Below the pieces are notes generated by a model, which worked only from the letters and a program-made list of their open reading frames with translations, ran no database searches and was not told where the DNA came from. Below are positions 1-38,238 of a stretch of DNA of 38,238 bases, in pieces; the first letter of the stretch is position 1; each line of letters starts with the position of its first letter. The translations under genes were made by a program, and so were the position numbers. Source of the stretch: Bacillota bacterium (GTDB lineage: Bacteria; Bacillota; Clostridia; Acetivibrionales; DUMC01); NCBI GenBank assembly GCA_013314855.1, contig JABUEW010000032.1, forward strand, positions 1 through 38,238, written 5' to 3'.

Positions 1-16
1 CAATAGTGCGGTTCAC
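1..16 (-). CDS. 5' end of an unidentified gene downstream of sigG (partial)
   Basis: Only the first five codons are inside the window. A GTG codon at 16-14 is preceded by an AGGTGA ribosome binding site about 7 nt upstream, and the reading frame runs off the left edge as M-N-R-T-I. It lies about 200 bp downstream of sigG on the same strand. In many Clostridia a YlmC/YmxH (PRC-barrel) sporulation gene follows sigG, so that family is a reasonable guess, but five residues cannot prove it. Confidence 0.35.
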
Positions 17-218
17 AATTTTATCACCTCACACCTTAAGCCGGTACAATTTTACCTCTTCTGCACCAGACTTATATGTTTATTTTACACAATATATATT
101 CAAATGTCCACTGATACCTATTCATAATATATGTCTACTCCAGTATCAATATGAAGGATGACCCTGTATTTTTGGAACTGTGACATTATATATCAATAGA
201 TGATGGATATGATTAATT

Positions 219-992
219 CTATATATACTTTCTCATATGCAAAAGTGCTGTTTTTTCAAGCCTTGATACCTGTGCTTGTGAAATGCCTATTTCTTCAGCT
301 ACCTCCATTTGGGTGCGTCCCTCAAAAAATCTTAAGTTAAGTATTAGCTTTTCCCTATCATTTAGTTTTTGCATGGCTTCTTTTAATGACAGTCCTTCAA
401 TCCAATTTTCATCAGTGTTTTTTTCGTCACTTACTTGGTCCATTACATATATGGCATCCCCTCCATCATGATAAACAGCCTCAAAAAGGGATACAGGATC
501 TTGTATGGCATCTAGTGCAAGGACAACATCTTCCTTTGGTATTCTTAATTCTTCGGCTATCTCAGATATGGTAGGTTCCTTGGAGTTCTTATTAGTAAGC
601 CTTTCTTTGGCCTGTAGTGCTTTATAAGCAATGTCTCTCAGTGAACGGCTTACACGTATGGAATTGTTATCCCTCAAATATCTTCTGATTTCTCCAATTA
701 TCATAGGGACGGCATAAGTTGAAAACTTAACGTTTTGTGAAACATCAAAATTATCTATAGCCTTGATCAATCCTATACATCCAACTTGAAAAAGGTCATC
801 TAAAAATTCTTTTCTGTTATTAAATCTCTGGATAACACTTAATACAAGTCTTAGGTTGCCTTTTATAAACTCTTCTCTTGCCGAGGTGTCCCCCTTATGC
901 ATTCTTTCGAACAATTTTTCTTTTTGTTCATTACTTAAAACAGGTAATTTGGATGTGTTTACTCCACAAATCTCAACTTTATTGTTATGCAT
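219..992 (-). CDS. sigG: RNA polymerase sporulation sigma factor SigG
   Basis: Late forespore-specific sigma factor, 257 aa. The N-terminus carries the KVEICGVNTSKLPVL stretch typical of sigma-G. Region 2 follows at about residues 40-110 (FQVGCIGLIKAID, then the KFSTYAVPMIIGEIRR helix), and a region 4 helix-turn-helix lies near the C-terminus (EVAEEIGISQAQVSRLE). The frame is open further upstream, but the start at 992 is chosen because GGGAGG lies about 8 nt before it and the protein then matches family N-termini. The upstream extension would run through a putative sigma-F-type promoter. It follows sigE on the same strand, the order known from Bacillus and Clostridia. Sigma-F rather than sigma-G identity is unlikely because of the N-terminal motif. 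Confidence 0.95.
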   Translation of the reverse strand: MHNNKVEICGVNTSKLPVLSNEQKEKLFERMHKGDTSAREEFIKGNLRLVLSVIQRFNNRKEFLDDLFQVGCIGLIKAIDNFDVSQNVKFSTYAVPMIIGEIRRYLRDNNSIRVSRSLRDIAYKALQAKERLTNKNSKEPTISEIAEELRIPKEDVVLALDAIQDPVSLFEAVYHDGGDAIYVMDQVSDEKNTDENWIEGLSLKEAMQKLNDREKLILNLRFFEGRTQMEVAEEIGISQAQVSRLEKTALLHMRKYI

Positions 993-1028
993 TGAAAAAA
1001 CCTCCCGGCCAATAAATTCTGTCAGTAT

Positions 1029-1057
1029 CATTATTGCCATGGAGGTTATTTTTATAC
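1029..1057 (-). promoter_or_regulatory. Putative sigma-F-type promoter of sigG
   Basis: On the minus strand a GTATA element (1057-1053) is followed after 14 bp by GGCAATAATG (1038-1029), which fits the sigma-F -10 pattern GGnnAnAnTR. The spacer is a base or so shorter than usual for Bacillus. The predicted transcript would start about 30 nt before the sigG start codon. Sigma-F control of sigG is established in Bacillus; its use here is inferred. Confidence 0.45.
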
Positions 1058-1135
1058 CGTAAATAAGAACAAAAAATTTTTTAAAACAGCCTTGACACAA
1101 AGAAGTATTTTGTTCAACCTTATTTTATACCGTTT

Positions 1136-1867
1136 CTAAACCATTCTATTGATTTCTTTTCTCAGTCTATTGATTATCCTTTTTTCAAGACGGGATATAT
1201 ATGATTGTGATATCCCAAGCATATCGGCAACCTCTTTCTGGGTCTTTTCCACTCCATTTTGAAGACCGAATCTTAGTTCCATTATTTTTTTTTCACGGGA
1301 AGAGAGTTTTTTCATAGCAGTGTTCAGTAGCTCCTTTTCTATTTCATCTTCCAAACTTCTATGAATAACATCATTATCTGTACCCAATATATCCGATAAA
1401 AGCAATTCATTACCATCCCAATCCGTATTTAAGGGTTCATCTATAGAAATTTCAGTCCTGGTTTTATTGTTTCTTCGTAAATACATCAGTATTTCATTTT
1501 CAATGCATCTTGAAGCATAAGTTGCAAGTTTGATTTTTTTTGACGGGTTAAAAGTATTTATTGCTTTAATTAAACCGATAGTACCTATAGAAACAAGGTC
1601 TTCAACCCCAACACCGGTGTTTTCAAATTTTCTTGCAATATATACTACCAACCTTAGATTCCTTTCGATTAGGATTTTCTTTACCCCGTAATCACTTTTG
1701 CCCAGTCTATCTATTAAATAATTTTCTTCATCAACACTTAAAGGAGGTGGCAATGCTTCACTACCGCCAATATAATAAATAGGATGTCCCTTTCGGAAAC
1801 CTAATTTCTCAAGTATATTTACATATTTAATATACAATTCCAATTTAAGTTTTTTAAATGCAACCAT
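1136..1867 (-). CDS. sigE: RNA polymerase sporulation sigma factor SigE (pro-sigma-E)
   Basis: Early mother-cell sigma factor, 243 aa, made as an inactive precursor. The basic, amphipathic N-terminus (about residues 1-32) is the membrane-binding pro-sequence. The [14 protein letters not shown] stretch matches the Bacillus processing site, which puts cleavage by SpoIIGA after Tyr32. Region 2 ([33 protein letters not shown]) and region 4 ([28 protein letters not shown]) are intact. The ATG at 1867 has an AAGGGGAT ribosome binding site. It lies 37 bp downstream of spoIIGA, so protease and substrate are co-transcribed as in the classic spoIIG operon. Confidence 0.97.
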
Positions 1868-1904
1868 TGTCTCAATCCCCTTTATAAGAATAAATATAAC
1901 TCAT

Positions 1905-2801
1905 TTACATTAAATCCGGACTTAACAATGCCCTGTAATGTTTTCCCTTTGAAAGAGCCTTATTGTATATTCCAATGATAACATCGCTGATCCCTTTTTT
2001 CCCCTCATCATCTCCAATCTCAACATAGTCGGGTTTAAAACCTATCAACATACCATTTTCTTTTCCTAATGAGCTAAAAGGTATTAATCTAAACCTGTTA
2101 AACCATCTTGAACTGTATATTTGTTCTATCATTAATGTGAAATCATTTTCCTTTGAATCTTCGAATATTTTACAAATCTCAGACGGCAGTATATTCCTTA
2201 TAGCATTGAATTCTACTATTATCACCGGCATATTTGACAAAGGATCATACAATGAATTTCCTGTATCAATTAAAGCAGAAACATCTGTTTCTCTGCTTTC
2301 AAATTTTATTCTTAATCTCGTCAAAAGTCTTTCTCTCATAAGTCTATATTGAATTAACTCCTGGAATATTCTAAGTATAATAATTGAAGTTACTATTGAG
2401 AGAAAAATAGTCGTCCATTTAGATTGCCAGTATACATATATCATTCCATTCTTCACAAGAGCTCCCTGACTGCTTAAATAAATAAGGGCAAAAGATGCGC
2501 CGGCAAAAATGAAAGTAGATATATAAAAAATAGCAAGGATTCTTAAAAAGGAGTTTAGTTTGCCTGGAGAAAATGTAACAGCCACCATGACAACAGATAA
2601 TAATATTTTGGCTATAGCAGTATAGTATACTCTTATGCCGGGTTTAACTACCAAAAATGCTGCATATAGAGCTCCTAAAAGAGCCCCAATGAATAGACGT
2701 AAATTGGATGTCTTCATTTTTGAAAGCTTCCCGGAAGTCCAAAGTATTAAATAATTCATGACTATATTTTCCAGAATCAGGACATCCAGATATATTTCCA
2801 T
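1905..2801 (-). CDS. spoIIGA: Sigma-E processing peptidase SpoIIGA
   Basis: Membrane-embedded aspartic protease that cleaves pro-sigma-E at the sporulation septum; 298 aa. The N-terminal half holds about five hydrophobic helices (roughly residues 5-24, 35-52, 60-77, 88-110 and 128-147). The cytoplasmic C-terminal half carries the catalytic aspartate in D-T-G-N at residues 179-182, followed by SLYDPLSNMPVIIVE. The ATG at 2801 is preceded by GAGGTATAAGG. It is the first gene of the spoIIGA-sigE pair and is separated from ftsZ by a terminator and an AT-rich regulatory region, as in other endospore formers. Confidence 0.95.
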   Translation of the reverse strand: MEIYLDVLILENIVMNYLILWTSGKLSKMKTSNLRLFIGALLGALYAAFLVVKPGIRVYYTAIAKILLSVVMVAVTFSPGKLNSFLRILAIFYISTFIFAGASFALIYLSSQGALVKNGMIYVYWQSKWTTIFLSIVTSIIILRIFQELIQYRLMRERLLTRLRIKFESRETDVSALIDTGNSLYDPLSNMPVIIVEFNAIRNILPSEICKIFEDSKENDFTLMIEQIYSSRWFNRFRLIPFSSLGKENGMLIGFKPDYVEIGDDEGKKGISDVIIGIYNKALSKGKHYRALLSPDLM

Positions 2802-2884
2802 ACCTTATACCTCACAGTCAGACAATCCCTTATATTACATATATTCAAAAGCATGTACATTTATAACTAAAATTTGTTACTAAC

Positions 2885-2931
2885 ATTATATACCCTGCAT
2901 TATAAATAATTTGTAAAATTTTCTTGTAAAA
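2885..2931 (-). promoter_or_regulatory. Putative Spo0A-controlled promoter of spoIIGA-sigE
   Basis: Two copies of TTGTAAAA lie at 2911-2918 and 2924-2931 on the plus strand, 13 bp apart. Each matches the Spo0A box TTGTCRAA at 7 of 8 positions. Read on the minus strand, the nearer copy supplies a -35-like TTTACA, 21 bp from a perfect TATAAT at 2890-2885. The Bacillus spoIIG promoter also has tandem 0A boxes over an abnormally spaced -35 (22 bp). The start site would lie about 75 nt upstream of spoIIGA. The binding is inferred. Confidence 0.45.
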
Positions 2932-3010
2932 TTCAATTAATTTATTCCACTTTTTTACAGAATAATACAACCTAACAACGCCTGCACTAAAGCGCAATGT
3001 TATAATATAA

Positions 3011-3047
3011 AAAACACCATACTGTTTAATTCTACGTATGGTGTTTT
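3011..3047 (-). terminator. Rho-independent terminator after ftsZ
   Basis: A perfect 12-bp inverted repeat (AAAACACCATAC at 3011-3022 and GTATGGTGTTTT at 3036-3047) with a 13-nt loop is followed on the minus strand by a T-rich run. It ends the dcw transcript about 120 bp downstream of the ftsZ stop and isolates it from spoIIGA. Confidence 0.85.
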
Positions 3048-3165
3048 CTAAATAATGAAGTGAATATATACGTGGAAATCGATATCTGCCATATTATTCT
3101 TCAAAAAAAGAAAATGCGCCCAGGAACAAATACACTGTTGCCATTAAGTGAATCATCTGCCTGGC

Positions 3166-4263
3166 TCATCTAAATCTGTTCCTTCTTAAAAATGTAGGGA
3201 TATCCAACTCATCTCCTGCAATTTCTATAGAAGCAGCAGGTTTTTCAATAAAAGAAGATTTTGATGATTTTGGTGGTGCTGCTGTCTTTTCTTGTTTTTT
3301 CACAGGGGCCGATTTTTCAAACCCTGTCGCTATAACCGTAATAATGATCTCATCATTCAGGTTTTCATCTATTACTGCGCCTATAATAATATTTGCGTCC
3401 GGATCTGCAGATTTCTCAATCAGTCCTGCAGCAATATCCACTTCAAATAGCCCAAGATCGGCGCCACCTGTTATATTTAACAGCACACCTTTTGATCCTT
3501 CAATTGATGTTTCCAACAATGGGCTTTCTATTGCCTTTTTAGTAGCTTCTTCCGCTCTATCTTCACCTGAAGCCCGTCCTATACCCATATGAGCCAGTCC
3601 TGTATTCATCATAATTGTTTTGACATCCGCAAAATCGAGGTTTATAAGGCCGGGCACTGTAATTAAATCAGATATTCCCTGGACACCTTGCCTTAGTACA
3701 TCATCCGCCATTTTAAAGGCATCCACAATTGAAGTCTTTTTTTCAACAACCTGCAGTAACCTGTCATTAGGAATTGTAACTAGTGTATCTACAGCCTCTT
3801 TTAAATTTTCAATTCCCCTTTCAGCATACTGCATCCTTTTTCTTCCTTCAAAAATAAACGGTTTTGTCACCACGCCTACCGTAAGTATCCCCATCTCTTT
3901 AGCTATTTTCGCAACTACGGGAGCTGCTCCCGTACCTGTTCCTCCGCCCATTCCGGCGGTAATAAAAACCATATCGGCTCCCTTTATCGATTGGCTAATT
4001 TCATCCCTGCTTTCGTTAGCTGCTTTTTCGCCAATATCAGGATTTGCTCCTGCTCCTAATCCTTTTGTAATTTTTTCTCCAATTTGAATTTTCGTATTTG
4101 CTTTTGACAAAAACAAAGCTTGTTTGTCGGTATTTATTGCTATAAACTCAACTCCACGAAGACCTGCGTTAATCATTCTGTTAACCGCGTTATTGCCTCC
4201 ACCGCCTATGCCCACAACTTTTATTTGAGCAAACTGTTCTGTATCAATATCGAACTCTAACAA
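3166..4263 (-). CDS. ftsZ: Cell division protein FtsZ
   Basis: Tubulin-like GTPase that forms the Z-ring at mid-cell and at the asymmetric sporulation septum; 365 aa. The nucleotide-binding [13 protein letters not shown] lies at residues 18-30 and the tubulin signature GGGTGTG at 106-112. The T7-loop stretch [11 protein letters not shown] follows. After a short Pro/Lys/Ser-rich linker comes the C-terminal peptide [10 protein letters not shown], which docks FtsA and other partners. The start is a TTG at 4263, supported by GGGGGAG 7 nt upstream and by the family N-terminus. ftsA lies 93 bp upstream and a strong terminator follows. Confidence 0.98.
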
Positions 4264-4356
4264 AGTAATTCTCCCCCTTCACACTTTTCCCTTGTAAATT
4301 AAATAATTTTTTATAAATAATTAAAATTATTTTACGGCCGCAATAGCATTTTGTCA

Positions 4357-5598
4357 TTAAGAAAACCATTTGTAAATTGCCTTTACCACTTTTTTCAATA
4401 AGCCTCCAAACTTATTTTTGTTATCTATTTGTATTTCTCTCGCACTGTCGGAAATGCTGCTGTGTTTGTTACGCCTGGCAACATGCTTAATAATTCCCGC
4501 AGCTGCAACAAATTCGGGTTTGGATACCCCTATTATAGATCTATATGAGGCAACTCTAACGGGTAAATTAAATATGTCTTCTGCTATTTGCTTATTACCG
4601 TTAACATAAGATATTCCTCCACCGGTTAAAACAATACCGGCATTAAACATGTCAATATTTTCATATTTTTCAATTAAGTTTTTTGCCAGGGACAATATTT
4701 CGCACACCCTGGCTTCAATTATTTCAATAATTTGCGATACTTGCACATTCTTTAATTTTTCCTCATTAATATCGTATACAGATATTTCTTGATCATTTTT
4801 AATAAGAGTTGTTAATGCTAACTCATACTGCTTTTTTATTTTATCGGCTTCAGAATAAGATATCTTTAACCCTATAGAAATATCATTTGTTATATGCTCT
4901 CCTCCAACAGGTATAGAATCGTACATTACAATTTTACCATTTTTAAAAGCTGATACATCTGTAATACCTCCGCCCACATCAATTAAAATAACACCCATTT
5001 CTTTTTCTTCGGGTGATAGAGATACTTCACTTGTAGCGAAAGCTTCTATAATGATGCCGTCCACTTCTAAACCGGCTTTTTCTACACTTCTTATAATATT
5101 TTGAACAGAGGTAAGTTTACCTGTAACAACATCTGCTTCCATTTCAAGAATCAATCCCGACATACCTACCGGGTCCAATATACCACCATATCCATCAATT
5201 ATATACTGTCTAGGGATAATATCAATAATCTGAACACCTTCAGGAATTGGCAGTTTTTCAATTGCATCATACAATCTATCAAGATCATCCGGTGTAACTA
5301 TTTGATTTTCATTTAAAATACTTATGCTCTCTTTATGATTTATTACATCCACATGGGTACCGTAGATGTTTACATATGCTGAATTAATACTAAAGCCGGC
5401 TTCATTCTCAGCTTCTTCTACAGAATACCTGATTGCTTTTGATGTTTCTTCTATGTCAATTATTACACCTTTTCTAACACCGTTAAAGAGTGTAAATCCT
5501 TTCCCTAAAATTTGCAACTGCCCTATTTTGTCCACTCTTCCTATTAAGGTACAGACTTTTGTTGTGCCAATATCTATTCCAACAATAATATCTTCCAC
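4357..5598 (-). CDS. ftsA: Cell division protein FtsA
   Basis: Actin-like ATPase that anchors FtsZ filaments to the membrane; about 413 aa. The phosphate-1 loop VGIDIGTTKV is at residues 6-15, and the adenosine and phosphate-2 motifs are present (VILIDVGGGITDVSAF; GIVLTGGGISY). The last about 17 residues (GGLLKKVVKAIYKWF) form the amphipathic membrane-targeting helix. The reading frame is open 13 codons further upstream. The GTG at 5598 is preferred because GGGAGG lies 8 nt before it and the protein then begins with the family-like MEDIIVGIDIG. It sits between sbp and ftsZ. Confidence 0.97.
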   Translation of the reverse strand: MEDIIVGIDIGTTKVCTLIGRVDKIGQLQILGKGFTLFNGVRKGVIIDIEETSKAIRYSVEEAENEAGFSINSAYVNIYGTHVDVINHKESISILNENQIVTPDDLDRLYDAIEKLPIPEGVQIIDIIPRQYIIDGYGGILDPVGMSGLILEMEADVVTGKLTSVQNIIRSVEKAGLEVDGIIIEAFATSEVSLSPEEKEMGVILIDVGGGITDVSAFKNGKIVMYDSIPVGGEHITNDISIGLKISYSEADKIKKQYELALTTLIKNDQEISVYDINEEKLKNVQVSQIIEIIEARVCEILSLAKNLIEKYENIDMFNAGIVLTGGGISYVNGNKQIAEDIFNLPVRVASYRSIIGVSKPEFVAAAGIIKHVARRNKHSSISDSAREIQIDNKNKFGGLLKKVVKAIYKWFS

Positions 5599-5658
5599 TT
5601 TTTTTACCTCCCATGGGAAGTTCCAAATTATAAACAACTGCTTGCTATCATAATAAAA

Positions 5659-6015
5659 CTATTCTCCTTTTATAATATCCTTTTTTGATAGTTTATTCAA
5701 TATGTATCTTCTAATAATAGCAAAATTTAAGAATAATCTATTGCCAAAGGCAAAAACTGCAGCAAGATATATCTCTATGCCAAGCTGATCACCAATATAT
5801 GCCAGCCCTGCAGCAAGTAATGCATTTCCAAAAAAACCGGAAAGGAATATTTTCATATCAAACTTATCCTGGACAGCAGCCGCAACCCCGCCAAAGACAC
5901 TGTCAAGGGCCGCAAGTATTGCAACAGCAACATAATTTGAATACTGTCTGGGTATATTATACGGTATAAATATACCAAGTATTATTCCTACAATTAAACC
6001 AATTACAGGAACCAT
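5659..6015 (-). CDS. sbp: Small basic protein Sbp (DUF1290 family)
   Basis: Short integral membrane protein of 118 aa with about four hydrophobic segments (residues 1-20, 25-45, 55-75 and 80-97) and a basic C-terminus. It fits the DUF1290 'small basic protein' family, found next to ftsQ and ftsA in Firmicutes and Actinobacteria. Its role is unknown; the location suggests the divisome or envelope. AGGAGG precedes the ATG at 6015. It lies between ftsQ (26 bp) and ftsA (60 bp). Confidence 0.88.
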   Translation of the reverse strand: MVPVIGLIVGIILGIFIPYNIPRQYSNYVAVAILAALDSVFGGVAAAVQDKFDMKIFLSGFFGNALLAAGLAYIGDQLGIEIYLAAVFAFGNRLFLNFAIIRRYILNKLSKKDIIKGE

Positions 6016-6040
6016 AAAAATGCCTCCTAATCATTGCTTC

Positions 6041-6868
6041 CTAATCCTCCGGTATAAAAACCGGATAATCGCCTACAGTAAAGTCAAGCATTCCTTTTTC
6101 TTTTTTATTGATATTTTTATAAAATATTTGTTTAAATGCCCTAATTCTATAATTTAAGTCGTACAAATCGCCATAATTTACCACTAACCTGGAATCTACA
6201 AACAGGTAAATATTATTAATATCACTGACATCTATAGTATCAATATAATCCATAAGTTTAAAGTTATCATTTTTTTCTTCTTCCGTCAATGTATCTATTA
6301 AAATTATTAACTTGTCAAAGTTTTCTTTATTTTCTATTTTGAGAGCCTGTCCAATTTCGTAGTTGGTAAATTTTACTCCTTTAGCAAGAGGTAAAGAAAA
6401 TTTTTCCTTATAGTCAACTGTTTTTAATACATATCCTTCCCTATCAATAAGTAAAAATGCACCGATATAAGGTATTAAGACAAAGGGTTCCCTTTCTTCC
6501 ACATGGATTAATACCTTATCAGGTAAAATATATTTAACCGTTACATTTTTAATATATGGACACTTATTTAATATATTAGCTTCGGCTTGTCCATATCTTA
6601 AAAACAAGAAATTACGAAGATTGCCTCCAATACTTTTAAAACCGTTAGTACCTTTTATGATTCCCGATGCAGTAATGACATCTTCATCAGTGCAATATTT
6701 AACCCCACTCACATGTATCCTTGAAATATTAAATATAGAAGACATACCAAGTAAAACCATAGCTGTAACAAGCAGGACGAAAATCATTATATACTTTAAC
6801 TTTTTTTTCTTTCTTTTTCTCTTTTCTTTAATTTTTGTTTTTTTTTCATACATATAGCTATCTTTCAT
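6041..6868 (-). CDS. ftsQ: Cell division protein FtsQ/DivIB
   Basis: Bitopic membrane protein of the divisome, 275 aa. A highly Lys/Arg-rich cytoplasmic head (residues 8-25) is followed by one transmembrane helix (about 26-47). An extracytoplasmic POTRA domain begins near FNISRIHVSGVKYCTDEDVI, and a beta domain follows. Partners known for the family are FtsL/DivIC and the septal PBP. The ATG at 6868 lies 3 bp after the murA stop with GAGG upstream, so it is translationally coupled to murA. Sequence is weakly conserved in this family, so the call rests on architecture plus position. Confidence 0.9.
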   Translation of the reverse strand: MKDSYMYEKKTKIKEKRKRKKKKLKYIMIFVLLVTAMVLLGMSSIFNISRIHVSGVKYCTDEDVITASGIIKGTNGFKSIGGNLRNFLFLRYGQAEANILNKCPYIKNVTVKYILPDKVLIHVEEREPFVLIPYIGAFLLIDREGYVLKTVDYKEKFSLPLAKGVKFTNYEIGQALKIENKENFDKLIILIDTLTEEEKNDNFKLMDYIDTIDVSDINNIYLFVDSRLVVNYGDLYDLNYRIRAFKQIFYKNINKKEKGMLDFTVGDYPVFIPED

Positions 6869-6871
6869 AGC

Positions 6872-8137
6872 TCAAGCCTCTCTTTTCACTAATGCCCCTA
6901 GGCTAGACAGTTTTTCTTCAATATTTTCATAACCTCTGTCTAAATGTTTAATCTCATTGATCACTGTTTCGCCTTCTGCTGCAAGACCTGCCAGGACCAA
7001 TGAAGCAGCACCTCTTAAATCTCTTGCATAGACAAAAGCACCTTTTAGCCTATCCACTCCCTTTATAACTGCAATACGCCCTTCAAGGGTAATATTTGCT
7101 CCCATTCTCATGAGCTCATCTACATGCTTATACCTATTTTCAAAAACAGTTTCAATAACTATACTTGTTCCCTTTGCAATTGTTAATAAGGCTACAAGAG
7201 GTGCTTGCATATCTGTAGGAAAACCAGGATAAGGAAGCGTTCTTATAATATCAACAGCCTCCGGCCTTTCAGGACCAAAAATATGTATTTGATTGTTGTA
7301 TGCCTTAATTTTGCATCCAGCTTCATTCAAAACTGAAACCACTGAAGCTAAATGCTCAGGGATAATATTTTTTATAGTCACTTCCCCACCTGTTATCCCT
7401 GATGCTACCATATATGTCCCTGCAACAATTCTGTCGGGAATTATGGTATATTCTACATCCTTAAGTTTTTTAGGGGCACCTTTCCCTTTTATAGAAATAA
7501 TACCGGATCCTGCTCCTGATACATTAACACCCATTGCTATTAAAAAGTTTTGCAAATCTACTATCTCCGGTTCTTTAGCTGCATTATGAATACACGTCTC
7601 ACCTTCTGCAAACACTGAGGCCAGCATTATATTTTCAGTAGCCCCTACACTTGGGTAGCTAAGATGTATATCACAACCTTTAAGACGTTCTGCCCTACAA
7701 TACAGGAAACCGCCATAGGCATCCAGTATTTTTGCTCCCATATTCCTCAAACCTTTAAGATGCAGGTCGATTGGCCGGGGACCGATTTCACATCCTCCTG
7801 GAAAGCTTATTAAAACTTTACCACATCGAGCAAGCATAGGTCCCATAAAAATTATTGATGACCTCATTTCGGCAGCCAAATCCACAGGTATTTCGGTGCA
7901 ATTAATTACAGAAGAATCCACAGTTATTACTCCATTTTCAAATTTGACTTTACACCCTGCCATACTTAATATTTTAAGTGCTACCTTAACATCTTTCAAC
8001 ATGGGACAGTTTTTTATTACACTAATCCCGGCATTTAGTAAAGTAGCGGCTAATATTGGCAAAACCGCATTTTTGGAGCCATCTACGGTAATTTCTCCTT
8101 TAAGCCTTTGACCACCAGTTACAACTAATTTACTCAT
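6872..8137 (-). CDS. murA: UDP-N-acetylglucosamine 1-carboxyvinyltransferase MurA
   Basis: First committed step of peptidoglycan synthesis: transfer of enolpyruvate from PEP to UDP-GlcNAc in the cytoplasm. 421 aa, full length. The conserved SKNA lies at residues 21-24. The loop SFPGGCEIGPRPIDLH carries the catalytic cysteine, Cys116, the residue alkylated by fosfomycin in other MurAs. The repeated inside-out alpha/beta barrel halves are complete. It lies directly after spoVE; the usual murG is not between them. The ATG at 8137 has GAGGTG upstream. Clostridia often carry a second murA elsewhere, which this window cannot show. Confidence 0.96.
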   Translation of the reverse strand: MSKLVVTGGQRLKGEITVDGSKNAVLPILAATLLNAGISVIKNCPMLKDVKVALKILSMAGCKVKFENGVITVDSSVINCTEIPVDLAAEMRSSIIFMGPMLARCGKVLISFPGGCEIGPRPIDLHLKGLRNMGAKILDAYGGFLYCRAERLKGCDIHLSYPSVGATENIMLASVFAEGETCIHNAAKEPEIVDLQNFLIAMGVNVSGAGSGIISIKGKGAPKKLKDVEYTIIPDRIVAGTYMVASGITGGEVTIKNIIPEHLASVVSVLNEAGCKIKAYNNQIHIFGPERPEAVDIIRTLPYPGFPTDMQAPLVALLTIAKGTSIVIETVFENRYKHVDELMRMGANITLEGRIAVIKGVDRLKGAFVYARDLRGAASLVLAGLAAEGETVINEIKHLDRGYENIEEKLSSLGALVKREA

Positions 8138-8206
8138 TTAAAACACCTCGCACTACATTATCATATTATGCGAGGCGGAAAAAAGTGTTACTACACCATC
8201 ATCACC

Positions 8207-9310
8207 TCATATCCTGCTATAATTTGAGTAGCGAGATATGGAAAGGAGAATCCCGACTGCTCCCATAACCAGCACAAGTGAAGTCCCCCCATAGCTAAAT
8301 AGAGGTAGAGATACTCCTGTTGGCGGTATTGATGATGTTACAACACCAATATTAAGGACTGTCTGAACTGTAACAAGTGAAGTAATACCAATTGCTGCAA
8401 GGCTTCCAAACAAATCCGGCGCATTCATTGCAACTTTTATTCCTCTCCATGTAAAAATCAAAAACAGTGTTATTATAGTCAGTACTCCAATGTAACCCAA
8501 TTCTTCTGCAATTACCGAGAAAATAAAATCATTATGGGGATAAGGAAGGTAAAGAAACTTTTGCATGCTTTTCCCAAGTCCTCTGCCAAACAGCCCTCCC
8601 GAGCCTATGGCATAAAGAGATTGTACAGCATTATAACCTGTATCTTGCATATCACTCCATGGGTCAATAAATGACAATACTCTTACCCTCATGTAGTCCA
8701 CAAAGGTTATTAAAGCTGCAAATACTCCTGCTGCAGGGATTAAGAGTATCATAAAATGCTTTATTTTTGCTCCGGCACAAAATAAAATAATTGATGCTAT
8801 CGATAGGGTAATAATTGTACAACTCAAATGAGGTTCAAGCAATAAAAGTACAGCCAGAATTCCTATTAACACCAGGTATGGAAAAAGTCCTTTGAAAAAG
8901 GAGTTCAACTGGTCTTTGCGCTGGGAAAGACTCTGGGAAAAGAAAAGAATTACGGCTAATTTGGCAATTTCGGACGGTTGGAACCTTACCCCTATTTCCA
9001 ACCATCTTTTGGAACCGTTTTCTTCAATCCCAATCCCAGGTACCAATACTAATATAAGGAGAACTATACTTGCCACAAGAAGTAACGGGGAATACTTGCC
9101 GAATAATCTGTAGTCAATATTCATAGTTATGAGCATCACTACCAGCCCAATAAGTGCATAGAATAGTTGACGTTTTAATATATAATAAACGTCCCGGTAA
9201 GTATTGTAAGCATATGGAGCACTTGCGCTAAACACCATTATTATTCCGATAGAAAGTAATATAAGCACTGTCATAAATATCCAAAAATCAAATGGTTTTC
9301 TTCCCTTCAT
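8207..9310 (-). CDS. spoVE: SEDS-family peptidoglycan glycosyltransferase SpoVE/FtsW
   Basis: Polytopic membrane glycosyltransferase that polymerises lipid II together with a class B PBP; 367 aa with about ten hydrophobic helices. SEDS signatures include GSKRWLEIG near residues 99-107, FQPSEIAKLA, FIDPWSDMQDTGYNAVQSLYA with the aspartate essential in RodA/FtsW, PHNDFIFSVIAEELG and LPLFSYGGTS. In this cluster position Firmicutes carry spoVE or ftsW. Co-location with spoVD favours SpoVE, but it may serve vegetative division too. GAAGGGAA precedes the ATG. It follows mraY by 18 bp; no murD lies between. Confidence 0.93.
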   Translation of the reverse strand: MKGRKPFDFWIFMTVLILLSIGIIMVFSASAPYAYNTYRDVYYILKRQLFYALIGLVVMLITMNIDYRLFGKYSPLLLVASIVLLILVLVPGIGIEENGSKRWLEIGVRFQPSEIAKLAVILFFSQSLSQRKDQLNSFFKGLFPYLVLIGILAVLLLLEPHLSCTIITLSIASIILFCAGAKIKHFMILLIPAAGVFAALITFVDYMRVRVLSFIDPWSDMQDTGYNAVQSLYAIGSGGLFGRGLGKSMQKFLYLPYPHNDFIFSVIAEELGYIGVLTIITLFLIFTWRGIKVAMNAPDLFGSLAAIGITSLVTVQTVLNIGVVTSSIPPTGVSLPLFSYGGTSLVLVMGAVGILLSISRYSNYSRI

Positions 9311-9328
9311 AAAATATTCCCTTCCGTT

Positions 9329-10324
9329 TTAAAAAAACTTTAACCTTAACGATAAAAGCCCCATTAAACATGAAACAACTGTAACAGTCCAAAATACCAA
9401 TACTATTTTTGATTCTTTCCAGCCTGAAAGTTCAAAATGGTGATGTATCGGCGTCATTTTAAATACTCTTTTTTTTCGAAGCTTAAATGAGGTAACCTGT
9501 ATTATTACCGATAATGCCTCAAGCACGTATATAATACCTGCCACCAATAACATCCACGGCATCTTCATTAAAACAGACACTGCACCTACTACACCACCAA
9601 GGGCTAGGGAACCTGTGTCACCCATAAATACTTTGGCCGGATGAATATTAAAAGTCAAAAATCCAAGGCACCCCCCCGACACTATGGCTGAAAATATTTT
9701 TAAATAGTCCCATTCACTGCGGGTCATTGCTACAACAGTAAAGAAAACCATAATAATAAGAGTGATTCCCGCAGCAAGTCCGTCTATACCATCAGTAAGA
9801 TTAACCGCATTGGTAATTGAAAGAAGAACAAATACTGTAAAAGGTATAAAAAACCATGCAGGCAGATTAATAGTATAATCAATTCCCATGAACGGTATTA
9901 TTATGTCTGTATTCAAAATTCCACTATTCAGTGAATAAATTACAAATATAACTGCAACAATAAGAAGGGCTATTATTTTCTGGTCCGAGTACAAACCATC
10001 CTTCCTTCTTTTTGAAACTTTTATAAAATCATCTATAAATCCAACTGTTCCAAAACCCAGAGTAACTACAATTACAGGTATTATTGAGGGATATTTTAAG
10101 GAGTAAAATAAAGACACCAATGTAATGGGTATAAGAAATATTAATCCCCCTATTGTGGGAGTACCCATTTTCTTAAGATGGGTAGAAGGTCCGTCATCTC
10201 TAACAGTCTGCCCGAATTTTAACCTTCTTAAGATTGGAATAATAATCGGTCCGATTATTAGAGACAAGACAAATGTAAATATAAAAGCTATAACTTGTAC
10301 AGATATTGAAAAAGGTTCTCTCAA
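9329..10324 (-). CDS. mraY: Phospho-N-acetylmuramoyl-pentapeptide-transferase MraY
   Basis: Integral membrane enzyme that transfers phospho-MurNAc-pentapeptide to undecaprenyl phosphate, giving lipid I; 331 aa with about ten helices. Family motifs are visible: DDGPSTHLKKMGTPTIGG (43-60), the aspartate pair in GFIDDFIKVSKRR (98-99), NAVNLTDGIDGLAAG (172-186), MGDTGS (234-239) and the histidine cluster MTPIHHHFE (290-298). The start is a TTG at 10324 with AGAGGTGA about 6 nt upstream. It follows murF by 20 bp. Confidence 0.97.
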   Translation of the reverse strand: MREPFSISVQVIAFIFTFVLSLIIGPIIIPILRRLKFGQTVRDDGPSTHLKKMGTPTIGGLIFLIPITLVSLFYSLKYPSIIPVIVVTLGFGTVGFIDDFIKVSKRRKDGLYSDQKIIALLIVAVIFVIYSLNSGILNTDIIIPFMGIDYTINLPAWFFIPFTVFVLLSITNAVNLTDGIDGLAAGITLIIMVFFTVVAMTRSEWDYLKIFSAIVSGGCLGFLTFNIHPAKVFMGDTGSLALGGVVGAVSVLMKMPWMLLVAGIIYVLEALSVIIQVTSFKLRKKRVFKMTPIHHHFELSGWKESKIVLVFWTVTVVSCLMGLLSLRLKFF

Positions 10325-10344
10325 GTATATTCACCTCTTGAATG

Positions 10345-11745
10345 TTATTTTGTTAATTGCAGAACTATTTCTTCCATTCCCATCCCTCTCGAACCCTTTA
10401 CAAGTATCACATCTTCCTCGGTTACCAAATCCTTTAGAAATTCTATTGCCTTAATATTATCAGGGAAAGATTTTACCTTTTCACGGCGAGCTCCTGCTTC
10501 CAACGCTCCCTCTGCAATACTTTTCCCATTTTCTCCCACAGTTATGATATAGTCTATCCCCAGGGAAACTGCAAATTTCCCTATGTTAAAATGAGCGTTA
10601 TATGCCCATTCACCCAGTTCCAACATATCCCCAAGAACCGCTATGCGTCTTTTATACCCATTGATGTCTTTTAAAACCCTCAAAGCAGCCTCCATGGATT
10701 GGGGACTAGCGTTATATGTATCGTTGATTATCTTTATCTTATTATATGAAATTATATTCAATCTCATTTTATCAGATGTAAAAAACTTTACTCCTTCGAT
10801 TATCTTGTCCACCGGTACTTCCATTTCAACCCCAACAGCTATAGCTGCCAGTGTGTTATAAACATTATGTACACCCGGCAGAGGTACATGGATGTTATAT
10901 TCTCTGCCTTTAATATTTATATCAAAATAAACGCCGGATTCTCCCGCATTCTGAATATTATATGCTTGATAATCCACTCCTTCATCCATGCCATAGTAAA
11001 CAGTACGTCTATTTAAGAAGCCTTTCAGACCATAGAGCAAATTGTCATCACCGTTCAAAACTACAAGGCCATTCCTTGGTACTCCTTCCACAATTTCCAT
11101 CTTAGCTTTTAATATATTCTGCCTGGAACCTAATTTCCCGATATGAGACATTCCTATATTTGTTATAACTGCAATTTGGGGACGTACTATGGATGTAAGG
11201 CTGCTTATTTCACCTAGGCCGCTCATACCCATCTCCAAAACTGCTGCTTCATGATAAGGCTCTAACTTAAATATGGTAAGAGGCACTCCTATTTCATTAT
11301 TGAAGTTGCCTTGTGTCTTTAATACATTGTATTCCTGCATCAGAATACAGGCAACCATATCTTTTGTGCTGGTCTTACCTACACTACCGGTTATGCCCAC
11401 AAAAGGAATTTTAAACTTTTGTCTGTAATACAAGGCCAGGTCCTTTAATGCTTTTAGAGTATCATCAACTTTAATGATAACCTTCTTCTCAAAAGCTGCT
11501 TCCCTGTTTCCCTTAACTATATCTGTAATATCCCTTTGAGTAATGGTCCCGGCCCCGCCGGACCTGAGGGCATCTTCAATATAGTCATGGCCATCAAATC
11601 TTTCACCCTTAATTGGAATAAAAAGTTCACCACTTCTTATGCTACGTGAATCTGTAGATATATTTAAAAATTCAGTATCATCACTGCCTGAAACCAATTT
11701 ACCTTTAGTGGCTTCAATAACTTCACTGCATTTTATCATTTGCAT
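10345..11745 (-). CDS. murF: UDP-N-acetylmuramoyl-tripeptide--D-alanyl-D-alanine ligase MurF
   Basis: ATP-dependent Mur ligase that adds D-Ala-D-Ala to complete the UDP-MurNAc-pentapeptide; 466 aa. The N-terminal substrate domain contains DSRSIRSGELFIPIKGERFDGH. The P-loop GITGSVGKTSTKDM is at 117-130, the central domain contains NNEIGVPLT, and the C-terminal domain contains NDTYNASPQSMEAAL. The frame stays open upstream, but the ATG at 11745 is preferred: GTGGGGG lies 8 nt before it and the longer N-terminus is a low-complexity read-through of the murE 3' end. It overlaps the murE stop by 23 bp, implying translational coupling. Confidence 0.95.
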   Translation of the reverse strand: MQMIKCSEVIEATKGKLVSGSDDTEFLNISTDSRSIRSGELFIPIKGERFDGHDYIEDALRSGGAGTITQRDITDIVKGNREAAFEKKVIIKVDDTLKALKDLALYYRQKFKIPFVGITGSVGKTSTKDMVACILMQEYNVLKTQGNFNNEIGVPLTIFKLEPYHEAAVLEMGMSGLGEISSLTSIVRPQIAVITNIGMSHIGKLGSRQNILKAKMEIVEGVPRNGLVVLNGDDNLLYGLKGFLNRRTVYYGMDEGVDYQAYNIQNAGESGVYFDINIKGREYNIHVPLPGVHNVYNTLAAIAVGVEMEVPVDKIIEGVKFFTSDKMRLNIISYNKIKIINDTYNASPQSMEAALRVLKDINGYKRRIAVLGDMLELGEWAYNAHFNIGKFAVSLGIDYIITVGENGKSIAEGALEAGARREKVKSFPDNIKAIEFLKDLVTEEDVILVKGSRGMGMEEIVLQLTK

Positions 11746-13225
11746 TATTTTTACCCCCACTACACTGTTCTGCAGCAATTTCTTTAAGTATTTCTTCAGC
11801 AACTTCCCTATCGTCAAAATGTATTGTCTTATCTTTAAATATTTGATAAGTTTCATGGCCTTTACCTGCTATAACTATTACATCGCCGGGTTTAGCATTT
11901 TTAATTGCATATCTTATGGCTTCACGTCTATCCACAATTTTTATATATCTACCCTCTGTTTTCTTTATACCCGTTTCAATATCGTTAATTATTGAAACAG
12001 GGTCTTCACTCCGGGGATTATCTGAAGTTATAATGGTAAAGTCAGCAATCCGCCCGGACACTTCGCCCATACCGAACCTCCTTCCCCTATCCTTATTACC
12101 GCCACATCCGAATACGCACACAACTCTGCCGTTGGCAAAATCCTTTACTGTGCTTAATATATTTTCCAGGCTTTCGGCTGTATGAGCATAATCTACTATA
12201 ATAGTAAAATCTTTACCGCTATTAACAGTTTCAGCCCTACCCGGCACATTGACCTTTTCAAGGCCCTCTTTGATAAATTTGTAGGGAATTCCCATTAGGC
12301 AGCACACGCCTATGGCTGCCAATGCGTTATAGACAGTAAACATTCCCGGTATATTTACTTTTATATCCCCGTTTACCCATTTGGAACTAACCTTGAATTC
12401 AATACTATTAGGATGCTTAATAATGTCATATGCTTTTATGTCACAGTTTTTTTCTATGCCGAAAGTATACATCCTGCATTCTGCTTCATTTAATACTTTA
12501 TCGGCATACGAGCTGTCAATATTTACCAATCCTTCTTTACACATCTTAAAAAGCTTTATTTTCGCATTAAGATATTCATCCATATCTTTATGTTCTATTG
12601 GCGAAATATGGTCTTTATAAAGATTTGTAAAAACTCCAATATCAAAATCACTGCAACTTACCCTGTGGAGCTGCAACCCTTGAGATGATACTTCCATGAC
12701 AACACTGTCAACTTTCTTTTCAAACATCTCAAAAAAAAGAGATTGTAAATCGTAAGACTCAGGCGTAGTAGTCCTTCCTGCGTACACCACTTCATTGCCT
12801 ATCATATTTTTAATAGTCCCAACCAGTCCCACCTTCCGGCCTGCCGCCTCGAGAATATTCTTGACCATAAATGTTGTTGTTGTTTTACCCTTTGTCCCGG
12901 TAACACCAATTAATTTAAAGTTCTTTGAAGGATTATTGAAGAATATGCTTGATACATAAGCAAGTCCATACCTTGTATCTTTAATCCTTACAACAGTTAT
13001 TCCATCCGGTACCCTTACTTCCTTTTGGACAAGGACGGCTCCTGCCCCATTCTCAATAGCTTCCGGGATAAATCTATGTCCATCTGCAGTTGTACCATCT
13101 ATACAAACAAATAGTGAGTCTTTCACTGCTTTCCGTGAATCATATACTATATTGCTTATATCAATATCAACTTCCCCATTAACTTCTTCAGGGCTTAACC
13201 CTTCTATTAATTTCCGTAATAACAT
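11723..13225 (-). CDS. murE: UDP-N-acetylmuramoyl-L-alanyl-D-glutamate--2,6-diaminopimelate ligase MurE
   Basis: Adds the third stem-peptide residue to UDP-MurNAc-L-Ala-D-Glu; 500 aa. The P-loop GVTGTKGKTTTTFM is at 107-120 and the carbamylated-lysine region around AKIKLF at 221-226. The specificity motif DNPR at 402-405 predicts meso-diaminopimelate rather than lysine as substrate. The usual NLTRDHLD segment appears as NLYKDHISPIEHKD (201-214), a variant that keeps the Asp-His pair. GGAGG precedes the ATG at 13225. It lies 34 bp after spoVD and overlaps murF. Confidence 0.96.
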   Translation of the reverse strand: MLLRKLIEGLSPEEVNGEVDIDISNIVYDSRKAVKDSLFVCIDGTTADGHRFIPEAIENGAGAVLVQKEVRVPDGITVVRIKDTRYGLAYVSSIFFNNPSKNFKLIGVTGTKGKTTTTFMVKNILEAAGRKVGLVGTIKNMIGNEVVYAGRTTTPESYDLQSLFFEMFEKKVDSVVMEVSSQGLQLHRVSCSDFDIGVFTNLYKDHISPIEHKDMDEYLNAKIKLFKMCKEGLVNIDSSYADKVLNEAECRMYTFGIEKNCDIKAYDIIKHPNSIEFKVSSKWVNGDIKVNIPGMFTVYNALAAIGVCCLMGIPYKFIKEGLEKVNVPGRAETVNSGKDFTIIVDYAHTAESLENILSTVKDFANGRVVCVFGCGGNKDRGRRFGMGEVSGRIADFTIITSDNPRSEDPVSIINDIETGIKKTEGRYIKIVDRREAIRYAIKNAKPGDVIVIAGKGHETYQIFKDKTIHFDDREVAEEILKEIAAEQCSGGKNNANDKMQ

Positions 13226-13259
13226 ACACTACCTCCAGCAATACTATACTATATTATTT

Positions 13260-15446
13260 TTATTCTACATTATCCAGATGCTTAAATTCAACCTCTATTA
13301 TACTACCTTTATATATTTCGGTACCTGGAGCAACTTCCTGTGTAACTGCCACTCCGTCTCCGTTTACCTTTATATTCAATCCTATATCATTCAATGCCTT
13401 TGTAGCTTCATATACAGTTTTGTTGCGTAAGTCCGGCACCTTGACATTTACATATTCTTGAGGTTTATATGTATAAAGTATCACTACGGATTTTTCCGGT
13501 ATACTTGCCCCCGGTTTAGGCATTTGGTCTACAATAGTTATATTTTTATTATTGCCATCTCCTTCCACTTTGTATTCCAAATGATAATTCCTTAATACAT
13601 TTCTGGCTTCCTCAAGAGTCATATTTCTCACATCCGGTACATAAACCTGCTCTATTATCATTTCTTTATCTTTTTCAGTATAGCGCCTTTCAACACCCAA
13701 GTAATTCAAAATGTCTTCTATAAGTTTCCCCGCTACAGGAGCTGCAATAACACCACCCATATAGGAATACCCTGTAGGATAGTCCAATATCACCAATACA
13801 TTTATTACAGGGTTGTCGGCAGGAGCAAAGGCAGAAAATGACGCAATATACCGTCCTTTTGTTTTTGATTCTGTCGTTTCGGAGGTCCCGGTTTTACCTG
13901 CAACCCTGTACCCTTTCACATACGCGTTTCTTCCTGTACCCATAGAGACAACTCCTTCTAATATTTCTCTTAAGGTTTCTGAAGTTTCCCGAGAAATAAC
14001 CTGTCTTACAACTTCTGGTTCGAATTTTTCAACAATATTGCCCTGAGAATCTCTAAGCTCCTTTATCAGCCTGGGCTTCATAAGATATCCGCCGTTGGCT
14101 ATAGCTGCGTAAGCTGTTATTAATTGTATGGGTGTTATTTGAAATCTCTGCCCGAAAGAAGCTACAGCCATATCAATTTCTTGAGGATTTGAATGAAATA
14201 TGGTATCTTTTACTTCTCCCGGCAATTCTATTCCGGTAGGTTCATAAAAACCAAAAGCCCTAACATATTTGTAAAAAGTATCTATGCCTAGACTTTGAGC
14301 TACTCTTACAAATACAGGGTTACAGGAATTATATACTCCCTCTTTAAAAGTTTCCTCCCCATGAGGGTTATAATCTCTCCAACAGCTTATGGTCCAGCCC
14401 CCCACTTTTACAGGGAAATCGTTTACTCTAGTGTCAGGAGTAATAACCCCTTCTTCTAGTCCCGCGGCAGCTGTTATTGCTTTAAAAGTGGAACCAGGTT
14501 CATAGGTATCCGATACAGCCTTATTTCTCCAAACAGTACTTTGAAGAAGGGCAACATCTTCATTTGTATAGCCCTTCCATGCGTTAGGATCAATACCGGG
14601 AGGGGCTGCAAAAGGATCATTGGGGTCATAATCAGGCTTGGAGACCATTGCCAATATATCACCGTTTCTTGGGTCCATTACTATGGCAATCCCCCCATTT
14701 AAAACCTTGTTTTCATCTATTGCCTTTTCTATGGCTTTTTCTGCTAAATATTGAATAGTTTCATCTATCGTAAGTACCACATCAAGTCCATCTTTAGGAT
14801 TAATACGCTTCTCTGCTTTAGACGGAATTGTACGGTTACTTACATCAACTTCACTTAATATTCGCCCCGGTTCGCCTTTAAGGTATTTTTCCATAATTGC
14901 TTCTACACCATCTAAGCCCTGATTGTCTTTCCCTGTAAAGCCTAATACATGGGATGCCAAATTTCTGTGAGGGTAAAATCTTTTTGTGTCTTCATCTACA
15001 TAGATGCCTCGAATACCATTATCTCTAATCCATACCCTAACTTTATCTCCAATTTCTTTGTCAATCTTTTCTTTTATTACTTCATACTGAACATTTTTCA
15101 TAAGCTTCGACAGTATGGTATTTTCATCCATCTCAAGAATTTCTGAAAGTTTCTTTGCGATTTCTTCAGGAGGGATTTTAGAACTTTTAATATCACTGGG
15201 ATTAACAAAAACAGTATCTACTGATGCACTTATGGCAAGCTTTTTCCCGTTTCTGTCATATACAGTCCCCCGTCTTGGACTAATTAGTCTGCCAAGGGTC
15301 TGCTGCTCATATGCCATACTTTTAAGTTTTTGTCCCTGGACTATTTGAATATATCCTACACGTACTATCAAAAGAATAAAAAACAGGCAAAATACACCCA
15401 GAACGGTTAATAGCCTTTTCTTTACCTGTAAATTTGGTCCTGCCAC
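13260..15446 (-). CDS. spoVD: Class B penicillin-binding protein SpoVD/FtsI with two PASTA domains
   Basis: Membrane-anchored transpeptidase that cross-links septal or cortex peptidoglycan; 728 aa from the preferred start. One transmembrane helix lies at about residues 11-31, then the PBP dimerisation domain. The transpeptidase domain carries the active-site serine in S-T-F-K (319-322), S-C-N (374-376) and K-T-G (518-520). Two C-terminal PASTA repeats begin near VYVPDVRNMT and VKVPDLRNKT. The frame is open to a TTG at 15500, but GTG at 15446 has CAGGGGG about 7 nt upstream and yields the family-like N-terminus MAGPNLQVKKR. Bacillus SpoVD has one PASTA domain. As the only class B PBP in this cluster it may also serve vegetative division. 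Confidence 0.94.
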   Translation of the reverse strand: MAGPNLQVKKRLLTVLGVFCLFFILLIVRVGYIQIVQGQKLKSMAYEQQTLGRLISPRRGTVYDRNGKKLAISASVDTVFVNPSDIKSSKIPPEEIAKKLSEILEMDENTILSKLMKNVQYEVIKEKIDKEIGDKVRVWIRDNGIRGIYVDEDTKRFYPHRNLASHVLGFTGKDNQGLDGVEAIMEKYLKGEPGRILSEVDVSNRTIPSKAEKRINPKDGLDVVLTIDETIQYLAEKAIEKAIDENKVLNGGIAIVMDPRNGDILAMVSKPDYDPNDPFAAPPGIDPNAWKGYTNEDVALLQSTVWRNKAVSDTYEPGSTFKAITAAAGLEEGVITPDTRVNDFPVKVGGWTISCWRDYNPHGEETFKEGVYNSCNPVFVRVAQSLGIDTFYKYVRAFGFYEPTGIELPGEVKDTIFHSNPQEIDMAVASFGQRFQITPIQLITAYAAIANGGYLMKPRLIKELRDSQGNIVEKFEPEVVRQVISRETSETLREILEGVVSMGTGRNAYVKGYRVAGKTGTSETTESKTKGRYIASFSAFAPADNPVINVLVILDYPTGYSYMGGVIAAPVAGKLIEDILNYLGVERRYTEKDKEMIIEQVYVPDVRNMTLEEARNVLRNYHLEYKVEGDGNNKNITIVDQMPKPGASIPEKSVVILYTYKPQEYVNVKVPDLRNKTVYEATKALNDIGLNIKVNGDGVAVTQEVAPGTEIYKGSIIEVEFKHLDNVE

Positions 15447-15492
15447 AAAATGACCCCCTGCAATAAATATGACTCGGTTAAATATGAATTGG

Positions 15493-15984
15493 TTAATCAA
15501 ATAATTTTTTTATTATATCAACTTTGGTCAAAATTACAGCAAGCAAATTATTATTTTTAATACTATTCTTATAAGTTTCCGAAGTAACTGTAAAATTACT
15601 TTTCGGTACTCTTATATATACAATCTGATATTTATCCGGTTTTTGCATGCCTAATTTCTTTTCGGCAGCCTCCTTTATCCTGGGTAAATCAGTATCTTTT
15701 TCAACAGCAACCTTAAGCCTTGAATTTTCGTCCCTTAAGTTTTCATACTCTCTTTCAAGTTTGCTAATTTTATAGTTTAAATCAGTTATTAAAGCATAAC
15801 GGTATGCAACTATAAAACCTAACGCAAAAATTAACAATATTGAAACAACTGCTTTAAATTTGGTGATCCTGTTTAAACGGTATTTTTTCTTTTCCTTTAG
15901 TACTTCATTTTCTTCATAAACATCATATTGAATTTGTTTTGCCAACGTACCGTATACATAATCATTATTTTTCATTTGTACCAA
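15493..15984 (-). CDS. ftsL: FtsL-like septum formation initiator protein
   Basis: Small bitopic divisome protein, about 163 aa. A charged cytoplasmic head of about 42 residues is followed by one transmembrane helix (43-64). A predicted coiled coil comes next (about 68-96: ITDLNYKISKLEREYENLR), and the DTDLPRIKEAAEKKLGM segment is typical of FtsL/DivIC proteins. A poorly conserved tail ends the protein. The TTG at 15984 is preferred because AGAGGTGA lies 5-6 nt before it; a GTG three codons upstream overlaps that ribosome binding site. The call rests on architecture and on its place between rsmH and spoVD. Confidence 0.8.
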   Translation of the reverse strand: MVQMKNNDYVYGTLAKQIQYDVYEENEVLKEKKKYRLNRITKFKAVVSILLIFALGFIVAYRYALITDLNYKISKLEREYENLRDENSRLKVAVEKDTDLPRIKEAAEKKLGMQKPDKYQIVYIRVPKSNFTVTSETYKNSIKNNNLLAVILTKVDIIKKLFD

Positions 15985-16250
15985 TTTATTCACCTCTACG
16001 GCAATTTATGCCATATATTTTTACTTTATATTTTTACTTTATAACTTTATATATTTATAATAATAATTAACTTAAATAAAGTATTGGTAAGTTGGCCGGG
16101 TCCCTTTTGGAATCCGGCCGGCTATTTGTATTTTTGAATTTTTTATCTTTTGTATATTTCTTTTATTTTATCTTTAGTGTTTTAACATCTTTATCTTTCG
16201 TCTCTTAGTCTTTATCCTTTGTATTTCGGGTTTTTATTTTATGTGCTTAA
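15985..16250. other. Long non-coding gap inside the dcw operon
   Basis: About 265 bp separate rsmH from ftsL in an otherwise tightly packed operon. No credible reading frame was seen. It holds a GC-rich hairpin (16090-16123), four degenerate AAAGATAAA elements on the minus strand between about 16140 and 16220, and an imperfect 13-bp tandem repeat (ATTTTTACTTTAT-like) at about 16017-16043. Possible roles are an internal promoter or leader for ftsL-spoVD, RNA processing, or attenuation. None can be demonstrated here. Confidence 0.6.
16090..16123. repeat. GC-rich inverted repeat between rsmH and ftsL
   Basis: AGTTGGCCGG (16090-16099) pairs with CCGGCCGGCT (16114-16123) around a 14-nt loop. As plus-strand RNA all ten pairs form, two of them G-U, and a T-rich stretch follows. 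As minus-strand RNA, the sense of the operon, only the six-pair GGCCGG/CCGGCC core plus two outer pairs form, without a U run. It therefore looks more like a plus-strand (antisense) terminator or an mRNA structure than an operon terminator. Confidence 0.5.
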
Positions 16251-17192
16251 TTAAACCTTTTCCAATACTCTAAGTTTGGCGCTTCTAGCCCTAGGGTTGC
16301 TATTTAGTTCTTCCTCAGAAGGAGTTATCGGCTTCTTTGTTACAAGTAAAGCTGTGGTTTTTTTACCGCACATACAGGCCGGAAACTCCTTGGGGCATGT
16401 ACAAGGATTTACCATTCTTTGAAACTCGGTCTTCACAATTCTGTCTTCAAGGGAATGAAAGCTGATTATACATAACCTCCCCCTTTCCTTTAAAATAGAA
16501 ACAGCATCGTTTATTGTTTCTTTCAATACCCCCAGTTCATCATTTACTGCTATTCTTAAGGCCTGAAAAGTTCTCTTGGCAGGATGAGGACCTTTCCTCC
16601 TTGCCGGTGCCGGTATTGCAGCCTTAATAATGTCAACAAACTCCCGGGTGGAACATATTCTTTTTTTCTCTCTAGCCTTAACTATAAAGGACGCTATTCT
16701 TGATGCCCATTTTTCTTCACCATATTCTCTAATTATTCTGGCAATTTCCTTTTCTTCATACTCATTTACAATAATCTCTGCTGTTAAACCTTGAGACCTG
16801 TCCATTCTCATATCGAGGGGGCCGTCATTCTGATAACTGAATCCCCTTTCTACTTCGTCAAACTGATGAGAAGATACACCCAGGTCCAGAAGTATTCCGT
16901 CCACTTCACTTATCCCATTTTCAAAGCAAATCTCTTTTATATACTTAAAATTGCTATTCACCAGGATTATCTTTGCCTCTGTCTTTATCTTCTCCAAACG
17001 CCCTCTTGATGTTTCAATTGCAGCCGCATCCTTATCCAGTCCTATCAGGACGCCTCCGTGCCCAAGCTTTTTCAGTATTTCTACTGAATGTCCGGCCCCT
17101 CCGATTGTACCGTCTATGTATACTCCATCACTTTTTATATTGAGCATGGCTATGCATTCATTAAGTAAAACAGGTACATGGTTATAATTCAT
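16251..17192 (-). CDS. rsmH: 16S rRNA (cytosine(1402)-N(4))-methyltransferase RsmH (MraW)
   Basis: SAM-dependent methyltransferase that modifies C1402 in the ribosomal P-site; about 313 aa. The N-terminal HVPVLLNECI, the SAM-binding YIDGTIGGAGHSVEIL, LDLGVSSHQFDEVERGFSY, GPLDMRMD and the C-terminal IISFHSLEDRIVK are all family signatures. ATG at 17192 is preferred over the ATG four codons upstream because GAGGTGG lies just before it. That upstream ATG overlaps the mraZ stop as ATGA, so coupling to mraZ is likely either way. Confidence 0.96.
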   Translation of the reverse strand: MNYNHVPVLLNECIAMLNIKSDGVYIDGTIGGAGHSVEILKKLGHGGVLIGLDKDAAAIETSRGRLEKIKTEAKIILVNSNFKYIKEICFENGISEVDGILLDLGVSSHQFDEVERGFSYQNDGPLDMRMDRSQGLTAEIIVNEYEEKEIARIIREYGEEKWASRIASFIVKAREKKRICSTREFVDIIKAAIPAPARRKGPHPAKRTFQALRIAVNDELGVLKETINDAVSILKERGRLCIISFHSLEDRIVKTEFQRMVNPCTCPKEFPACMCGKKTTALLVTKKPITPSEEELNSNPRARSAKLRVLEKV

Positions 17193-17200
17193 TTGCCACC

Positions 17201-17632
17201 TCATATTCCGAGTATCGCCATTTTTTCGGCAATCTCATCAGGGCTGATATTTTCAGGGCTGCAATATTGCTCCCATCTGATTTTGTCCCATATTTCCACT
17301 CTCGTTGAAACACCGATTACATAAATATCTTTTTCCAGTTTGGCATATTCCCTTAAATTTTGGGGTATTAATATTCTTCCTTGCTTGTCCATTTCACATT
17401 CGGTTGCCCCTGCGAAAAAAAACCTTATAAATGCCCTGACATTTTTATCGGTAAAAGGAAGTGTTTTTAATTTTGCCTCCAAGTTACTCCATTCTTCTGA
17501 TGAATACGCAAACAGGCAATCTTCAAGGCCTTTGGTAAGTATGAATTTCTCACCCAATCCTTCTCTGAACTTTACAGGTATAATAACCCTGCCTTTTTGG
17601 TCTACTGAATGCTGGTATTCACCGTAAAACAA
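17201..17632 (-). CDS. mraZ: Transcriptional regulator MraZ
   Basis: DNA-binding protein with two AbrB-like half-domains that assembles into rings and regulates its own dcw operon in characterised bacteria. A TTG start at 17632 gives 143 aa, the usual MraZ length, beginning [19 protein letters not shown]. The second half carries [25 protein letters not shown] lies upstream of the TTG. An ATG seven codons further up lacks a good ribosome binding site and sits at the edge of the putative operator. It heads the cluster, behind a sigma-A-like promoter and four 10-bp-spaced GTG repeats. Confidence 0.95.
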
Positions 17633-17654
17633 GGAGCTTACCTCACCTTCCATA

Positions 17655-17694
17655 CACTTATAACCACTTTACACCACTTCTCTCCACCTATATG
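17655..17694 (-). promoter_or_regulatory. Putative MraZ operator: four 10-bp-spaced AAGTGG-like repeats
   Basis: On the minus strand the units GGTGG, AAGTGG, AAGTGG and AAGTG recur with their GTG cores exactly 10 bp apart (plus-strand CAC at 17685, 17675, 17665 and 17655). They cover the predicted transcription start and the leader of mraZ. MraZ of Mycoplasma and E. coli is known to bind direct repeats with this 10-bp period (AAAGTG-type and TGGG-type), so autoregulation is inferred. Confidence 0.65.
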
Positions 17695-17696
17695 TA

Positions 17697-17725
17697 ATTC
17701 TATTGCATATTTCCAAAATAATCAA
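17697..17725 (-). promoter_or_regulatory. Sigma-A-type promoter of the dcw operon
   Basis: On the minus strand TTGATT (17725-17720) and TAGAAT (17702-17697) are separated by exactly 17 bp. Transcription would start around 17690, inside the first MraZ-type repeat and about 58 nt before the mraZ start codon. Confidence 0.65.
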
Positions 17726-17802
17726 GGGTTTTTTTTATTTTTTTATATAAAAAATTTGTTTTTTCATATAAACAAGCACAAAGAGTTTAAATAATAAAAA
17801 AA

Positions 17803-17836
17803 GAAAAGACAGTGGCATTTTGGCCACTGTCTTTTC
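17803..17836 (-). terminator. Strong Rho-independent terminator after the CapA-like gene
   Basis: A perfect stem of at least 14 bp (17803-17816 with 17823-17836, core GACAGTGGC/GCCACTGTC) and a 6-nt loop is followed on the minus strand by a T-rich run. It separates the CapA-like gene from the mraZ promoter. The flanking A and T tracts extend the pairing, so it could also work in the other direction. Confidence 0.9.
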
Positions 17837-17858
17837 TTTTTGAGGTTGGCGCTAATAA

Positions 17859-19139
17859 TTACTTTATATTAAACACAATCTTATCATCAACAATTGCACA
17901 CTTTGAACCAAGCTTTCCGCAAAGCTCCAGTTCTCTTTTTAATAGCTCCTTGGCATCCTGCCCTTTTGGCATTATAATATGGGTCTTTCCAACAATCCTT
18001 ATAGGTAGCAGCTCAAGGGAAACTAATTTTTCATCGTTAAAAGCCATATCTACAATAAAAGACTCCTGTTTTAAAGAATCATTTTGATCAAATATAAAAT
18101 TACCCATACTATACACAATAGGCTTACCATTATAGATTTCAACCCCCTGGAATTTATGGGGATGGTGTCCCAGGATTATGTCGGCGCCGGCATCAATAAG
18201 CTTGTATGCAAATTCTTTTTGCTCCTCTGTAACCTCAAAACTGTCTTCTACTCCCCAGTGGAGAGATATTATAATAAGGTCTGTTCTTTCACGTATTTTT
18301 TCAATATCTTCTTCTATTAATTCATATTTTCTTGGAACAACTCCGCTTTTTTCTTCCTCTGCAGCAAAACTAATCATTGGATTGCCTTTGTATATATACT
18401 CTGCCATGTCTGTATACCCCAAGACTGCAACCTTAACGCCTTTTACATTTAATAAGGCGGGTTTTCTCGCTTCTTCAATATTTCTCCCCGCCCCGCAATA
18501 TGCAATCTCATATTTTTCAAGGGTATCCATTGTATCAAAGAGACCTTTTTCATAGTAGTCCATAATGTGGTTGTTTGCAAGATTAAGAACATTAAATCCT
18601 GCATATTTTAGACCTTCTGCTGCCTTTACTCGACTTTTTAACACATACTTCCCATTTGGGTCAAGGCTATGGCTGCTTTCAGTCATTGATGCTTCCAGGT
18701 TTCCAAAGACAATATCTCCCGCCCGTAAGACATCTGCAACATACTGGAATGGATATGTATAATCTTTTCCCTGATTATCTAAATGGTACTCTACTCCTCT
18801 TCCCAACATTATATCCCCAACTGCTTTAATATAAAGAAGTTCATACTTGCTTTTTTTCTCTGTTTCGCTGGACTCTAATTCATCATTCGAACTTTTTAAC
18901 ATTAAATCAGCTTTTACAACCTTGTCCTCTGAGTTTTTCTCTCCAGCCGAATCCTTTTGACTTGAGCCAATGTTATTAGGGTCAGCAATACGCCGATTAA
19001 TGGATAGATCCTCTTCTGCTATACTCTCCCTCATATTACTATTATATCTCAGCCTATCGTAAACCCTTATGCCAAGCAATATTACGAAAGACATAAATAA
19101 TATTACTATTAAAATAATATTCTGCTTGTTCCTCCACAT
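17859..19139 (-). CDS. CapA/PgsA-family metallophosphatase-like membrane protein
   Basis: About 426 aa. An N-terminal signal anchor (residues 6-24) is followed by a low-complexity Ser/Glu/Lys linker to about residue 98. The CapA-type calcineurin-like domain carries GDIML (108-112), GNLE (146-149), NLANNHIMDYYEKG (186-199), SLHWG (292-296) and GHHPH (324-328), i.e. the metal-ligand motifs. Relatives take part in poly-gamma-glutamate capsule synthesis, but no pgsB/capB or pgsC partner is here, so another surface-polymer role is possible. ATG at 19139 is preferred (GGGGTGG upstream) over a GTG three codons earlier. A hexanucleotide repeat lies 39-70 nt upstream. Confidence 0.85.
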   Translation of the reverse strand: MWRNKQNIILIVILFMSFVILLGIRVYDRLRYNSNMRESIAEEDLSINRRIADPNNIGSSQKDSAGEKNSEDKVVKADLMLKSSNDELESSETEKKSKYELLYIKAVGDIMLGRGVEYHLDNQGKDYTYPFQYVADVLRAGDIVFGNLEASMTESSHSLDPNGKYVLKSRVKAAEGLKYAGFNVLNLANNHIMDYYEKGLFDTMDTLEKYEIAYCGAGRNIEEARKPALLNVKGVKVAVLGYTDMAEYIYKGNPMISFAAEEEKSGVVPRKYELIEEDIEKIRERTDLIIISLHWGVEDSFEVTEEQKEFAYKLIDAGADIILGHHPHKFQGVEIYNGKPIVYSMGNFIFDQNDSLKQESFIVDMAFNDEKLVSLELLPIRIVGKTHIIMPKGQDAKELLKRELELCGKLGSKCAIVDDKIVFNIK

Positions 19140-19177
19140 CTTATCCACCCCATTTTTGAGTTTATGTTTGTGAAATT

Positions 19178-19209
19178 ATCTCTATCTCTATCTCTATCTC
19201 TATCTCTAT
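19178..19209. repeat. Hexanucleotide simple-sequence repeat (ATCTCT)5.3
   Basis: Five perfect ATCTCT units plus two bases (AGAGAT on the coding strand) fill the space between the thpR stop and the CapA-like gene. Such tracts change length by slipped-strand mispairing; here that would change spacing in front of the CapA-like gene, not its reading frame. Confidence 0.9.
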
Positions 19210-19214
19210 ATTTT

Positions 19215-19772
19215 TTATTTTATAGCAAAATCATACTCACTTATGGGTGTATAAACCCTCTTGCAGTTTATTTGCTCGCTTTTAAACAAGTAAACACTTT
19301 TAACTGCAATTTCCGGCAATTCATTTAGGGTAAACATTCTTTTTATATTTTCAAACTCATCAATAAAAACAACATCCTGGCCAATAGTAATATGAGGGAT
19401 ATAATTTCTTTTTTCCGGTTTAAATCCTATACTCTTTAATTGGATGTCAATTTCTTCTTGCAGGTTAATTAATTCATCAACATCTCCTTCCAAACCCAGC
19501 CATAACACTCTAATACTTTTTTCCCCGGGAAAATATTCAAGACTGGAAAATTTTAATTTAAATTCCTTAAAGCCATTACATATTCCCGAAAGTTTTTTAT
19601 CTATATTTCTAACACTTTCCGGTTTAATTTCTCCAAGAAATTTTAGGGTCAAATGAAAATTATCTACATATTTCCACCGTCCTGAAACTGCCCATTTTCT
19701 TAGGCCTGATTGCAGGTCGGCAAGTTTTATTTTAAGCTCCTTGTTAAAATCTATAGCTACAAAAGACCTCAT
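19215..19772 (-). CDS. thpR: RNA 2',3'-cyclic phosphodiesterase ThpR (2H/LigT family)
   Basis: Cytoplasmic 2H-superfamily enzyme that hydrolyses 2',3'-cyclic phosphate RNA ends; 185 aa, full length. The two catalytic H-x-T-x motifs are HLTL (40-43) and HITI (127-130), each in the expected context (NFHLTLKFLGEI; NYIPHITIGQ). The N-terminus RSFVAIDF is typical. AGGAGG precedes the ATG at 19772. It follows the lipoprotein gene by 59 bp and precedes the CapA-like gene; no functional link to either is evident. Confidence 0.93.
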   Translation of the reverse strand: MRSFVAIDFNKELKIKLADLQSGLRKWAVSGRWKYVDNFHLTLKFLGEIKPESVRNIDKKLSGICNGFKEFKLKFSSLEYFPGEKSIRVLWLGLEGDVDELINLQEEIDIQLKSIGFKPEKRNYIPHITIGQDVVFIDEFENIKRMFTLNELPEIAVKSVYLFKSEQINCKRVYTPISEYDFAIK

Positions 19773-19831
19773 CTTACAGCCTCCTGAGATTATTTTAACA
19801 TAATATTGAGACGAATTAAAGTATAATTTTT

Positions 19832-20650
19832 TTAATACTTATTAATACAGATCCTTCCCATATCACTTTTAACTTTTATTTTAGTAGGGTACCCCTCTGC
19901 TTTAAATTCATTAACCTGAACGTATCCGGTGTTTTCAAAGCTTACCATTGAATTTAACGGCAGGACCAGGTCAACATTTCCCATTTTTGTTTCAAAATAA
20001 TAGCTGCCATTTATTTCATATTCTGCTTTTATATTTATATTACCCATGTTAATTTTAACTTCTGTCCTGCTTTTTAGCATTCCGCTCGATAATTTCAAGT
20101 TGCTCATTTCACCTTTTAAATTCAATTTCCCTTCAAATCTATTTATTTCGATGTTTACCATATTCAAATCAGCAAATATATCACATTTCAAATCATCATA
20201 AATTTTTATTTTACCTATATCCAATCTGCATTTTATTGATTCTACTTTTTTAGGTAAATACACTTTTAAATCTATACTTTGGTCTAGAACTCCCTTTTTT
20301 GGGCCTTCATATTTCCACTCAAACAATACATCTTTTTCTTCTTTGCAATCTGCAATTATTTTGAAATTTTTTAATTTATCATTTAGATTATCATTCTTAA
20401 TATCTTTTATTTTTTTTGTAATTTCAAATTTAACTGCCTTCTCGTCCCAATTGTATACTTCAATATTGCCTGTTTGGCCGATTATTTCAATATTAAGCGG
20501 ATATATAACATTAAATATTTTTTCATCATAAGAAATAGATTCGTATTTTGGGCCAACATATTTTTTTACCTCACTGCACCCTGCAGATATTACAATAAAC
20601 ACAAAGAAACCTAATACTACCAGGGGGAAAATACGAGTATAGTGTTTCAC
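19832..20650 (-). CDS. Putative lipoprotein with DUF4097-like beta-repeat domain
   Basis: About 272 aa. A type II signal peptide (residues 1-24, hydrophobic 9-22) ends in the lipobox S-A-G-C with Cys25, so it is probably anchored on the outer face of the membrane. The rest is rich in beta-strand repeats with recurrent G-N/R-hydrophobic turns (TGNIEVYN, MGNINIKA, MGNVDLVL, MGRICI), as in the DUF4097/adhesin-like beta-helix families. Function is unknown. The GTG at 20650 is chosen because GGAGGG lies 8 nt before it; the open frame upstream has no signal sense. It is divergent from the nfeD-floA operon. Confidence 0.7.
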   Translation of the reverse strand: MKHYTRIFPLVVLGFFVFIVISAGCSEVKKYVGPKYESISYDEKIFNVIYPLNIEIIGQTGNIEVYNWDEKAVKFEITKKIKDIKNDNLNDKLKNFKIIADCKEEKDVLFEWKYEGPKKGVLDQSIDLKVYLPKKVESIKCRLDIGKIKIYDDLKCDIFADLNMVNIEINRFEGKLNLKGEMSNLKLSSGMLKSRTEVKINMGNINIKAEYEINGSYYFETKMGNVDLVLPLNSMVSFENTGYVQVNEFKAEGYPTKIKVKSDMGRICINKY

Positions 20651-20768
20651 AAACAATCCCTCCAATAAGGTAAATTTCAAAAGAAAGGATAAGAGAATCT
20701 AACAGCATTTATAGTTTTATATGGAAAATAGTAACACAATTTAACATATATATCAAACATTTCCCAAT

Positions 20769-20805
20769 TGAGGAAAAAATGCGTCCTCAGGTTATTTTTT
20801 AAATT
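20769..20805 (+). terminator. Possible weak terminator or attenuator hairpin upstream of the NfeD gene
   Basis: TGAGGA (20769-20774) and TCCTCA (20784-20789) form a short stem followed on the plus strand by a T-rich run (TTATTTTTT, then TTTTTC). It stands in the 260-bp divergent region between the lipoprotein gene and the NfeD gene. The stem is short, so it could be fortuitous. Confidence 0.35.
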
Positions 20806-20940
20806 TTTCTTTTTAGTATTTTAATTACCTAACAAATCATATATAATTGAATATAAGCAAAATGTTTTAAAAAAATATTTTCTGCTTTGTTACAGTAATT
20901 ATTTTAGTAATATTTTTCTCCGGGAGGGAGGTGGAACCTG

Positions 20941-21477
20941 ATGTGGTGGTATGATTTGTTCGGTTTCTTTTTCAGAATCACCTGGCTTCCAGCACTATGT
21001 TTTATTCTAGGGTTTGTTCTTATTACTGTTGAGCTGTTCAATCCTGGTTTTGGTGCGCCGGGTATTTCCGGGATTATTCTTCTTATCCTGGGTATAATGT
21101 TTACCGCCCGCAGCTTGTTGGATGCAATAGTAATGATATTAATTATCCTTATTGTAATTGGAATACTTTTATTTGTTTTTCTGCGGTCGGCGTCAAAAGG
21201 ACGGCTAAATAATAAACTTATACTAACAGACAGAATGAACAAGGAAAGTGGGTTTGTAGGAAGAAGTGAGCCTTCATCATTTTTAGGTAAGGAAGGCATA
21301 ACAACTACAATGTTGCGTCCTTCGGGAAGTGTAAATATTAATGGTGTAAGATTGGATGTTGTCACTGATGGTGAGTTTATACCTAAAGGGACAAAAGTCA
21401 AAGTTGTTAAAGTAGAAGGTATGCGGATTGTTGTAAAGAAATTACAGCAAGATGAAGAATTACGACAAAATGAATAA
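20941..21477 (+). CDS. NfeD-family membrane protein
   Basis: 178 aa. About three transmembrane helices (roughly residues 10-29, 38-55 and 60-80) include the family segment ITVELFNPGFGAPGISGII. A cytoplasmic OB-fold domain follows (about 100-170: GKEGITTTMLRPSGSVNINGVRLDVVTDGEFIPKGTKVKVVKVEG). This is the short NfeD1b form, lacking the N-terminal ClpP-like protease domain. GGGAGGGAGGTGG lies upstream of the ATG. Seventy bp downstream lies floA, the classic pairing (Bacillus yqeZ-yqfA); NfeD partners are thought to assist flotillin in membrane microdomain organisation. Confidence 0.9.
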   Translation: MWWYDLFGFFFRITWLPALCFILGFVLITVELFNPGFGAPGISGIILLILGIMFTARSLLDAIVMILIILIVIGILLFVFLRSASKGRLNNKLILTDRMNKESGFVGRSEPSSFLGKEGITTTMLRPSGSVNINGVRLDVVTDGEFIPKGTKVKVVKVEGMRIVVKKLQQDEELRQNE

Positions 21478-21547
21478 ATATTGGTACTTTAGCAAAAATA
21501 GGATAAAAATTAAATCATAATTAAATAATTTGAAAGGAGAGTTTTAA

Positions 21548-22540
21548 ATGCCTGATGTATTTATTTTTATTTTATTTATTGTCATAATAATTTTCGTCAT
21601 TTCCACCTTTTTTAGCCTAATACCTGTAGGTCTTTGGATTTCAGCATATGCAGCCGGAGTAAGGGTACGTATATTAACCCTTATAGGGATGCGCCTTAGA
21701 AGAGTTATTCCTGCTAGAATTGTAAACCCTATGATAAAAGCAGTTAAGGCAGGCCTTGATGTCTCCATAAACAAGCTTGAAGCCCATTACCTGGCAGGAG
21801 GTAACGTAGATAAGGTCGTAAACGCACTTATCGCCGCACAAAGAGCAAACATACCCCTGGAATTTGAAAGGGCTGCTGCAATTGACCTTGCAGGCCGTGA
21901 TGTCCTTGAAGCTGTCCAGATGAGTGTCAATCCAAAGGTTATTGAAACACCCATAATTGCTGCAATAGCTAAAGATGGAATAGAATTAAAAGCAAAAGCT
22001 AGGGTAACAGTCCGGGCCAATATTGACCGACTTGTGGGCGGTGCCGGTGAACAGACAATTATTGCCCGTGTCGGCGAAGGCATTGTTACCACAGTAGGAT
22101 CTGCAAATTCTCATAAAGAAGTCCTTGAAAACCCTGATTTAATATCCAAAACTGTTTTGGAAAAAGGGCTGGATTCAGGTACTGCCTTTGAAATTCTCTC
22201 TATTGATATTGCAGACGTTGATGTAGGACGGAATATAGGCGCACAGCTACAGACAGACCAAGCCGAAGCAGACAAACGTATTGCCCAGGCTAAGGCAGAA
22301 GAAAGAAGAGCGATGGCAGTCGCAAAAGAACAGGAAATGAAAGCTGCAGTACAAGAAATGAGGGCAAAAGTTGTTGAAGCAGAAGCGCAGGTTCCCATAG
22401 CTATGGCAGCAGCTTTACGCGAAGGTAAACTCGGGGTAATGGACTATTACAATATGCAGAATATAATAGCAGATACGCAAATGAGAAGCTCAATTTCTTC
22501 AGCTGCTAAACCGGATTCCGCTCCAATAGACAAAAAATAA
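21548..22540 (+). CDS. floA: Flotillin-like protein FloA
   Basis: Membrane scaffold protein that organises functional membrane microdomains; 330 aa. An N-terminal hydrophobic segment (about 4-30) is followed by the FloA signature region ([13 protein letters not shown]-like, [14 protein letters not shown]), a PHB/SPFH-like domain, and an Ala/Glu-rich coiled coil at about 233-290 ([19 protein letters not shown]). GAAAGGAG precedes the ATG. It is the middle gene of an nfeD-floA-small gene operon. In Bacillus this operon responds to envelope stress through sigma-W; no such promoter is obvious here. Confidence 0.96.
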
Positions 22541-22554
22541 AGGGGATGATTTAT

Positions 22555-22851
22555 TTGGCTACTAAATACGTATATCAGCCAGAGCAGTTAAACCGCCGAT
22601 ACGGTACAACACAGCAAAATAGAACACAGTATAACAATATACAGTATAACAATATACAGTATAACGAACTACAGGATAGTAGGACACAAGAAAGTACAAC
22701 TTTCCCCTCCCGGGAGACATCAATGTCCCTGCTATCCCAGGAAACAGCCGCGCCATCCCCGATAAAATTAAAACCGGAAAATATCCTTCAGGGAATAATT
22801 TTTTCCGAAATTTTAGGGAAACCCAAGTGTTTAAGGATTAGGAGGAGATAG
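22555..22851 (+). CDS. Small conserved-type protein with YNNIQ repeats, downstream of floA
   Basis: About 98 aa from a TTG at 22555, which AAAGGGGATG precedes at proper spacing; the in-frame ATG three codons upstream touches that site and is unlikely. Three parts are visible: a start MATKYVYQPEQLNRRYG, a Gln/Asn/Tyr-rich stretch made by a 15-bp tandem repeat (QYNNIQYNNIQYNELQ), and a hydrophobic/basic end NILQGIIFSEILGKPKCLR. No signal peptide or membrane helix. The C-terminal motif looks like a short conserved peptide, perhaps an interaction motif with the membrane scaffold encoded next door. Function unknown. Confidence 0.65.
   Translation: MATKYVYQPEQLNRRYGTTQQNRTQYNNIQYNNIQYNELQDSRTQESTTFPSRETSMSLLSQETAAPSPIKLKPENILQGIIFSEILGKPKCLRIRRR
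22626..22670 (+). repeat. 15-bp tandem repeat inside the small gene after floA
   Basis: Two identical copies of ACAGTATAACAATAT (22626-22640 and 22641-22655) and a third diverged copy (22656-22670). The unit length is a multiple of three and encodes Q-Y-N-N-I pentapeptides, so copy number could vary without breaking the frame. Confidence 0.85.
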
Positions 22852-22875
22852 TTGGATATTTCTACCTCTTATAAT

Positions 22876-22903
22876 ACCCGTCATTTTATATATAATGGCG
22901 GGT
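22876..22903 (+). terminator. Rho-independent terminator of the nfeD-floA operon
   Basis: ACCCGTCATT (22876-22885) pairs with AATGGCGGGT (22894-22903), ten pairs with one G-T wobble and an 8-nt loop, followed by AATTTTATTTATT on the plus strand. It lies between the convergent floA and V-ATPase operons. In the opposite direction the stem has one mismatch and no U tract. Confidence 0.8.
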
Positions 22904-22933
22904 AATTTTATTTATTATTATGATTATTATGTA

Positions 22934-24751
22934 TTATGTATCAATTATTAACTCTCCAGCTTCGAGCCCTTTTACAATTTCAGCCTCCAGATTGGTTTCA
23001 ATGCCAACCTCCACAAACCTTTGTTTTTTTATGCCATTTTCCAACACATATACGTATTTATTGCCCATGTAGTTTTGAAGTACCCTTTTTGGAACTACTA
23101 CAACATTATCTCTTTGCTCAAGTACAAGATTTATACGTATATTTCCTGTTCTCTTCGTTGCAGTCTCCATTGTAAGCCCTTTAATGTTTATTAATATCGT
23201 TTCTTTACTATTAGCCGGAGCATCTTTTGGAAGGTAAGCAGGAGATACTACAACCTCTCCCTCTAATTCTTCTTTTTCAAAAGATATTCCAACTTTCATG
23301 CCCACATCAAAGTACCGGACGTTAAAGCCCGAATACTTTATTTGAACATCTTCAAGTTTTACTATCGTAAGCATTGGGTAATAGGCGCCTACCCATTCTC
23401 CAAGCTCTAATTCGCTAACATTAAAAACCATTCCTTCTACAGGAGATATAATTTTTGCGCTTTCCAACTCCCTTTGAACTTGCTTTAACTGATATTCCGC
23501 ATTCTTTACATCCAAATCCGAGCTGATTTTCGTCGCTTCCAATTTATCTTTAAGCCCCTCTATTGCTATTTCCTGTCTTATTATCAAGCCTTTTATTCCT
23601 TCAATATCTTCTTCAAGAGACTTTAAGGTTGAACCTCCTTCAGCCAAAACTGATTCTTTCAACTGTTCTTTCTCTGAAAGGTCCCTTTTTAATTTTTCAA
23701 GTTGTAATTGGGCCAGTTCTATTTCCCTTTCAACCTGGGATATTGCTTGTTCACCACTTAATTTTGCTTTTTCAAGAGCTATTTCATACTGTCCAAGCTT
23801 TATTTCCAGGCTATCCGTTTCAAACTCGGCTAACAAGTCCCCTTCTTTAACAATATCACCCATCCCCACATAAAACCCTTTTAAGCGTCCCCCATATTTT
23901 GAGGATATAACTGTTCCGGAAGAAACTTCAATTGTTGCAGTATCTTTTATTTCTTTTTTAATACTCCCCTTCTGTACTTCCATAGTAGAATACTGTATTT
24001 GCTTGGGCTCTTCCAGGGGAGGTAAAAGCACCTCTTCTTTTTTGGCAAACAGGGAACACCCTGTAATCATAAAAGAAAATATTACAAGGGGAAGGACAAA
24101 TTTTACAGCTTTTCTTGCCTGCTCAAGCATCATATCCTTAACTTTCATAAGTCTTGTCAGATTCCCTCTTTCGTTTTCATCAAGTTTCATTTTAATATAT
24201 TTTATCGTATCGGTTAATTGAGGGATTAAAACATATTCAAGGGCATTTACCCTTCTTCTGGTCTTTTCAATCTCTTCCGCCAACAACTGTGTTGACTTTT
24301 CCACCTGCGCCAGTTCAAGTAAATACGGCACTACTTGAGATAGCGCTGTAATGGCACTATCCAATTCCCCTGATGTAGTTGCGAAGCCATAAGGGTAAAT
24401 ATCTCCCTTATTTTCACTTCCGGTCTTAAAATCAAAACTCGGCACGTCAACGCTCATAATATTTGTAGAAGCAACATCCAGTGAAACGGTTTGTTTAGGA
24501 AACATTAAGGCTTCTTCAAGTATTTCTGACGACATAACCGACCTTGCTATTAGAAAGCTGAAATGGACATTCATTATCATTTCTTCTACCTTTTCCCTGA
24601 GTTCCTTATTTTTTCTCACCAATTCAAGAAACTTCTTCATTAATTCATCTCTTTTATCCTTAAGAAGCTTATGTCCCCTCCGAGCTACCGCTAGCCTTTT
24701 CTTTAACCGCGTAAGTTCCATCCGTGTAGGGTTCACATTCATTATTGCCAT
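22934..24751 (-). CDS. atpD: V-type ATPase subunit D fused in frame to a lipoprotein membrane-fusion (HlyD/RND-type) protein
   Basis: One uninterrupted 605-aa reading frame. Residues 1 to about 214 are a complete central-stalk subunit D ([16 protein letters not shown] start; GYDLL-equivalent [14 protein letters not shown]-terminal [13 protein letters not shown] and [17 protein letters not shown]), the rotor axle of the V1 part. Residues 215-232 are a hydrophobic segment ending in the lipobox M-I-T-G-Cys232. From about 258 to 605 comes a periplasmic-adaptor-type protein: a lipoyl half ([22 protein letters not shown]), a long coiled coil (about 310-420), the second lipoyl half ([19 protein letters not shown]), and beta-barrel and membrane-proximal domains. 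ATG at 24751 has AAAGGGGAG upstream. Internal ATGs at 24133 and 24130 could start the adaptor separately as a normal lipoprotein; AAGG lies just before them. No ABC transporter partner follows. Confidence 0.85.
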
Positions 24752-24809
24752 AAAAGCACTCCCCTTTAACACCAGTTCATTTCGTAATACATATCAATGT
24801 TTAATTCCA

Positions 24810-24850
24810 ACCTCTCACTTCCCACTTCCTACCTCTCACTTCTCACCACT
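24810..24850. repeat. 21-bp imperfect tandem repeat across the 3' end of atpB
   Basis: ACCTCTCACTTC recurs at 24810 and 24831, and a partial copy (AACCTCT) begins near 24851, giving a period of about 21 bp. On the coding strand this is purine-rich GAAGTGAGAGGT. The atpB stop codon (24838-24836) falls inside a unit, so the last few residues of subunit B are repeat-encoded. Confidence 0.7.
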
Positions 24851-26221
24851 AACCTCTAAATAATACTCTTCAATATACTCGTCTCTGATACGTTTGAGCT
24901 CTCCTTTTGGTAAAATGGCAAGGAGCCTCCAACCTATATCCAGAGTTTTTTCTATAGGCCTGTCTTCGTCAAATCCCTGGGAAACATACTCCCTTTCAAA
25001 CTCATCTGCAAATTTGGCATAGAGTTTATCAACATCAGTTAACGCAGCTTCTCCAAGTATAATGGCAAGCTCCTTTGCTTCCTTCCCCCTGGCATAAGCT
25101 GCAAACAACTGGTTCATTGTATCTGCATGGTCCTCCCTGGTTTTCCCTTCTCCTATACCTTTATCTTTTAACCTTGATAGAGAGGGCAAAACATCAATAG
25201 GAGGCTCTATGCCCTTTCTATACAGCTCTCTGCTTAGTATTATCTGCCCTTCCGTTATATACCCCGTGAGGTCAGGTATCGGGTGAGTCTTATCATCTTC
25301 AGGCATAGAAAGAATCGGTATCAGAGTAATGCTACCCTTCTTATCCCTTTTTCTTCCTGCTCTCTCGTAAATAGTTGCCAAATCCGTATAAAGATATCCC
25401 GGGTATCCTCTCCTGCCGGGAACCTCTTTTCTGGCTGCAGATACTTCCCTTAAAGCTTCAGCATAGTTAGTCATGTCTGTTAATATAACCAATACATGCA
25501 TATCTTTTTCAAAGGCCAGATATTCAGCAGCCGTAAGGGCCATACGAGGAGTAGAAATTCTTTCTATTGCAGGGTCATTTGCAAGGTTTATAAACATTAC
25601 GGCTCGATCTATAGCACCTGTCCTTCTGAAATCGGATATAAAATAATCTGCTTCTTCAAAAGTTATGCCCATTGCTCCGAAGACAACGGCAAACCTGCTT
25701 TCAGTGCCCAGAACCTTTGCCTGCCTTGCAATTTGGGCAGCCAGTTGGGCATGAGGTAGGCCTGATCCGGAAAATATGGGCAACTTCTGACCTCTGACCA
25801 GGGTATTGAGGCCATCTATGGCAGATATCCCCGTCTGTATAAACTCAGAAGGATAATCCCTTGCAGCAGGGTTTATAGGTACACCATTTATATCAAGCCT
25901 CATATCGGGAATTATATTGGGTCCGCCATCTATAGGTTCACCCATTCCACTGAACACCCTGCCAAGCATATCAATTGACACGGGGAGCTCCAGCCCCCTT
26001 CCTAAAAACCTTACTTTACTTTCAGCAACATTTATTCCTGCCGAACTTTCAAACAACTGTACAAGAGCCCTGTCTTCATTTATTTCCAATACCCTGCATC
26101 TTCGGATTTCTCCATTTGACAGTTCAATTTCTCCCAATTCTCCGTATTTAACTCCTTCTACACTTCTTACAAGCATCAAAGGTCCTGCTACTTCAGATAT
26201 AGTCCTGTACTCTTTAAGCAT
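24836..26221 (-). CDS. atpB: V-type ATP synthase subunit B (non-catalytic)
   Basis: Regulatory nucleotide-site subunit of the A3B3 hexamer; 461 aa. It has the beta-barrel N-terminus, and the P-loop position is replaced by [12 protein letters not shown] (150-161), which marks B rather than [30 protein letters not shown]-like and [22 protein letters not shown] segments are typical. ATG at 26221 overlaps the atpA stop by 8 bp, with AAAGGAGGTG upstream. Its last codons lie in a purine-rich tandem repeat. Confidence 0.97.
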
Positions 26222-27992
26222 CTAATCCCACCTCCTTTGATACCAGCTCATTTATCTGCCTATCGAGTTCCATCTCTATCTCAAGAAATACAGTATCAAC
26301 TTCATGTTCCGGAGTATATTTTGCCCTTCCTATCCTCTCTCTTACAGGTATGGAAAAAAGTTCATCAATGCCGGCACCTTTCTTCAATGCTTTTTTACCT
26401 TTATAATAAAAAGCCATTATAAGTTTCAACATCCTGAACTGCTTGTTCAATGACGTATATGTATCAACGTCATGGAATGCATTTTGGTGTAAGTAGTCTT
26501 CACGGATAGAGCGTGCCGCTTCAAGTACAAGCCTTTCGTTTGGTGACAGTGCATCAATACCTACTAGGCGTACAATTTCCTCTAGCTCAGCCTCTTCCTG
26601 GAGCAGTCTCATCACGTCTGCCCTAAGCATACTCCAGTCTCTGGAAACGTTTTGTTCCATCCATTTATCAATTCTGTCAAGATATAAGGAATAACTGTTC
26701 AACCAATTTATTGCTGGAAAATGCCTTCTATAGGCAAGGTTTGCATCAAGCCCCCAAAAAACTTTAATAATTCTTAATGTAGCCTGGGTAACCGGTTCTG
26801 AAAGGTCACCACCAGGAGGTGATACAGCTCCGATAGCTGTAAGTGAGCCTTCTCTTCCGTTTGTACCAAGACTTATAACCCTTCCGGCCCTTTCATAAAA
26901 CTGTGCCAGCCTTGATCCAAGGTAGGCAGGATATCCTTCTTCCCCGGGCATTTCTTCAAGGCGACCGGACATTTCCCTTAAAGCTTCAGCCCAACGAGAA
27001 GTAGAGTCTGCCATTAAAGCCACGCTATACCCCATATCCCTAAAATATTCAGCAATAGTAATGCCTGTGTAAATAGAGGCTTCTCTAGCTGCAACAGGCA
27101 TATCGGAAGTATTTGCAATAAGCACGGTACGTTTCATTAAAGACTCACCGGTCCTTGGGTCTTTTAGTTGAGGGAACTCGAGCAAAACATCAGTCATTTC
27201 ATTGCCGCGTTCTCCACATCCTATATAAACCACTATTTCAGCATCAGCCCATTTAGCCAATTGATGCTGTACCACTGTTTTCCCGCTTCCAAAAGGTCCA
27301 GGTACGGCAGCAACTCCTCCTTTTGCCAGTGGAAACAGTGTATCTATAACCCTCTGACCTGTAATTAAAGGAGTTTCAGGAGGCAGTTTTTCTCTATATG
27401 GCCTCCCTTTACGCACAGGCCATTTCTGAAGCATTGTGAGCTCAACCACATCTCCATTATCCCTCCTTATTTTTGCAACAGGCTGTTCTACTGTAAATTC
27501 ACCTTCATATATTTCTTCAATTACACCTTTAATACCGTAAGGAACCATGATCCTATGTTCAACTATAATAGTTTCTTGTACTTTGCCGATTATATCCCCC
27601 GGATTAACTCTAAGGCCCTTTTCTGCGGTTGGTTCAAAGCGCCATTTTGCTTTCCTGTCAATAGCATTTACTTCTATACCCCTTGTAATATTACTCCCAA
27701 CCATTTCTCTGATTATTTCAAGTGGCCTTTGTATTCCATCATATATTTTCCCTATTAATCCAGGACCTAATTCGACACTCAAAGGTGATCCCATCGATTC
27801 TACAGGTTCTCCTGGACCTAAGCCTGCAGTCTCTTCATAAACTTGTATTGAAGCTTTATCATCATGCATTTCTATAATTTCACCTATTAAACGGTGCTCA
27901 CTTACACGAACCACATCAAACAGGTTAGCATTTCTCATTCCTTCAGCTATTACTAAAGGGCCTGACACTTTTACAATTCTTCCCTTGTCCAT
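26214..27992 (-). CDS. atpA: V-type ATP synthase subunit A (catalytic)
   Basis: Catalytic ATPase subunit of V1; 592 aa, full length. The N-terminal beta-barrel is followed by the non-homologous bulge region (about 115-190) and the P-loop GPFGSGKT at 232-239. Further motifs are [15 protein letters not shown], the [30 protein letters not shown] segment (Walker B aspartate and neighbours) and [18 protein letters not shown]. The ATG at 27992 has AAGGAAGTG upstream. It lies between atpF and atpB. Whether the enzyme makes or hydrolyses ATP in vivo cannot be told from sequence. Confidence 0.98.
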
Positions 27993-28009
27993 AGTTAAAT
28001 CACTTCCTT

Positions 28010-28327
28010 TTACTCTGTAAACAATATATTTGCACCTACAGCTTTTTCAACTGATTTTTTTATACCCTGAATACCTATTCCCAAAGAACCTTGATTACCT
28101 GGTATAGGTATAATAGCAGGAATTTTTCTATTTTTATACACATCAATCACAGGCAGTATTTTTGCTGCGATTTGTTCGGTTATATAGATTACGGCATAAT
28201 CCTCCCTTGCTAAAGCATGCAAAATCTTTTCAGCCTCTTCTGAAGAAGCTGCTTGAAACACTGAAAAGCCCATAGCCTTAAATCCAAGAATACTATCCTT
28301 ATCTCCTATCACACCAATTTTATACAT
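28010..28327 (-). CDS. atpF: V-type ATP synthase subunit F (central stalk; Enterococcus NtpG)
   Basis: Small Rossmann-like subunit that binds subunit D in the rotor stalk; 105 aa. The pattern [21 protein letters not shown] at the start and the central [11 protein letters not shown] are typical of the family. The start overlaps the end of atpC by 8 bp, with GGGAG upstream. 17 bp separate it from atpA. Confidence 0.93.
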
Positions 28328-29327
28328 AAGTCTCCCTTAGCCTCTCCCTTATAATATCGGCGGAAATGTTATTAATCTTTCCCACCATTACAATCCTTAC
28401 ATTTTTTAATTCATTTTCCTTTGCTAAAAGATAACCTATCAAGGGTTCTATTCCGAATGTCTTATACTTAACTTTTTTAGCAAAGGCTATCAGGTAATCA
28501 TCAGCCAATTTTTCAAATACAGCAATGCTTCCTGTATTGATAAAACTATCAATCCCTTTTTTGCAAATATTTTCATATGCACTCCCTTTCATAGTATCTA
28601 CAAAGCCCTCCAAAGGTAAATCCATGTTTCTAATGAATATGTTGTTATCAATTTTTCCTCCCGGCATTAAGTTTTTCTGCAAAAATCCAACCGGCATATT
28701 TAACTTTTTAAGTCTTAAAAAAGTTTTAATATTTGTCAAGTCAACAGTTATTTTTAGAAGTTCTTTTATAAAACTTATTTCCAAATTATTTGCCAATTCA
28801 ACCACATGCTTAAAATATGCCCTGTCCAATATCAAATCAATTTGTTGAGGGTCATGGGTCCTGTTAAATGTATCTATACACTCTTCTATAGCCTCTTTCA
28901 TGTAAAAGGACAATTGTTCAAAATCCCTTTCCCTTATCATCATTTTCAAATTTGTAGCCGGTATGCTCACCGATTCCAGCAGGTTGGTATTATCTTCAAT
29001 ACCCAAAAACTCTGATTTTAATATAACCTTGATATTATGATAATCATTATTTAACAGAAATATATCAAATACTTTAGATTCATCAGTAAGTTCTCTTAAT
29101 AGCCTATAAAGCTTTTTTTGCTCTTCTCTGAGCAATTTTTCATATTCATAAGCTTTACCTGTTATATCGGTAGCAGATTCGTCATATCCGGCTTCAACCA
29201 GTATTTTTAAAGCTTCGCCGGGAGTTTTTGAATCTATCATCCGGTCAAACTTTCCCTTATCCAGCAATCTCTTTTCAATTACTCTAATTCTTCCTATACC
29301 GTAAGCAAATTGAGTTTCAACAGGCAA
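28320..29327 (-). CDS. atpC: V-type ATP synthase subunit C (rotor cap, d-type)
   Basis: Socket protein that couples the V1 central stalk to the membrane rotor ring; about 335 aa, mostly alpha-helical. N-terminal FAYGIGRIRVIEKRLLD and the DYHNIKVILKSEF and RAYFKHVVELA-like helices fit the AC39/subunit C family. A TTG at 29327 is preferred since GGAGG lies 8 nt before it; an ATG five codons upstream has no ribosome binding site. It follows atpE closely and overlaps atpF. Confidence 0.92.
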   Translation of the reverse strand: MPVETQFAYGIGRIRVIEKRLLDKGKFDRMIDSKTPGEALKILVEAGYDESATDITGKAYEYEKLLREEQKKLYRLLRELTDESKVFDIFLLNNDYHNIKVILKSEFLGIEDNTNLLESVSIPATNLKMMIRERDFEQLSFYMKEAIEECIDTFNRTHDPQQIDLILDRAYFKHVVELANNLEISFIKELLKITVDLTNIKTFLRLKKLNMPVGFLQKNLMPGGKIDNNIFIRNMDLPLEGFVDTMKGSAYENICKKGIDSFINTGSIAVFEKLADDYLIAFAKKVKYKTFGIEPLIGYLLAKENELKNVRIVMVGKINNISADIIRERLRETYV

Positions 29328-29366
29328 ATGTTTTACCTCCATTTCATTTATTACAGGAATGCTCTT

Positions 29367-29978
29367 CTATTCAAAGAGCATTTTTACTATTTCTGATTCA
29401 ATCTCATTGTATCTCATTCTCATAATAGCTTCAAAGGAATTGTTCATCTCTATATTTCCGGATCTTAAAATAAAACCTCCGTTAATATTTGCCGTCTCCT
29501 CTGAAAGCTTTACATTACCGTTAATATTCTTTTCTTTAAGTTTTTTATTAATTATACCTATAAAACCATCACCCAGCCTGGACTTATCTCTTTCTGACAG
29601 AATTATTTCCTCATCACCTTTTTTCACTGAATTCAAAACCATATCGGTAATTATCTCCATGTAGCGTTCAGGAGGTAATGAATTTAAAGTTTTTATGGCC
29701 TGTTCAAATACCGAGGCTATAATTTCCTGCTTTGCCTTAAGTTTTATTTTCCTTGCCTCAAGCTCTGCAACGGCAATTAACCTTTTCTTTCGCTCTTCAG
29801 CTTCTTTTTTTGCATTTTCAATAATTATATTTTTCTTTTTTTCCGCTTCATTCTTAGCTGAGTTTATAATATCAGCCGCCTGTTTCTCTGCCTGTTCAAT
29901 ATTATTTTGGGCCTGGAGGCGGGCATCCTCTAAAATTTTATTTACAATTCTTTCTGCTCCTTCCATCCGGAACAACAC
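29367..29978 (-). CDS. atpE: V-type ATP synthase subunit E (peripheral stalk)
   Basis: Stator subunit that pairs with the H/G-type subunit to form the peripheral stalk; up to 203 aa. Residues about 10-90 are a long Glu/Lys/Ala-rich helix (AEKQAADIINSAKNEAEKKKN), and the C-terminal domain ends with GGFILRSGNIEMNNSFEAIM, a family signature. The start is uncertain: GTG at 29978, the TTG next to it (AAGG 5 nt upstream) or the ATG at 29966 are possible; the first gives the length stated. Confidence 0.92.
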   Translation of the reverse strand: MLFRMEGAERIVNKILEDARLQAQNNIEQAEKQAADIINSAKNEAEKKKNIIIENAKKEAEERKKRLIAVAELEARKIKLKAKQEIIASVFEQAIKTLNSLPPERYMEIITDMVLNSVKKGDEEIILSERDKSRLGDGFIGIINKKLKEKNINGNVKLSEETANINGGFILRSGNIEMNNSFEAIMRMRYNEIESEIVKMLFE

Positions 29979-29991
29979 ATCCTTCTATTAT

Positions 29992-32429
<2,438 letters not shown>

Positions 32430-32452
<23 letters not shown>

Positions 32453-32765
32453 GGATTTTCACTACCCTTTCGATGACCAAGTCAACAACCCTACTGATTT
32501 TTGGTTCAACTTCTTTCTTAATAAATTGCCCCTCTTCTTCAGCTCTTACATATATTTCCTGTATCTCTCTTTGAGCATCCCCTTCTTTATTTTTAATAAT
32601 TTCGTGAGCTTCCTTTTCTCCTTTTTCCAATGCATTTTCAAGAATTATTTGTTTTTGCTTTTCTGCATTTGATATAATATCCCGCGCACGGGAAACAGAA
32701 TCTTCAATAATTTTTTCCGCGTCTTGCTCCGCTTTCTTTACAGCCTTTATTATATCAAGAGTCAT
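32430..32765 (-). CDS. atpH: V-type ATP synthase subunit H (peripheral stalk partner of E)
   Basis: 111-aa, almost wholly alpha-helical and highly charged (AEQDAEKIIEDSVSRARDIISNAE); a coiled-coil stator subunit equivalent to Thermus subunit G and Enterococcus NtpF. It is the first gene of the V-ATPase operon; AGGTGG precedes the ATG at 32765. Sequence alone is low-complexity, so the call depends on position upstream of atpI and on length. Confidence 0.88.
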
Positions 32766-32802
32766 TAAAATCCACCACCTGGCAACAATGTTATAATTAC
32801 TT

Positions 32803-32846
32803 TTAATAATATAATATTTACATACTTAATAATATAATTTACATGC
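32803..32846. repeat. Imperfect tandem repeat in the V-ATPase operon leader
   Basis: A 23-bp unit (TTAATAATATAATATTTACATAC, given here by its ends TTAATAATA at 32803 and TTTACATAC ending 32825) is followed directly by a 21-bp near-copy at 32826-32846 ending TTTACATGC. It lies in the 5' untranslated leader of atpH. Confidence 0.7.
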
Positions 32847-32854
32847 TTCTTTAT

Positions 32855-32883
32855 ATAATACATTTTTTTGCAAAATTTTGCAA
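32855..32883 (-). promoter_or_regulatory. Putative V-ATPase operon promoter with overlapping palindrome
   Basis: On the minus strand TTGCAA (32883-32878) and TATTAT (32860-32855) are exactly 17 bp apart. The perfect 16-bp palindrome TTGCAAAATTTTGCAA (32868-32883) covers the -35 element and much of the spacer, a typical place for an operator. The leader to atpH would be about 80 nt. The regulator is unknown. Confidence 0.55.
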
Positions 32884-33006
32884 CCATCCTAGATGTCTTA
32901 AAAAAATTAAAAAGTATTTATATTTTTTAAATAATATGTTAATATCTACATTGAAGCATAAAGAAGCTTTCAATTAACAATACATACAGACAAGGAGTGA
33001 AAAATA

Positions 33007-33753
33007 ATGAGTAAAGTGGGTTTACAATTATATTCTATAAGAGAATTGACTCAAAAAGATTTTTTCGGTACTCTTGAGCAGGTAGGGAAAATTGGGTATG
33101 ACGGAGTGGAATTCGCAGGTTTCTTCGACGCTTCCGCCAAAGAATTAAAAAAAGTACTTGATAGCTCAGGTCTTGAAGCCTGTGGAAGTCATACCGGTAT
33201 AAATTTACTTACAGACAAATTAGAAGAGGTTATTGAGTACAATCTTGAAATCAATAACTCTTACATAATTTGTCCCGGCCTTCCTCAAGAAATGAGAAAT
33301 AGTGCCGATGCATGGAAAAGGACCGCTGACCTTTTCAATAAAATCGGTATGAAGTGTAAAGAAAACGGTATTCAATTCGGATACCACAACCATTCCATAG
33401 AATTTGAAAAGTTCAATGGAGAATATGGCTTTGACATTCTTGCTCAAAACACCCAAGCTGAGCTGGTATGCCTTCAAATTGATACTTATTGGGTAGAATA
33501 CGCAGGACTTAAATCGGTCGATTTTATGAAAAAGTACCCGGATCGCCTTCCCCTTCTTCATATTAAAGAAATGAAGAGTTTTGAAGATAAAAGATGCACG
33601 GAAGTCGGTAAAGGAGTAATGGATTTTAAGGAAATAATCAGGTTGGGTAAAGAATATGGTACTATATGGTATATTGTTGAGCAAGAAAATTTTGACATAC
33701 CATATCTGCAGAGTATTGAGGAAAGCTTAAAATACTTAAGAAGTATATTATAA
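33007..33753 (+). CDS. Sugar phosphate isomerase/epimerase (xylose isomerase-like TIM barrel)
   Basis: 248 aa, one AP-endonuclease-2 TIM-barrel domain. Metal-binding residues expected for the family are visible: Glu132 region (GYHNHSIEFE), Asp159 (LQIDTYW), His185 (LLHIKEM) and Glu225 (IVEQE). The N-terminus VGLQLYSIR is typical of the IolE/ketose-epimerase-like members. The true substrate is unknown. AAGGAGTG precedes the ATG at 33007. 61 bp downstream lies a Gfo/Idh/MocA dehydrogenase, a pairing common in inositol and rare-sugar catabolism, so both probably act on the same sugar. It is divergent from the V-ATPase operon. Confidence 0.88.
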   Translation: MSKVGLQLYSIRELTQKDFFGTLEQVGKIGYDGVEFAGFFDASAKELKKVLDSSGLEACGSHTGINLLTDKLEEVIEYNLEINNSYIICPGLPQEMRNSADAWKRTADLFNKIGMKCKENGIQFGYHNHSIEFEKFNGEYGFDILAQNTQAELVCLQIDTYWVEYAGLKSVDFMKKYPDRLPLLHIKEMKSFEDKRCTEVGKGVMDFKEIIRLGKEYGTIWYIVEQENFDIPYLQSIEESLKYLRSIL

Positions 33754-33814
33754 ATGTAAAAATGCCATATTATTGATCTACTATTATAAACCAAAAAGGA
33801 TTGGGGTGTTTTGA

Positions 33815-34861
33815 ATGAAAAATGGCAAAGTAAGAGTCGGGATTATAGGGGCCGGAAACATCGCCCAAAATGCGCATATACCTTCATATTTGAAGCAAAA
33901 GGACGTAGAAATAATTGCAGTTTGCGATATTAATGAATCAAGGGCAAAGGAAGTTGCGAATAAATATGACATAAAGTATGTTACATCAAGTTTCCAGGAA
34001 CTCATTTCTATTGAAGAAGTAGATGCAGTAAGCATTTGTACGGGAAATAATTTTCATCAACCGGCTGCTGTCGCTGCGGCAAATGCAGGTAAACATATAC
34101 TTTGCGAAAAGCCGATGGCAATGAATGTCGAAGAAGCCGAATCCATGCTCAGAGCCGCAAAGGAAAATAATATTATATTTATGATGGGATTTGTTAACAG
34201 ATTCCGGGCAGACAGTAAAGTTATTAAAGCATTGTCCGATGCGGGGAAATTTGGAGATATTTATTCTGCAAAAGCCTGCTGGTTAAGAAGAAGAGGAACT
34301 CCCCTTGGATGGTTTACCAACCTTTCAAAGTCCGGTGGCGGTCCTGTTATTGATATCGGGGTCCATGTAATTGATCTGGCATGGTACTTTATGGGCAAAC
34401 CAAAACCTGTAAGAGTCAGTGCAGTTACATATAATAAAATTGGAAATTATCAGACTAAGGGTGTATCAAGATGGACTGCCCTGGATACCGACAACTTGGT
34501 GTTCGAAACTGAAGACTCTGCCTCCGGATTAATAAGGTTTGATAATGGTGCATCCATGTCTTTTGAAGTGAGTTGGGCAATTAACACCAAAGATACAGGC
34601 ATGTATACCCAAATATTCGGGTCAAAAGCAGGAGCCAGGATCAACCCTCTTGAAATATACAGTGAAGAAGAAAACTACCTGATGGATTCTACACCTATAG
34701 TAAGGGATGAAAATGCTTTCGACAACCAAATAAGACATTTTATTGATTGTGTAAAAGAAGGAAAGCAACCAATATCTCCTGCCGAAGACGGGTACCTGGT
34801 ACAAAAAATTCTTAACGGTATCTACGACTCTGCGAAACTGGGCAAGGAAGTTGAATTATAA
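33815..34861 (+). CDS. Gfo/Idh/MocA-family NAD(P)-dependent oxidoreductase
   Basis: 348 aa. The N-terminal Rossmann fold has GIIGAGNIAQNAH (9-21) and the conserved E-K-P at 98-100, with Lys99 as the likely catalytic residue. The C-terminal alpha/beta substrate domain carries GGGPVIDIGVHVIDLAWYFMG with Asp180 and His184. Relatives oxidise inositol, glucose or other sugar derivatives. GGGGTG lies 7 nt before the ATG. It is probably co-transcribed with the isomerase-like gene upstream and ends at a clear terminator. Substrate cannot be assigned. Confidence 0.93.
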   Translation: MKNGKVRVGIIGAGNIAQNAHIPSYLKQKDVEIIAVCDINESRAKEVANKYDIKYVTSSFQELISIEEVDAVSICTGNNFHQPAAVAAANAGKHILCEKPMAMNVEEAESMLRAAKENNIIFMMGFVNRFRADSKVIKALSDAGKFGDIYSAKACWLRRRGTPLGWFTNLSKSGGGPVIDIGVHVIDLAWYFMGKPKPVRVSAVTYNKIGNYQTKGVSRWTALDTDNLVFETEDSASGLIRFDNGASMSFEVSWAINTKDTGMYTQIFGSKAGARINPLEIYSEEENYLMDSTPIVRDENAFDNQIRHFIDCVKEGKQPISPAEDGYLVQKILNGIYDSAKLGKEVEL

Positions 34862-34923
34862 GGAAGTTAAATTATAGAGCAGTAGTTCTTTAATATAACA
34901 CCTAATATAACACTGGCACACAC

Positions 34924-34960
34924 AAGAGACAGGTAGACTTAAAAAGTTCGCCTGTCTCTT
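34924..34960 (+). terminator. Rho-independent terminator of the isomerase-dehydrogenase pair
   Basis: AAGAGACAGG (34924-34933) pairs with CCTGTCTCTT (34951-34960); inside it ACTT and AAGT can pair further. TTCCATTTTTT follows on the plus strand, about 60 bp after the dehydrogenase stop. Confidence 0.85.
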
Positions 34961-35064
34961 TTCCATTTTTTATCACAAATAAATTTCTTTTTTATGCACA
35001 ATTTAATAATAACTTGTTTTCTATCATCAAACCTAATATTATATTAATTGGGGAGGATTAGCAT

Positions 35065-35385
35065 ATGTACCGTCATGTGCATCATTTTAAAATAGAATCG
35101 ATTATGGTGCGGGGTCATTACCACCGGTTAATTGGATACACCAAATACTTAATTGGTGCAGGCAGGTTTCATTTTCACTTTTACTCCGGCGTATCCACTT
35201 ATACAGACCATACCCACTATTTTTCAGGTGTAACCGGCCTGCCTGTAAAAACAGAAAACGGACATATACATAAAATTGAAGGTTTGCTGGAACTAAACAG
35301 TTTTCACGAACATAAATTTAATGGACATACATTTGAAGAAATATCCTACTCCCAGGGAAAAAAGACCAGGGAAGCCCTTATTTGA
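35065..35385 (+). CDS. YmaF-family histidine-rich protein
   Basis: 106 aa with 14 histidines, arranged as H-x-H pairs (GHYH, FHFH, DHTH, GHIH, FHEH) with FSGVTG-type turns between them. This matches the YmaF family of Firmicutes, whose function is unknown; the paired histidines suggest metal binding. No signal peptide or membrane helix is seen. GGGGAGG lies 8 nt before the ATG. Its 3' end overlaps by 8 bp the end of the convergent oxidoreductase gamma-subunit gene. Confidence 0.75.
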   Translation: MYRHVHHFKIESIMVRGHYHRLIGYTKYLIGAGRFHFHFYSGVSTYTDHTHYFSGVTGLPVKTENGHIHKIEGLLELNSFHEHKFNGHTFEEISYSQGKKTREALI

Positions 35386-35926
35386 CCCCGTAACCCATCC
35401 CTGCTTCCAATGCTTTTATTTCTTCGGGTATCATATAATGCTTTTTTTCAGGAAGAATATACTTCAACGCCTCAACAAAATTCTCTTTAGAAACTATATT
35501 TGTTTTAGCAATTAATTTTCCGAGGAGAATAATATTTGCATAAGTAAGATTTCCCATTTCCGATGCTATCATTGTAGCGGGAACCTGGTATGCTTCCAAA
35601 TCTGTCCGTTCTGGCTTTTTAGAAACCAGAGAGCTATCAACAATAACAATCCCTCCAGGCACAACAACTTTTTCAAATTTTTCCAATGATGGGCTATTCA
35701 TTACAATTAATGAAGTTGCACTATTCAAAATTGGTGAACCTACAGGCTCATCAGATATAATTACATGACAGTTAGCGGTACCGCCTCTCATTTCCGGTCC
35801 ATAAGACGGTAACCATGATACATTCCTACCCTCCAGCATTCCCGCATAAGCAAGTATTCTACCTGCAGACAATATACCCTGGCCTCCAAATCCTGCTATA
35901 ATGATCTCTTGATGTATTGTCATCAT
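35378..35926 (-). CDS. 2-oxoacid:ferredoxin oxidoreductase, gamma subunit
   Basis: 182 aa, full-length gamma domain (POR_C family). The start holds IIIAGFGGQGILSAGRIL, and SYGPEMRGGTANCHVIISD is the second family signature. Last gene of the delta-alpha-beta-gamma operon; its start codon overlaps the beta stop (TAATG). The complex oxidatively decarboxylates a 2-oxoacid to an acyl-CoA and reduces ferredoxin. Subunit order and type fit the branched-chain 2-oxoacid (Vor) or 2-oxoglutarate (Kor) enzymes; sequence reading cannot choose between them. Confidence 0.92.
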   Translation of the reverse strand: MMTIHQEIIIAGFGGQGILSAGRILAYAGMLEGRNVSWLPSYGPEMRGGTANCHVIISDEPVGSPILNSATSLIVMNSPSLEKFEKVVVPGGIVIVDSSLVSKKPERTDLEAYQVPATMIASEMGNLTYANIILLGKLIAKTNIVSKENFVEALKYILPEKKHYMIPEEIKALEAGMGYGVK

Positions 35927-36672
35927 TACACCTCCAAATCTTTACCCTTGTAATTTCCAAGGGGATATACCGGTATCATGTTGTCCCTTATCCATGATAA
36001 AGCTTTAACAGGGTTCATTCCCCAATTTGTGGGACAAGAGGATAGTACCTCGACAATAGAAAAACCCATATTTGCCAATTGCACCTGGAAAGCTTTTTTT
36101 ATAGCCTTTTTTGCGTTTATAATATTTTTAATATCATGGGTAGATACCCTTTCAATAAAAGCAGCTCCCTCAATAGTAGCCAGCATTTCACAGACCTTTA
36201 TGGGGAAACCGTGTAATTCAGGTTTACGCCCATAAGGGGTTGTAGTCGTAACCTGGTCTATTAAAGTAGTAGGTGCCATTTGCCCGGATGTCATACCATA
36301 AATAGCATTGTTTATAAAAATTGTTGTTATTTTCTCTCCTCTTGCAGCAGAATGCACAATCTCCGCAGTACCTATGGCTGCAAGGTCACCGTCTCCCTGG
36401 TATGTAAATACAACATTTTCAGGGTTAACTCTCTTTATTCCTGTAGCAACAGCAGGAGCCCTTCCATGGGCAGCCTGAACCATATCGCAATTAAAATATT
36501 CGTAATTATTATAACTGCATCCAACAGAAGAAACACCTATAGTCCTACCCTCAATTCCCAACTCATCTATAGCCTCAGCCACAAGCCTGTGTATAATTCC
36601 ATGGGTGCATCCGGGGCAGTAATGCATGGATACATCCTTTAATGCATGCGGTCGTTTAAAAACAGCCTTCAT
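35926..36672 (-). CDS. 2-oxoacid:ferredoxin oxidoreductase, beta subunit (TPP-binding)
   Basis: About 248 aa. The thiamine diphosphate motif GDGDLAAIGTAEIVHSAARGEKITTIFINN (93-122) is complete. Cysteines at HYCPGCTHG (19 and 22) and VGCSYNNYEYFNCD are placed as in beta subunits that bind a 4Fe-4S cluster. ATG at 36672 has GGGAGGAG upstream; five further codons are open but would overlap the ribosome binding site. It follows the alpha subunit almost without a gap. Confidence 0.93.
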   Translation of the reverse strand: MKAVFKRPHALKDVSMHYCPGCTHGIIHRLVAEAIDELGIEGRTIGVSSVGCSYNNYEYFNCDMVQAAHGRAPAVATGIKRVNPENVVFTYQGDGDLAAIGTAEIVHSAARGEKITTIFINNAIYGMTSGQMAPTTLIDQVTTTTPYGRKPELHGFPIKVCEMLATIEGAAFIERVSTHDIKNIINAKKAIKKAFQVQLANMGFSIVEVLSSCPTNWGMNPVKALSWIRDNMIPVYPLGNYKGKDLEV

Positions 36673-36686
36673 GTGTACTCCTCCCA

Positions 36687-37745
36687 TTATTTTTTAATAA
36701 TCCTCTTTATTTCATCAAGAATCTCCCTTTGGGTAGGAAGCATTCCGCCCATCCTACCATAAAAATATGTCTCATTTTTACCATTAAGGGCAAGCTTTAC
36801 ATCTTCAAGCATTTGGCCTGCATTAAGCTCTACAGTCAAGAAAGCTTTTGGGACTTGGGCATATTTCTCAAAGGCTTCGTTTGGAAAAGGCCACAGAGTT
36901 ATCGGCCTGATAAGCCCAACTTTAATCCCTTCTTTTTCTGCCATTTTTATAACATTTTTTACTATCCTGGCCACTGTACCGAAAGCTGATACAATAATAT
37001 CTGCGCCTTCACAGTTAAAAACTTCAACACGAACCTCTTTCTCTTCAATTATCTTATATTTCTGCTGCAGCTTTTGATTGTGCTTTTCCAAAACTTCAGG
37101 ATTTATATAAATAGATGTTATAACATTATTTTCCCTTTTCATTCTTGTGCCTGTAACAGCCCAATTCTTATCAACAGTAATAATTTCTTCTTTTTCTTTG
37201 AATTCTACAGTTTCCATCATCTGGCCTAATACACCGTCACCCATTATCATTGCAATTATCCTATACTTATCTGCAATATTAAAGGCTTCAACAGTTAGTT
37301 CATACAATTCTTGCACACTGCATGGAGCCAATACAACCATTTTGTAGTCCCCATGTCCTCCGCCTTTGACAGCCTGGAAATAATCACATTGGGCAGGTAG
37401 TATACCTCCAAGTCCTGGGCCGCACCTGACTATATTTACAATAACAGCCGGCAGTTCCGCGCCGGATATATAGGAAATACCTTCCTGCTTCAAACTGATT
37501 CCCGGACTGGAAGACGATGTCATAACCCGCGCCCCTGCCGAAGCTGCGCCATATACCATATTAATAGCGGCGATTTCACTTTCCGCCTGAAGGAATGTGC
37601 CGCCTACTTCCGGCATTCTCTTTGCGAAATAATGAGCAATTTCAGTTTGAGGAGTTATAGGATAACCGAAATAAAACCTACACCCTGCTCTTATTGCAGC
37701 TTCAGCTATTACTTCATTTCCTTTCATTAAAAGTTTTTCTCCCAT
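36687..37745 (-). CDS. 2-oxoacid:ferredoxin oxidoreductase, alpha subunit (VorB/KorA-like)
   Basis: 352 aa. The pyrimidine-binding domain opens with GNEVIAEAAIRAGCRFYFGYPITPQTEI, and AESEIAAINMVYGAASAGARVMTSSSSPGISL follows. The later ILPAQCDYFQAVKGGGHGDY and the C-terminal transketolase-like domain (RPITLWPFP) are complete. The length fits the four-subunit type with a separate gamma domain. AAGGGGGAC precedes the ATG; the ferredoxin-like delta gene lies 15 bp upstream. Confidence 0.93.
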   Translation of the reverse strand: MGEKLLMKGNEVIAEAAIRAGCRFYFGYPITPQTEIAHYFAKRMPEVGGTFLQAESEIAAINMVYGAASAGARVMTSSSSPGISLKQEGISYISGAELPAVIVNIVRCGPGLGGILPAQCDYFQAVKGGGHGDYKMVVLAPCSVQELYELTVEAFNIADKYRIIAMIMGDGVLGQMMETVEFKEKEEIITVDKNWAVTGTRMKRENNVITSIYINPEVLEKHNQKLQQKYKIIEEKEVRVEVFNCEGADIIVSAFGTVARIVKNVIKMAEKEGIKVGLIRPITLWPFPNEAFEKYAQVPKAFLTVELNAGQMLEDVKLALNGKNETYFYGRMGGMLPTQREILDEIKRIIKK

Positions 37746-37760
37746 TAAATCCAGTCCCCC

Positions 37761-37967
37761 TTACTTTTGAACCTCTATTACACAGTCCGGACATATAGTT
37801 GCACAAAATGCACACCCTATACATTTCTCCATTTCAACTACTCCAGCAGGGTGAAACCCTTTTGAATTAAGTAGATCTTCTTTCATCACAACTATTTTTT
37901 TAGGGCATACCGTCGTACACAGCTTGCAGCCCTTACACCTTTCTTCATCAAAAATTACTCTAGCCAT
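37761..37967 (-). CDS. 2-oxoacid:ferredoxin oxidoreductase, delta subunit (2x 4Fe-4S ferredoxin-like)
   Basis: 68 aa, essentially two 4Fe-4S cluster motifs: C-x2-C-x2-C-x3-C-P at Cys11/14/17/21 and again at Cys49/52/55/59. It is the electron-transfer subunit that passes electrons from the beta-subunit cluster to soluble ferredoxin. GAGAGG precedes the ATG at 37967. First gene of the operon, about 85 nt downstream of a sigma-A-type promoter. Confidence 0.93.
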   Translation of the reverse strand: MARVIFDEERCKGCKLCTTVCPKKIVVMKEDLLNSKGFHPAGVVEMEKCIGCAFCATICPDCVIEVQK

Positions 37968-38052
37968 AACAACCTCTCTTTAAATCTTTAATATATTATT
38001 CATAAATATATTCATCCATTTACTACATTTTCTAATGCAGTTTACTTTTTCA

Positions 38053-38081
38053 ATTATAAAACTCTTTAAATATATTTTCAA
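38053..38081 (-). promoter_or_regulatory. Sigma-A-type promoter of the 2-oxoacid:ferredoxin oxidoreductase operon
   Basis: On the minus strand TTGAAA (38081-38076) and a perfect TATAAT (38058-38053) are separated by exactly 17 bp. The leader to the delta-subunit gene would be about 80 nt and holds no obvious riboswitch. Confidence 0.75.
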
Positions 38082-38089
38082 GTAATCAT

Positions 38090-38238
38090 TTCTCCCGGGC
38101 GCATTTTTTATATATGACCCATATAATGACAGAAACATTGCGGAAGGTCTCGTAGAGCCTGTTAATCCGACGAGGGATAAGCAAATCAACTGTATGAGCA
38201 AAATAATTACATTGATGTGCTATTAAATTTTATTCAAA
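38090..38238. other. Upstream region at the right edge, no gene assigned
   Basis: This 150-bp stretch contains a GC-richer block (about 38135-38180) with a small hairpin, CTCGT (38149-38153) with ACGAG (38170-38174), and a 6-bp inverted repeat TATATG/CATATA at 38111-38125. The plus-strand frame through it reads like a degraded protein end (NIAEGLVEPVNPTRDKQIN) without a start. It matches no riboswitch class or RNA I recognise. Confidence 0.3.

Follow-up and report, generated by a model that had tools for sequence, protein, structure and literature searches.

How can the rotor axle of a V/A-ATPase and an exported lipoprotein come to be encoded as one protein, when the two could hardly function as a single chain? 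The question is raised by the 38,238-nucleotide stretch of DNA analysed here (the window). The original prediction had described in it an in-frame fusion of a whole subunit D with a lipoprotein membrane-fusion protein (MFP), with no stop at the join, and the frame, the profile matches and the congener all agree with that description. On the minus strand, 22934-24751 translates into 605 residues with 0 internal stops. A complete D is joined in frame to a complete lipoprotein MFP, and the fusion is confirmed as real. The features of the locus are as follows.

24836-32765, minus strand: remaining V/A-ATPase operon, namely the gene at 32430-32765 followed by I, K, E, C, F, A and B (Pfam matches for 7 of the 8)
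24759-24767, minus strand: Shine-Dalgarno sequence AAAGGGGAG of the fusion gene (duplex -8.2 kcal/mol; -7.8 in the congener)
22934-24751, minus strand: single open frame of 605 codons, comprising subunit D, lipoprotein signal and MFP (translation; recurs in the congener)
24110-24751, minus strand: subunit D part, residues 1-214, with its natural end at about 210-214 (Pfam, NCBIfam and structure matches)
24101-24133, minus strand: join, residues 207-217, with Met207/208 lying within the conserved KDMM end of D (codon comparison)
24059-24118, minus strand: internal lipoprotein signal, residues 212-231, consisting of an ARKAVK n-region and a hydrophobic stretch (motif, hydropathy)
24056-24058, minus strand: lipobox Cys232 (ITGC), with predicted lipidation and signal peptidase II cut (motif)
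22937-24058, minus strand: mature MacA-like adaptor, residues 232-605 (TIGR01730, MacA 5nik_D, pN/pS 0.32)
22875-22904, no strand assigned: hairpin resembling a terminator, separating the fusion gene from the convergent floA side (matched by consensus; plus-strand listing)

Subunit D is encoded behind B, with I, K, E, C, F and A further upstream; the first gene of the operon, at 32430-32765, gave no Pfam match. The ribosome-binding site in front of the D start at 24751 is strong. The spacer between B and the fusion gene is purine-rich and repeat-like at 24805-24850 on the minus strand (GTGAGAAGTGAGAGG...).

The N-terminal part is a full subunit D by profile as well as by fold. PF01813 (ATP-synt_D) matched residues 12-206 over profile positions 1-196 of 196 with 217 bits (cut-off 25.7), and NF001543 (V-type subunit D, NCBIfam) matched residues 1-211 with 344 bits against a cut-off of 290; the corresponding scores of the fused D of the congener were 204 and 315 bits. 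The structure of the fusion was predicted from 59 sequences (39 D-only, 18 MFP-only and the 2 fusions, some of the MFP starts being poorly aligned), with a mean pLDDT of 82.9 and a pTM of 0.42. The model consists of two confident modules, with residues 220-255 below a pLDDT of 50 and the adaptor running from 256 to the end. Its D module contains the long antiparallel coiled coil (helices 8-72 and 128-222) with a beta-hairpin head (strands 89-110) that is expected of subunit D. NtpD of E. hirae (3aon_A) aligned with residues 4-210 of the fused D (186 aligned, Z 16.1, rmsd 2.0). In 5knc_G, the E. hirae D in V1, residues 6-206 aligned with 7-207, and other V1 D chains aligned up to residues 208-225; the hydrophobic segment of the fusion starts at 218. 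The fused protein thus shares with the V/A-ATPase subunit D (NtpD/AtpD, PF01813) the full domain, the fold, the position behind B and the C-terminal KDMM, but differs in what follows. The C-terminus of D-type proteins is usually free soon after KDMM. We compared 114 distinct D sequences from the loci examined, counting the fused ones and a second V-type. In 112 of them the chain stops 4-28 residues past the equivalent of residue 208, whereas both fusions continue for 397 residues. We therefore filed the protein as a D-containing fusion and not as a plain D.

The C-terminal part has the lipoyl, alpha-hairpin and beta-barrel fold of membrane-fusion proteins. RND_mfp (TIGR01730) scored 98.6 in the window, 106.0 in G002, a third genome of the family, and 84.8, which is below the cut-off of 94.9, in the congener. 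The Pfam adaptor families HlyD_3 and Biotin_lipoyl_2 were below cut-off in the window, and no Pfam adaptor family matched the fusion of the congener at E 0.001. MacA (5nik_D) aligned with residues 251-605 at Z 17.2 over 317 residues, with an rmsd of 11.3, large enough that the domains may be placed differently. On the basis of motif and hydropathy, a charged n-region, a hydrophobic core and a lipobox are all present, the signal being situated at residues 212-231 and not at the N-terminus of the chain. The natural end of D, ARKA, is retained in the window, and the hydrophobic core and lipobox of the signal follow it directly. Mean hydropathy of the signal was 2.27 in the window, 2.21 in the congener and 2.24 in G002, with ITGC, ISGC and LTSC, respectively, as lipobox. 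The adaptor is 39-42% identical to the MacA-like adaptors of an FtsX-type ABC exporter encoded elsewhere in the family (paralogs C175, C308 and C161); these are lipoproteins too, and its adaptor fold resembles MacA. The paralogs differ from it in that each carries a signal of its own and in that those on C175 and C161 are accompanied by an FtsX permease and two ATPases, whereas no partner transporter gene adjoins the fused copy, the neighbours of which are V-ATPase genes and floA/nfeD.

The genus is represented by two genomes, that of the window (G000) and the congener G001 (JAAZDH010000354.1, a Clostridiaceae metagenome assembly), and the family by three, including G002 (DUMC01000107.1). G001 carries the same fusion, again of 605 codons, gap-free and stop-free, at 67% identity over 605 residues, so that the fusion was found in 2/2 genomes examined of the genus. 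The axle and the lipoprotein have thus been joined since before this divergence. Separate genes in close relatives, named with the original prediction as counter-evidence, were seen only outside the genus, in G002. There D ends in KSRS followed by a stop, and 33 bases beyond this stop a separate, adjacent lipoprotein MFP frame of 432 codons begins; an ATG further down, 84 bases from the stop, carries the better ribosome-binding site. An apparent open frame of 671 aa spanning D and MFP in G002 was rejected, as the genes are separated by two in-frame TAA stops and the D frame is 227.

Looked for in wider relatives, as suggested with the original prediction, the fusion was present in the congener and nowhere further among the matches listed. 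These covered 58 genomes of the order (G000 and G001 alone), 391 drawn from the class and 398 drawn from the phylum. No other D among the matches listed from the class had an open frame above 266 aa. Those from the phylum included three such frames, in G629 (415), G717 (315) and G763 (280); in the two that were examined, G629 and G717, D has a normal end and the extra frame length lies upstream. Among D genes with at least 1200 bases downstream, an MFP match was present in the locus of 1/97, that of G002. We found no report of such a fusion in the open-access literature, most subscription papers lying outside its scope, and no papers on internal lipoprotein signals in the open-access literature. 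The parts themselves are known; the join of D to an MFP and its demands on the maturation of D are new to us.

We infer, with a probability of roughly 0.6, that the two proteins are made as one precursor and then cut apart. A cut by signal peptidase II before Cys232 had been put forward in the original prediction and remains the best reading. According to this proposal D would be made first and stay cytoplasmic, while the hydrophobic segment after residue 217 would serve as an internal signal-anchor, N-in and C-out. Sec would export the MFP, which would receive its lipid at Cys232 and be cut free by signal peptidase II (LspA). A short membrane stub would remain on D, and stubs of this kind are cut by RseP/Eep-type site-2 proteases; alternatively, a cytosolic protease might trim D near residues 208-218. 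The freed D would then join F and A3B3, and a chain left uncut would have no place in the working rotor.

The precursor is favoured because the intact chain can hardly be in the ring and in the membrane at once. The C-terminus of D points to the membrane-distal crown of A3B3. The N- and C-helices of D are enclosed by A3B3 (PMC6371843), and D helices contact A and B in the T. thermophilus structures (PMC8904598). LspA was found in 3/3 genomes of the family and M50 proteases likewise in 3/3; their presence does not discriminate, since both are widespread in the control genomes (10/14 and 14/14, respectively). The usual substrate of signal peptidase II has a short N-terminal signal. A cytoplasmic part of 211 residues ahead of the signal is unusual, which counts against the precursor.

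Two known systems come near to what we propose. In S. aureus, the action of Lgt, LspA and then Eep on a lipoprotein signal has been modelled from mutants (PMC7157817), and in other systems membrane-held domains are released by site-2 proteases (PMC10202637). By analogy, D may undergo LspA-then-Eep/RseP processing as well. The proposed order of the two cuts would be that of peptide pheromones (PMC7157817, PMC10202637), but the N-terminal product there is a short peptide, whereas here it would be a motor subunit of ~24 kDa. The second system is FbcH, a polyprotein of cytochrome b and cytochrome c1 that is cleaved by signal peptidase I and both parts of which belong to one complex. As in FbcH, two normally separate proteins would share one precursor with an internal signal, and proteins encoded in one frame here are encoded apart in a relative, G002. 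The fusion differs from FbcH in combining a cytoplasmic rotor with an unrelated lipoprotein and in having a signal of the signal peptidase II type. If it is cut, it would be a natural case of a cytoplasmic motor subunit freed through lipoprotein signal processing; if it is not, it conflicts with the known geometry of the rotor. More tentatively, the supply of rotors might be gated by regulated intramembrane proteolysis with LspA at site 1 and RseP/Eep at site 2, a possibility that we hold doubtful. Were it true, each axle would be released only after export of a surface adaptor, and assembly of the motor would be tied one-to-one to lipoprotein traffic.

Two products could instead arise by translation, with an extra start at Met207/208 yielding a prolipoprotein and the full chain serving as D, which we consider unlikely. 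Codons 207/208 correspond to ATG 24133/24130, the pair named in the original prediction as a possible independent start. A start there would give a plausible n-region, and the Shine-Dalgarno duplex in the window is -5.9 kcal/mol, a strength that only 5% of the 97 loci carrying the motif attain (a set with redundancy between collections that includes two loci of G001 itself; range -5.9 to -0.9). However, the pair is the conserved KDMM end of D and is present in unfused D genes too. The duplex in the window is no evidence for an internal start, since it is near the background (median -5.6) and weak in the congener (-1.5/-0.9); little speaks in favour of the suggestion. An internal start would also leave a free D unexplained, as no stop ends D. 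A programmed frameshift that would free D was considered from the codon list, read by eye, and set aside.

Another way to do without cleavage is for the intact fusion to work as a rotor-lipoprotein tether, for example by keeping V1 or D membrane-bound in a state that is regulated or paused in assembly. The fusion is common to both genomes of the genus, and its cleavage is a step that we infer, both of which speak for a tether. Its geometry makes it rather improbable: the C-helix of D lies within A3B3 (PMC6371843), and at most about ten residues separate the ordered end of D from the hydrophobic segment at 218-231. Moreover, the assembly of G001 contains no other D.

PF01813 matched twice in G000 (the fusion and a D on contig C46), once in G001 (the fusion) and once in G002. 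No match to the F-type gamma (PF00231) was obtained in G000-G002, while 9/14 control genomes were positive. Since the fused D is the sole D found in G001 and none of the three genomes has an F-type gamma match, it probably still works and is needed. The G001 assembly is 89% complete, so the missing second D is not proof. C46 of G000 (L146 1-16000) carries a second V-type ATPase set in which C, I, A, B and D were recognised, its D being 24-26% identical to the fused D.

Comparison of the window with G001 indicated how the halves have evolved. In the C-helix of D, residues 162-206, there was 1 non-synonymous against 18 synonymous differences (pN 0.009, pS 0.607), and codons 212-218 differed only synonymously. 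The signal core, residues 219-231, had a pN of 0.38, yet its hydrophobicity was kept (2.27 and 2.21), and the mature MFP had a pN/pS of 0.32, with synonymous sites near saturation. Both halves are thereby shown to be under purifying selection. Branch shares were taken from a tree built on A, B, C and E, with the window and ten loci of our choosing as its members; one node had a support of 49. On the window branch, the share of tree length was 0.030 for D, similar to A, B, C and E (0.031-0.034) and above F (0.013). On the branch of G001, it was 0.159 for D, compared with 0.137 for F and 0.085-0.100 for the other four. The faster D in G001 may reflect relaxation or adaptation there, and its long branch counts partly against an undisturbed function of D in G001. 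In this congener (locus L039), F and D are both fast, which gives the impression that the D-F part of the rotor is adapting as a unit.

These values bear on the idea that the fused D is decaying or dispensable, the other V-type ATPase doing the work and the frame mattering for the MFP only. The second V-type D on C46 and the long D branch of G001 are in line with it. We regard it as very improbable, given the scarcity of non-synonymous change in the C-helix, the ordinary D branch of the window, an operon with seven other recognised subunits and no second D found in G001. Finally, an assembly or sequencing error that deleted a stop codon, raised in the original prediction and conceivable in draft assemblies of 252 and ~380 contigs, is excluded for practical purposes because a second assembly, differing by 33% in protein, carries the same fusion with a gap-free join.

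As to how the precursor gene arose, a recent loss of the D stop had also been suggested. The loss fits the data, but it is not recent, because the fusion is common to two species whose copies are 67% identical. D faces a convergent floA-nfeD in the window, G001 and G002. The same arrangement occurs in L044 and L050, there without an MFP match between D and floA-nfeD. In a tree of 17 MFPs (drawn midpoint-rooted, the G002 row including nine signal residues), those behind or joined to D formed one clade and the ABC exporter MFPs of the family a second, each with a support of 100; these six family MFPs split from the other eleven with a support of 95. The exporter layout on C175 and C161 is MFP, FtsX permease and two ATPases. 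From the clades and this layout, it is probable that the exporter adaptor was duplicated and that one copy came to lie behind D in the ancestor of the family. The genus then probably lost the stop codon of D together with the spacer and the original n-region of the MFP. We read the fusion as the derived state; with three genomes of the family examined, an older fusion may alternatively have been split again in G002.

The exporter clusters lie at L143 25-5816 (C175 of G000) and L145 5422-11367 (C161 of G002). Their FtsX permeases are 952-960 aa long, the one of 960 aa being without an NCBIfam match at E 1e-6, and the second ABC ATPase of L143 has a weak MazE/AbrB-like C-terminal match, below cut-off. 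A small ORF of 101 codons (22546-22851, plus strand) follows floA in the window; its last 29 residues match G002 at 55%, and its residues 4-101 match G001 at 29%.
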